64,000 nucleotides of DNA. Origin: Cryphonectria parasitica EP155. Its lineage: Eukaryota > Ascomycota > Sordariomycetes > Diaporthales > Cryphonectriaceae. A program made the translations under genes and the position numbers. The notes beneath the pieces are model-generated. The model did not search any database. It was not told the DNA's origin and saw only the letters and a program-made list of their open reading frames with translations. How positions within the stretch are numbered: position 1 is the stretch's first letter; each line of letters begins with the position of its first letter. The stretch covers positions 496,001 through 560,000 of the forward strand of contig NW_024468910.1 in the NCBI RefSeq assembly GCF_011745365.1, read 5' to 3'. Below, in pieces: positions 1-64,000 of this stretch.

Positions 1-54
1 GTCTCCTGCTTATGTTATTGTGATTTCGCCTAGCTTCCGTACCAGGTGTTCTGA
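1..54. repeat. 54-bp segment, inverted copy of 32263-32316
   Basis: These bases are the reverse complement of 32263-32316 with no mismatch that I can see. The match stops at base 54, where this copy runs into the pogo transposase frame and the other copy runs into LTR-like sequence. It also stays open in the transposase frame, so it may be transposase coding sequence or a small dispersed repeat that abuts it. The window edge hides what lies upstream. Confidence 0.75.
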
Positions 55-1069
55 CAGTATCTCTGCTACAGGCACCTATCTTTCTCCTCTAGTGATCTTC
101 AAGAGCTAAACAGTATAACAGCAGTGGTTTTCTCTCTTCTTGGAGTCATTTGAGGGCTAGCAGTTTACAGCTACGAGCAATGGATGAACTGATAATGCTG
201 TAGCTCTTGAATGGCTGAAAAAGATCTTCATTCCAGGCAGCAAGCCAGCAGACCCCTCAGAGGCTCGACTATTAGTCCTGGATGGCCACAGCAGCCATAC
301 AACTAATGAGTTTATGTGGCAATGCTATCAAAACAATATCCTGTTGATTTACTTGCCTCCTCATACCTCTCACATACTTCAGCCCCTTGATCTAGAAGTC
401 TTCTCGTCTCTCAAGAGAGCGTACAGGCGAAAAGTCAGTTCTATAAGCCAGTGGGGGGATTCAACAGTCTTTGGCAAGCGAATATTCCTCGAGACCTATC
501 GTCAGGCTCGCTTGGAAGGCCTTTCGAGCCAGAATATCAAGTCTGGATGAAATGCTTCAGGCTTATAGCCTGTTAGACCTTCCAAGCTACTCCTCAGCCC
601 TCTTCTCCTTGAGAACACCTCTCAGTTCATCCAGACTCAGGCAAATTCAAAGTTAACAGCATCAAAAGCAGCCCAGAATACCCTGAAAGCCTCCTCAGGC
701 CAGACAGTTATCTTTTCAACGCTTCGCAAAGCTCGAGATATATATCATCAATTACAGCAGAATCAGCACCAGCTTTCATCTTTGCCAGTACAATATATAC
801 TTTTCAGGAAGATATGCAAAGCATTCAGTGAGAGGAATGTTGAACTAGCTAGAGCTCTGGAAAAGAATGAGATACTGGAAAAGCAGGCTGAGGCTAGAAG
901 GCCAACTAAAAGAAGGAAGGTAGATACAAGCCCAAATTCGAGGTTTGCAGATATTGAGGCTATACAGAAGGCTCAAAATGCAGTCAACAGGAATGATGAT
1001 AGTCTAAATGAAGAGAGCGATGCCGAATTACCTACTGATGAGGAGGACTGTATCGTGGTAGCTGATTAG
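2..1069 (+). pseudogene. pogo/Fot1-type DDE transposase, RIP-broken, 5' end outside window
   Basis: One frame runs through the whole segment, broken by a handful of TAA/TAG/TGA codons. It reads the C-terminal two thirds of a Fot1/pogo transposase: an ISATG...VIFK-like block near 60-110, an ALEWLKKIFIP block near 210-240, LLVLDGHSSH (second catalytic Asp) near 270-300, and YLPPHTSHILQPLD (third catalytic Asp) near 350-395. A basic tail ends at 1069, including an RRPTKRRKV stretch near 898-925. Family members excise and reinsert DNA at TA sites using terminal inverted repeats. The stops fit CAG/CAA to TAG/TAA or TGG to TGA/TAG changes, so this copy is dead. Family assignment is from remembered motif order. 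Confidence 0.8.
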
Positions 1070-1120
1070 GAAGAGAAATGTATATAAATCAATGTATATA
1101 TATATATGCGATGTAGCTGG

Positions 1121-1157
1121 CCAGGGGTGTTCACAAGGGGGGGGTGTTCACAAGGGG
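1121..1157. repeat. Two tandem copies of GGGGTGTTCACAAGGGGG
   Basis: The motif ggggtgttcacaaggggg occurs twice back to back just after the transposase stop. It may belong to the 3' terminal inverted repeat of the pogo element. The 5' partner lies outside the window, so this cannot be confirmed. Confidence 0.55.
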
Positions 1158-1170
1158 GTGCTTCGACTTA

Positions 1171-1334
1171 CTGCTTGCTTGCTGTTTGCTCTAGCTTAGC
1201 AACTCGAATGCTCTGAATCTCTTCTGAATGCTTCTTGCATGCTGCTTGCATACTGCTTGCTTGCTGTTTGCTCTAGCTTAGCAACTCGAATGCTCTGAAT
1301 CTCTTCTGAATACTTCTTGCATGCTGCTTGCACA
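1171..1334. repeat. 82-bp tandem duplication
   Basis: A CTGCTTGCTTGCTGTTTGC-initiated unit starts at 1171 and again at 1253; a partial third start is at 1335. The period is 82 bp and the two units are nearly identical. No coding content is evident. Confidence 0.8.
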
Positions 1335-1376
1335 CTGCTTGCTTGCTATCTTCAAAGCTTGAAAGTTCGAAAATTG

Positions 1377-1498
1377 AAGGCTTGAAGGTTAAAGGCTCGA
1401 AGGTTAAAGGCTTGAAGATTAAAGGCTCGAAGGTTAAAGGCTCGAAGGTTAAAAGCTCGAAGATCAAAGGCTCGAAGGTTAAAGGCTCGAAAGTTTGA
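1377..1498. repeat. 15-bp minisatellite, about 8 units
   Basis: The repeat unit is AAAGGCTCGAAGGTT, with C/T and G/A variants. It creates a spurious minus-strand open frame of repeated FEPLT/FEPLI, which I do not consider a gene. Confidence 0.85.
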
Positions 1499-1880
1499 AA
1501 AGAATAGTAGTCTGATCGTTTGCTCTGCTCCTGCTTAGTATTAGCGCTGCTCCTAGGAAAAAAAAAGATAGAAAGCCTTGCTGAATTGCTTCCTTTAAAA
1601 GAGCTAGGCTTCAAACTGTTAGGTGGAAAGGTTGCAAAGGCAATGTGGCGAGGTCTTTTCTCTCTTTCAAGAGCATACAACCAGAAATGACATTGAGGCC
1701 TAAGGAACTAAGTTCTGCTCAGCAGTGCTGCTTTATACTTAGCTGCATATCGCTTAGTCATCTGTAACCCAGCTGGCCTGGCTGGCCCTGAGCCTTGCTG
1801 GCACAATTGGTCCTAACATTAGGCTCACGGGTAGTTCTTAAGCATTGAATTTTTCAATTTTAACAAATCTTTTGTCAGAG

Positions 1881-2330
1881 CTGGTATGTGCATGTGAAAT
1901 TGTGGCTACTGACTTGAATGAATCTAGGCAGTGCCATATTGAAGAGACATTGCCAGACTTCAAAGCATAAAGGCATGTCATGGCATTCACCAATCACATT
2001 GAAGTTTGTTAGGTAAGTGGTTGGGGTTGATAGTCAATGAAATCCAGGGTTGGGGCTGGTTGTCCGGGTGATGCAATAATTTCCGAGGGTTTTCTTATCA
2101 GGTGCCTTTGATAGGCCCGACACTAGTGGCAATCACAAATAACATTATATAGCACAGAACTTTCTGTGTTCTCGTGCATCCTCCGGAAGTTTGCATCTCG
2201 CAATCCTGATCTCTCCCATCTGGAAATCATAGCCTCATATCATTCCTGATCCCCTATATGCGCTTGCTTGTCAGCCTTGTTCATCAGGTCTTGTCAAATT
2301 GCCCTCCTGCCTGGTCCCTTTTCTATTAGC
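1881..2330 (-). pseudogene. Possible decayed gypsy integrase fragment
   Basis: Read on the minus strand with stops and frame breaks, this stretch gives a C-D-C-H-x-C-R-A-Y-Q-R-like patch followed by a P-G-Q-P-A-P-T-L-D-F-I-D-Y patch. The order resembles the zinc-binding end and first catalytic Asp of a gypsy integrase. Frames are broken in several places and no LTR is visible nearby. The rest of 1499-2424 shows no other gene. This is a weak call; it could be chance. Confidence 0.25.
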
Positions 2331-2424
2331 ACCTGAACATTCTGAGCCTTCATCTCCACCAACGAGCTTTGCTTTCCTGTTGCAGGAGTGAACAAACTAA
2401 TCTGCTCGTGCTGCTACAATTATA

Positions 2425-4749
2425 ATGGAGGATGCGGAAGAGCTCCGGCGGTTGTTACGAGAAGAGCGAAGTCTACGCAAAGAGGAGCAACGTCTACGCA
2501 AAGAGGAGCAACGTCTACGCAAAGAGGAGCAACGTCGACACGAAGAGGCCGAAGCAAAGTCGCAGCCACAGACCCTTCAACAATATCTCGAGGCCTGCCA
2601 CTCGCTCAATGTTGCAATCCGGGTAATAACTAAGCCATCTCTGACCACGCAAGGCTACACGACCGATCCGACCGGCCGGATCTTCCCTCGGCGGATCGTC
2701 CCCTGGGACGACTTCGCGGCGAGACAAGAAGAGATCTGGGACCGTCTCTCGGCCGGCGACTCATTCTCCTCCCTGCCCGCCTTTCCCTCGCAGCATCAGC
2801 TAGACTATGTCAAGTCATTTTGTAAGCCTATCAGCAGTGAGCTTGGGCTCCGGGACTTTGCGCGTGATGCTGTCGAGAACGCGGTGCACAGGCTGGTCGA
2901 CAGGGCACACATGGATCCACTGCTGCAGAGCAGCCTCGGCCTCCAGGGAACCGTGACGTTCGAGAGCCATACGAATCTCGGTACACCTGACGACGATCCC
3001 ATCTCCGAGCCCATGGGGCAGATGTCTCTTGGCACGGGCCGTGCCGGTGCTTCTGCCTCTGCCCCGAAGCCACCGGCGGCTCCCAAGGCCCGCCGCAGGG
3101 CGAGGGGCAAGGGTAATCTTGCCGACCAGTTCTGTATATACAGGACTTTGGACGCCACGGATATACCGGTGCTTGCTATCGAATACAAGGCGCCGCACAA
3201 GCTGAGCGTCGACGAGGTTGTTACGGGCCTTGGGTCGGAAATTCAGCCCGAACGCGATGTGATTAACAAGAACGGCCAGGGCTTCGCCTTCACGGCCAGG
3301 GCACTCGCCGCAGCTGTCGTCACTCAGCTCTTCTCGTACATGATCGGCAAGGGCATCCAGTATGGCTATGTGTGCACGGGACAGGCTTTCATCTTCCTCC
3401 ACATCCCGGACGACCCCGCCACGGTCTACTTCTCGGTGTGCGTGCCGAACCTGGACGTCATGGACGACGACGAGACGAGGCTCCACCGCACGGCCGTTGC
3501 GCAGGTCTTTGCCTTTATCCTCCAGGCCGTCCGCGCGAGTCCACCGCCCGAGTCATGGCATGACGAGGCCGCGAGGCTTGGGACCTGGGCCGTCGAGTAC
3601 GACGATATCCTGAGGAACATCCCTGAGACGGAGCGCAAACCCAAGGAGCCCCGCGCCTCTCCTTATAAGCCTCAGCGCTGGAAGGGCTTTAAGCGATCGC
3701 CAATCCGGACCCGCTCCCGCTGCCAGCAACTCGACGCTGAGGTTAGACGTTCAGACGATGACGATCACGATGATGATGACGACAACAACGACCACCACCA
3801 CCAAGATCCCCCTTCCCCTTCTCCGAAACAATCTCGCACCGGTGGGAAGGTAGCAACAACGGGCACAGGCTCGGCGGGGGGCGGTGGGGAGCGAGAACAA
3901 CGGCGCTCAGGCGAGCGGCAGAGCCAGGGCCAAGCAGCAAAGCCAGACATCCAGGGCCGGCCGTTCTGCACACAGCAATGCCTCCTGGGATTAGCATCTG
4001 GCGGCGGGTCCATGGACAAGAACTGCCCCAACGCGGACGACCACGGGCAGGAGCACATCAGCCGGCCCGAGTTCCTCCGCCTCGTCCGACACCAGCTTGC
4101 CACGGACCGCGGCCGCGACGCCGACTGCGTGCCGCTCTATCTCTCTGGGGCGCGCGGCTCCCTCTTCAAGGTGCGGCTGTCGGCCTACGGCTACACCCTC
4201 GTCGCCAAGGGCATGGAGGGTCTCGACCGCGCCTGTCTGCAGCACGAGAACGACATGTACGACCGGCTCCAGCCCATCCAGGGGAAACACATCCCCGTGT
4301 GTCTCGGCAGCATCGACCTGGTCCTGCCCTACTACTACGACAGTGGCGTCTACGAGCACTTTATGTTCCTGAGCTGGGCTGGACAGCCGCTGCTCCGCTG
4401 CGGTGATAAAGTCGACAGAGCTGCCGCCGCCGCCGCCGCCGAGGCCGTCGCCACCATCCTCAGGGCGGTGCACAGCCTGCACGTCCTCCACCGCGACGCG
4501 GAGCTGCGCAACCTCCTGCTCGACCCAGACAGCGGCGGCCTCATGATTATCGACTTTGAGCGCGCAGAGTTCCGCGGCAGCCGCCCGCCCCTAGGCCCCA
4601 TAGGCGCTAACAGCCCGAACCGGAAGAGGACAAGGCGCGGGCTACCGCAGAAACAGGCGAGGGACGACTTTGCGAGAGAGCTGGAATATGCTGTGGCGAG
4701 GGTTTCACGCTGGGCTGCGTCCTTACCCGGGCATGCAGTCACAGGATAG
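2425..4749 (+). CDS. Coiled-coil / restriction-nuclease-like / protein-kinase-like protein (774 aa)
   Basis: A single uninterrupted exon of 774 codons, much more GC-rich than its flanks and without RIP stops. Residues 1-50 form a charged coiled coil made partly of three RLRKEEQ heptads. Residues about 50-390 include an IEYKAPHKL motif (E253, K255) that resembles the E-x-K half of a PD-(D/E)XK nuclease core. A low-complexity Asp/His region follows (about 442-465), then a short FCTQQCLLGL...C motif (about 515-535). The C-terminal third resembles a small protein kinase: a VAK lysine at 595, HRDAELRN at 689-696 and DFE instead of DFG at 710-712. I recall an expanded fungal family with this layout, and nuclease-kinase combinations are reported among Crinkler-like proteins. 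The link to conflict or effector function is inference. The start is the first ATG of the open frame. Confidence 0.8.
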   Translation: MEDAEELRRLLREERSLRKEEQRLRKEEQRLRKEEQRRHEEAEAKSQPQTLQQYLEACHSLNVAIRVITKPSLTTQGYTTDPTGRIFPRRIVPWDDFAARQEEIWDRLSAGDSFSSLPAFPSQHQLDYVKSFCKPISSELGLRDFARDAVENAVHRLVDRAHMDPLLQSSLGLQGTVTFESHTNLGTPDDDPISEPMGQMSLGTGRAGASASAPKPPAAPKARRRARGKGNLADQFCIYRTLDATDIPVLAIEYKAPHKLSVDEVVTGLGSEIQPERDVINKNGQGFAFTARALAAAVVTQLFSYMIGKGIQYGYVCTGQAFIFLHIPDDPATVYFSVCVPNLDVMDDDETRLHRTAVAQVFAFILQAVRASPPPESWHDEAARLGTWAVEYDDILRNIPETERKPKEPRASPYKPQRWKGFKRSPIRTRSRCQQLDAEVRRSDDDDHDDDDDNNDHHHQDPPSPSPKQSRTGGKVATTGTGSAGGGGEREQRRSGERQSQGQAAKPDIQGRPFCTQQCLLGLASGGGSMDKNCPNADDHGQEHISRPEFLRLVRHQLATDRGRDADCVPLYLSGARGSLFKVRLSAYGYTLVAKGMEGLDRACLQHENDMYDRLQPIQGKHIPVCLGSIDLVLPYYYDSGVYEHFMFLSWAGQPLLRCGDKVDRAAAAAAAEAVATILRAVHSLHVLHRDAELRNLLLDPDSGGLMIIDFERAEFRGSRPPLGPIGANSPNRKRTRRGLPQKQARDDFARELEYAVARVSRWAASLPGHAVTG
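2471..2533 (+). repeat. Three in-frame 21-bp repeats encoding RLRKEEQ
   Basis: Three consecutive 21-bp units, nearly identical, extend the N-terminal coiled coil of the 2425-4749 protein by seven residues each. Copy-number change would lengthen or shorten the coil without a frameshift. Confidence 0.9.
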
Positions 4750-5309
4750 ATAGGTAGGCAGGCAAGAAGGGGTTATTCGAGAAGAGGTCATTCGAGAGAA
4801 GGCTATTGCAAGACTTGGAAGTTTGAAAGCTAATAATAAGACTTTCTTTTTGCTGAAATTCACTAAACCCCTTCCAGATTGATCAGCATTGAGTGCTCTC
4901 TCTCTCTCTATGCAAAACCACGCCCTCTTTTTAAAATTTGTGACTTATAAAATTCAAAGTAGCTTTACTGATTTAATAGAACCTTGCATGCATAAACAAC
5001 TCGCTTCTTCACAGCAGCTGTTCTAGCAGCAGGCGATGCATTGATACAAAAATAAAAATAAAAAATTGCACTACTAAAAAGATTCGATAGTAGCAGGTAT
5101 TGAGAAGCCGAGATGCTTTCTTAATGCTCTCTTTCTTTCTCTCTCGCTGTAGACAATCATATGACTGCATTACCTCCTCCCTTCTGTATCTGGTCTTTTT
5201 TTTTTTTTTTTTGGAAGGGGGGGGAAGAGTATAGCTGGATAACGATTCGCACAGCGCAAACACAAACCAGCTGATGAGCAGCGTAGGCTTCTATCATCCC
5301 GCCGGGACA
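4750..5309. other. Non-coding gap after the kinase-like gene
   Basis: AT-rich, with a short CT microsatellite near 4895-4910 and a poly-T/poly-G run near 5195-5225. I see no gene, RNA or repeat boundary. Confidence 0.6.
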
Positions 5310-5399
5310 TTACTCCCGCCAGAGCCTACAGTTCTTCTCGCCGAGATCCTGGAAGCTGCCGAAGACGTAGCGCAGGTCGTTGGGCGCAGCGTTCCACGC
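5310..5399 (-). pseudogene. Orphan C-terminal coding fragment, GC-rich
   Basis: On the minus strand about 29 codons (…PNDLRYVFGSFQDLGEKN…) end in TAA at 5312-5310. Codon use is GC-rich, unlike the flanking repeats, and the frame ends abruptly upstream at an inverted repeat. It looks like the last piece of a host gene cut off by insertions or rearrangement. I do not recognise the family. Confidence 0.35.
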
Positions 5400-5403
5400 A
5401 AGT

Positions 5404-5439
5404 CAAGTCAAGTTAAGCGGTAGCCCGCCACTTGACTTG
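5404..5439. repeat. Short inverted repeat CAAGTCAAGT / ACTTGACTTG
   Basis: CAAGTCAAGT at 5404-5413 and ACTTGACTTG at 5430-5439 can form a 10-bp stem with a 16-nt loop. It may be the end of a small DNA element that truncated the coding fragment next to it. Confidence 0.6.
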
Positions 5440-5493
5440 CTAGCAATTTTGGCTGCTTGCTTGTCTTGCAATGCTTCACCACTTAAACCACTT

Positions 5494-5520
5494 TGTTATA
5501 ACTCATCTAGCATGCAGATC
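5494..5520 (+). repeat. Left piece of an old gypsy-family LTR split by copia C1
   Basis: Starts TGTTATAACTCATC and matches the first bases of the gypsy LTRs at 41152 and 48226. It resumes at 32120 after the 26.6-kb C1 nest; the last five bases (AGATC) are the C1 target-site duplication. Confidence 0.75.
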
Positions 5521-5687
5521 TGTGAAAAATGGGGCATATTTAACCCTAACCCTCTGTTTTGGTCTCCTCATAAACCATCTCAGAGCCTGGTTTAGTTACT
5601 TAGAAGATCTTTCTTTTATATTAGATAGATTCAATCTCAATACTCATTCAGCTACTTCCACATGCTCAGCTCATACGTTTCTCCTTA
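5521..5687 (+). repeat. C1 5' LTR (167 bp)
   Basis: Begins TGTGAAAAATGGGG and ends TTTCTCCTTA; same length as the LTRs at 31953, 49013, 53343 and 63577. It contains TTTAACCCTAACCCTC, two telomere-type units. Confidence 0.93.
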
Positions 5688-5698
5688 GTTATAAGCCC
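5688..5698 (+). other. C1 primer-binding site, RIP-altered
   Basis: GTTATAAGCCC directly after the LTR; the better preserved copies read GTTATGAGCCC (49180-49190), complementary to the anticodon-loop region of initiator tRNA-Met. One G-to-A change spoils the match here. Confidence 0.65.
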
Positions 5699-5824
5699 AG
5701 TTTGCAAGAATCAGGTTTAATCTTCCCCTTATCTATCGAAACAGACTGAGCTGTTTACTTCTTATTCTTTCAGAACACATCTTTTGTTCCAAACAGTTAT
5801 ACTCATGCTCCATCAAAGCTCACA

Positions 5825-6931
5825 ATAGAGCGCAAACCTAATAACCTCACGCTCTCAGTAAAGTGCACTAATACCTACTCCTTTCCATCCTGATATAGCA
5901 TTTTGCAGTTCCAGAGCAAGGAAAAGGGTATTTGGAAGTACTTAGATCCGAATAGCCTAGATGCGCTCTCTCTCAAACCTGAAGACTTCAATCTCGAGTT
6001 CTCCAAGTTTACTCAGAATCTTGAAAAGGAGCGCAAAAACACTATAACGGAAAACTACAAGCTACTCTCTATCCAGGAACAAGCTATTCTCTACAATCAG
6101 GAGATGAAACGCTTTCAGCTTCGTTAAAACAAGCAGTTGTATGCTTACCAGAATGTATAGAGGATGTGAAACTGGATTCAGAAAATAGTACCTCCATCAG
6201 TCCTCATTTCTCACATGTATATCTATTCAGAAAAGAAGTCTCTCTCGATTCAACAGATATTCAGAAATCTGAAGAAAGATCTCTGTTCATCCAAGGAGAG
6301 CATGAAACAGGTCATTCGCCTCCAGTACTGCCATCACCTTAAGCTGGCTACCAGGCAAGGCACCGATTTCCAAAACTGGTACTAGCAATACCAGAATCTC
6401 CTGAACCTAGCTCGGGTTTATAGCATTAACAAAGTTGAGAGACTTCAGAGCTCTGATAACTTCCTTGCTGCTATCGGAGTTCGCTTCCAGACAGAGTAGG
6501 CCAAAACGCAACAACATCTTCTTGCTACAGCATCTAATAATAGTCTGCCTATCAAGACTATCAAACAGCTTTAACGAAATCTCGCTTCAATCCACCAACT
6601 TCAGCCTGAGCAGAAAAAAAGCTCAATAGTATTCGCTACTATAAGCGGAAAGAATCCACAATCCAGCAACTCAAGCATAAAATCTGGAAAGAAATAAGAT
6701 AGATTTTCTAGCTAGAGCGAAAAGGAAGATTACAAGTGCCCCTGCAAGTTGTATCAAAGGAAGCATAAATGAGATCCGATGAGCTGCAGAAAGCTGGAGT
6801 ATGCCTGTATTGGAGTCAGGCCAGACTCAATTTTCAAAGCTCTATCTAACAAGCAAAGAAAGAAGATCCTCTCTAAGCTAGCTAGCAAAAACTATCAGAA
6901 GCTCCATTCAGATCTTATTAGAACTAAATAG
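5825..6931 (+). pseudogene. C1 gag, RIP-broken
   Basis: Aligns codon for codon with the C2 gag at 49317-50423 (both 369 codons including the terminal TAG). The start codon is ATA in place of ATG and several CAA/CAG/TGG codons are stops. The same block order is seen: a charged N-terminal half, then a Cys-rich CPCKLYQRKHK...C-type segment near 6740-6800 that may replace the usual CCHC knuckle. The protein would have formed the virus-like particle. Confidence 0.8.
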
Positions 6932-6959
6932 CTTCCTTAAGGCTGAATAGAAAGAATTC

Positions 6960-7523
6960 TATAGAGAACGGAGAATAACAGAAACCTCTATCCAGACACT
7001 ATTGAATACTAGAACCTCTCAATCATAACATCAAAATGCTAGATTCAATACCTCTCAAGCCTGAAACAAAGCATTCTCAGTTCCTTCAAATAAACGCTAT
7101 CTTCAACTCTTAACTCTTCAATCAGGCAGTATTGCTACAAGCAAGCATAGCAGTCTTCTTAATACTGTTTCAGATATCTTATATTCTTTCCCAAAGCATA
7201 GTTTTGAATAACTGCAGAGCTATACATTTTATTAATAGCATCAATCTTCTGAAGCTAAATATCTTTTCTTTCTTAAAGAATACAGAAGTTGTAGAAGCAG
7301 GAAGCTTATTATTGCTAATACGGGGATTCGGGAAATAATGCTTCAAAAATGCACTGAATAGGAAGCGAGAGGAATGCACTGAGAATCTAGTTCTCAACTG
7401 TATAGCGATTGTAGATAGCTTTCATATTAATATAATCGCTGAAGCTCTCTTATACAAGAAAGAGATCTAATATTATAGCAAAGATAGCATACTGCGCTCA
7501 GAAATACTTGAACAGAGCGCAGT
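6960..7523 (+). pseudogene. C1 protease region, cut by gypsy A
   Basis: Frame differs from gag. It contains the VLNNCRAIHFIN motif, equivalent to VLDNCGAVHLIN in C2, at the place of the aspartic protease D-S-G-A site. The sequence stops at 7523, where gypsy A is inserted, and resumes at 26378 after the duplicated GCAGT. Confidence 0.7.
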
Positions 7524-7979
7524 TGTAATGAGCACTGCAGCAATCCGAAGATTCCTAAGTACACGAAGGGGTTTATGCTAACAAGAGTGGGGTCAAAGTA
7601 TCAAGTCCTTGAATACGGAACTGTACAAGTTCTCAATAAGCGATGCAAGTGTTCACTGCCTTTGGGGCTATCAGAGTAGAGAGTAATCTGATACTTAGAT
7701 TGACAACTGAAGAGCTATGTACTGAGTCTATCTAATAGTAGTGAACGTATCCTTATATATTCAGCTCTTCAGTATGAATATGTTGAATAGCAACATATCC
7801 AAGTTATTCTGCTAGCTCTGGATAGCATATATCCGAAGCTATCCTTCCTAATTAGCCGTATTCATAATCCTAACCCTGGGTTATGTAATCAATGCTTTGT
7901 CAGAACGTTGAGTCCTTGATACCTGATCCCTGTTACTCGTGATCTGTTCTGTAATCTGCATGTTGGATGGGTTATAATA
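7524..7979 (-). repeat. Gypsy A 3' LTR (456 bp)
   Basis: Runs from TGTAATGAGC on the plus strand to GGTTATAATA, equivalent to GGTTATAACA. U3 carries the GGATATG/CATATCC-type segment shared with E3. It contains CCTAACCCTGGG. Confidence 0.92.
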
Positions 7980-8071
7980 TCATCCCTCTCCTATTAGTTG
8001 TTATTCCCAACGATCTTTTGTAAGTATTCTAGCAAGTTCTCCGTATATATGATCTTGCCTTCCTAATTGAG

Positions 8072-8689
8072 ATGTTAAACAGAATTAACAAATCTCGTTC
8101 TTATGCTGAGAAAACTAGATAAAAGGATTCTCTTCTTTCCTTAGTTCTTAAAAACGCTATTACTATGCCTTCTTATTCCTTCTGCGAGGGTTGTAGTATT
8201 CAGTCTTATCAAATCTCTATTGAGGATTTCTCTCGCTGCGCTGAATATATCCGCCTGGATCGCTTTCAGTGCGATATTCAAGGGTTGAGCGCAGCGGAAA
8301 TTCGTCGGATAAGCATTCAATATCAATGCCTGGAGAACCAACTCGAGAGTGCTGAGGAGCAGCTGCGCGATGCTGCTGCGGAGGTAGGACGTTTGCGGAA
8401 GCAGAAGCGTCTGTGGTTTGAGAGGATGATGAAAGCTATTCGTTGAGGCCTCTTCAGCGTGGAGGAGCTAGAGCGTGAGGAGGCTGAGGAGGAGCGAGCT
8501 CGTGTTGCTGCCGGGGTTCGTTCCGTGGTTGCAGAGGAATCTGCTGCTGTTGCTGGAGATCCTTTCTTTGAGAGTTTCGATTGGAATTCTGTGGATGTAG
8601 GGAATTCAGTGGTAGATTGGTTGGGTTTTCTGGAGGGCGAGATTTCTGAGGCCTCTGGATCTCGGTTTGGGGCGGAGCGATCGTCCTAG
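8072..8689 (+). pseudogene. Antisense gene of gypsy A: Cys-cluster / coiled-coil / acidic-tail protein (type I)
   Basis: A single plus-strand frame of 206 codons, opposite to gag-pol, from ATG 8072 to TAG 8687-8689. Two in-frame stops (TAA 8120, TGA 8444) fit RIP. Order: basic N-terminus, Cys cluster (C-E-G-C...R-C-A-E-Y...Q-C, where Tyr matches a Cys in E3), coiled coil from about 75 to 125, then an acidic tail with FDWNSVDVG. The stop overlaps the pol stop on the other strand by two bases. No intron is needed, unlike E1 and B. The start lies about 90 bp from the 3' LTR, so U3 is the likely promoter side. Function is unknown; a DNA-binding regulator is inferred from the pattern only. Confidence 0.7.
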
Positions 8690-11600
8690 GTGCTGGTTTC
8701 TTTCTTTTTCCAATACTCAGCTACTTTCTCCTGAGCGTTCTTAATGTTCTTCTGTGGTTCCTATGAATTTTCGCTTGCTGGGTAATCTTTCCATTTGATG
8801 AGGTATTCCCTTGTGCTGTTTATGCTTCTGTATCTGAAAATCCTTTCCATCTCATACTCTGGTTCGTTGTTTTCTACTTCTGCTGCATTATCCATTAGTA
8901 TTTCCTATGCTGCTAGTTCTAGTAATGAGATGTGAAAGACTGAATGTATTCTTATTCTATAAGATAATGCTAACTTATAATTAACTGAGGAAATTTGTTA
9001 TAAGATTTTGAATAATCCCAGCTTCTTATGATCGAGTTTACTGCTAAGTTTTGTTATTTTGATGTTTTTTCGAAGTAGGTAGATCTTATCTTCCTTCTGT
9101 AGGATTAGTTTCTCAATTCTTTTGGAGTTTGCATACTGTATTATTCGTTTCTGAATGAATTGTAATTCTAATTGGAGTTCTTTCTGAACTTTCTTAATCT
9201 TCTTAATTCTTTTATCTGCAGCTTCTGCATCTGCTTCTAGCAGTACTTCATAATAAGCTATTGGATTGTATTTATAGAGTATAAAGAATAGTAATTTCTT
9301 TATTATGCTTGTATTTGCGCTATTATAAGCAAATTGTATAAGGAGCAACAGATTAATCTAGTTGTTCTATTTCTGATTAATATAGTATCGAAGATATTGT
9401 TTAATAATCTAATTCATTCTTTTTATCTGTTTATATATTTGCAGATAAAATGCTGTAAATATTCTATAGTATGTTTCGAGTTATTTCATAAGTGAAGTTC
9501 AAAACTTCGAATTGAACTTCCTATTCCTATTGGAAATCACTTCTTCTGATATGCTATAGTTAGCAATAATCATTCTGAGAAATATATATGCAAGTTCTTC
9601 TGCTGTACTGCTTTCCTTATAGAGAAGAAAGTAAGCATACTTGCTTAGTTTGCAAATTATTACTAGAATGCTATTATATTGCATCTTAATTAAGAGTTCT
9701 TATAAGAGAAATAGCTTAGTAATAAAGTTTAGACTAATAGATTATTAAATAGTTATAGATACTAGTAAGAAATGCAGTAGTTTGTAAAGCTTGTATCTTT
9801 CTGCTTTATTCTTCTTGTAGCTATTGCATTGTTGTAGAATATTCTTAATTCTTTTCCTAAGATCTAGTAAGCTTTAGTATTTTTTGATATATTTATAGGT
9901 TGCTCTGATTCTCTAATATCTGTATGCTGGCGCATTATGTACATTCTTGATATAGTTGTCTTGTTTATCTGAAGTTATTAATTCTGAATTCTTTTCCGAA
10001 GATCCAATTCTGAAGGCAGCGTTCAGTTCTCTGTATGCATTGATGAGATTTCCTGACTCATCTTAAGCGAAGATATTCTATATGTTCGAGAAATCTGTAT
10101 CTTAATAGTCTGATTATCTGCTAAGAGCATCTGCTTATCCGTTTTCTGAGCTTTTGCAATATATAATTCTGAAGTTGAATTGTAAGAGGAACTCTGCTTA
10201 TCTAACTTATTGCTTGTTCAAGACTTTGATTATTATAAATATAATTAGATTCTTGTGATCTGAGTGAACTATAATCGAGTATTGTATACTGATGAGATAG
10301 TATTGCTATTCCTTGAAAGCTTTCACTATTGCTATAAGTTCCTGATCAGGAATTCTGTAGTTGATTTCTGAGCTGTTTAACTTCTTTAAGAAGTTGCTTA
10401 TAATTCTTAGATACTCTTGATCATCTTGCTGATTAAGTTGTTCTCTGAGTATATATTCTAATGCATTAGTTTCAACTTCAAAAGGTTTATAAGAGTCTGC
10501 TTTATACAGAATTGGTTCTGAGGTGATGTATTTGATGATCTTATCGAAAGCTTCTTATATCTTAGAAGTTTATTCGAAGAATTAATTCTTTTTAGTAAGA
10601 TTCGTAAGAGGATATGCAATTCAGCTGTAGTTTCTAATGAACTATCTATAGAAGTTAATATATTCAAGAAAAGATCTAATATTTCTAATATTTCTGAAGA
10701 TTGGCTAATTCCTAACAGCTTCTATCTTATTCTTCTGTAGCTTAATATATTCTAGCTTGATTGTAAATCCGAAATAGTTAACTTTTTATATATAAAAATG
10801 ATTCTTTGCAGATTTCACAAGGAGTTTTGCATCTTAAAGCATCTGCAATACTATTTCCATGTATTTCTTATATTCTTTCAGTATTCGGAAGTAAATAAGA
10901 ATATTGTTGAGGTAAGCAATGATAAACTGATTCAGATGCTTGCATAGAATATGATTGATCATTTCCTGGAACGAAGCTGGGGCATTTGTTAGACTAAAGA
11001 GCATAATCAAATATTCATAGTGTTTATAGCGTATTCTGAAAGCAGTTTTCCATTCTTTTCTTTTCTTTACTCTAATCAAATTATAAGCTTCTTTTAGATC
11101 TAGAACTATAAACTACTATATTCCTTACAGCTTATCTCATAGTTTCTTGATGAGTAGTAATAGATATTGGTTCTTAATTGTAATATTATTAAATTATCTG
11201 TAATCAATATATAGTCTAAGCTTGCTATTTTTCTTAAGTATAAACAGAATAAGATATTCTGCTGATAATTGCAATGATTATATATATTCTTTCTTGAGAT
11301 TCTCATCGAGATACTCCCTGAGTGCCTCTAGTTGTGCCTTATCTAGGCTGTAGATAAGGAAGAATTTGGGCTGTTTTTCTTCTTGTAGTAGGATCTTGTA
11401 ATTGTATAAGCTGTATTCTGATAATTCTGTATCCAATTCTTTCTGAAATAGTTTCTTAAACTTGTGATATTCCTGTAGTATGCTTGCAAGTGTTAGTTCT
11501 GGTTCTTATGCTGTTTCTGCTATCTGGAGGAACAGTAGGTACTGCTGAGCGTGCTTCTTTTCTGATGGCGTTTTTAAGAGCTTTAAGCGTTCGCTTCGGG

Positions 11601-12330
11601 CCGGATCGAGCGCTCGAGAGCCTGGTTTCGAAGTTTTTCCTGTATGAACCCACAATCCACATTTTGAAGTTTTTTCTTATCGCTCCGGAGCGGACTAACT
11701 TGCTGAGGGCCTTGCTTCCGTTGTTTTGCTAACCTGCTAGCGCCCTAGCACTATTTGAGTTCGCTTGTTACTAGGTTCTTCTCCTTGAACTGCCAGCCTT
11801 GCTAACTTGGAAGTATATGTGAAGCTGTATAAAGCTTCTTTTCCTGAGTATTCTTCAACCACTAGCTTCGATCCTGCATCATTGATTGTAACTATCTCTC
11901 TGGATACAGCTTGTTCTCATGAGAGCTAGCTAGTAGTCCAATCGATTTGAGGATTGTATTCCTTGAGCTATAGAAGTTCTATAATCAGCTTATACTATAC
12001 TATATTCATAATATCAAAAGAAGCTCTGATTATATATTCTTAGATTAAGATAAATAGATAATCAGTTTTCTTATTGATTACTCCTTGGTTGTATGCAACA
12101 GATTGTTTTTCCATAATGCTGAGAATATATAGTTGCTTCTTCCATTTCCATTGTAGTTATGCCTGATTGATAATATATGGAAATATGAAGTTTCCCTAAG
12201 CGCTACTATTCAATAGTGCGCTATACTTATGCTTTTGAATATATATATCAAACTTAATGTAAGCATAGTTTATTCTGAAAGCTTCACATAGGAATCATTC
12301 TAGTTCGATCATCTGCAGTTCCTTTACAAG
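8686..12330 (-). pseudogene. Gypsy A pol (PR-RT-RNase H-IN-chromodomain), RIP-broken
   Basis: Reading leftward: protease near 12160-12240, RT near 11430-10750 (the active-site block reads IAYLNNILIY for IAYLDDILIY), RNase H near 10500-10080, integrase near 10050-9000, and a chromodomain ending at the TAG 8688-8686. Many TAA/TAG/TGA codons break the frame. Domain limits are estimated from motifs shared with E1. Confidence 0.8.
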
Positions 12331-12503
12331 CAATCTTATTCTTTTGAAGTTATCAAGAGCTGCTTATTCTTTTAAGCCTGCTTCGCTGCTTCTTAAGCGA
12401 GTTTCTTAGCTTGCTTCTGCTCATATCGTTATTATTTCTAATCTTTCCTCTGTTGATGCCAGTTGCAAATCTTATTATTAATATGAATCGTACAAAGCAT
12501 TAT
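12331..12503 (-). pseudogene. Gypsy A gag-protease linker fragment, cut by gypsy B
   Basis: Matches 43600-43800 of E1 in reverse; it joins the sequence that resumes at 23935 after the ATTAT duplication. Confidence 0.7.
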
Positions 12504-12970
12504 TGTAATGAGCACTGCAGCAATCCGAAGATTCCTAAGTACACGAAGGGGGTTTATGCTAACAAGAGCAGTGTCAAAGTGCCAAGTCCTTGAATACGGA
12601 ACCGTACAAGTCTCAGTAAGCGATGCAAGTGTTCACTGCCTTTGGGGCTATCAGAGTAGAGAGTAATCTGATACTTAGATTAACAACTAAAGAGCTATAT
12701 ACGAGATCTATCTGATGGGAATAAACGTATCCTTATATATCCAGCTCTTCAGTCCTGTTGGTAGTGTTGATTATTGGATCCCTTGGATCACCTGGATGAT
12801 CCAACTAATCCGGATCACCATGAATCAGCTACCAATCCATCCTGATCCTGTAATCCTAATCCTTGCTTATATAAGTCTTAGTTCTGGAGATGTTGAATCC
12901 TTCTCTGTCTTTCCGAACAGTTGTTCCGAGTATCCTAGCTGGAAATCTGTATGTTGGATGGATTATAACA
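12504..12970 (-). repeat. Gypsy B 3' LTR (467 bp)
   Basis: Same ends as the other family LTRs. U3 has a GGATCACC...GGTGATCC-type segment not found in A or E3. Length equals the 5' LTR at 23468-23934. Confidence 0.92.
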
Positions 12971-13062
12971 TCATCTCCCTCCTATCGATCGTTATTCCTA
13001 ACGATCTTCCGTAAGTATTCTGGCAAGTTATTTGCATACATGATCATGCTTTTCTAATCGAG

Positions 13063-13712
13063 ATGTTGAACAAAATCAACAAATCGCATTCTAGTCGTTC
13101 GGTAAAAACTCAAGAGCATTATCGTCTTGCTAAGCTTATTTCTGCTTTTGGCATTGAAATGCCTGCTTATGCTTATTGTTAGGAGATGGGAGCTTTCTGT
13201 TGTTTCGCTGAAAACTCTTTTCGTTGTAGGAAGTATATTTCTCTGAGTTAAAGCTGTAATACTAGTTGTTTCTCAGCCTCTGCTGATTAGTTTCTTCATT
13301 TCTTAGTGTTCTCCGTGATTACTGATTTTCTCTTTTAGCAGGGCGTTTGATTCGTAAAAAGCACAAGGTTTTGAGCGAGGAAGCTGAAGCAGAGTCGGCA
13401 AACGCTGCTGCCCTACAAGCCTTGCTAGCATTGCAAGCTCGTCTTGATCGTGCACGGAAACAGCGAAAGTTGTTAAAGGAACATGCTGCAGAAATGATTC
13501 GTTGTGGCTTCAATTCCTTGAAGGGGTTTGCTGATGAGGAGGATCGTAGTCTTCATGAAGAGAAGATTCGTCTGATGTTTCAGGAACATCTTGAGATTAT
13601 CGACTGGAGTTCCTTGGATTTGGGAGGTTCTGTAATAGATTAGTTGAGCTTTCTGAAGAGTGAGGTTCCCGAAGCTTCTGGATCTCGGTCCGGGGCGGAG
13701 CGATCGTCTTAG
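13063..13712 (+). pseudogene. Antisense gene of gypsy B (type III), intron-containing
   Basis: Exon 1 13063-13285 (223 nt) and exon 2 13339-13712 (374 nt) give 199 codons in one frame when a 53-bp intron is removed. The acceptor is CTTTTAG at 13338. The donor reads G|ATTAGT where E1 has T|GTAAGT, so a G-to-A change has destroyed it. Exon 1 has the basic N-terminus and a Cys-rich block; exon 2 has a long coiled coil and an acidic tail with DWSSLDLGGS. Three in-frame stops fit RIP. TAG 13710-13712 overlaps the pol TAA 13711-13709. Intron phase (1) and position match E1. Confidence 0.68.
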
Positions 13713-14634
13713 ATACTAGTTTCCTTTCTTTTTCAATACTCAGCTACTCTTTCTTAAGCATTCTTAACGTTTTTCTGTAGTTCTCATGAATTTTCGCTTG
13801 CTGGATAACCTTTTCATTTAACAAGATATTCCCTTGTATTGTCTGTGCCTCTGTGCCTGAGGATCTTCTTTACCTCATACTCTGGTTCATTGTTTTCTAC
13901 TTCCGCTGTATTATCTATTGATATTTCCTGTACTGCTGGTTCCAGCAATGAAATGTGGAAAACTGAGTATATTCTCATCCCATGAGATAATACTAACTTG
14001 TAATTAACTGGAGAAATCCGCTACAAGATTTTGAATGATCCTAACTTCTTATAGTCGAGTTTGTTGCTGGATCTGGTTGTTTTGATGTTTTTTCGAAGTA
14101 GGTAGGCTTTATCTTCCTTCTGTAGGATTGATCTCTCAATTCTTTTGGAGTTTGCATACCGCATTATTCGTTCTTGAACGAATTGTAATTCTAATCAGAG
14201 TTCCTTCTGAACTTTCTTGATCTTTTTAATCCTTTTATCCGCAGCTTCTGCATCTGCTCCTAGCAATGCTTCGTAGTAAGTTGTTGGATTATATTCATAG
14301 AGTACGAAGAATAGTGATTTCTTTATCGTGTTTGTATCTGCGCTATTATAAGTGAACTGTACAAGAAGCAACAGATTAATCCAGTTATTCTATTCCTGAT
14401 TAATATAGTATCGAAGGTATTGTTTAACAATCTGATTCATTCTTTCTATCTGTTTATCTATTTGCAGATGGAATGCTGTAAATATTCTGTAATGTATTCC
14501 GAGCTGTTTCATAAGTGAAGTTCAAAACTTCGAGTTGAACTTTCTATCTCTGTTGGAGATTACTTCTTCTGATATGCTATGGTTAGCAATAATTGTTCTG
14601 AGAAATGTGTATGCAAGTTCTTCTGCTGTACTGC
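13709..14634 (-). pseudogene. Gypsy B pol 3' part: integrase C-terminal half and chromodomain
   Basis: Minus-strand match to E1 46530-47427. It is cut at 14634 by element D; the rest of pol continues from 18596. Confidence 0.75.
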
Positions 14635-14953
14635 TGTTGTGGTGGCCAGGGTGGTAGTCCGTGGGACATGGAGTACAGTGGGTCAAGGGTCCTCATACAT
14701 ATAAAGGATACCACCCACTTTTCAAATTCTTTAGCTATAAGCAACAATGAAGCATCCTTTCTCTTCTTTTCAATTTTGAACCCTTTGGACAGGTCTAAGA
14801 CAGGTTTTTCACCCTGTTCTTGCGCCCGTGTGGCCTTAGTTTGCTGTCCTCATCTGTACAGGCACGCTTGGGTTGCATGAGCCCTTGCCCATTGCTTCGG
14901 CAGCTGTTTGTCCCTCTTTCTTTCGAGGGCGACGGCGCCCTAGTTCTGGTTCA
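14635..14953 (+). repeat. Element D left LTR (319 bp)
   Basis: Starts TGTTGTGGTGGCC and ends TCTGGTTCA. A TATA-like ACATATAAAGG lies about 60 bp in. Identical to 18273-18591. Confidence 0.92.
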
Positions 14954-14954
14954 A

Positions 14955-14971
14955 TGGTGCGGTGAGTGTGG
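14955..14971 (+). other. Element D candidate primer-binding site
   Basis: TGGTGCGGTGAGTGTGG begins one base after the LTR. TGG is what a tRNA 3' CCA end would pair with. The tRNA is not identified. Confidence 0.45.
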
Positions 14972-15130
14972 ACTTAGCTGTTCAGGCTGGTAGCTCAGGG
15001 CTGTTTGCGTCACAGTTCGTGAGGATCAGTAAGAGCAGCAAGTTTACCCTATGGACGGGCGCACTCTTTTTCCCTGCTGAGCTCTTTTATTTTCCTTTAT
15101 CTATCACGCTTACACGACAGGCTGTGCATC

Positions 15131-16738
15131 ATGTCTGAACTCTGGGTCATGCCTGAGACCTCTCGTAAAGGGGAGATGGGTGGACAGAGAAGGAGTGGTG
15201 TGAGTTCTGGTCGTGAGCTGGTGAACGATGCGTTGAGCCCGCAGGCCAATATTACGAAGAAACGAATTCCTTTTTCCAACATTTCCCACATCAATCAACG
15301 ATCCTACACAGAAGCTGATACAGCTCAGACCTGTACAGGCTGCGGCGGAAAGTTTAACCATGTCGGATGTGGGTCCATGGTTAAATTACAGAGTGGGATG
15401 CTTTTGGTGGATGGTACTCTGTGGAGAAAAGTGGCATGGTTAACAAGGTCTGTGCTCCTTGCGATGGTCCGATCAGCACGCTCTACCTGGACACGTCTGG
15501 CCACATTGATCCTTTGGATCAAAAGCTTGCTGGTTGCATTATCCCAAAAGCGAAGGATACAGGGAGGTGAAGATGAGGAACTGTCAGTGCACACGAGGAA
15601 TAGAGGTTGAGGATTACGACGACATCATCCGATGTCGAACTTTAATCAACGCCTTACACCTGGTCAGAAATGCCTCCATTGGTTAGCAGGACTATTGATA
15701 AAGGAAATCCCAGTGCAGCACAGAACAGCTAACTCAATCTCTTGTTGTTCATCACAAGACAGACCTCATGCACGCTCCACTCACAGACTGAACCTCCCTC
15801 AAGCACCTGAACCCCCTCAACCTCCACAGTATTGTCTTCCGCAGGATACGGAAGGCATTCCGGCTGTGGCGCCCTCAACTCAAGGATCTCGAACCAGAAA
15901 GCTAAAGAAACATCGAGGGAAGCGACAACCAGGAAAAAGGATAGCTTCTTCATCTGACAAGTCTCCTGACCCAACCCCGAGCTCGTTTGGTTCCTCTGCG
16001 AGTGGACAGTATGGATCTAACTTCCGGTTCCCTTCCCATAGCGAACTCGCTGGTGGCAGCTTGACACTGTTTTCTCGGATGGAAGTCTCATTATGGCTGA
16101 AGCGTTTCGACTGGTGGCGTTAAATCAAAGGCATTGACGACACTCAGGCGCTCAACTTTATGAAAGGCTTCTGTTCAGATGCAGTTGTTGCTGGGAAAGT
16201 AGAGAGATATACTACGAGTGCCAAGACATGGGGCGAACAGAAGGACTGACTGTTGGTTGCATATCAGCCCTGGGATCATCTCCAAGCATACACACCTGAG
16301 CAGGAGCGGCTGAACATCATCAACAACCGTTTCATTACTGATGCTGCGAGCTTGTAGTCATTCGTTGTTGACTATAACAACGCTCTTACCCGTCTCAAGA
16401 TCAGGGATACTCAGCCTATTGCTGAGGCTTGGATGAAACTCCTCTCGACTTGGATCAAGCGTCTTCGAGCTGACCACGGTATTACCGCTGAGAAGGAGGA
16501 GACTCAAGACTAGCTTGCATCTGGCGCTGCAAATCCTCAACTCCATCAGCAGGCGCAATTCCAAGCTCCTTTGGTGCCACCACCTCAACCGATTCCTGAC
16601 CAGGCGCGACCTGTGCTTGTTTCTCAGCCGACTCATGGTTTCCCCAATCACCCGCCAGCTCAGGTTGGGCAAACTGGGGGGACCATTGCACTACCAACCT
16701 CCTCAGCACTCAACCGGCGAATGGCAAGGCCAGCCTGA
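15131..16738 (+). pseudogene. Element D gag-like frame with five in-frame stops
   Basis: One frame from 15131 to TGA near 16738, broken at about 15608 (TGA), 16121 (TAA), 16247 (TGA), 16356 (TAG) and 16512 (TAG). The N-terminal part has CTGCGGKFNHVGC, a CxxC/CxxxxxxC-type zinc motif. A low-complexity Pro/Gln/Ser linker follows. The 16080-16500 part (LWLKRFDWW..., KTWGEQKD, LLVAYQPWD) resembles the helical capsid region of LTR-element Gag. The stops could derive from CAA, TGG, CGA or CAG by single transitions. Identical LTRs around a broken gag imply that the copy moved using proteins supplied in trans. The family is not recognised. Confidence 0.55.
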
Positions 16739-18260
16739 AGCAACTAAACAGATCCTGAAGCCCGAATCTGTCCAGAAGCCCGAGCAGGGGTTGAACCACT
16801 TGGCATCTCTGATGGAGCAACTTCGCATCGATCAGATTGCAATGGCTCACTCTTTGAGACTGCAATCTGAGACTCTCAGACAAACCCGGGATGTCTCATA
16901 CGATCAGACCAAGGCTCTGCGGGAGATCTCACAGCTGATCAGGCGCCCCCAAACCATCTCTGCAAGGAATCCCCTTCAAGGGAGCACAAACTCTTTGCAG
17001 ATGAGCACTGCTTATGCGAGCTCCTTGGCGGGGTGAACCAGACAACAACACCCTCGAGGTTCGGGAGATGGACATGAGCGACGACACTACATTCTGGGTC
17101 CCAGATATCATTGGCCATGATCCTATACCTGGTCAACCAAGTCCAAACCCAGGAGACATAGATCTGACAACCGAGACCGATGATAATGTCAGGGAAGAAA
17201 ATAATGGTGGAGACGACGGACGTCTTACACGGGCAAGGGAGAAAGAGAAGCGAGAACAGGAGAAAGCGGATAGAAGCGGGATGTTTATAACAATTCCGAC
17301 CAAGTCTGCCTTCTTGGCTCGTGGGGGAGGCTGATTTCTTTCTATCCATATTTCCTTTGGTTCGCAAAACACGTTTTCCTTTTGTCTTTCCTATGTTATC
17401 TCGTGTGTTTTGCTGGGGGAGGAGGGACGAAGTGTCGTCTGCTACCACCCACTACAGAATACTATAAAATCACCCAAATTTTAAAAGCACCCGGTACAGA
17501 GCATGTTGACCAGCTCTGAGACCATTTCACTATGAAGACCGCAGCTGCAGAAACGCAATGTATTGGAATGCAAGGCATGAAAATGCAAAGCGTTGAAGAA
17601 CGCCGCAACCTAAAAGAACTCCTTCCGACCCCTATGCCAGCTCATCTCGAAGATCGCCAGCCGGTCCAGGAGCAACAATCCAGCTGTCAATGCAGCAAAC
17701 GGCCAGGCCTGGTCAGACTACTGATGTTCCATTGCACCGAAGATTGAGAAGCAGCAATATCATGCGTTCTAATCTTCCTGACAGACCTCGGCAACCTCAT
17801 GTGCCTTTGTGGAGTGAGCTCCATAGTCTTGCTCCTGTCAGACCCTCAGTAGGTCTTGAGAATTGGACAGGATTCGAGCATGCTATCAGGATGGATGTGT
17901 GGAGAGCAGACTGTGAAAGGATTGAACGGACGGTGGTTCAGAATAGAGAGAGGGCCACTGCTACTGCTGCTGCCCGGGCGGAGTTCGAGAACAGACAGGG
18001 ACGAAGGGAAGGTCGACATTAGGATGTATCCAGATTGCGCCCGCGCTGCAAACAGATCATGGGCGGATATTGGTAATACTGCGTTGACTTGAGTGAGGAC
18101 TCAGACAATCAAACTGGGTGCAGAGGTCGGATTGCGAAATGGTTTGGGTTGCAGTGCTTCCTTCGACAGCTTGCGATGGATTCTTTAGTTCTTTCTTTTC
18201 CTTTCTATCTGACCAGACCTGGCACACCATTGGACTTGTCGCAACTTTGGAAGAAAGTTG
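16739..18260 (+). other. Element D interior without recognisable genes
   Basis: Open stretches at 17014-17334 and 17690-18022 have low-complexity Glu/Arg/Gln composition. A second purine-rich GCTGGGGGAGGAGGGACG segment lies near 17410. No pol motif is found on either strand. Confidence 0.5.
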
Positions 18261-18270
18261 CTGGGGGAGG
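18261..18270 (+). other. Element D polypurine tract
   Basis: CTGGGGGAGG stands two bases before the right LTR, the expected place for the plus-strand primer. Confidence 0.6.
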
Positions 18271-18272
18271 AC

Positions 18273-18591
18273 TGTTGTGGTGGCCAGGGTGGTAGTCCGT
18301 GGGACATGGAGTACAGTGGGTCAAGGGTCCTCATACATATAAAGGATACCACCCACTTTTCAAATTCTTTAGCTATAAGCAACAATGAAGCATCCTTTCT
18401 CTTCTTTTCAATTTTGAACCCTTTGGACAGGTCTAAGACAGGTTTTTCACCCTGTTCTTGCGCCCGTGTGGCCTTAGTTTGCTGTCCTCATCTGTACAGG
18501 CACGCTTGGGTTGCATGAGCCCTTGCCCATTGCTTCGGCAGCTGTTTGTCCCTCTTTCTTTCGAGGGCGACGGCGCCCTAGTTCTGGTTCA
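18273..18591 (+). repeat. Element D right LTR (319 bp)
   Basis: Identical to the left LTR by eye. An open frame inside both (CGGQGGSPWDMEYSGS...) is just the LTR sequence and is not taken as a gene. Confidence 0.92.
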
Positions 18592-18595
18592 CTGC

Positions 18596-21250
18596 TTTCC
18601 TTATAGGAAAGAAAATAAGCATACTTGCTCAGTTTGCAAACTACTACTAGAATGCTATCATATTGCATCTTAGTTAAGGGTTCTTGTAAGAGAAATAGCT
18701 TGATAATGAAGTCTAGACTAATGGATTGCTAAATAGTTATAGATATTGATAGGGAGTGCAGTAGTTTATAAGGCTTATATCTTTCTGCTTTGTTTCTTTT
18801 GCAGCTATTGCATTATTGTAGGATATTCTTAATTCTTTTCCTAAAGCCTGATAGATTCCAGTATCTTTTGATGCATTCATAAGTTGCTCTAATTCTCTGG
18901 TATCCGTATACTGATGCATTGTATACATTTCTGATATAGTTATTTTATTCTTCTGGAGTTATTAATCCTGAATTCTTTCCCAAGAATTCTATTCTGAGAG
19001 CAGCATTCAATTCTCTGTATGCATTAACAAGATTTCCGGATTCATCTTGAGCGAAGATATTCTGCATATCCGAAGAATCTGCATCTTGATAATCTGATCT
19101 TTTGTTGAGAGCATCTGCTCGCTCGTTCTCCGAGCTTTTGCAGTGCACAATCTTGAAGTCGAACTGTAAGAGGAATTCTGCCCATCTGACTTATTACTTG
19201 TTCAAAATCTTAGTTGTTATAAATGTAGTTAGATTCTTATAATCCGAGTAAACTATGATCGAGCATTGTGCGCTAATGAGATAGTATTGCTACTTTTTGA
19301 AAGCTTTCACTATTGCTATGAGTTCCTAATCAGGGATTCTATAGTTGATTTCCAAGCTATTCAACTTTTTTAAGAAGTTGCTTATAATTCTTAGATGCCC
19401 TTGATTATCTCGCTAGCCAAGTTGTTCTCTGAGTGCATATCCTGATGCATTAGTCTTAACTTTAAAGAGTTTGTAAGGATTTGCTTTATACAGAATTAGT
19501 TCTGAAGTAATATACTTAATGATCTTATCAAAAGCTTCTTATGCCTTGGAGATTCATTCAAAGAGCTGCTCCTTTTTGATAAGATTTGTAAGAAGATGTG
19601 CAATCCAGCTGTAGTTCTTAATGAACTGCCTATAGAAGTTGATGTATTCGAGAAAAGATCTAATATCTCTAATATTTCTGGAAACTGGCTAATTCCTAAT
19701 AGCTTCCATCTTATCTTTCTGTAGCTTGATGCATTCTAGCTCGATTATGAATCCGAGATAGTTAACTTTTTGTATATGAAAGTGACTCTTTGCAGGTTTC
19801 ACAAGAAGTTTTGCATCTTAAAGCGTTTGCAACACTGTTTCCACATGCTTCTTATATTCTTTCAGTATTCGAGAGAAAATGAGAATATCATCGAGGTAAG
19901 CAATAACGAACTAATTCAGATGCTTGTATAGAATATGATTGATCATTTCCTGGAACGAAGCTGAGGCATTCGTTAGACCAAAGAGCATAACCAAATATTC
20001 GTAGTATTCATAGCATATTCTGAAAGCAGTTTTCCATTCTTCTTCTTTCTTTACTCTGATCAGATTATAAGCTCCTTTCAGATCCAGAACTGTGAACTAC
20101 TATACTCCTTGCAATCTATCTTGTAGTTCCTTAATGAGTAGCAACGGATATTAGTTCTTGATTGTAATATCATTGAGTTATCTGTAATCAATACATAGCT
20201 TGAGCTTGCTGTTTTTCTTAAGTACAAACAGAATAGAATATCCTGCTGATAATCGCAATAATCGTATATATCCCTTCTTAAGGTTCTCATCGAAGTACTC
20301 CCTAAATGCTTCTAGCTATATCTTGTCTAATCTGTAGATAAAGAAGAATTTAAGCTGTTTCCCTTCTTGTAGCGGGATCTTGTAGTCGTATGAGCCGTAT
20401 TCTAGCAATCCTGTATCCAATTCTTTCTGGAACAGTTTCTTGAACTTGTAATATTCTCGTAGTATGTTCGCGAGTGTTGGTTCTGGTCCCTGTGCTGTTT
20501 CTGCTACCTGGAGAAACAGTAGGTACCGTTGAGCGTGCTTCCTTTCTGATGGCGTTTTCGAGGGCCTTGAGCGTTCGCTCCGGGCCGGACCGAGCGCTCG
20601 AGAGCCTGATTTCGAGATTTTTCCCGTATAGTTCCACCATTCACATTCTGAAGCTTTTCCTTATCGCTCCGGGGCGGACCGACTTGCTGAGGATCTCGCT
20701 TCCGCTGTTTTGCTAACCTGTTAGCGCCCTGGCACTGTTTGGGTTCGCCTGTCACTAAGTCCTTCTCCTTGAACTGCCAGCCCTGCTGACTTGAAGGTAT
20801 GTAGGAAGTCGTATGAAGCCTCTTTTCCTGAGTATTCTTCAACCACTAGCTTCGATCCTGCGCCGCTGATTGCAACTATCTCTCTAGATACAGCTTGTTC
20901 CCATGAGAGCTGGCCAGTAGTCCAATCAATTCGAGAATTGTGCTCCTTGAGCTATGGAAATCCCATAATCAGCTCGTGCTGTACCATATCCGTAATATCA
21001 AAGGAAGCTCTGGTTACGCATCCTTGGATCAAAACAGATAGATAATCAGTTTCCTTATCGATTACTCCTTGGTTGTATGCAACAGATTGTTCTTTTACAG
21101 TACTGAGGGTATATAAGCATCTCTTCCATCTTCATTGTAGTTGTGCCTGATTAACGATATATGGGAATATAAAGTTCTTCTAAGCGCCACTGTTCAATAG
21201 TGCGCTGTATTTGTATTCTTGAATATATATATTGAACTTAATGTAAGTAT
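18596..21250 (-). pseudogene. Gypsy B pol 5' part: PR-RT-RNase H-IN N-terminal half
   Basis: Minus-strand homologue of E1 43850-46530. Integrase zinc region near 18850, RNase H end with ERADALNKRSD near 19100, and RT between about 20400 and 19750. Stops throughout are RIP-type. Confidence 0.78.
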
Positions 21251-23407
21251 AATCTGTTCTAGAAGCTTCACATAGGAACTGTTCTAGTCTAATCGTCTGC
21301 AGTTCCTTTACAAGCGATTCTATTCTTTTGGATTTATCGAGAACTGTTTGTCCTTCTGAGCCTGTTTTGCTGCTTCTTAAGCAAGCTTCTTAGCTTGCTT
21401 TTGCCTGTATCGTTGTTATTCCTGGTCTTTCTTCTATCGATGCTAATTGCGAACCTTGTTGTTGATATAAATTGTGCAGAATATCGTTTTGCACTGCTAC
21501 CATTTTATTTTCTTATTTACGCATTGCATAGAGCAGTTGTCTAGTAATCCGATATATGCATTGTAGTGCTGTCTGTTAAGAATCTCTCTGAAGCGGAATT
21601 CCTGTTCTTCAACAGCCTGAAGGATTTATCCTAGCTTTCTAATGGAGAACTATTCGTATTGCACCTTGTCTGAGAAATGCATTCTGCAGCTATAATAGAT
21701 GCAGGAGATCTATACTAATTCGTAGTATAGATTGTAAAGTGGGCTGATCCAAGGGTTCTCATCTTCTTGTGCCTCGATGTTTTGCAAGGGAATGCAGGTG
21801 AAGAGCTCCTCTAGTTCTATCTCATAGACGAGATATTCAATCCATATTATTTCCTTATTCCACCCAATGCTGAAGGGAAATCTTTCCGTAGGTTTCTTGG
21901 GTTCATTGTTCACGGGAGACTCTAGTGAACCGTTGGATCGCTCGTTCTGGCTTGATCTTTTCATTGCCTGAGAAGCGTTTGCAGTATCGTTTAGATATTT
22001 ATACCAATAACCAAGAGGGTACTATCCTTTGTTCATATCTCTGATTATAGTGCTTGGTATAAGCAATGGGGAATAGCGAAGGGCACCGTTGTTAAGCTCT
22101 TCTTTCAACGCCTGAATACTCTGTTTCATAACATCAGAACAGTCCGAGTTGCTACTCGTAGAAGTGCTGAGCATGCACTCTCGTCCTGCTATTGCTATTT
22201 ATCTGCAGCGCTTAGATTTCTAAGAGAACTATCCTGAACCTTTCTTACTCGAGAGATATATTAAGCAGTTATCATTATAGCAGAATATCCAGCTGAGACT
22301 TCTGTAATTAACAGAATCCGATACTTGCTCCAAGAGAGTGTTTTTGCTCAGTTGATTGAGTTCCTGCTACCGAGCAACATTCACCTAGCATTCTTTCTGA
22401 ACTGATTGCTATTTATTCTTCCGGAGTTGATAGCAGTTACATATAATGTATTCTTGTTTGTTGCAGTTATAGCAAGTAACACTGTTTCTCTTGCTATACT
22501 GCCTGTTAGCAGCATCGAGTTCCATGAGACCAGCATGCGTAGTACTGCTCTGAGCCGTACTGCCATATCAGCTGCTATTCTTGTTTTGAAGTTTCTTGCT
22601 TATATTAGCTGAAAACCTTCAAATCTAGCTTCCTCTCTTCTTAAACTTCTCCACTCATCATTCATACAGACGGTTATTAATGCGGATAGCTTGATTAGAG
22701 AATATCGCAAAGTTTTCCAGCTAATCTTGCTTGGAGATTTCATCTTTAATATTATCCTTGAGTTCCTTGTAATAATGCTTCATAAGATTCTTATCTTTCC
22801 ACGGGAGTTGCGCTGAGAGTTGCTTGAACCTAACTGTATAAGCAGAAGCCGACTTGGTCTGCTTGAGATTCATGAGCTGCTAAGCTGTAATGCATTCTTC
22901 ATTAGGATTACCAAAGATCTTCTTAAGAGCTTTCTCAAAGCCTTCAAAAGAATCAAACATATCCTTAGTATCCTGGATACGTATATCGGAGTTATTCTGA
23001 TGCTCCAAATAGTTATATAGAGAAGGCTTGTACTAGATGAGAGCATTCTTTTCAAGATGAGTTTCTGCAAGAATAACTTTCTCAGATTCCTTAGTAAACT
23101 GAGTCTCGTAATGCAGGAAATACGCTCTGCAGTGGGTGAGGAATCCATACAGCATCTTTTGATTGCCGTCATACATAGCAAGCTTATCCATCTTATATAC
23201 TTTTCCAGCGCCACTGGTAGTCGCAAAGGTAAACTGCGCCTGCTGAGCCTGTTGAGCTAGCTAAGCTTGTTAGTTAGCAATGGTAGCGCTCTGAGCCTGC
23301 TGTTGTTCGCGCAGATCCTGGATACGCTGAATAAGCTGATACACCTGATTGACCAGTTCTTTCTGAGTAGGGGCATGTGAGGACGAAGGGGTTCCTGGAG
23401 AAGCCAT
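21251..23407 (-). pseudogene. Gypsy B gag, start codon preserved
   Basis: B keeps ATG at 23407-23405 where other copies have ATA. The reading continues leftward with RIP stops: a Gln/Ala-rich coiled segment, the capsid-like region, a CYNCNKQ zinc-knuckle-like motif near 22480-22440, then a long linker with PFSIGWNKEIIWIEYLVYEI near 21880-21820. The Gag is unusually long (about 700 codons) and continues beyond the knuckle to the protease. Confidence 0.75.
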
Positions 23408-23455
23408 CGTATTCCGTATTGCTCAAGGAGATAACACTGAACCGTTCTTGAACAA

Positions 23456-23467
23456 GAGTTGTTAAAA
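23456..23467 (-). other. Gypsy B primer-binding site (self-priming type)
   Basis: Minus strand TTTTAACAACTC follows the 5' LTR directly. It has no TGG start, so it is not an ordinary tRNA site. It pairs with AGTTGTTAA in B's own LTR (plus-strand TTAACAACT near 23646). Both positions differ from the A/E3 version in a pair-preserving way. Confidence 0.65.
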
Positions 23468-23934
23468 TGTAATGAGCACTGCAGCAATCCGAAGATTCCT
23501 AAGTATACGAAGGGAGTTTATGCTAACAAGAGCGGTATCAAAGTGCTAAATCCTTGAATACAGAACCGTACAAGTCTCAGTAAGCAATGCAAGTATTCAC
23601 TGCCTTTAGAGCTATCAGAGTAGAAAGTAATCTGATACTTAGATTAACAACTGAAGAGCTATATACGAGATCTATCTGATGGGAATAAACGTGTTCTTAT
23701 ATATCCAGCTCTTCAGTCCTGTTGGTAGTGTTGGTTGTTGAATCCCTTGGATCACCTGGGTGATTCAACTGATCCGGATCACCATGGATCAGCCACCGAT
23801 CCATCCTGATCCTGTAACCCTAACCCTTGCTTATATAAGCCTTAGTTCTTGAGATGTCGAATCCTTCCCTGTCTTTCCGAACAGTTGTTCCGGGTGTCCT
23901 AGCTGGGAACCTGTATATTGGATGAGTCATAACA
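23468..23934 (-). repeat. Gypsy B 5' LTR (467 bp)
   Basis: Bounded by TGTAATGAGC on the left and GAGTCATAACA on the right, then the ATTAT duplication. It contains GTAACCCTAACCC and the GGATCACCTGGGTGAT palindrome in U3. Confidence 0.92.
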
Positions 23935-25862
23935 ATTATCTTGCATTGCCACTATTCTATTTTCTTATCCATGCATTGCAGAGAGCAGTTGTCTAGTAGC
24001 TCGATGTATATATTATAGTGCTACCTATTAAGAATTTCCCTGAAGCGGAGTTTCTGTTTCTTAACAGCCTGAAGGATTTGTTCTAATTCTCTGATGGAGA
24101 ACCATTCATGCTACACTTTCTCCGAGAAATGCATTCTACAGCTATAATAGATGCAGGAGATCTATGCTAGTTCGTAATATAGATTGTAAAGTGAATTGAT
24201 CCGAGAATTCTCGTTTTCTCATGCCTTGATGTCTTGCAAGGGAATGCAGGTGAAGAGTTTCTCTAGCCTTATTTCATAGATAAGATATTCAACCCATATT
24301 ATCTCCTTGTTCCACCCAATGCTGAAGGGAAACTCTCCCTTAAGCTTGTTGGATTCATTGTTTACGAGAGATCCTGGCGAGCTGCTAGATCGTTCGTCTT
24401 AGCTGATTTCCTCCGTTACTCATAAGACGTTTTCAGTATCATTCAGGTATTTGTACTAATAACCAAGAGGATACCATCCCTTGTTCGCATCTCTGGTTAT
24501 AATGCTTAGCATAAGTGATGAAGAATGTTGAAGGGTATTGTTGCTAAGTTCTTCTTCTAACGCCTGAATGCTTTGTTCAGCAATATCAGAGCAGTTCGAA
24601 TTGTTGCTGCTTGTAGTTGTGCTTAGCATATATCCTCTCTCTGCTGTTGCTATCTGCCTGTGGCGCCTAAGCTTCTGGGGGAACTATTCTGAATCTTTCT
24701 TACTCGAGAGGTATATTAAGCAGTTGTTATTGTAGCAGAATATTCAGCTGAGACTTCCGTAATCAACAGAGTTCAATACTTGCTCTGAGAGAATGTTTTT
24801 GTTCAGTTGATTGGGTTTCTATTGCTAAGCAATATTCATCTAGCATCCTTTCTGAACTAGCTGCTATTTGTTCTTTTATAGTTAATAGCAGTTGCATGCA
24901 ATATATTCTTATTTGTTGTAGTTATAGCAAGTAATACTGTTCTTCTTATTATACTGCTTGTTAGCAGCATTGAGTTCTATGAAACCAGCATGCATAGTGC
25001 TGCTCTGAGCTGTACTGCTTTGTTGACTGCTATTTTTGTATTAGAGTTTTTTGCTTGTATTAGCTGGAAATCTTCAAGTCTAGCTTTCTCCTTTCTTGAA
25101 CTTCTTCACTCATTATTCATACAGACAGTTGTTAATGCAGATAGCTTAATTGGAAAACATTGCAAAGTTCTCTAGCTAATTCTATTTAGAGATTTCATTC
25201 TTAATATCATTCTTGAATCTCTTATAGTAATATTTCATGAGATTCTTATCTTCCTATAAAAATCTTGCTAAGAGCTGCTTGAATCTAACTATATAAGCTG
25301 AAGCTAACTTAGTCTGCTTGAGATTTATAAGCTGCTAAGCTATAATACGTTCTTCATTGGGATTATCAAAGGTTTTCTTGAGAGCTTTCTTAAAGCTTTT
25401 AAAAGAATCAAATATATTCTTGGTACTCTGGATATGTGCATTGGGGTTGTCTTGATGCTCCAAGTAGTTGTACAGAGAGAGCTTGTATTAGATGAGAGCA
25501 TCTTTTTTGAGATAAGTCCTTGCAAGGATAACTTTCTTAGGTTCTATAGTAAACTGGGTTGCATGATGCAAAAAGTATGCTCTGCAGTAGATAAGAAATC
25601 TATATAGCATCTTCTGGTTACTATTATACATAGCGGGTTTATTTATCTTGTATACTTTTCCAGCACTACTGGTAACTGCAGAGGTGAACTGCGCCTGCTA
25701 AGCTTATTAAGCTAGCTAAGCTTGTTGATTAGCAATGATAGCGCTCTGAGCCTGCTGTTGTTCGTACAGGTTCTGAATACGCTGGATAAGCTGATATACC
25801 TGATTGACCAGTTCCTCCTGAGTAGGGGCGTGCAAGGACGAAGGGATTCCTGGGAGAGCTAT
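23935..25862 (-). pseudogene. Gypsy A gag (main part), RIP-broken
   Basis: Matches E1 41666-43600 in reverse. The start equivalent is near 25862. The CYNCNKQ knuckle region lies near 24930-24890. Stops are very frequent, more than in B. Confidence 0.75.
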
Positions 25863-25909
25863 CGTATTCCATATTGCTCAAGAGGTAATACTGAACCGTT
25901 CTTGAACAA

Positions 25910-25921
25910 GAATTATCAAAA
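25910..25921 (-). other. Gypsy A primer-binding site
   Basis: Minus strand TTTTGATAATTC, a RIP-altered form of TTTTGACAACTC seen in E2 and E3. Confidence 0.55.
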
Positions 25922-26377
25922 TGTAATAAGCACTGCAGCAATCCGAAGATTCCTAAGTACACGAAGAGGTTTATGCTAACAAGAGTAGGATTAAAGTATC
26001 AAGTCCTTGAATACGGAACTGTACAAGTTCTCAATAAGCGATGCAAGTATTCACTGCCTTTGGAGCTATCAGAGTAGAGAGTAATCTGATACTTAGATTG
26101 ACAACTGAAGAGCTATGTACTGAGTCTATCTAATGGTAGTGAACGTATTCTTATATATCCAGCTCTTTAGTATGAATATGTTGAATAGCAACATATTCAA
26201 GTTATCCTGCTAGCTCTGGATAGCACATATCCGAAGCTATCCTTCCTGATTGGCCGTGCCCATAACCCTAACCCTGGGTTATGTAATCAATGCTTTGTCA
26301 GGATGTTGAGTCCTTGACACCTGATCCCTGTTACTCGTGACCTGTTCTGTGACCTGCATGTTGGATGGGTCATAACA
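25922..26377 (-). repeat. Gypsy A 5' LTR (456 bp)
   Basis: Same length and U3 type as 7524-7979. It contains CCATAACCCTAACCCTGGG near 26260 and is followed by the GCAGT duplication. Confidence 0.92.
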
Positions 26378-29300
26378 GCAGTGATTGCGAATCTATATAA
26401 AGAATTCAACTTAGTTTTCTTTAAATACATTCCTTTTGCAAACTCTTCCTACTCTTGAGCTCCAGCTACGCTGCTATACAGCTAAGCTAGCATTCTCGTA
26501 TTCTCAACTCTAAAAAGAAACAAGCATTCTTATTCTTCATATAATAAAGCGCTTGAAAGAAGTGATTCAGAGCATCTTTAGTATCTAAGATTGAAACATC
26601 TGAGTGCTAATGCTCTGAAGAAGCTTATCTACTCAGTTCGTGATATCAGAATCAATAGAACTAGACGAATTGATTGTGAATACTATGCTCTAGAGTATAT
26701 TACAAAGATCATTCAATGCGTAAGATCTGAATATTACAGCTCTCAACTATTCTAGCACATTAGTTGAAATCTTCTCAACTATAACGAAGTGCAGGATAGC
26801 TCAAAATAAGCTTTCATACTCAAAGATGAGTATAGTAGCAAGTTATTTGCCTTTCTAATATCTAACAAAGCATAATTCACAGTATTCGATATACTTAAGT
26901 TATTCGAAACCTGGGTATAATGCTAATATTGCTTCTTCATCTGCAAAATCAGACAGAATGCAGACTTCTTAGTTATAAGAAAGCTATACGAAATGGTATA
27001 TATACAATAGTGCGCTAATAACAGCATTAATCTGGAGATTACTCCACTGCGCACAAAATAGTCAAATAGCGCTGCTAAGCAAGCTGAGCGTGAAATTCAG
27101 AAGCATGCGCTAGTTCTCCTATTATCAGCCAAACTACTGAAAAACCTATAGCTAGAGTGTATGAAAGCAGCCACCTAGCTATTCAACATCTCTCCATTTA
27201 TGCTTAAGCACTCCGAAACGCCAAATTCACTTCTGAATAGCTGGTTCAGGCAGTACTTTCGTTAGTACGCGCTGGAAATAGTCAGAACAGCAGTCTCGGA
27301 TCTACAGCTCAACTGAGCTAGAATCTATGCATATGAATGCTAAGCATACATTCTGCAAGAAAAGTGCAAACTTAGCTCTTATAGATAGAATATAAAAACA
27401 GAACTAAGAGCATACAAAAGCTATCTTGTAAGATACATTGCAAGTAATCTATACTGTATATAGCTTCTAGCGCTTGCAAGAGTTGCAACTATATGCAATA
27501 TTCTGTTTAATAAGAGCTAATTCTATAATCCAAATAGCAATAAAGTATTAGAAGCACTATCTTGTGCTTAGCTAGTACTAATCATTCTAGAGGTTGGAAA
27601 TGATAAGGAAATTATAGATATAATTATTATTGAAGGTGTATAGGATTCAGTTCTCTAGCTTAATGCTACAAATCGAAACCAAGAACTTTATTCGCTGTTC
27701 GATGAGAATAATAGCTTATTCTCAGAGTTTCTCTTGGAAGGCATTCCGAGTTGGAACTCGGAGGTAAGAGCATCTGAGACTAGCAATGAAGCGCTCTTGC
27801 AAAGCAATCCATCCCAGGAAAGAAGTTTAGAGGATAAGATGCAAGGATTTCCAACTTCTGAAAAATCTTCCGAGGCACTGGAACGAATGAATCAGCTAGA
27901 AAGGAGCGCTGCTGCAAGCAGCGAGAATGTTTCAGTAACTGAATAAGCATCTTCAAGTACTGAATAACAAGCTACTAGCATATCTATTGCTCAGGATATG
28001 AGCTAGCCTGCAGTGCGAAGGTATGAGCTTGGTTAAGCTTTAATCAGATATTATTGAACAAGGAATAAGATCTATAAATCTTAATTTATATAGTATTCAG
28101 ATAGAGTACGGAAACTAATTGATAAAGCTTGCTAATATCAAGAGTTATTTGCTATAGTCTTTGTAATAAGCCAAACAGCTCTGATAAATCTTATAGCTAT
28201 TTTTTTGTCTGATTAGCTAAAGGAAGCAACTAGAATATGAGATAAGCATTTTCAGATCATATATAGTATGGTTGCAGCTGCTATACTTAAAGCAAACTCT
28301 ATATGCAGAGAAGCTTCGCACTCGCAGCGAAAGCACTTTGATGCTTCTTAGCAAGTTATAAAGCTAGCAATAGCTGAAAAGAAGCATTATAAATAACTAC
28401 TACCTGTACCTGAGATCTGAAAAGAAGTATGAAACGGTTCTTTCTATACTGAGTAATAGAAAATAATGCAATCAGAAATTCAGGAACTAGTTAACAAAAG
28501 AATATAGTAGATCCTTAAGCATAGGAAAGCTAAAGAGAAGCTACTGCTACTCAAATGAGTATACAGATACAAACTTGATAAGAACAATTACTTAATCTCA
28601 TTCAAAGCTCGAATCTGTATGCAAGAAGATCTGCAAAAAGCAAGCAACCTTCAAGATATGTATGCAGCAATGCTAGCTGCACGCTCTTTTTGCATACTTA
28701 TAGCTATAGCAGCATATTTCAACTTAGAAATTAACTAGATGAATATTACTGAAGCATTTCTGAATACCAGCAGAGAAAGCTAGGAAAGCGTTTTCTATAA
28801 GCTGCCTGATGGATTCAAGGAGGAAGGGAAAATCGTGCTTCTGGAAAAGGCACTGTACAGCCTGAGAAACTTGCTAGCATTCTGATACAGGCACTTCTGC
28901 TCAACTCTGCGAAATCTCGGCCTTATACTTTCAACTGAAGAGCTTTGCATATTTACTAACAAAGCAAACAAGCTAATCATTCTGTTCTATATAAACAATA
29001 TTCTGCTATTCTATCTGCAGAACTAAGCATTAAAGGCATGCAGAGTAAAGAAAGGAATCTTTAAAGCATATGAGATAAAGGATTAAAGAGCAGCGGAATG
29101 GTTCTTGAGAGTTCGAATCATTAGAAACAAAGCTAATTGCATGATTAGCTTGATCTATAATGCATATATCGAGAAAATAGCTAACAAGTTTAGCCTTGCA
29201 GCTAATATAGCTTTAATACCTCTAATGCTTCTGAATCTTAAAAAGCTTATTAAATGAAAAGAAGAAGCATTAAAAAACTAAATCAAGAAGTATTAAAAGA

Positions 29301-29960
29301 AGATTAGATCGATTCTATATACTGCTATTATGATAAGACTAGATATAGCTTTTACATATACTCTTCTCTTCAGATTTTTAATAAATCCAGAGCTAAAGCA
29401 TCTGGAATAAGCAGACAGAGTAATCTGTTATCTGTATGGAACGAGATTTCTAGCAATCCAGTACAAAGGAAGCTACTCTGAAGCTCAAGCTCTGCTAATT
29501 GCTAAAGATACTTCCTTTGCTAACAATGCGAAGAACTGAAAATCCTTACAAGGATATATCTTCAGCTTATTCAGAGATTCTATATAATAGAAAGCAATAA
29601 AGCAAAGCCTGGTAACCATTTCAATTACAGAGGCTGAACTGTACGCCTTCTCAGCTACAGCTAAGGAAACAATCGCTTTACAATACCTCTTTCGAAACCT
29701 TATCTTAAACCTCAGCAAGCTCTGAAATATCTTCTATAATAATCAACAAGCTATACAGCTAATAGTTACAGAGCATGAAAGGATAAATATAAAGCTCTGC
29801 TATATGAATATATACCAAATATAGCTCAAGCAGGAATTCCAAAAGAGCAAATTCCAGATCTCATATATGCTAATACAAAGCATGCTAGCTGATAAACTAA
29901 CCAAGAACCTCAATTAAGTGCAGTTCGAACATTTCAGAGCGCTTCTCAATCTTCAAAATA
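26378..29960 (+). pseudogene. C1 pol remainder: integrase, RT, RNase H
   Basis: Resumes the C1 frame after gypsy A. The integrase core ends in a KQAERE-IQKHALVLLLSAKLL-like block near 27080-27130. RT includes KLPDGFKEEGKIVLLEKALYSL near 28800-28870 and INNILLFY (for VDDILLFY) near 28990. RNase H has SLVTISITEAELYAFSATAKE near 29610-29670. Stops are RIP-type. These RT and RNase H domains are missing from C2. Confidence 0.82.
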
Positions 29961-30226
29961 TCAGCTATACTTTGAATCAGAGAACTAAGAAGAAATCTAA
30001 AGAAATACAGATAAGCAACTCAATCTCACATTAGCTCCTTTTGAATGCTCTCAATCACTGAATTTCATTTATCAAAATCAAAAACGAGAGCTTATAGCTC
30101 AGAAGTATCATTCAGAAATATACAAACTAAGCATACAGCCTTTATCAAATAACAAACCAAAGAACTTAATCACAAAAAACTCAATCATCTACCAAAGCTT
30201 AAAGCATACCTAAGCCTGAACAGAGC

Positions 30227-31769
30227 TCACTCCTTAAGTAAGGGATAAAGAGTAGCTAGTACTGCTTTAATATCAGCTTTAGCTTTCTCATACTTTAGAT
30301 ACTATTTACAGTAAGATTCAACAGAATGATTATCAACAGAGTGCGAGATAGACTGAATAGCAGCTTATTTTCTCTTCTTCTTAGCCGAAATCACAGCCTT
30401 TCCCTCCTTAGCAGAGCGTGAAACTGCCTTCTTATGATTAGCCTTCTGCTTAGCAAGGAGCATATCATGCTCTTCCGTAAGCATCTCAATCTGCTTCTGC
30501 AGCTCATCAACCTCCGAAAACTTGCCCGCTTCAAAATGCTCAAGAGCAGCTTTCTAAGCCTATATAGCATGCTTGGATCGGGTTTCCAGAGGAGCAAGGT
30601 TAAGAGTGGAGTTTTTCTTCTCCACTCTAGCATATATTCTTTTCTTTGAGAGCATAGAAGCATCCATCTCCTTAGCAGAAGCAAGTGTATACTTAGCTAT
30701 ATAAAGCTTGTTTACAAAAGGTATAAGATAGAAAGAGATCGGAATATACTTATAACTCTTCGAATACTGAGTATAGCAAGCAGCAGATAAGTTCTTCTAG
30801 TTATGATAGAAACTATCAGAGCTGCTTGTAGCTAGACTCTTAATATAGCTAATGCATAGAATATTGCAAATAGCATTCCAGAAAGCATCATCTTAGCTCT
30901 TCAAGAAATCTGCAGCAGGAGTATTAGAAGGGATAGCTACTAGAAAAGTCTTTTTAGCTTGCAACTAAGGAGTTCTCAACTTAGCAGCATCTCCAGCAGC
31001 TACATCAAAGCGCTTCTGCTGAAGCTTCTGCATCAACGCATTCTAGAACCTCAAACAAGCTATACCCTGCTCGGTTACAAGCCTTGTTGCAACTAGCTCA
31101 GAACTTGAAAGGCTACCGGAAGCTTGAAAAAGGATTAGCTAGATAAACATTGAAAGAAAAAGCGGTGCAAACCTACAGTCTTGAGCGCCTTCTGAAGAAG
31201 CACAGAGCTATCTTCATTATCATCATTATCATCATCGATAAACAAGCTAGAAATCCCTATAAAACCAGCATCAGAGCGCTTGGAAAGACTAACACTAACT
31301 GAATCAGAAGCATCATCAACCGAAGAACGCAAAATCAGAATATCAGCACAAGCAGCAGACAACTCAACCGAAGCTTGAGAACTTGAAGCAGACAAGCCAG
31401 ACCGCTATCCCTGGAAACAAGAACAATCAGTTCAGCTCATACCAATCCCCAAGCAGCTCTTTCTATACTCACATCAGGAAAAGGATGCTAACTAGCAGTT
31501 GGAATCAAAACAGGCTAAACAGAGCTCGTACTCTTCTCTGTAGCCATCGAAAGACTACCATGCAACTCAGATACACTAGCAGGGAAGCTGGGATTTGTAC
31601 TCAAGGAATCCTCATCAGTCTCCACATCGGAAGAAGAACCAGAAGAGACTACATGGATCTCGCCCTCAGCAGAGTCGCTATTATCGGAAACAGCTATACT
31701 AAGCTCGCTAAGAGGAACAGAAACATCAGACTCGCCTAACAAGAAATCTGGAGTGACTAGAAGAGGCAT
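30227..31769 (-). pseudogene. Antisense spliced gene of copia C1 (about 474 aa), RIP-broken
   Basis: Opposite strand to gag-pol, between RNase H and the 3' LTR. Exon 1 31769-31473 (99 codons, phase 0); intron 31472-31411 (62 bp, GTGAGT donor, CTGAAC/ACTGAT branch candidates, TTTCCAG acceptor); exon 2 31410-31149. A less certain second intron (31148-31093, donor GTTTAT) would place exon 3 31092-30227 in frame, giving 475 codons to TGA 30229-30227. Exons 1-2 are Ser/Asp/Glu-rich; exon 3 ends in a Lys-rich coiled coil with SAKKKRK. In-frame stops all fit CAA/CAG/CGG/TGG changes. Exon 1, the intron and exon 2 recur in C2 (53159-52540). I do not recognise the family. Confidence 0.6.
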
Positions 31770-31952
31770 ATTGACGCACGGAGGCTTTCAAAAACCTTGA
31801 AAACAGATGGAAAAAGAGCTGGTTGAAAAAGAAAGAGAACTGGAAGGAGGCAAGGCAACTGTAAAACGCGCCTACATAAGCTTAAACGCATCTGCGAGGA
31901 CCCCACAAAAGACCCACTTTTCTGGCACATCTGACCAGTCAGATGGGGGGTG

Positions 31953-32119
31953 TATGAAAAATGGGGCATATTTAACCCTAACCCTCTGTTTTGGTCTCCT
32001 CATAAACCATCTCAGAGCCTGGTTTAGTTACTTAGAAGATCTTCCTTTTGTATTAGATAGATTCAATCTCAACACTCATTCAGCCACTTCCACGTGCTCA
32101 GCTCATACGTTTCTCCTTA
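31953..32119 (+). repeat. C1 3' LTR (167 bp)
   Basis: Starts TATGAAAAATGGGG (TGTG in other copies, one G-to-A) and ends TTTCTCCTTA, then AGATC. A GATGGGGGG purine tract precedes it. Confidence 0.92.
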
Positions 32120-32262
32120 AGATCACAGGACAAGCCCCGCCAACAAGGAAGACAGGGAATACAACCCAAAGCACGGATGCACCTAAGGGAAGATTAGGTA
32201 ATCAAGGGTTAGGGTTACAAGGGTGAATCACCAGAATCACCAGGAGCACAGCTCACCAGGTA
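32120..32262 (+). repeat. Right piece of the old gypsy-family LTR
   Basis: Continues the LTR begun at 5494: AGATCACAGG..., then GTAATCAAGGGTTAGGGTTACAAGGG and CACCAGG-type U3 sequence similar to the LTRs at 40442 and 41152. It has no recognisable R/U5 end, so it is truncated where the 54-bp repeat begins. Confidence 0.6.
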
Positions 32263-32316
32263 TCAGAACACCTGGTACGGAAGCTAGGCGAAATCACAAT
32301 AACATAAGCAGGAGAC
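32263..32316. repeat. 54-bp segment, inverted copy of 1-54
   Basis: Perfect reverse complement of the first 54 bases of the window by eye; it abuts the truncated LTR. Confidence 0.75.
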
Positions 32317-32589
32317 AGGCTTGAAGAGGTGGCTGGTAGGTTTCTGATTGTATCAAGACTAATTCTTGCTGAGTGCAGGAACAGAATTGAAAAGGCGATA
32401 CGCTGGCTATGTAAGAGAGAGTGGCACGTGATCTGCTAGCGCTCCGAAGGCGCCTTGGCGGGAGCGCCACTCCTGACAAACAACTAAGATTATAGCTGCT
32501 AGATCACTGCTAAATTATTGCTGTCATCGGCGAAAAGCTCTCGCAAGAAATATACCTAAACTGCTGTGCTACTGAAGCTGTTAAAAGGA
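32317..32589. other. Non-coding gap
   Basis: No gene recognised; holds a GC-rich patch with GCTCC...GGAGC complementarity near 32440-32465. Confidence 0.5.
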
Positions 32590-33100
32590 GATATGGGAGT
32601 ATAGTGCATGCAGATTAGATGGACTTCATCTAGCTGTCCCAGCTGATTTGCTCAAGCTCCTGATGCTCTTTTTAAAGCATGCATTTGAAATGCTCCGAGC
32701 TTAGCGGGATGCTTATTCTCAGCATAATCCGCATTACAGAAATGTTTCGAATAATAATAACATTTTAATCGATCAAGGCTTCTTGAATATAAATGCTTAG
32801 CTGTAACAAGTAATTAGAGAAATGAATATAGATTCTTGTATCAATATTCTTTGTGCTCATGAATTAATGCGGATTCTACATACTTATCAGTAGGATCTGC
32901 GAGGCTTTGCAGTAGCTCTGAATCAGATTGGAAAGATATCTACTGTAGGTACTTAAATGCAATATTATCCGTTTATCGGAAACAGAAATTAGAGATCCTG
33001 AATTGGTTTACAAGAAAGCAGAGTCTCAAGATATGAATTAGTATAGTAGCCTGCAGCATACATCTTTTAAAACGGCTGGTCTCTATGCAGAGACTCGATA
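32590..33100 (+). pseudogene. Decayed unrecognised gene, N-terminal part
   Basis: One frame reads a plausible soluble protein (LHLAVPADLLKLLMLFLKHA, then a Q/N-rich helical stretch with HELMRILHTYQ and DLRGFAVALNQIGKIS). It is interrupted about ten times by TAG/TAA/TGA, mostly where Gln would fit. The decay style is RIP, yet I see no second copy in the window. Family not recognised. Confidence 0.45.
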
Positions 33101-33141
33101 GAGCCTTCGCATGCTTTATCCTCAGTCACCAAACTTAAGCT

Positions 33142-33663
33142 ATGAGCATGATTATTTCTTCTTGTTGGCCAATTCATCGCCCTACTATGCTCCGAACCCA
33201 GGACGACTGCCGTTCTTCGGTGCCAGCCGCCAGATCGCCTACCCCGCATCCCAGCCCACCCTATCCTACGCATCCGTCCCAAACGTTTTCACATAATCAT
33301 CTTCGCGAGTTCCTAGAATATACATATGTATCGGAAAGACGTGTCTATAAAAGCTCGCTTTACAAGGTTCGATATGTGAAGATCGATGCTGCAGACTGGA
33401 AGCGAACCTCAGTAGAGCAATGGGCTATGCGAAGCGGAGAACAAGAACTGCAAAGGAATAAGGCAGACTAGAATGCCAAAATTGTACGTTGCTATAATGT
33501 CTGTTGCTGTGAAAAGAGCAAGCTGGAAAAGAAAGTACCGGATGCTTGTGAAAGCGACGAATTGATCAAGGATATCCGTAATCTGCGCCTGGATAATACA
33601 CTATGCAGGGCTGGCAAAAGTGAGAGTTCTCGGCCACCGGGCCATATGCTGGTTCGAAAGTAG
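33142..33663 (+). pseudogene. Unrecognised ORF, possibly the downstream part of the same decayed gene
   Basis: 174 codons with one in-frame TAG at 33469. A Pro/Ser-rich start is followed by a more ordered part (EYTYVSERRVYKSSLYKVRY..., CYNVCCCEKSKLEKK). It may be joined to 32590-33100 by an intron or frameshift. No function is proposed. Confidence 0.4.
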
Positions 33664-33779
33664 TAATTCAACTAGAATAATATAATCAGGAGTATGCTCA
33701 TCATTTATTCCTAAGCGCCTGCACAAGAAAGTTTCCCCTCGCTTTTTCTTCAACGCTTCTCAGAGTCCTCTTCATGCCA

Positions 33780-36737
33780 CTATGCGCTTTCGCATATTTC
33801 ATATGTGTATATAGGTCTTTCCGGTTGATATGAAATCGTAATTTCTGCGCTATTATTTATGTTTTTGTAAGCAATAACAGCTAGCCTGTACCGGCTGGAT
33901 AGTCTTTTCGCTGTTAAACATGCAACAGCATGTTTTGCGCAAGTATGGTTCAGAAGACGGAAAACATTGCCCTCATTGCGACAGTCAATCTGGCACTTGT
34001 AGAAATCAACTACACGATTATTGTTCAAGCTGTTAGGAGGAACCAGCTTGCTTGTAATGAAACCGATAAGATCATGCCTCCGGTAGATAGTCGCTCTAGG
34101 CTCTGCTGAAATAGCTTGTAAGCCAAGCCTCTTCCCTGGATACACCATGATCCGGGGTTTTGCATCGGGCACAGACGAGTAGCAGTTGCAAGAGGAAGAT
34201 GTGCAGTAGTCGCATTGCTTCTCTGTAGGCGCCAACAAAGTTGGATCTGGCCAATCTGAAAACTCCATTGCACAATAGTAGTCCTTCATTAGCGATGGGA
34301 CTGGCTGGATCAACGACAACATATCGTCTTCTGGCAGCTCGTAAAGAGGTTTGCTCAACTCTTTGGTTTCCCATGCGAAGTAAGCATCATGAGTGACGAA
34401 AGACTGCTGGAAAGCTTTTCCTGCTATGCAGATTGCACGGGTATAATCATCGTCAAGCAGGCTATGGAACAGTCGAAGCTCCTGACTGTCCATGTTGCGG
34501 TACATTGCAGGTGAGACTTGGAAAGGGTTATGTTTATCTGAGAGGATAAAGCATAGCATGCCTTCAAAGCCTCGGCATATTCCTCGCCATATTTTGCCTA
34601 GCCGGAGATGATAGTCGTATTGGCTGACGGTAAGTCCTGAGTTTTGGATGACCTTCTCTTTGACGTTAGACCTCACTCTGTATGATCCATCTCTTGACTT
34701 CTCGATTTCAGCAGCGAAGAGATACTGATTGAGATGTGTGATAACTTTGTTATTGCGAAGCTCATCCAAGATCCTTAGGCGCTGTTCTGCGTTAGCTCCA
34801 TGAGATCTTGGAAACAAGATGTTTTGGAGCTGCAGATTTCTTTTTGCGCTGACCAGATCGCAGAATTGCTTCACTGCATACCGACTTCGGACTGCCGTTG
34901 CGAGCTTTAGAAGGTGTGCATGAGGTGGCGCCATCTTGTTAAAGCTGGGGATATTGCATTGCTGATCTGCGCGCAAAAGCTCCTCAGCGGATGCTAAGTC
35001 CAGTCTCGGCCGCTTGGAGACATCTGGGTGTGTCAACACTCGTTTCAGAGACTGATGGCCGGCAAGGAAAGAGGTTGTGAAATGTGCAGAATATTGGCCG
35101 GAGAATATAGTCGGAGATGGGGTAACTGGAGTAGGAAGTGAAGCCGGCCGCGTATTTGCAGAAGGCCCTTCAGTCGACGAACGGCGAGTGTCCGAGGATT
35201 CACCGGTGGAGATGCCGTGAGACGAAGCGACGGAAGTTTCGGCAGCAGAATCAGCAGCTTGAGCCTCGTCCTGATCAGCCCCCTCTTGTGAACTAGTCTT
35301 GATGGTATCTTCATCAATCTCACTCTCGCCTTCATCGGAGATCTCCATCAAATCCAGCTGTGGCGAGCTTGGAGAAGCTGGGCCTGATGCAGACCTGTCC
35401 GATGAAAGATCCGTGCTTTCACATACAGCTGTTGGCTGCCTTTTCTTTGAACATGTCAGCTTTGTCTTGCTTATCTGTTTGTTGGCTTGCTGTGGCAGCA
35501 GTGTCCTTGAAGGCTCTAGCTGCGGGCTAGCATCGGTGGCAGCTGATACTTTCTGTTCTTTTCTGCCAAGCTTCTGGACAGCAACGTGCTCGAGTCCTTT
35601 GAGCCCGCATTGGGAACAGACTAAAGTGGGTGAAAGAATAGGATCGTCTGGCAGCCCGAAGTTGATCGAGATCGCAAAGCATGAAGTTAGGTTCAGAACT
35701 GCATGGTATTAGCCTGGCGCAGTAATCACCATGTCGCCAGAGCCAGCGAGAATGAGCTCAAAGTTGATGCCTATCCTTGCGAGTGTTTCTGGGGAGACAA
35801 GTAGATTGAGATGTCGCATCCATTGGCTGCACCGGGGTGACTTGGTGATTAAGGGATAAAGACTTTCAATAAACCTTTCGAAGCTTGCATTGGAATGTAT
35901 GTCGATGAGAACTCAAAGCTTGAATCCGAGGAGAGTCACATTGCAGGACCGCACAGCTCCGTCCTCGTAGTGAAAAGCTGTCCCTGAATTCTTCTCGCCA
36001 GCGTGCCAATAAGGCGTAGTGATGCTAGGAATGTTGCCAAGTTCAAGAAGTTTTCCAGGGCTGAGCAGGGTATCGAAATCGGGTGCAAGAGGGGACCCAA
36101 CGTAATAAACGACAGGCCTTCTTGGCGGGGAAGCAATGACAGTCTCGAAGACTTTGTCATACTTGTGCGGAGGCGTTTGCGGAAGGTCCGAGAAGTCTGG
36201 AAATCTAAACTTTGCGTTCCACGATAGAGAAAGGATCGAAACACCCTTTGCCGAGGCGGAAGAATGTTGAACAGCACGAGTTGAACTTGCGTGAGGATCC
36301 ACAAGCCTTTTCGAAATACTGGCTAGATCACAAGACCCGAGGCCTGAAATGCGAACCTTGCCAGAGAAGTCGGTACCATACTGCGTGAGGCTCGCTACTA
36401 GTTTGTATCCCATCTCGGCGACAGAGAGCACAGAGCTGCTGCTGAAATTTGCGGTCGACGGCGCCATCGTTCCGCCTGGCTCATGCCTTTCGTCCTCTGC
36501 GGAGTCAGGTCTGGGCTCGGAACGCCTCGACCCCGGCGGTGAGACAGCTGGAATGGTGTAGGCGGCGCAGTCTTCCCTCAGCTGATGTACGCTTTTGGAC
36601 AAATTATCGAGGCAGCTTATGATCGTATCCAAGCGCGAAGTAGGCTCACGAGGAAGCGTTGTTGCTTGTTGCTGCAGCTGACCGAGGATCTCCCTGATTC
36701 TCTGTTCCAGTAGCTCAAATCTCTTGCTGACCTCCAT
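33780..36737 (-). pseudogene. JmjC-SET fusion protein, 986-codon frame with two in-frame stops
   Basis: One minus-strand frame from ATG 36737 to 33780, broken only by TGA at codon 275 (35915-35913) and TAA at codon 343 (35711-35709). Codons 1-60 are a coiled coil. A JmjC-type domain spans about 165-360: NIPSITTPYWHAG, H256-Y-E258, then GFKL[stop]VLIDIH and APG[stop]YHAVLNLT with H345, giving the H-x-E...H iron triad. Codons 380-560 are low complexity. The C-terminus has a CDYC...CNC cluster and a SET domain at about 860-970 (PGKRLGLQAI, GNVFRLLNHTC at 923-933, AEITISY). TGG and CAA at the two stops would restore normal motifs. Demethylase and methyltransferase domains in one chain are unusual. 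Recent pseudogene, or expressed as shorter pieces, cannot be decided here. Confidence 0.72.
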
Positions 36738-36875
36738 GGTGTGTCGTGCATTAAGTGTACAGTATGATGAAGCTCTGGGGAGCCGCCCGAGGGGGGGGGG
36801 GGCAGAGTCTGACAGAAAGGCTCCGTTATTCTGAAGAAGAGAAAGACAGGACCGATCCTGGCCAGGTGGCTGAGC
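36738..36875. other. Upstream region of the JmjC-SET gene
   Basis: Likely 5' flank of the minus-strand gene. It holds a 14-base poly-G run near 36791-36804. Confidence 0.4.
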
Positions 36876-37093
36876 TTATATTTACCGACATCCAGGTCAC
36901 GAAACGCCCGTTGTCAGGTCCAACACCGATAATCCCAGACATGCTCACATAACCCAGGGTTAGGGTTGTAGAGGGGAGAGACTCGTCCCTTGACACATGT
37001 GGGAAGAACCCAGTTACCGTTCCGTATTGCCCGAGCCGATACTTGACCCCTTGTGCGCTTAAGGATCCTCGGATTACTGCAGAGCTTATTACA
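36876..37093 (+). repeat. Diverged solo LTR of the gypsy family, internally shortened
   Basis: Retains CATCCAGGTCACGAAAC near the start, ACATAACCCAGGGTTAGGGTT in the middle, and TTCCGTATTG...TCGGATTACTGCAGAGCTTATTACA at the end, in the same order as the full LTRs. About half the usual length. No internal element sequence adjoins it. Confidence 0.65.
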
Positions 37094-37538
37094 GGATCAA
37101 TTGTGATGATGAGATTTTAGATGTGTTATCAGCGGGCACAGCCCCGCAGTTTTCTGTACCCGGAAGCTGGCCTAGGGATAGTAAAGTACCCCAAGCCTGT
37201 CATTCATGTAAACATTAGCAATGAGGTTCTTTTTTGGTTGGGCACAGGAGGTGTTCACTTTCCCCTCTCTCTTTTCTCTTCTCTCTTTTCTCTTCTCTTT
37301 GCTACATTAGCAGTGAAGCACGAAGCTTACGGGTGTCCAACCTCTGCCCGGCTTCCTTTCCATGCGTCCCACCGAACAGAATTCTAGCCATAGTCAGTCG
37401 CTCAGGAGAGAGAAGGCTACTTATTACGAAGTCCAATACCAGCTTCTCTCCATCTGTGCCAATAGCTCCGATGGTGCACAAGCCCCCCTAGGATTGGCCA
37501 GGAAGGCACGCAAGCATAACAAGGAGCTTAGAAGAGAC
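37094..37538. other. Non-coding gap with a pyrimidine tract
   Basis: A C/T-only tract runs from about 37259 to 37301. No gene is supported. Confidence 0.55.
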
Positions 37539-37875
37539 TAAAATGCAATCGTTAGTGGAAACTGCGTCCGCGAGCAGGCGGCATTGCTCTTGAGGAAGTC
37601 GCGGTATGCGAGGAAGATGGGGACCACGTTGAGAGGGATCTCTGGGTCCTGTGGGAAGCAGGGGGGCCCAGTGTAGCTGTCCATCTTGACGAGAACGACA
37701 AAAGGCTATTGCTTGCGAGGATCCTCGATACCTGCAAACCAAGCAATATCATAGATATTGCCCATAGCGCCGTTCACCAAGCCAGCTTCCACCCACACAT
37801 TGTCTGTCAGCATAACGCGAGCACCGACACATAGCAGCAGAGAGCTGTGCAGGTTTCCAGCATCGCGAGAAGGGA
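37539..37875 (-). pseudogene. PIF1-family DNA helicase fragment
   Basis: Minus-strand frame reads LLLCVGARVMLTDNVWVEAG, NGAMGNIYDIAWFAG, then VVLVKMDSYTGPPCF and CSRTQFPLTIA, ending at a stop near 37539. This is the order of the C-terminal helicase region of fungal PIF1-like helicases, where TQFPL is normally followed by the KSQG motif; here it is lost. One internal TAG follows DPRKQ. About 110 of 600 or more residues remain. Source could be a host PIF1-like gene or a Helitron helicase; no Rep motif is seen. Confidence 0.7.
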
Positions 37876-38137
37876 CAGAGTGGGCCTATGAACTCGCATT
37901 TACATTAGGACACACAAATGCTGGCACCTTGAGACAGAATGCCTCGAAGATCTATAAGTGAACAGGTCGACAGTTCTACTATATTGCTCATAGGACTATT
38001 TGGTTTCAGATTTTGGAACACCTTGCAACAAGCCACAGCCGAGCAGGAATGTCTTTTTGAGAATCGAGGTATTAGGGGATACTCAGTCAAAATGTGTTTA
38101 TATATTGTAAACAAGATCTTCTTCCCTCATAGCTTGC
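37876..38137. other. Non-coding gap
   Basis: No gene or repeat is recognised; likely the 3' flank of the kinase gene that follows. Confidence 0.5.
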
Positions 38138-40180
38138 TTACCCCATGAATACTTTCCCTCCTCTTGACTTCACCTGCTTTACCAGCTGGTCTACCAAATC
38201 TGTTTTCAAGCGGAAGAAAGCTATAATTCTGTAAGCATCGGCAAAGGTTACATAGCTTCCCTGAACTCCTTTGCCACGCATAATTATTCTGTTTATCTTC
38301 CCGAGACTCTTGTCAATATCTCTCCAAGGAAGATTTCGCTCGCTTCTGCATATTTGACAGATGTGAGTTACATTCACCCGCCCTGGCCGTGCCATGTACA
38401 GTACGGTGTTGGTGCCGGATCTTAGGATCCAGTAGGATGCAGTTGCTGCTAGCTGCTTGTTGACATTCTGTGGCTGTGTAGCCTGGGTCGGTGGGCTGGT
38501 ATGGTCGGGGATCTCGGTAGGGACCAGCCTGTTGGAGATCTCGGTCGGCGGGGCTGTATGCCCAGAGGGCTCAGCATGGTCGCTAGGAGAAGCAAAGATC
38601 TCGGTCGTGTGAAGAAGCGGCCTGTAAGGAGACGTTAGCAAGCCAGCGCGCAAATCACGACTCGAAACCTAAACTGAAGCCGCAACGTACCAGTCTGGTG
38701 GGCTTGGAGCGTCTTGAGACCGGTACTGCTTAGGCGTTGGGAACTGTTCAGTGGGGGTTTGGGAAGCATCCCGGTTGTTCAGAAAGGAGTCTTCGAGAAG
38801 AATCTGATCAGCAGGAGGGCGATCATCCGGCAAGATTCGAAGCAGAGACTTGACAAAGTTGTAGTAGTCTATGTTCATAGCGTAGTCGAGTCTCTGTATG
38901 AGCCGTTCGGTCCAGCATGGCTTCTTCTTGATACCCTTTGGGTAATCGGGCAGCCCCAGAACGAGCTCCAGAGCAATCACTCCGAGAGACCACAGGTCGA
39001 CCTTGTTAGTGTAGCAGGCCTCGGAGAGAACTTCAGGAGCTAGGTAGAGGGCTGTGCCACAATTTGTCTTGAGTTGTTGAGACCGTGCAACTGCTAGACC
39101 GAAATCAGTTATTTTGATATGTATCGGATTGCGCTGAGGTACCAGGATGTTGGCTGGTTTTAGATCACGATGCGTGATACGATTGGAGTGAAGATAATCC
39201 AGACCGAAGAGCATTTCAGTCGCGAGCTCTCGTGTATCATCTAGTGTGAATGGCGATTGTGCATGTAATATCTCCAGGTTGAGGCCGTGAACGAGTTCCA
39301 TAACTATCATAGTATTGTCTTGATCCATCGAGATAAACTCGATAAACTTCACAATGTTGCGCTTTATAAAATATTAGTATGGGTAATAAGCAATATTAAT
39401 ATGGGAGCATACATGAGAGAGGCTTTGCAGAATCGCTGGTTCTCGCAAGCTCTGTTTTCCAAGCTTGTGGATCTCCTTGACTGCAAATGTAGCTCCGGTA
39501 TAGGAGTGAACTGCCCGATATACCGTTCCGAAAGCGCCGTTGCCGATCTTGGCTTGAAATACATAAGGATGCCGAGCTCCCTGAGCTGCGGTCAGAACTG
39601 TAGAAGACGGCGGGATAGATGCTAGATTCAGAGTGCCGAGACTTGGGAGAGCGCGGCTGAGTCGTGAAAAGAACTGCTCCAGATACTGCAAGTGATCGTT
39701 GCTATGATCAGCAAGCTCGAGGATAACAACGTCATCAGGGAGGAAGACTGTCGTCGTATCATTTGGCAGGAGGGCTCGCTGAGTTTTGATTTTGATTTTG
39801 CCATACCGCTCAGAGCTCATGTTGATACCGTAGGTTGAAAGGTTCTTTAGTATAATACTCTTGATGACAGGATTGAACTGTACTGTGAAGAACCGTTTGC
39901 TAGCTGTATTGATGTACACATCACAGGTTGCTGTATCACGACCAAAGACAAAGCCAAGCCGTTCGTCTTTCATGCTGTGGTCGACAGTAAAGCGTAAAAA
40001 GGCTTTATCGACTTCTTCCGGAGCAGGTGTACCCCCATGCGTAGGCGTTGTTGCCTGACTGGCAAAATCATCGGAGAGAAATGTTGGGTTTCCCCACACA
40101 CGAAAGCGCTCATTATGGGAATGATGTACGAAGTCGCCAGTGGAAGTTACTGTGAAAAGAATCTTAGCTTTCTCGTCCAT
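38138..40180 (-). CDS. FHA - Ser/Thr kinase - APSES/KilA-N-like protein, three exons, 640 aa
   Basis: Exon 1 40180-39413, intron 39412-39362 (51 bp, GTATGC...TACTAAT...AAAG), exon 2 39361-38691, intron 38690-38622 (69 bp, GTACGT...GCTAAC...TTACAG), exon 3 38621-38138; the sum is 641 codons. An FHA domain spans about 78-150 (FGRDTATCDVYI). The kinase has a GNGAFGTV loop (213-220), AVKEI Lys235, HRDLKPAN (320-327), DFG (342-344) and APE (364-366): all catalytic residues are present. The C-terminus (545-630) reads VLYMARPGRVNVTHICQI...GVQGSYVTFADA, like an APSES/KilA-N DNA-binding domain. FHA-kinase order recalls Rad53/Cds1 checkpoint kinases; the DNA-binding tail is unusual. An in-frame ATG at 40306 would add 42 residues. 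Confidence 0.85.
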
Positions 40181-40441
40181 GCTGGATTCTTGCGGCAGGA
40201 GAAAGAGAAGCAGACCAAGGAGCGGGGAATGGCTTGTCTTCGCAAGGGTGGTTGCAATGATTGCGATGCAGTCTCTTATACGCTCCGGACTTATGGGGGG
40301 GACCATACGGGCCGCTTTTCACCGCCACTGTGATGTTCAGAATACGGACCATCTACTTAATACATTGTTAAATTACAGGGTAGCCAGGTTATCTTAAGCG
40401 CTTCGTGATTCATCACGTCTCCGCACTATCAGATCACTAGG
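40181..40441. other. 5' flank of the kinase gene up to the repeat block
   Basis: Promoter side of the minus-strand kinase gene. No specific element recognised. Confidence 0.4.
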
Positions 40442-40902
40442 TGTTATGACCCATCCAACATGCAGGTCACGAGAACAGATCACAGGCAAGCAGGGACCAG
40501 GTGTCATGACTCAACATCAGGCAACCAACAAGGATTACGTAATCCAGGGTTAGGGTTACGAGTTCCACCAGGCAGGGATGGACCGCGAGGACCGCAAGCG
40601 GTCCTGTTGATGCAACCTTGGACCGCAACTATCGCCGTTGACTCTTACGGTTCATACTGAAGAGCTGGATATATAAGAACACGTTCCTTGCCATTAGATA
40701 GATTCAGTACATAGCTCTTCAGTTGTTAATCTAAGTCTTCAGTCTTACATACTGAGTAGCCCCAAAAGCAGTGAATACTTGTATCGCTTACTAGAACTTA
40801 TACAGTTCCATATTCAAGAACTTAATACTTTGATATCACTCTTGTTAGCATAAATCTCTTTGTATACTTTGGAATCTTCGGATTGCTGCAGTGCTCATTA
40901 CA
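40442..40902 (+). repeat. E2 5' LTR (461 bp)
   Basis: TGTTATGACC...CTCATTACA. U3 is of a fourth type, with GGACCGCGAGGACCGC and AAGCGGTCC. It contains CCAGGGTTAGGGTTACG. Followed by TTTTGACAACTC, the primer site. Confidence 0.9.
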
Positions 40903-41151
40903 TTTTGACAACTCTTGTTCAAGAATGGTTCAGTATTACCCTTTGAATAATATGGAATACGATAGCTTTTCCAGGAATCCCTTCGTTCTCGCGCGCTTCT
41001 ACTCAGGAAGAACTAATTAATCAGGTATATCAGCTTATCCAGCATATTCAGAACCTGCGCGAACAATAGCAGGCTTAGAGCGCTACCATCGCTAACTAAT
41101 AAGCTCAGCTAGCTTAACAAGCTCAGCAGATGCAGTTTATCTCTGCAATTA

Positions 41152-41606
41152 TGTTATGACCCATCCAACATGCAGGTCACGAAACAGATCACGAGCAACA
41201 AGGACCAGGTGTCAAGAACCCAACGTTCTGACAAAGCATTGATTACATAACCTAGGAAGGAGACAGGGATGGATCACTAGGAGCACCAGGAGCGCGGCTC
41301 ACTAGGCTCACCCGGATCACCGCGGTGATCCGCAAGACGCTGCCAGACAGTGATCCATACTGAAGAGCTGGATATATAAGAACACGGTCATTACCATTAG
41401 AAGAATTCAGTACATAGCTCTTCAGTTGTAAATCTAAGTATTCAGTCTTCATATACTGAGTAGCCCCAAAGGCAGTGAATACTTGCATCGCTTATTAGGA
41501 CTTGTACAGTTCCGTATTCAAGAACTTAACACTTTAATACTGCTCTTGTTAGCATAAATCCCTTCGTATACTTAGGAATCTTCGGATTGCTGCAGTACTC
41601 ATTACA
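41152..41606 (+). repeat. E1 5' LTR (455 bp)
   Basis: U3 has GATCACCGCGGTGATC; TATATAAG lies near 41370. The presumed RNA start motif is AGTTGTAAA (AGTTGTGAA in the 3' LTR). Confidence 0.93.
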
Positions 41607-41618
41607 TTTTTACAATTC
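41607..41618 (+). other. E1 primer-binding site (self-priming type)
   Basis: TTTTTACAATTC follows the LTR. Undoing C-to-T changes gives TTTTCACAACTC, complementary to AGTTGTGAA kept in the 3' LTR. A, E2 and E3 instead have TTTTGACAACTC (RIP-altered in A). Confidence 0.65.
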
Positions 41619-41665
41619 TTGTTCAAGAACGGTTCAGTATTACCCCTTGAGCAATACGGAATACG

Positions 41666-43850
41666 ATAGCTCCTCCAGGAACTCCTTCGTCCTCGCGCGC
41701 TCCTACTTAGGAAGAACTGGTTAACCAGATGTATCAGCTTACCCAGCGTATCCAGAATCTGCGCGAACAACAGCAGGCTTAAAGCGCTACCATTGCCAAC
41801 CAGCAGGCCCAGCTAGCCCAACAGGCTCAGCAGGCCCAGCTAGCCCAATAAGCTCAGCAGGCGCAGTCCACCTCTGCAGTTACCAGTAGTGCTAGAAAGG
41901 CATACAAGATGGATAAGCCCGCTATATACAACAGCAACCAGAAGACGCTACATGGGTTCCTTACCCACTGCAGAGCATACTTTTTGCATCATACAACCCA
42001 GTTCATCATGGAATCTGAGAAAGTTATTCTAGCAGGAACTCATCTCGAAAAGGATGCTCTCATCTGATACGAACCTTCTCTGCGCAACCACTTGGAGCAT
42101 TAGAACGATTCCAGCGTATGTACCCAGAGTACCAAGGATATATTCGATTCTTTTGAAAGCTTCGAGAAAGCTCTCAAAGAGATCTTTGGTAATCCCAACG
42201 AAGAACGTATTACAGCTTAGCAGCTTATGAACCTCAGACAGACTAAGTTGGCTTCTGCCTATACAGTTAGATTTAAGCAACTCTCAGCACAACTTCCGTA
42301 GGAAGATAAGAATCTCATGGAATACTATTACAAGGAACTCAAGAATAACATTAAAGATGAAATCTCCAAGCAGGATTAGCTGGAGAACTTTGTAACATTC
42401 TCCAATCAAGCTATCTGCATCAACAACTGTTTATACGAACGATGGATGAAGAAGTCTAAGAAGGAAGGAAGCTAGACTTGGAGGTTTTCAGCTAATACGG
42501 GCAAGAAATTCCAAAACAAGAATAGCAGTTGATATAGCAGTATAGCTCAGAGCAGCACTATGCATGCTAATTCCATGGAACTCAATACAGCTAATAAGCA
42601 GTATAGCAAGAAAAACAGTATTACTTGCTATAACTGCAATAAACAAGAATACATTGCATGCAACTGCTATCAATCCCAGAAGAACAAGTAGCAACTAATC
42701 CAGAAAGGATGCTAGGTAAATGTTGCTCGACGATAGGAATCTAATCAACTGAGCAAAAACACTCTCTCGGAGCAAGTATTGGATTCTGTTAATTACGGAA
42801 GTCTCAGCTGAACATTCTGCTATAACAACAACTGCTTAATACACCTCTCGAATAAGGAAGATTCAGAATAGTTCCCTTAGAAACCTAGATGCCGCAGACA
42901 AATAGTAACAGCAGGACGAGGGTGCACGCCCAGCACTCCTACAAGTAGCAACTCGAACTGTTCTAACATCATGAAACAGAGCATTCAAGCGTTGAAAGAA
43001 GAGCTTAGCAACGATACCCTTCAACATTCCTCATTGCCTACGCCAAGCACTATAACCAGGGATATAGATAAGGAATAATACCCTCTTAGCTACTGATACA
43101 AATATCTAGGCAATACAGAGAACGCTTCTCAAGCAATAGAAGGGTTAAGCCAGAGCAAACAACCTAGCAGCCCGCAGAAGCTCCCCGCAAACAACATGCC
43201 CAACAAACCTACAGGAAGATTTCCCTTCAGTATTGGGTGGAACAAGGAAACAACATGGATTGAATATCTCGTTTATAGGATAGGACTAAAGGAGCTCTTC
43301 ACCTGCATTCCCTTGCAAAACATCAAAGCACGAGAAGATAAGAACTCTTGGATCAGCTCACTTCACAACCTACACCACGAATTAGCTTAGATCTCCTGCA
43401 CCTATCATAGCTGCAGAATGCATTTCTCGGACAAAGTGCAGCACGAATAGTTCCCCATCAGAGAACCAGAGCAAATCCTTCAGGCTGTTGAAGAATAGGA
43501 ACTCCGCTTCAGAGAGGTTCTCAACAAACAACACTACAATGCATACATCGAGCTACCGGATGATTGCTCTATACAATGTGTAAACAAGAAGATAAAATGA
43601 TAGCAGTACAAAATGATACTCTGTACGATTCACATTAATAACAAAGTTCGCAACTAGCATCAACAGAAGAAAGACTAGGAATAATAACGATACGAGCAAA
43701 AACAAGCTAAGAAGCTCGCTCAAGAAGCAGCGAAGCAGGCTTAGAAGAATAAGCAGTTCTCAACAAACCTAAAAGAACAGGATCGCCTGTAAAGGAACTG
43801 CAGACGATCAGATTAGAACGGTTTCTATATAGAGCTTTCAAGATAGATTA
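41666..43850 (+). pseudogene. E1 gag and linker region
   Basis: Start equivalent is ATA at 41666 (ATG in B). A Gln/Ala-rich coiled segment repeats near 41790-41880. The capsid-like part is followed by a C-Y-N-C-N-K-Q knuckle near 42625-42665 in which the expected His reads Tyr. A further ~350 codons follow, with PFSIGWNKETTWIEYLVY (43220-43275) and a Cys-containing WISC...SCR block near 43390-43420. The block is conserved in A, B, E2 and E3, so it is a real part of this family's long Gag. Confidence 0.72.
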
Positions 43851-46800
43851 CGCTTACATCAAGTTCGATATATACATTCAAAGATACAAGTACAGCATAC
43901 TATTGAACAGTAGCGCTCAGAGAAACTTCATATTCCCATACATTGTTAATCAGGCACAACTACAATGGAGATGGAAGAGATGCCCATATACTCTCAGCAC
44001 TATAGAAAAACAATCTGTTGCATACAACCAAGGAGTAATCAATAAGGAAACTAATTATCTATCTGTTTTGATCCAAGAATGCGCAACCAGAGCTTCTTTT
44101 GATATCACGAATACAGCATAACATAAGCTGATTATAGAGCTTCCATAGCTCAAAGAACACAATCCTCGAATCGATTGAGCTACTGGCCAGATCTCATAGG
44201 AACAAGCTGTATCCAGAGAGATAGTTACAATCAATAGCGCAGGATCGAAGCTAGTGGTTGAAGAATACTCAGGAAAAGAAGCTTCACACAACTTCACACA
44301 TACCTCCAAGTCAGCAGGGCTAGCAGTTCAAGGAGAAGGACCTAGTGACAGGCGAACCCAAACAGTGCTAGGGCGCTAACAGGTTAGCAAAACAACGAAA
44401 GCGAGATTCTCAGCAAGTCGGTCCGCCCCGAAGCAATAAGGAAAGGCTTCAGAAAGTGGATTGTGGATTCACACGGGAAAAACCTCGAAACCAGGCCCTC
44501 GAGCGCTCGGTCCGGCCCGGAGCGGACGCTCAAGGCCCTCGAAAACGCCATCAGAAAAGAAGCACGCTCAACGGTACCTACTGTTCCTCCAGATAGCAGA
44601 AACAGCACAAGAACCAGAATCAACACTCGCGAACATACCACGAGAATACCACAAGTTCAAGAAACTATTCCAGAAAGAATTGGATACAGAATTGCCAGAA
44701 CACAGCCCATACAACTACGAGATCCTGCTACAAGAAGGGAAACAGCTCAAATTCTTCCCTATCTACGGACTAGACAAGGTACAGCTAGAGGCACTTCGGG
44801 AGTATCTCAACGAGAACCTTAAGAAAGGATACATACGATCATCGCAATCACCAGCAGAATATCCTATCCTGTTTATACCCAAGAAAAACAGCAAGCTCAG
44901 GCTATGTATTGATTACAAGCAACTCAACGATATTACAATCAAGAACCGATATCCGTTGCTACTCATCAAGGAATTACGAGATAGATTGCAAGAAGCACAA
45001 TAGTTTACAGTTCTAAACCTAAAAGGAGCTTACAACCTGATCAGAGTAAAGAAAGGAGAAGAATGGAAAACTGCCTTCAGAATGCGCTATGAACACTACG
45101 AATATTTGATCATGCTCTTCAGCTTAACAAACGCTTCAGCTTCATTCCAGGAGATAATCAATCACGTTCTATGCAAGCATCTGAATCAGTTCGTCATCGC
45201 ATACCTCGATAATATTCTTATTTACTCTCGAACACTTGAAGAACACAAGGAACATGTGGAAACAGTGCTGCAGACGCTCCAAGACGCAAAACTCCTTGTA
45301 AAACCCGCAAAGAATCACTTTTACAAACAAAAGATCAACTACCTCGGATTCACAATCAAGCTAGAATGCATTAAGCTACAGAAAAACAAGGTAAAAGCTA
45401 TCAGGAATTAGCCAGTTCCCAGGAATGTTAGGGATGTTAGATCTTTCCTCGGATACATCAACTTCTACAAGCAGTTCATTAAGAACTACAGCTGGATCGC
45501 ACATTCCCTTACAAATCTCACCAAAAAGAAGCAGCTCTTCGAGTGAAACCCCAAGGCGCAAGAAGCTTTCAATGAGATTATCAGGCATATTACCTCAGAG
45601 CCAATTCTGTATGAAGCAGACCCTTATAAACCCTTTGAAGTTGAGATCAATGCATCAGAATATGCACTCGGAGAACAACTTAGCTAGCAAAACAACCAAG
45701 AACGTCTAAGGATTATAAGCAACTTCTCAAAGAAGTTGAATAATCCGGAAATTAACTATGGAATCCCTAATCAGGAACTCATAGCAATAGTAAAAGCTTT
45801 CGAGAAATAGCAATACTACCTTATTAGCATACAATACCCGATTATAATTTACTCGGATTATAAGAATCTAACTACATTTATAATAACTAAGATTTTGAAT
45901 AAGCAATAAGTCAGATGAATAGAATTCCTCTTACAGTTCAATTTCAAGATTGTATACTGCAAAGGCTTAGAAAACGAACAAGCAAACGCTCTCAGCAGAA
46001 GATCAGACCATCGAGATGCAGATTCTTCGAATATACAGAACATCTTCGCTCAAAACGAGTCAGAGAATCTCATCAACATACATAGAGAACTGAATGCTGC
46101 TCTCAGGATCAAACCCTCGGAAAAGGATCCAGAATCAATAACTCCAAACGAACAAGATAACTACATCAAGAATATACACAGTACACTAGCATACAAGCAT
46201 CAGAAAGTCAGAGCAATCTATGAATGCATCAAAAAATACTGGAATCTACCAGATCTTAGAAAAAGAATTGAAAGCATTCTATAACAATGCAACAGCTGCA
46301 AGAAGAATAAGGCAGAAAAATACAAGCCTTATAGACTACTGCACTCCTTACCAATATCTACAACTATTTAGCAATTCATTAGTCTAGACTTTATTATTAA
46401 GCTATCTCTCTTATAAGAACTCTTAATTAAGATGCAATATAATAGCATTTTAGTAGTGGTTTGCAGACTGAGTAAGTATGCTTACTTTCTTCCCTACAAG
46501 GAAAGCAGTATAGCAGAAGAACTTGCATATGCATTCCTTAGAACGATCATCGCTAACCATAGCATGCTAGAAGAAGTAATCTCCAATAGAGATAGAAAGT
46601 TCAACTCGAAATTTTGAACTTTACTCATAAAACAGCTTGGAATACATTACAGAATATCTATAGCATTCCACTTGCAAACAGATGAATAGACAGAAAGAAT
46701 GAATCAGATTATCAAACAGTATTTTCAATACTATATTAACCAGAAATAGGACAACTGGATTAATCTATTGCTCCTCGTACAATTCGCTTATAATAGCGCA

Positions 46801-47427
46801 GATATAAGCATAACGAAGAAGTTATTATTCTTCGTACTCTATAGATACAACCCAACAGCTTACTACGAAGTACTGCTAGGAGCAGATGCAGAAGCTGCGG
46901 ATAAAAGAGTTAAGAAGATTAAGAAAATTCAAGAGGAACTTCAATTAGAATTATAATTCGTTCAAGAACGAATAATGCGATATGCAAACTCCAAAAGGAT
47001 TAAGAAACTAATCCTACAGGAGGAAGATAAGGCCTATCTACTTCGAAAAAACATCAAAACAATCAGATTCAGCGATAAACTCAACTACAAAAAGTTGGAA
47101 CTATTCAAAATCTTGCAACAGATTTCTCCGATCAACTACGAATTAGCATTATCTCATGGAATGAGGATACACCCAGTTTTCCACATCTTACTGCTAGAAC
47201 CAGCAGCACAGGAAATACTAACAGATAACACAGCAGAAGTGGAAAACAATAAACCAGAGTATGAGATAGAAAAGATTCTCAAGCACAGAAGCACAGACAA
47301 TACAAGGGAATATCTCATCAAATAAAAAGGTTACCCAGCAAGCGAAAATTCATGGGAACCACGGAAGAACGTTGAAAACGCTCAGGAAAAGGTAGCTGAA
47401 TATTGGAAAAAGAAAGCCAGCACCTAA
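43851..47427 (+). pseudogene. E1 pol: PR-RT-RNase H-IN-chromodomain
   Basis: Protease site near 43900 (LLNSSAQRNFI, for LLDSGAQGNF). RT 44755-45375 with IAYLDNILIYS at 45196-45228 (YLDN for YLDD). RNase H about 45590-46020. Integrase with C-N-S-C-K-K near 46290, then catalytic D (46387), D (46591) and E (46693). The chromodomain is at about 47260-47385 (EYEIEKILKHR...KGYPASENSWEP), which in chromoviruses steers integration to modified histones. Final TAA is 47425-47427. Stops inside are RIP-type. Confidence 0.88.
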
Positions 47428-48133
47428 GACAACCGCTCCAGCCCGAAGAGGAGCTCAGAGCCCACCATCTCACCCAAAAATCCAGAATAATCCACAACAG
47501 CCCTACTAGGATTAATAGAGTTCCAGTCAAAACCATCAAACAAGAGATCCTCAGCTAAAATACTCTCAGCCGATACTGCTTCACAAACCGATGCAGCAAG
47601 GTTGCATTCCTCCTTCTTACAACGTTCCCGCTCATCCAGCTTATCAAGGAACTCGAGACCCGCATTCACCATTTGAGCGCCCCGAGAGGCAAGAGATCTA
47701 CGCTGGGTGCGCAGGCGAGCAAGACGGGCAGCGGACTCCGAGATCTTCGCGCGCGCCTCGTCAAGAACTTCCAACGCTCGACGATAAGCTCTCTCCAACT
47801 CTGCCTCCGCCTCCCGCTCCTTCGATTCCAGCCTCTTATCTTCTGCTATAATACGCGAAACTAAGAAAAGAAGAAGGGCATCAGCGAAGGGGTTAGAAAA
47901 GGAGAAAAAGGGGACTTACAAGCAGAAACAGGAATCCCACAGCCATTACAAGAACGAGCACAACGGATACACTGAGAACAACGCTTTGCATCATCCATCA
48001 TCTTGCATACCAGGCCCCGGAAAGCGCAAGCGGTGCAAAGCATAATCTCAAAACCAAACTGATCAACAGCTAGGAAAAGACGGTTATGCTATTCAGTTTT
48101 CTTGGAAAAAGATTTCTCAATCCTGCTCAACAT
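47424..48133 (-). pseudogene. Antisense spliced gene of gypsy E1: Zn(II)2Cys6-like / coiled coil / acidic tail (type II)
   Basis: Exon 1 48133-47920, intron 47919-47861 (59 bp: GTAAGT donor, TTCTAACC branch site, TTTTCTTAG acceptor), exon 2 47860-47424. The phase-1 junction joins the frames exactly: 217 codons, with one RIP-type stop (TAG, codon 15). A second ATG at 48043 follows that stop and would give 186 aa. From it the cysteines are spaced C-x2-C-x6-C-x8-C-x2-C-x6-C, the binuclear zinc-cluster spacing of fungal regulators, though the usual basic residues are sparse. A coiled coil and an acidic tail with FDWNSINPSRAVVDYSGFL follow. TAG 47426-47424 overlaps the pol TAA by two bases. The intron can survive retrotransposition only because the gene lies on the non-genomic strand. 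Confidence 0.78.
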
Positions 48134-48225
48134 CTCAATTAGGAAGGCAAGATCATGCATACAGAAAACTTGCCAGAATACTTACGGAAGATCATTAGGA
48201 ACAACAATCGATAGAAGGGAGATGA

Positions 48226-48680
48226 TGTTATAACTCATCCAACATGCAGATCACGAAACAGATCACGAGCAACAAGAACCAGGTATCAAGAACCCAACGT
48301 TCTGACAAAGCATTGATTACATAACCTAGGAAGGAGACAGAGATGGATCACTAGGAGCACCAGAAGCGCGGCTCACTAGGCTCACCCGGATCACCGCGGT
48401 GATCCGCAAGACGCTGCCAGACAGTAATCCATACTGAAGAGCTGGATATATAAGAACACAGTCATTACCATTAGAAGGATTCAGTACATAGCTCTTCAGT
48501 TGTGAATCTAAGTATTCAGTCTTCATACACTGAGTAGCTCCAAAGGCAGTGAACACTTGCATCGCTTATTAGGACTTGTACGGTTCCGTATTCAAGGACT
48601 TGACACTTTGACACCGCTCTTGTTAGCATAAACCCCTTCGTGTACTTAGGAATCTTCGGATTGCTGCAGTGCTCATTACA
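48226..48680 (+). repeat. E1 3' LTR (455 bp)
   Basis: Preceded by the purine-rich AGAAGGGAGATGA. Differs from the 5' LTR at a small number of transition sites. Followed by AATTA. Confidence 0.93.
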
Positions 48681-49012
48681 AATTACTAATAATGCTGGAA
48701 AAGCATATAAGATGAATAAGCTTGCTATATATAATAGCAATCAAAAAACGCTGTATAGATTCCTTATCTACTGCAGAGCATACTTTCTGCATTATACAAT
48801 CTAGTTTACTATAGAATCTGAGAAAGTTATTCTTGCAGAAACTCGTTTCGAAAAGAATGCTCTTATCTAGTATAAACTTTCTCTATGCAACTACTTGAAG
48901 CATTAGAATAATTCCGATATATATACTCAGAGTACTAAGAATATATTTAATTTCTTTGTAAGCTTTGAAAAAGCTTTTAAGAAAATCTTTGGCAATTCTA
49001 ATGAAGAATATA
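48681..49012 (+). pseudogene. E2 gag fragment between E1 and C2
   Basis: Resumes the coiled/capsid region of E2 gag after the AATTA duplication and ends in ATATA, the C2 target duplication. Confidence 0.8.
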
Positions 49013-49179
49013 TGTGAAAAATGGGGCATATTTAACCCTAACCCTCTGTTTTGGTCTCCTCATAAACCATCTCAGAGCCTGGTTTAGTTACTTAGAAGAT
49101 CTTCCTTTTGTATTAGATAGATTCAATCTCAACACTCATTCAGCCACTTCCACGTGCTCAGCTCATACGTTTCTCCTTA
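49013..49179 (+). repeat. C2 5' LTR (167 bp)
   Basis: TGTGAAAAATGGGG...TTTCTCCTTA with TTTAACCCTAACCCTC. Same sequence as 53343-53509. Confidence 0.94.
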
Positions 49180-49190
49180 GTTATGAGCCC
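49180..49190 (+). other. C2 primer-binding site for an initiator tRNA-Met fragment
   Basis: GTTATGAGCCC lies directly after the LTR. Its complement GGGCTCATAAC matches the anticodon stem-loop of fungal initiator tRNA-Met. Drosophila copia and yeast Ty5 are primed by such an internal tRNA cut. Confidence 0.75.
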
Positions 49191-49316
49191 GGTTCGCAAG
49201 AATCGGGTTTAATCTTCCCCTTATCTATCGAAACAGACTGAGCCGTTCACTTCTTATTCTTTCAGAACACATCTTTTGTCCCAAACAGTCATACTCACGC
49301 TCCATCAAAGCCCACG

Positions 49317-50423
49317 ATGGAGCGCGAACCTGACGACCTCACGCTCTCGGTAAAGTGCACCGACACCTACTCCTTTCCATCCTGATACAGCATTTTGCAG
49401 TCCCAGAGCAAGGGAAAGGGTGTTTGGGAGTATCTAGACCCGGATGGCCCAGATGCGCCCTTTCTCGAACTTGAAGACTTCGACCTCGAGTTCTCCAAGT
49501 TCACTCAGGATCTTGAGGAGGAGCGCAAAAATATCATAACGGAGAACTACAAGCTACTCTCTATCCAGGAACAAGCCATCCTCTATGATCAGGAGATGAA
49601 ACGCTTTCAGCTTCGTCAAAACAAGCAGTTGCGTGCTTATCAGAACGTACAGAGGATGTGGAACTGGATTCAGAAAACAGTATCTCCGTCAGTCCTCGTT
49701 CCTCATATGCATATCTATTCAGGAAAGAAGTCTCCCTCGATTCAACAGGTGCTCAGGAACCTGAAGAAAGACCTCTGTCCGTCCGAGGAGAGCATGAAAC
49801 AGGTCGTTCGCTTCCAGTACCGCCATCACCTTGAGCTGGCCACCAGGCAAGGCACCGATTTCCAAAACTAGTGCCAGCAGCACCAGGATCTCCTGAACCT
49901 AGCTCGGGTTTACAGCATTGACGAAGTTGAGGGACTTCAGGGCTCTGATAACTTCCTCGCTGCTGTTGGAGTTCGCTTCCAGATAGAGTGGGCCAAAACG
50001 CAACGACATCTCCTTGCTACAGCACCTGATGATGGTCTGCCTATCAAGACTATCGAACAGCTTCAACGAAATCTCGCTTCAATCCACCGACTTCGGCCTG
50101 AGCAGAAAAAAGGCTCAATAGTGTTCGCTACTATAGGCGGAGAGAACCCACAATCCGGCAACTCAGGCACAAAATCTGGGAAGAAACAAGGTGGATCTTC
50201 CAGCCAGAGCGAAAAGGGAGATTACAAGTGCCCCTGCGAGTCGTATCAAAGGAAGCATAAATGGGGCCCTATGAGCTGCGGAAGGCTGGAGTATGCTTGT
50301 ACCGGAATCAGGCCAGACTCAATCTTCAAGGCCCCATCTGACGAGCAAAGAAAGAAGATCCTCTCTAAGCTGGCCAGCAAAAACTATCAGGAGCTCCGTT
50401 CAGATCTTATCAGAACTAGATAG
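49317..50423 (+). pseudogene. C2 gag, nearly intact (two internal stops)
   Basis: ATG 49317 to TAG 50421-50423, 369 codons. Internal TGA (about 49383; TGG in C3) and TAG (about 49869) are single transitions. The N-terminal 160 residues are charged and helical. A Cys-rich CPCESYQRKHKWGPMSCG block near 50229-50285 sits where a nucleic-acid-binding knuckle is expected. C1 has the same terminal TAG, so gag ends here by design and pol lies in another frame. Confidence 0.8.
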
Positions 50424-52525
50424 CTTCCTCAAGGCTGGACAGGGAGGATCTCACAGAGAACGAAGAACAACAGGAACCTCTATCCAGGCACTGTCGAGTG
50501 CTAGAACCTCTCAACCACAACGTCAAAATGCCAGATCCAACACCCCTTAAGCCTGAAACAAGGCATCCTCAGTTCTTCCAAATAAACGCTGTCTTCAACC
50601 CTCAACTCTTCAATCAGGCAGTATTGCTACAAGCAAGCGCAGCAGTCTTCTCAACACCGTTTCAGACACCTTACATCCTTTCCCAAAGCACAGTTCTGGA
50701 TAACTGCGGAGCTGTACACCTCATCAACAGCGTCGACCTCCTGGAGCCAAATATCTTTTCTCCCTTAAGGGATGCGGAAGTTGTGGAAGCAGAGAGCTCA
50801 TCGTTGCTAATACGGGGATTCGGGAGACGACGCTTCAAAAATGCACTGAACGGGAGGCAAGGGGAATGCACTAAGGACCTAGTCCTCAACCGTGTGGCGG
50901 TTGTAGATGGCTTCCATGTCAACATAATCGCTGAGGCTCTCTTATACGAGAAAGGGATCTGGTACTGTAGCAAAGATAGCACACTGCGCTCAGGAACGCT
51001 TGAACAGAGCGCGGTGATTGCGAATCTACACAGAGAGTTCAACTTAGTCTTCTTCGAATACATTCCTTTTGCAAACTCTTCCTACTCTCGAGCTCCAGCT
51101 ACGCTGCCATACAGCTGGGCTGGCGTTCTCGTGTTCTCAACTCTAAAAAGAAACAAGCACCCTCGTCCTTCATATGATGAGGCGCCTGAAAGAAGTGATT
51201 CAGAGCATCTTTAGCATCTAAGATCGGGATACCTGGGTGCCAATGCCCTAAAGGAGCTCGTCTACTCAGTTCGTAATATCAGAATCAATGGAATCAGACG
51301 AATTGACTATGAATACTGTGCTCTAGAGCGCATCACAAAGATCATTCGATGCGCAAGATCTGAACACTACAGCCCTCAACCGTTCTGATGCATTAGTTGG
51401 GATCTTCTCAACTATAACGAAGCGCAGAATAGCTCAAAATGAGCTCTCATACTCAAAAACGAGTATAGTAGCAAGTTGTTTGCCTTTCCGATATCTAACA
51501 AGGCACAATCCACAGTATTCGATGTGCTCAGATTATTCGAGACCTGGGTACAACGCTAATATCGCCTTTTCATCTGCAAAATCAGACAGAATACAGACTC
51601 CTCAGTCATAAGGAGGCCATACGAAACAGTATACACACAATAGTGCGCTAATAACGGCATCAATCTGAAGATTACTCCACCGCGCACGAAAGAGTCAAAT
51701 AGCGCTGCTGAGCAAGCCGGGCGTGAAATTCAGGAGCGTGCGCTAGTTCTCCTGTTATTAGCCAAACTACCGAAAGACCTATGGCCAGAGTGTGTAAAAG
51801 CAGCCACCTGGCTGTTCAATATCTCTCCATCCATGCTCAAGCACTCCGAAACGCCAAATTCACTTCTGAATAGCTGGTTCAGGCAGTACTTTCGTTAGTA
51901 CGCGCTGGAAATAGTCAGAACAGCAATCTCGGACCTACAGCCCAACTGAGCTAGAATCTACGCATATGGATGCCGGGCATACATCCTGCGAGAAGAGCGC
52001 AAACTTAGCTCTCATAAACAGGATATGAAAACAGAACCAAGAGCACACAAGAGCTATCTTGTAGAATACGTTGCAAGCAACCTGTACCGCATGTAGCTTC
52101 CAGCGCTTGCAAGAGTTGCAACCATACGCAATATTCTATTCGATGAGAGCCAATTCTATAACCCAAACAGCGGTAAGGCATCAGAAGCACTATCTCGTGC
52201 TCAGCCAGTACCAATCGTTCCAGAGATCGGAAACAACGAGGAAATCATGAATACAATCATCGTTGGAGGCGTATGGAATCCAGTTCCCTGGCCTGACGCC
52301 ACAAATCGAAACCAAGAATCTCATCCGCTGTCCGACGAGAACAGTGGCCCATCCTCAGAGTCTCCCTCGGAAGGCATCCCGAGTTGGAACTCGGGGATGA
52401 GAGCACCTAAGACTGGCAATGGAGCGCTCTTGCAAAGCAACCCATCCCAGGGAAGAAGCTTAGGGAATAAGATGCAAGGACTTCCAACTCCTGAAAAATC
52501 TCCCGAGGCACCGGAACGAACGGAT
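50412..52525 (+). pseudogene. C2 protease-integrase region, RT deleted
   Basis: The frame open from about 50420 to 51214 holds VLDNCGAVHLIN (aspartic-protease-like D-N-C-G-A at about 50694-50730; the usual form is D-[ST]-G-A). Integrase blocks follow, with RIP-type stops, ending in AEQAGREIQERALVLLLLAK near 51705-51770 and LPKDLWPECVKAATWLFNIS. A Ser/Pro-rich linker (52330-52520) leads to the deletion point near 52525-52533. The pol frame differs from gag by one base. Confidence 0.75.
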
Positions 52526-52533
52526 CAGCCAGG

Positions 52534-53159
52534 TAAACATTGGAAGAAAAAGCGATGCGAACCTACAGTCTTGGGCGCCTCCTGAAGAAGCACAGAGCTG
52601 TCTTCATCATCATTATTATCATTATCGATAAACGAGCTAGAAATCCCCGTAGAACCAGCACCAGAGCGCTTGGAAAGACTAACACCGACTGAATCGGAAG
52701 CACCATCGACCGAAGAACGCAAAATCAGAATATCAGCACGAGCAGCAGACAACTCAACCGAAGCTTAAGAACTTGAAGCAAGCAGGCCAGACCGCCGTCC
52801 CTGGAAACAAGAACAATCAGTTCAGCCCATACCAATCCCCAGGCAGCTCTTTCTATACTCACATCAGGAAGAGGATACCGACCAGCAGTTGGAATCAAGA
52901 CAGGCTGAACAGAGCTCGCGCTCTTCTCTGTAGCCATCGAGGGACCACCATGCAACTCAGACACGCTGGCAGGGAAGCTAGGGTTTGCACCCAAGGGATC
53001 CTCATCAGTCTCCACATCGGGAGAAGGACCAGAAGAGGCCACATGGATCTCGCCCTCAGCAGAGTCGCTGTTATCGGAAACAGCCATACTGAGCTCGCTG
53101 AGAGGGACAGAAACGTCAGACTCGCCTGACGAGAAATCTGGAGTAACTAGAAGAGGCAT
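52534..53159 (-). pseudogene. Antisense gene of copia C2, 5' part only
   Basis: Exon 1 53159-52863 (99 codons), intron 52862-52801 (62 bp, GTGAGT...CTGAACTGAT...TTTCCAG), exon 2 from 52800, truncated by the deletion. Exon 1 is fully open and the junction is phase 0. One TAA in exon 2 (CAA in C1). Both sites of the intron are conserved in C1. The product is Ser/Asp/Glu-rich with no domain I recognise. Confidence 0.65.
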
Positions 53160-53342
53160 ATTGACGCGCGGAGGCTTTCAAAAACCTTGAAAACAGATAG
53201 AAAAAGAGCTGGTTGAAAAAGAAAGAGAACTGGAAGGAGGCAAGGCAACTGTAAAACGCGCCCACATAAGCTTAAACGCGTCTGCGGGGACCCCACAAAA
53301 GACCCACTTTTCTAGCACATCTGACCAGTCAGATGGGGGGTA

Positions 53343-53509
53343 TGTGAAAAATGGGGCATATTTAACCCTAACCCTCTGTTTTGGTCTCCTCATAAACCAT
53401 CTCAGAGCCTGGTTTAGTTACTTAGAAGATCTTCCTTTTGTATTAGATAGATTCAATCTCAACACTCATTCAGCCACTTCCACGTGCTCAGCTCATACGT
53501 TTCTCCTTA
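53343..53509 (+). repeat. C2 3' LTR (167 bp)
   Basis: Preceded by CAGATGGGGGGTA (purine tract) and followed by the ATATA duplication. Confidence 0.94.
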
Positions 53510-55309
53510 ATATATTATAGCTTAGCAATTTATGAATCTTAAGTAGATCAAATTAGCTTCTGTTTATACAGTTAGATTTAAATAGCTCTTAGCAAGATTT
53601 CTATAGAAAGATAAGAATCTTATAAAATATTATTATAAGGAATTTAAGAATAATATTAAGAATGAAATCTCTAAGCAGGATTAGCTAGAGAACTTTGCAA
53701 TGTTTTTCAATCAAGCTATTCGTATTAATAACTATTTATATGAACAATAAATGAAGAAATTCAAGAAGAAAGAAAGCTAAACTTAAAGATTTCCAGCTAA
53801 TATAAGCAAGAAACTCTAATATAAGAATAGCGATTAACAGAGCAGTACAGCTCAGAGCAGCACTATATATGCTAAACTCATAAAACTCAATGCAGCTAAC
53901 AAGCAGTACAGCAAGAGGAATAGCATTACTTGCTATAACTATAACAAACAGGAATATATAGCATACAATTGCTATCAATTCCGAAAGAACAAATAGCAAC
54001 TAGTTTAGAAAGAATACTAGATAAATATTGCTTAGTAATAGAAATCCAATCAACTAAGCAAAAACATCCTCTCAGAGCAAGTATCGAACTCTATTGATTA
54101 CGGAAGTCTTAGCTGAATATTCTGCTATAATGATAACTGCTTAATACATCTCTCGAATAAGGAAGATTCAGGATAATTTCCTCAGAAATCTAAGCGCTAC
54201 AGGCAAATAGCTATAGCAGAGCGAGATTATATGCTCAGCATAATCATGAGCAGCAACAACTCGGATTGCTCCAATATCACTGAACAAAGCATTCAGGCGT
54301 TGGAGGAAGGACTTAGTAATAATACTCTTCATTATTTCCTATTACTTATGCTAAGCATTATAACCAGGGATATGAATAAGGGATGATATCCTCTTAGCTA
54401 TTAGTATAAGCATTTAAACAACGCTGAAGATGCTTTTCAAACAACAGAAGAGTTAAGCTAAAACGAACAATCTAGCAATCCACCAGAATCTCTCGTGAAT
54501 AACATACCCAATAAGCTTAAAGAAAGATTTCCCTTCAGTATTGAATAGAACAAGGAAATAATATGAATTAAATATCTTGTTTATAAGATAGAGCTAGAAA
54601 AGCTCTTTATCTACATTCCCTTGCAAAGCATCAAAGTACAATAAGATAAGAATCCTCGAATCAGCTTACTTTACAATCTATATCACAAGCTAGCATGGAT
54701 CTCCTGCATCTATTATAGTTGCAGAATACATTTCTTGGAGAAAGTGCAGCATAAATGGTTTTCTATCAGAGAATCAGAACAAATCCTTTAAGCTGTTAAG
54801 AAACAGAAATTCCGCTTTAGAGAAGTTCTTAATAGATAGCACTATAATGCATACATCGAGCTGCTAAATAACTGTTCCATGCAATGCATAGAAAAGAAAA
54901 TAGAATGATAGCAGTATAAGATGATATTCTATACAATTCACATTAACGATAAGATTTGTAATTAGCATTAATAGAAGAAAGATTAGGAATAATAATGATA
55001 TAAGCAAAAGCAAGCTAAGAAGCTTGCTCAAGAAGCAGCGAAGCAAGCTCAGAGGAAGGGCAAGCAGCTCTCAATAATTTCAAAAGAACAGAATTGCTTG
55101 TAAAGAAACTGCAGATGATTAGACCGGAACAGTTTCTATATAAAGCTTCTAAAGCAGACTATGCTTACATCAAGCTTAATATATACATTCAAGGATACAA
55201 GTATAGCGCACTATTGGATAGTAGCGCTTAGGGAAACTTCATATTCTCACATATTATCAATCAGATATAATTACAATGGAAATAGAAGAAGAAACCATAT
55301 ATTCTCAGC
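53510..55309 (+). pseudogene. E2 gag-linker-protease fragment between C2 and E3
   Basis: Matches E1 42215-43990 with dense RIP stops. Knuckle region near 53935-53980. Ends in TCAGC, the E3 target duplication. Confidence 0.8.
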
Positions 55310-55762
55310 TGTTATAACCCATCCAACATGCAGGTCACAGAACAGGTCACGGGTAACAGGGACCAAGCATCAAGGACTCAACATCCTGATAAAGCATTGA
55401 TTACATAACCCAGGGTTAGGGTTATGAGCACGGCCAATCAGGAAGGATAGCTTCGGATATGTGCTATCCAGAGCTAGCAGAATAACTTGGATATGTTGCT
55501 ATCCAACATATCCATACTAAAGAGCTGGATATATAAGAATACGTTCATTACCATTAGATAGATTCAGTACATAGCTCTTCAGTTATCAATCTAAGTATTC
55601 AGTTTCATACACTGAGTAGCCCCAAAGGCAGTAAACACTTGCATCGCTTATTAGGACTTGTACGGTTCCGTATTCAAGGACTTGACACTTTGATACCGCT
55701 CTTGTTAGCATAAACCCCTTCGTGTACTTAGGAATCTTCGGATTGCTGCAGTGCTCATTACA
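55310..55762 (+). repeat. E3 5' LTR (453 bp)
   Basis: TGTTATAACCC...CTCATTACA. Contains ACCCAGGGTTAGGGTTATG and the GGATATGT...CATATCC U3 segment. Confidence 0.93.
55530..55536 (+). promoter_or_regulatory. TATA box in E3 5' LTR
   Basis: TATATAA within AGAGCTGGATATATAAGA, conserved in all gypsy LTRs here. The primer-matching motif AGTTGTCAA (AGTTATCAA in this copy, 55581-55589) follows 44 bases later and may mark the RNA 5' end. Confidence 0.6.
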
Positions 55763-55774
55763 TTTTGACAACTC
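55763..55774 (+). other. E3 primer-binding site (self-priming type)
   Basis: TTTTGACAACTC directly after the LTR. Pairs over 9 nt with AGTTGTCAA at 62585-62593 in the 3' LTR. Confidence 0.65.
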
Positions 55775-55821
55775 TTGTTCAAGAACAGTTCAGTATTACC
55801 CCTTGAGCAATACGGAACACG

Positions 55822-58000
55822 ATAGCTTCTCCAGGAACCTCTTCGTCCTTGTGCGCTCCCACTCAGGAAGAACTGGTCAACCAGGTATACCAGCTCACCC
55901 AGCGTATCCAGAACCTGCGCGAACAACAGCAGGCCCAGAGCGCCACCATTGCTAACCAGCAGGCCCAGCTAGCCCAACAAGCTCAGCAGGCCCAGCTAGC
56001 TCAATAAGCTCAGCAGGCCCAGCTAGCTCAACAGGCTTAGCAGGCGCAGTCCACCTCCGCAGCTACTAATAGTGCTGGAAAAGCATACAAGATGAACAAG
56101 CCCGCCATATACAACAGCAACCAGAAAACGCTACATGGATTCCTTACTCACTGCAGAGCATACTTTTTGCATCATATAACCCAGTTCACCATGGAATCTA
56201 AGAAGGTTATTCTTGCGGGAACTCGCCTCGAAAAGGATGCTCTCATTTGATACAAGCCTTCTCTACGCAACTACTTGGAGCATTAGAACAACCTCGGCGC
56301 ACGTACCCAGAGTACCAAGAACATATTCAATTCCTTTGAGAGCTTCAAGAAAGCTCTCAAAGAAACCTTTGGTAATCCCAACGAAGAACGCATTACAGCT
56401 CAGCAGCTCATGAACCTCAAGCAGACCAAGTCAGCTTCTGCTTATATAGTTAGATTCAAACAGCTCTCAGCAAGACTCTCGTAGGAAGATAAGAATCTCA
56501 TGGAGCACTATTACAAGGGATTCAAGGACGATATTAAGAACGAGATCTCCAAACAGGATTAGCCAGAGAACTTCGCAACGTTCTCCAATCAAGCTATCCG
56601 CATCAACAACCGTCTGTATGAACGACGGATGGAGAAGTTCAAGAAGGGAGGAAGCCAGACTTGGAGGTTTCCAGCCAACACGGGCAAGAAACTTCAAAAT
56701 AAGAATAGCGGTTGATATAGCAGTACAGCCCAGAGCAGCACCACGCACGCCGGTCCCATGGAACTCAATGCAGCCAACAGGCAGTATAGCAAGAGGAACA
56801 GCATTACTTGCTACAACTGCAATAAACAAGAATACATTGCATGCAACTGCTATTAATTCTGGAAGAACAAATAGCAACCAGTTCAGGAAAGATGCTAGGT
56901 GAATATCGCTTGATAACAGGAACCCAATCAACTGAGCAAAAACACTCCCTTGGAGCAAGTATCGGATTCTATTGATTATGGAAGTCTCAGCTGAACATTC
57001 TGCTATAATAACAACTGCTTAATATATCTCTCGAGTAAGGAAGGTTCAGAATGATTCCCTCAGAAATCTAAGCGCCACAGGCAGATAGCAACAGCAGGAT
57101 GAGGGTATACGCCCAGCACGACTACGAGCAGCAACAACTCGGACTGCTCCGATGTTACTGAACGAAGCATCCAGGCGCTGGAGAAAGGGCTTAATAATAG
57201 TGCCCTTCGCCATTCCCCATCACCTGCATCAGACATTATAATCAGAGAAATGAACAAAGGATGATATTCTCTTGATTATTAGTATAAGTACCTAAATAAT
57301 ACCGAAAACGCTTCTCAGACAATGGAAAAATCAAGTCAGAACAAACAATCTAACAATTCACCGGAGTCTCCCATGAACAATGAACCCAAGAAACCTGCAG
57401 AAAGGTTTTCCTTCGGTATTGAATGGAATAAGGAAACAACATAGATTGAATATCTCGTTTATGGGATAGGACTAGAGGAGCTCTTCATCTGCATTCCCTT
57501 GCAGAATATTGAGGCACGAGAGAATAAGAACTCTCGGATTAGCTCACTTCATAATCTACACTACGAATTAGCTTGGATCTCCTGCATCTATTATAGCTGC
57601 AGAACGCATTTCTCAGACAAGGTATAATACGAATGGTTCTTCGCTAGAGAATCAGAATAAATTCTTCAGGCTGTTGAAGAATAGGAACTCCGCTTCAGGG
57701 AGATTCTCAACAAACAGCACTACAACGTATACATCGGACTACCAGACAACTGCCCTATGCAATGCATGAACAAGAAAATAAAATGGTGGCAGTGTGAAAC
57801 AATACTCTGCACAATTTACATTAATGATAAGGTTTGCAACTGGCATTAACAGAAGAAAGATCAGGAATAATGATAATATGGGCAAAAGCAAGCTAAGAAG
57901 CTTGCTCAAGAAGCAGCGAAGCAAGCTCAGAAGAACAAGCAGTTCTCAACGAATCCAAAAGGATAGGATCGTTTGTAAAGGGACTGCAGATGATCAGACT
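55822..58000 (+). pseudogene. E3 gag and linker region
   Basis: Same order as E1: ATA start equivalent at 55822, Gln/Ala-rich repeats 55925-56050, capsid part, C-Y-N-C knuckle near 56813-56850, and long conserved linker with GIEWNKETTXIEYLVYGI near 57415-57470. Confidence 0.72.
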
Positions 58001-61000
58001 AGAACAGTCTCTATGTGAAGCTTCTAGAACAGATTATGCTTATATTAAGTTTGATATATATATTCAAGGATACAAATACAGCGCACTATTGGATAGTGAT
58101 GCTTAGGGAAACTTTATATCCCTATACATTGTTAATCAGGCACAACTACAATGGAGATGGAAGAAATGCTCATATACTCTCAGCACTGTAGAAGAACAAT
58201 CTGTTGCATACAACCAAGAAGTAATTAATAAGGAGACTAATTATCTATCTGTTTTGATCCAAGAATGTACAACCAGAGCTTCTTTTGATATCATAGATAC
58301 AGCATAGCATGAGCTGATTATGGGGCTTCTATGGCTTAAGGAGCATAATTCTCGAATCGATTGGACTACTGGCCAGATCTCATGGGAACAAGCTGTACCC
58401 AGAGAGATAATTACAATCAACGATGCAGGATTGAAGCTAGTGGTTGAAGAATACTCAGAAAAAGAAGCTTCATACGACTTCCCATATACCTCCAAGTCAG
58501 CAGGGCTAGCAGTTCAAGGAGAAGGATCTAGTGATAAGCAAACCCAAACAGTGCTAGGGCGCCAACAGGTTAGCAAAACAACGGAAGCGAGACTCTCAGC
58601 AAATCGGTCCGCCCCGGAGCAACAAAGAAAAGCTTCAGAATGTGGATTGTGGAACCACACGGGAAAAACCTCGAAACCAGGCCCTCGAGCGCTCGGTCCG
58701 GCCCGGAGCGAACGCTCAAAGCCCTCGAAAACGCCATCAGAAAAGAAGCACGCTCAACGGTACCTACTGTTCCTCCAGATAGCAGAAACAGCACAAGGAT
58801 CAGAACCTACTCTTGCGAACATATCACGAGAATATCACAAGTTCAAGAAACTATTCCAGGAAGGATTGGAAACAGGATTACCAGAATACAGCTTATACAA
58901 TCACGAGATCCTGCTACAAGAAGGAAAACAGCCCAAATTCTTCCCCATCTACAGACTAGACAAGACATAGCTAGAGGCACTTCAGGAGTACCTTGATGAG
59001 AACCTTAAGAAAGAATACATACAACCATCGCAATTACCAGCAGAATACCCTATCCTGTTTATACCCAAAAAAAACAGCAAGCTTAGGCTATGCATTGATT
59101 ACAAGCAACTCAACAATATTACAATCAAAAACCGATATCCGTTGCCACTCATCAAGGAACTATGAAACAGATTGCAAGGAGTATAGTGATTCACAGTTCT
59201 GGATCTAAAAGGAGCTTATAATCTGATCAGAATAAAGGAAGGAGAAGAATGGAAAACTGCTTTCAGAATGCACTATAGATACTACGAATATTTGGTTATG
59301 CTCTTTGATCTAACGAACGCCCCAGCTTCATTCCAGGAAATGATCAATCACATCCTATGCAAGCACCTGAATCAGTTCATCATTGCCTATCTCAACAACA
59401 TCCTTATTTACTCTTGAATATTGGAAGAATACAAAAAATACGTAGAAACAGTATTGCAGATGCTTCAGAATGCAAAACTTCTTGTAGAACTAGCGAAGAG
59501 TTACTTTCACGTACAAAAAGTTAACTACCTCGGATTCATAATCAAGCCAGAATGCATCAAGCCACAGAAGGATAAGGTAGAAGCTATCAGAAACTAGCTA
59601 ATTCCCAAAAACGTTAGAAATATTAAATCTTTCCTCGAATATATTAACTTCTACAGGCAGTTCATTAAGAACTACAGCTGAATTGCACATCCCCTTATGA
59701 ATCTTACCAAAAGGAATCAACCCTTCAAATAAACCTCCAAAGCACAAGAAGCTTTTGATGAGATCATCAAGCATGTCATCTCAGAGCCAGTTCTGTATAA
59801 AGCAAACCCCTACAAACCCTTTGAAGTTGAGACCAACGCATTAGGATATGCACTCAGAGAATAACTTAGCTAGCGAGATGATCAAGAACATCTAAGGATT
59901 GTAAGCAACTTTTCGAAAAAACTGAATAGCCCGGAAATCAACTACAGAATCCCCAATCAGAAACTCATAGCAATAGTAAAGGCTTTCAAGGAGTAGCAAC
60001 ACTATCTCATTAGCGTACAATATCTGATTATAGTTCACTCGGATCACAAGAATCTGATTACGTTCATGACGACTAAGGTTTTGAATAAGCAACAAGTTAG
60101 ATGGGCAGAATTCCTCTTACAGTTCGATTTCAAGATTGTGCACTGCAAAAGCTTGGAGAACGGACGAGCAGATGCTCTCAGCAGAAGATCAGACTATTGA
60201 AATGCAGATTCTTCGGATATACAGAACATCTTCATTCAAAACGAGTCAGGAAATCTCGTCAATGCACATAGAGAACTGAACGCTGCTCTCAGGATAGGAC
60301 TCTCAGAAAGGAATTCAGAATCAATAACTCTGAACGAACAAGATAACTACATCAAGGATATACACAGTATACCAGCATACAGGCACCAGAGAGTCAGAGC
60401 AACCTACAAACGCATCAAGAAACACTGAAACCCACCAGGCCTTAGGAAAAGGATTGAAAGCATCCTACAATAGTACAACAGCTGCAAAAAGAATAAGGCA
60501 GAAAGATACAAGCCTTATAAACTACTGCACCTCTTACCAATACCTACAACTATTTAGCAATCCATCAGTCTAAACTTCATTACCAAGCTACCTCTCTTAT
60601 AAGAACCCTTAACTAAGATACAATATGATAGCATCCTAGTAGTAATTTGCAGACTAAGCAAGTATGCTTACTTTCTCCCCTACAAGGAAAGCAGTATAGC
60701 AGAGAAACTCGCATATGCATTCCTCAGAACAATCATCGCCAACCACAGCACGCCAGAGGAAGTAATCTCCAACAGAAATAGAAAGTTCAACTCAAAATTT
60801 TAAACTTCACTTATGAAACAGCTCGGAACATATTACAGAATATCCATAGCATTTCACCCACAAACAGATGAATAAACAGAAAGAATAAATCAAGTTATTA
60901 AACAATACCTACAATACTATATCAATCAGAAACAGAACAACTAGATTGATCTATTGCCTCTCGCACAGTTCGCTTATAATAGCGCAGATACAAGCACAAC

Positions 61001-61613
61001 GAAGAAATCGCTATTCTTCGTACTCTATAGATACAACCCAACAGCTTATCATGAAGCACTGCTAGAAGCAGATGCAGAAGCTGCAGACAAAAGGATTAAG
61101 AAGATCAAGAAAGTTCAGAAAGAACTCTGATCAGAATTACAATTTATCCAAGAATGAATAACGCAATATGCAAACTCCAAAAGGATTGAGGAACCAATCC
61201 TACAAAAGAGAGATAAAGTTTATCTACTTCGGAAAAACATCAAAACAACCAGATCCAGCAACAAACTCAACTACAAGAAGTTAGAACCATTCAAAATCTT
61301 ATAACAAATCTTCCCAGTTAACTACGAATTAGCATTATCTCATAAGATGAAGATACACCCAGTTTTCCATATCTCACTATTGAAACCAGCAGCATAGGAA
61401 ACATCAGCAGACAATACAGCAGAAGTAGAAAACAACGAACCAGAATATGAAATAGAGAAGATTCTCAAGCATAGAAGCACAGACAATACAAGGGAATACC
61501 TTATTAAGTGGAAAGGTTACCCAGCAAGTAAAAATTCATGAGAACTACAAGAGAACGTTGAAAATGCTCAGGAAAAGATAGCTGAATATTGGAAAAGGAA
61601 GGCTAGCATCTAA
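58001..61613 (+). pseudogene. E3 pol: PR-RT-RNase H-IN-chromodomain
   Basis: Protease LLDSDA (DSG region) near 58090. An open block at 58320-58970 covers the protease-RT junction. RT active site reads IAYLNNILIY near 59383-59412. RNase H about 59790-60200, integrase 60400-61150, chromodomain 61440-61560, TAA 61611-61613. RIP stops throughout. Confidence 0.85.
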
Positions 61614-62221
61614 AACAACCGCTCCAGCCCGGAGAAAAGCCCAGAGCCCACCATCTTATCCAAAAACCCAGACCAATCCATCACTGCATTCCCCACATCC
61701 ACGGAATTCCAGTCAAAACCCTTAAAAGAAGAATCTTCAGCAATTACAGCAGATTCCTCTGCAATCATAGAACAAATCCCAGCAGCAATGCAAGCTCGCT
61801 TCTTCTCAGCCTTCTCACATTCCAACTCCTCCACACTGGAAAGGCCTCAACAAATAGCTTTTATTATTCTCTCAAACTACAAACGCTTCTGCTTTCGCAA
61901 ACATTCTATCTCTGCAGCAGCATCGCGCAGCCGCTTCTCAGCACTCTCGAATTGGTTCTCCAGGCATTAGTGCTGAATGCCTATTCAACGAATTTCCGCT
62001 GCGCTCAACCCTTGAATATTGCACTGAGAGCAACTCAGGCGGATACATTCAGCGCAGCGAGAGGAATCCTCAACGGAAACTTGACAAGACTGAATACCAC
62101 AACCCTTGCAGAAAGAACAAGAAAGTATAATGATAGCGTTTTGAAGAACCAAGGAAAGAAGAGAATCCTTTTGTTTAGTCTTCTTAGTATAAGAGCGGGA
62201 TTTGTTGATTCTGTTCAATAT
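61610..62221 (-). pseudogene. Antisense gene of gypsy E3 (type I)
   Basis: One minus-strand frame of 204 codons. The start reads ATA (62221-62219) where gypsy A has ATG. The Cys block is better kept than in A: C-K-G-C...C...R-C-A-E-C-I-R-L-S-C-S-Q-C. Coiled coil and acidic tail with FDWNSVDVGNAVMDWSGFL match A closely. TAG 61612-61610 overlaps the pol TAA. No intron. Several RIP-type stops lie in the middle. Confidence 0.68.
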
Positions 62222-62313
62222 CTCAATTAGGAAGGCAAGATTACGTATACGGAGAACTTGCTAGGATACTTACAAAAGATCGTTAGGGATAATGACTGAT
62301 AGGAGGGAGATGA

Positions 62314-62766
62314 TATTATAACCCATCCAACATGCAGATTACAGAACAGATCACGGGTAACAGGGATCAGGCATCAAGGACTCAACATTCTGACAAAGCA
62401 TTGATTACATAATCCAGAGTTAGGGTTATGAGCATGGCTAATCAGGAAGGATAGCTTCGGATATGTGCTATTCAGAGCTAGCAGAATAACTTGAATATAT
62501 TGCTATCCAACATATCCATACTAAAGAGCTGGATATATAAGAACACGTTCATTACCATTAGATAGATTCAGTACATAGCTCTTCAGTTGTCAATCTAAGT
62601 ATTCAGTTTCATACACTGAGTAGCCCCAAAGGCAGTGAACACTTGCATCGCTTATTAGGACTTGTACGGTTCCGTATTCAAGGACTTGACACTTTGACAC
62701 CGCTCTTGTTAGCATAAACCCCTTCGTGTACTTAGGAATCTTCGGATTGCTGCAGTGCTCATTACA
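62314..62766 (+). repeat. E3 3' LTR (453 bp)
   Basis: Starts TATTATAACCC (TGTTAT, one G-to-A). TATATAA 62534-62540 and AGTTGTCAA 62585-62593 are intact. Followed by TCAGC. Confidence 0.93.
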
Positions 62767-63395
62767 TCAGCATTGTAGAAGGATAATCTGTTGCATACAA
62801 CCAAGGAGTAATCAATAAGAAGACTGATTATCTATCTATCTTGATCCAAGGATATATAGCTAAGGTTTCCTTTGATATCACAGATATAGCATAATATGAG
62901 CTGATTATGAAACTTCTATAGCTCAAGGAGCACAATCCTCGAATTGATTGGATTACTAGCTAGATCTTATAAGAACAAGCTGTATTCAGAGAGATAGTTG
63001 CAATCAATAGCGCAGGATCGAAGCTAGTTATTGAAGAATACTTGGGAAAAGAAGCTTCAAACGACTTCATACATACTTTCAAGTCAGCAAGGCTGATAGT
63101 TCAAGGAGAAGAACCTAGTGATAAGCAAACCCAAACAGTGCTAGGGCGCCAACAGGTTAGCAAAACAACGGAAGCGAGACCCTCAGCACATCGGTCCGCC
63201 CCGGAGCGACAAGGAAAAGCTTCAGAATGTGAATTGTGAATTCACACAGAAACCTCGAAACCAGGCCCTCGAGCGGTCGGTCCGGCCCGGAACGAACGCT
63301 CAAGACTCTCAAAAACAACAAACAAAAAGAAGCACGCTCAACGGTACCTACTGTTCCTCCAGATAGCAGAAACAGCACAGGAACCAGAACCAATA
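62767..63395 (+). pseudogene. E2 protease-RT junction fragment
   Basis: Continues E2 after the TCAGC duplication; matches E1 43990-44620 and stops where the E4 LTR begins. Confidence 0.8.
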
Positions 63396-63576
63396 TGTTA
63401 TGACTCATCCAACATGCAGGTCACGAAACAGGTCACGAGTAACAAGAACCAGGTGTCAAGAACCCAACGTTCTAACAAAGCATTGATTACATAATCCAGG
63501 GTTAGGGTTACAAGCACGGCCAATCAGGAAGGATAGCTTTGGATATGTGCTATCCAGAGCTAGCAGGATAACTTGG
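63396..63576 (+). repeat. E4 gypsy LTR, 5' part, split by copia C3
   Basis: TGTTATGACTCATCC... with ATCCAGGGTTAGGGTTACAAG and A/E3-type U3 up to GATAACTTGG, where C3 begins. Whether it is a solo LTR or a full element cannot be told from this window. Confidence 0.8.
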
Positions 63577-64000
63577 TGTGAAAAATGAAGCATATTTAAC
63601 CCTAATCCTCTGTTTTGGTCTCCTCATAAACCATCTCAGAGCCTGGTTTAGTTACTTAGAAGATCTTCCTTTTGTATTAGATAGATTCAATCTCAACACT
63701 CATTCAGCCACTTCCACGTGCTCAGCTCATACATTTCTCCTTAGTTATGAGCTCAGTTCGCAAGAATCGGATTTAATCTTCCCTTTATCTATCGAAATAG
63801 ACTGAGCCGTTCACTTCTTATTCTTTCAGAATACATCTTTTGTTCCAAACAGTTATACTCACGCTCCATCAAAGCTCACGATGGAGTGCGAACCTGACAA
63901 CCTTACGCTCTCGGTAAAGTATACCAATATCTACTCCTTTCCATCCTGGTACAGCATTTTGCAGTTCCAGAGCAAGGGAAAGGGTGTTTGGGAGTATCTA
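63577..64000 (+). mobile_element. Copia element C3, 5' end only
   Basis: 167-bp LTR 63577-63743, primer site GTTATGAGCTC 63744-63754 (one change from C2), gag ATG at 63881. At the C2 TGA position it keeps TGG, so it shows the ancestral codon. It runs off the window. Confidence 0.88.
63881..64000 (+). pseudogene. C3 gag N-terminus, partial
   Basis: 40 codons from ATG in the same frame as C1 and C2 gag with no stop before the window end. Cannot judge whether the rest is intact; RIP-type missense differences from C2 are present. Confidence 0.6.

What the first reader, a model, noticed from the sequence alone, without database searches (positions are those of the whole stretch)
47424..48133. Spliced antisense gene with Zn(II)2Cys6 spacing inside a chromovirus
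Seen: on the strand opposite gag-pol, two open frames are joined exactly (phase 1) by a 59-bp intron with GTAAGT donor, TTCTAACC branch site and TTTTCTTAG acceptor. Exon 1 has C-x2-C-x6-C-x8-C-x2-C-x6-C; exon 2 is coiled coil plus acidic tail. Known: fungal Zn2Cys6 regulators use this spacing, often followed by a coiled coil. Inference: the element encodes its own regulator. An antisense intron is never removed from the genomic RNA, so it can persist through transposition. Antisense ORFs are known from plant LTR elements; I do not know of a spliced one described in fungal gypsy elements.
Basis: partly seen in the sequence, partly recalled or inferred. Interest (0 to 1): 0.92.

Follow-up and report, generated by a model that had tools for sequence, protein, structure and literature searches.

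The report
Retrotransposon's spliced antisense self-regulator gene
A fungal jumping gene carries, on its back strand, a small spliced gene for a zinc-cluster-like protein, and the protein's type matches a set of repeated DNA sites in the element's own promoter so closely that the protein is probably the element's private switch.

Summary
Confirmed and extended. The window lies in a genome matching Cryphonectria parasitica. Antisense to gag-pol of a chromovirus (41152-48680) is a two-exon gene. The intron is real: an annotated protein is encoded only after its removal; 11 of 14 close copies keep GT and 14 of 14 AG; exon indels are multiples of three in all but one copy, intron indels never; intronless relatives read across the junction. 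The gene belongs to a large fungal family (six cysteines, coiled coil, acidic tail) fixed between pol and the 3' LTR. In this copy the native start is followed by a stop.

New result: over 65 elements the antisense gene's N-terminal core and a ~90-bp block just upstream of the LTR TATA box, repeat-rich in several types, fall into the same types (adjusted Rand 0.98; permutation maximum 0.20), although the leader and distal U3 between them, and pol beside them, are shared across types. I read this as a co-diversified regulator and its binding-site array, similar in logic to plant VANC. Binding, expression and sign of regulation are untested. PF00172 is not met; the Zn2Cys6 fold is weakly supported for one relative only. 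Antisense genes in fungal gypsy elements are known (brtn).

The parts
41152..48680 (+). Host element: Ty3/gypsy chromovirus with 455-bp LTRs and 5-bp target duplication AATTA (41147-41151 and 48681-48685), nested in an older element of the same group
   Evidence: RVT_1 and Chromo in Pfam scans of separate pieces
41152..41606 (+). 5' LTR
   Evidence: 94.9% identical to the 3' LTR, all 23 differences transitions
48226..48680 (+). 3' LTR
41267..41361 (.). Type-a U3 block of the 5' LTR: predicted operator array (GGATCAC/GTGATCC half-sites) upstream of the TATA region
   Evidence: the 3' LTR copy is the one analysed
48341..48435 (.). Type-a U3 block of the 3' LTR; 7 copies of GTGATCC/GGATCAC at up to 1 mismatch
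   Evidence: 0 of 300 Markov nulls reach 7
48387..48406 (.). 20-bp perfect palindrome CGGATCACCGCGGTGATCCG in the 3' LTR block (same at 41313-41332 in the 5' LTR)
   Evidence: (0 of 200 nulls)
48436..48454 (+). Sense TATA region GAAGAGCTGGATATATAAG (5' LTR copy 41362-41380)
48134..48225 (-). Leader between the native antisense ATG and the 3' LTR, with a purine-rich tract (by eye); alike in all antisense types
48044..48133 (-). N-terminal extension found in relatives; in this copy the frame has TAG after codon 14
47920..48043 (-). Exon 1 (six-cysteine cluster)
47861..47919 (-). 59-nt intron, phase 1
47424..47860 (-). Exon 2 (coiled coil, acidic FDW...VDYSGFL tail, stop 47426-47424)
   Evidence: helix in a relative's model
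46975..47427 (+). Pol C-terminus with SH3-like and chromodomain; in-frame stop at 47323-47325; terminal TAA 47425-47427 overlaps the antisense stop by 2 nt

Best explanation
The antisense gene is an integral accessory gene of a chromovirus lineage. It encodes a (probably dimeric) zinc-cluster/coiled-coil DNA-binding protein with an acidic aromatic tail. The protein recognises the array of short half-sites in the variable U3 block just upstream of the sense TATA box of its own element type and controls the LTR; I think most likely it switches it on (activation or anti-silencing). Because both LTRs are rebuilt from the 3' U3 at reverse transcription (established knowledge), a regulator and its array at the same end of the element are carried together into each new copy, so types stay matched while pol is shared. 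Shown here: gene, intron, family, fixed position, the type-to-type pairing of gene core and U3 block, and repeats in the block of some types. Inferred: expression, dimerisation, DNA binding, and the positive sign.
For: Fixed position: the pol chromodomain converges within 3-60 nt in 73 of 76 locus rows (rows include repeats of a place; the 3 without are one place), and the LTR edge was recognised upstream of the gene in 68 of 76 rows. Pairing: in 65 places, clusters of core and block agree with ARI 0.984 (permutation maximum 0.201 of 2000), Mantel r 0.92 (permutation maximum 0.16 of 1000), partial r 0.89 given leader, distal U3 and TATA. Core with leader, distal or TATA: r 0.32-0.37. Between types core and block are near the shuffle level (medians 0.50 and 0.50; nulls 0.48 and 0.44), whereas leader 0.79, distal U3 0.75, TATA 0.85 and pol 0.73-0.86 (45 places, up to 25 pairs per comparison) stay alike. 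Example: L042 vs L002, leader 0.92, distal 0.88, TATA 0.93, core 0.51, block 0.43. Block repeats beat Markov nulls in types a, b, e, g (0 of 300 each) and d (6 of 300). All six cysteines are at least 90% conserved in 93 aligned homologues. AlphaFold of P0118, near type b, has short helices in the cysteine part and an 86-residue helix; of its 27 weak PDB matches 23 are entries of Gal4, Leu3, Hap1, Put3, Ppr1, AlcR or Pho7, 1 a 'DNA-binding protein', 3 kinetochore complexes (that all seven factors are Zn2Cys6 proteins is partly recalled).
Confidence: 0.7

Rival explanations
1. The protein is a repressor of its own LTR (copy-number or immunity control): types behave like heteroimmune groups, each silencing only its own kind.
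For: Same pairing evidence; palindromic arrays near the TATA box; many types coexist in one genome.
Against: The array lies upstream of the TATA region rather than over it, and the conserved acidic aromatic tail resembles activation domains (recalled, not tested).
Confidence: 0.17
2. Core and U3 block co-vary only because they descend together as one linked cassette of old lineages, without interaction; pol, leader and distal U3 look alike through recombination and constraint.
For: Both lie at the 3' end, and LTRs are copied from the 3' U3; the first 300 nt of the LTR as a whole are type-linked.
Against: The leader and distal U3 physically between core and block do not follow the types closely (r 0.37 each; partial r 0.89 remains), and several blocks carry motif arrays. 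Fast, unconstrained drift of both parts is not excluded.
Confidence: 0.18
3. The antisense transcript, not the protein, matters: it forms double-stranded RNA that feeds silencing or tempers gag-pol expression.
For: The convergent arrangement overlaps pol at the stop codons; dsRNA roles of antisense transcripts are discussed for plant elements (PMC7264820, passages).
Against: Protein-level conservation across genera with six cysteines kept, frame-preserving exon indels, third-position excess of non-RIP changes (0.133 against 0.084 and 0.076).
Confidence: 0.06
4. Structural or host-directed accessory protein (for example nuclear import, or targeting integration with the chromodomain) unrelated to the U3 block.
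For: Coiled-coil-like helix of 86 residues; a nuclear antisense-encoded protein is reported for Grande (PMC7264820 passage).
Against: Does not predict the core-to-block pairing.
Confidence: 0.07

Closest known systems
brtn, antisense gene of Boty-like retrotransposons in Botrytis cinerea (Zhao et al. 2011, Virology 417:248; not read; seen through passages of PMC8365987, PMC7264820, PMC4227169)
   Same: Additional gene on the strand opposite gag-pol of a fungal Ty3/gypsy element whose pol has a chromodomain; also reported in Sclerotinia (PMC7264820 section 5).
VANC anti-silencing proteins of Arabidopsis VANDAL transposons (PMC5735166; abstract and passages read)
   Same: Element-encoded sequence-specific DNA-binding protein; targets are arrays of short motifs in non-coding parts of the element that differ between related families; the paper proposes coevolution.
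   Different: VANDAL are plant elements of another class (recalled: DNA transposons); VANC is not antisense to a pol gene nor known as a zinc-cluster protein (recalled). Binding and demethylation were shown there; nothing is shown by experiment here.
Antisense ORFs of plant Retand/Grande elements (PMC11963269 and PMC7264820; passages)
   Same: Antisense ORF between pol and 3' LTR; possible DNA-binding TRP28 domain; regulatory role suggested.
   Different: A different protein domain; the word intron does not occur in the held main text of PMC11963269; no protein-to-LTR pairing in the passages seen.
HBZ of HTLV-1
   Same: Antisense gene product of an LTR element; nuclear (PMC11963269 passage); antisense promoter inside the 3' LTR (PMC7264820 passage). 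That its main mRNA is spliced and it is a bZIP protein is recalled.
   Different: Animal retrovirus, unrelated protein; no type-specific arrays that I recall.
Fungal Zn2Cys6 transcription factors (PF00172; Gal4, Leu3, Hap1, Put3, Ppr1)
   Same: Six-cysteine spacing in this subfamily, cysteine cluster followed by a long helix, leading structural matches of the P0118 model.
   Different: Below the PF00172 cut-off, no basic C2-C3 loop; the halves score better in swapped order in 57 of 66 non-redundant members (weak: 15 of 500 column shuffles reach the swapped score, 55 of 500 the direct one).

Membership tests
Chromovirus (Ty3/gypsy with chromodomain) | Reverse transcriptase and C-terminal chromodomain in pol, paired LTRs with target duplication | tested here: met
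   RVT_1 61.2 bits, Chromo 33.5 bits (cut-off 25.1), SH3_Tf2-1 46.6 bits on separate pieces; LTRs and AATTA duplication
Antisense additional ORF between pol and 3' LTR (aORF-3R) | Conserved ORF in many copies, antisense, between pol and 3' LTR | tested here: met
brtn family | Sequence homology to BRTN | not testable with these tools
   No protein listed is named brtn or comes from Botrytis, and the 2011 paper was not read
Zn2Cys6 binuclear cluster (PF00172) | Score above Pfam gathering cut-off | tested here: not met
   Window product no hit; 22 of 93 members match at E <= 10, best E 0.13
Zn2Cys6 binuclear cluster (PF00172) | C-x2-C-x6-C-x5-12-C-x2-C-x6-8-C spacing (recalled) | tested here: met
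   Met by the window product; only 20 of 127 homologues fit, most have x7-x9-x7
Zn2Cys6 binuclear cluster (PF00172) | Basic loop between the second and third cysteine | tested here: not met
   Mean 1.27 K/R in 88 members against 4.15 in 34 host domains; window loop has 1
Zn2Cys6 binuclear cluster (PF00172) | Fold | tested here: inconclusive
Zn2Cys6 binuclear cluster (PF00172) | Binds zinc and DNA | not testable with these tools
   needs protein
VANC-like element-encoded regulators (way of working) | Motif arrays in non-coding element DNA that co-vary with the protein | tested here: met
   arrays above chance in 5 of the 8 types tested; binding itself untested
VANC-like element-encoded regulators (homology) | Sequence homology to VANC | not tested
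   no VANC sequence was compared

The most novel reading that the evidence does not exclude
One chromovirus lineage is split into about ten compatibility groups, each with its own antisense-encoded zinc-cluster regulator and matching operator array in U3, while pol and the rest of the LTR are shared by recombination: a retrotransposon counterpart of phage immunity groups, whose regulator gene (in one clade) carries a spliceosomal intron that survives because it is antisense to the genomic RNA. The zinc cluster may even be a Zn2Cys6 with its two halves in swapped order.
Probability: 0.55. Interest if true: 0.93.

Novelty: new variant of a known kind. Interest (0 to 1): 0.86.

Why it matters
Antisense genes of LTR elements have long been known without an established function (PMC7264820 says so for plants). 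Here one can be tested directly: the gene type predicts the promoter array it should bind. If true, it shows self-regulation and group identity in fungal retrotransposons, would help explain why related elements coexist in one genome, and supplies many natural protein-site pairs for learning zinc-cluster recognition. It would also be a clear case of an intron kept in a retroelement because it lies on the strand that is never the genomic RNA.

Tried and rejected
Chance joining of two ORFs: rejected. Captured host Zn2Cys6 gene: no PF00172 score, and among listed homologues only P0118 bears a Zn(2)-C6 label while the other names are 'hypothetical' or automatic coiled-coil names; not pursued further. 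PDB sequence searches: nothing convincing. Plasmid collection: no match. Profile-profile comparison with 14 host Zn2Cys6 domains gave a short out-of-register match (first half to second half; probability 59%, 10 column-shuffled controls 0.4-4.4%), which led to the swapped-halves test: suggestive only. Foldseek of the intronless type against PDB and BFVD: nothing useful. No promoter scan was run; the LTR-edge TTATAAC looks like a RIP product by eye. dN/dS proper was not computed; codon-position counts without RIP-type changes were used (a; d: 0.0885, 0.0506, 0.0965 for positions 1-3, where position 1 is nearly as free as 3; in the same call the only indel among 26 copies is 1 nt). Literature: ten searches; the listings seen showed no title or abstract on a spliced antisense zinc-cluster gene or protein-to-LTR pairing in fungi. 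I opened passages or abstracts of five papers only; the library lacks most subscription papers, and Zhao 2011 was not read. Rows dropped before counts: one search pooled 13 of 14 copies (L017 left out); one search used 45 of the 48 places I had listed; one search started from 80 places (duplicates and the interrupted place L026/L027/L073 left out), 67 had leader, LTR and TATA, 65 also the core; type-c places L035, L074, L075, L120 dropped out because their TATA region differs, though the c-type blocks of L035, L115 (= L075) and L120 look alike by eye; L135 was left out.

Full report
Setting. The window is 64 kb of a 43.8-Mb genome in 17 contigs. Its closest annotated proteins are hypothetical proteins of Cryphonectria parasitica EP155 on a contig of the same length, 5,527,719 bases, as contig C2, so I take the window to be from that species. 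The finding lies in a chromovirus copy at 41152-48680, with 455-bp LTRs (end judged from other copies), 94.9% alike, all 23 differences transitions, and the target duplication AATTA on both sides. It sits inside an older element of the same group whose LTR is at 40442-40896. Its gag-pol is broken into pieces by stops; separate pieces match RVT_1, SH3_Tf2-1 and Chromo.

The gene. On the minus strand exon 1 (48043-47920), a 59-nt intron and exon 2 (47860-47424) give 186 residues. Relatives carry about 30 more N-terminal residues; here that frame has a TAG after codon 14 of the ATG at 48133. The antisense TAG (47424-47426) and the pol TAA (47425-47427) overlap by two bases.

The intron. Four lines. 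(1) NCBI's model P0001 is exactly encoded at L006 once the 58-nt intron is removed and by none of its three unspliced forward frames; the first part of P0002 fits L073 likewise. (2) Of 14 close copies 11 keep GT, 14 AG, 14 a CTRAY motif; the other three have AT, as a TG-to-TA change would give. (3) Exon indels: none in 4 copies, 3, 6 or 21 nt in 9 (about three inherited events), one exception (L017); the nine intron indels are 1, 2 or 4 nt. (4) Other subfamilies in the genome have no intron and read through with the same number of residues (C-x11-R-I; read). Intron types a and b, with P0118 of Cytospora mali, form one clade (5 of 45 rows, SH-aLRT 100, quick tree), so one change of intron state suffices; whether P0118's gene has the intron is unknown. 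Gain is the simpler reading, but the tree has no root.

The family. The first search found 5 proteins, all from C. parasitica. An alignment of seven members found 16, one of nine found 160 at E <= 0.1, 120 of them listed (7,997 candidates scored): Pyricularia, Colletotrichum, Cytospora, Cordyceps, Beauveria, Metarhizium, Hirsutella, Fusarium decemcellulare, Gaeumannomyces, Apiospora, Microdochium (all Sordariomycetes, recalled) and many metagenome proteins. UniRef calls P0118 a Zn(2)-C6 fungal-type domain protein. In 93 aligned members all six cysteines are at least 90% conserved. Of 127 proteins 110 show a six-cysteine pattern, 89 of them x2-x7-x9-x2-x7.

Position. In 73 of 76 locus rows, duplicates of places included, the pol chromodomain ends 3-60 nt from the antisense 3' end on the other strand; the three rows without are one place. 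The LTR edge was recognised upstream of the gene in 68 of 76 rows.

The new observation. Pol is as alike between antisense subfamilies as within them (medians 0.75-0.82 within, 0.73-0.86 between), but the antisense core is close to unalignable between them (0.48-0.61, shuffle 0.46; within 0.84, 0.73 and 0.86 in types a, b and d; 45 places, up to 25 pairs per comparison, types c and l with one place each). Reading the LTRs showed that U3 has a conserved distal part, a variable block of about 80-105 bp, and a conserved TATA region, and that the block differs with the antisense type. I fetched LTRs of further, more distant antisense genes and tested this without using type labels: 65 places, average-linkage clusters. 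Core and block clusters agree with ARI 0.984 (best of 2000 permutations 0.201); Mantel r 0.92 against 0.37, 0.37 and 0.32 for core with leader, distal U3 and TATA. The partial correlation given those three is 0.89. ARI stays 0.98-1.0 over core thresholds 0.25-0.36 and drops to 0.66-0.67 at 0.42; leader, distal U3 and TATA reach at best 0.30, 0.43 and 0.28. Without the two largest types (24 places left) core-block r is 0.77, core-distal 0.26, core-leader 0.40. A fourth antisense gene in the window (13063-13685), not used in the test, has a core and a block unlike any other (best 0.56 and 0.57), while leader and TATA match known ones (0.88, 0.92); its distal U3 is also odd (0.62).

The block itself. 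In the window's 3' LTR it has seven GTGATCC/GGATCAC sites at up to one mismatch (0 of 300 nulls) and a perfect 20-bp palindrome (0 of 200). Type b has eight TGATCAC, e six GGCTCGC, g six TGACTAT (0 of 300 each), d five CTATCCA (6 of 300); c, f and l, with four each, are not above chance (73, 54, 52 of 300) (one representative per type). The same test on the distal U3 was near chance except in f (11 of 200). Sites in a, b and e recur about every 9-10 bp by eye. Exact words, chosen after looking, are nearly confined to their own type, though the a word also occurs in l, f and b blocks and the c word outside its block.

Mechanism. A coiled-coil zinc-cluster protein and an array of short, partly palindromic sites upstream of a TATA box, changing together while the DNA between them does not, is what a regulator and its operators look like. 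I prefer a positive role because the sites lie upstream of the TATA box and the tail is acidic and aromatic (FDWNSV...VVDWSGFL), like activation domains (recalled). VANC of Arabidopsis is the nearest working parallel: its targets are motif arrays that vary between related elements (PMC5735166, abstract and passages). Both LTRs take their U3 from the 3' end (textbook knowledge), so gene and array travel together.

Limits. No expression or binding data. Zn2Cys6 membership fails the Pfam test and the basic-loop test; the fold is weakly suggested for P0118 but not for P0007. Selection within copies is modest after leaving out RIP-type changes: a-type rates 0.084, 0.076, 0.133 for codon positions 1-3 and 0.148 in the intron (13 copies); d-type 0.0885, 0.0506, 0.0965 (26 copies). 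L017, L024, L133 and L135 do not pair cleanly, and 15 of 80 places could not be scored. Copies share ancestry, so permutation values overstate independence; about ten types, not 65 copies, are the real sample.

What is known. [quoted passage not shown]; the 2011 paper not read). Ten searches of the held library listed nothing that by title or abstract reports a spliced one in fungi or protein-LTR pairing. I therefore call it a new variant of a known kind.

Noticed in passing
window 8075-8686 (+), LTR 7524-7977; window 61616-62218 (-), LTR 62316-62766: Two more antisense genes of the intronless type d, each with a type-d LTR block.
   Followed up: yes
window 13063-13685 (+), LTR about 12504-12970; similar LTR 23468-23930: A further, decayed antisense gene of a new type with its own GGATCA/TGATCC block; its frame changes between the cysteine part and the coiled coil, as if it too had an intron.
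   Followed up: partly
window 40442-40896: LTR of the older element into which the finding's element inserted; block with GGACCGC/GCGGTCC repeats (by eye), a type whose antisense gene was not sampled.
   Followed up: partly
antisense last ~120 nt (window 47424-47543) and relatives: The acidic tail exists in two DNA types (GLERLS and SGSRSGAERSS endings) that do not follow the core type, as if exchanged by recombination between tail and core.
   Followed up: partly
L017, L024: Truncated antisense genes in which the LTR is joined to the end of exon 1 or near the end of the intron; their LTR blocks look like types e and g.
   Followed up: no
homologues P0118 and family: The two cysteine halves fit Zn2Cys6 better in swapped order (57 of 66), with Asp after the sixth cysteine in 88 of 88, as after the third in 23 of 34 host domains.
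   Followed up: partly
Pyricularia oryzae 70-15 gene models P0021, P0025, P0031, P0045: Several family members are annotated as transcript variants, which may point to public evidence of antisense transcription.
   Followed up: no
window 49395-49871: ORF on the + strand that by eye looks like part of another retroelement's gag, beyond the nested element.
   Followed up: no
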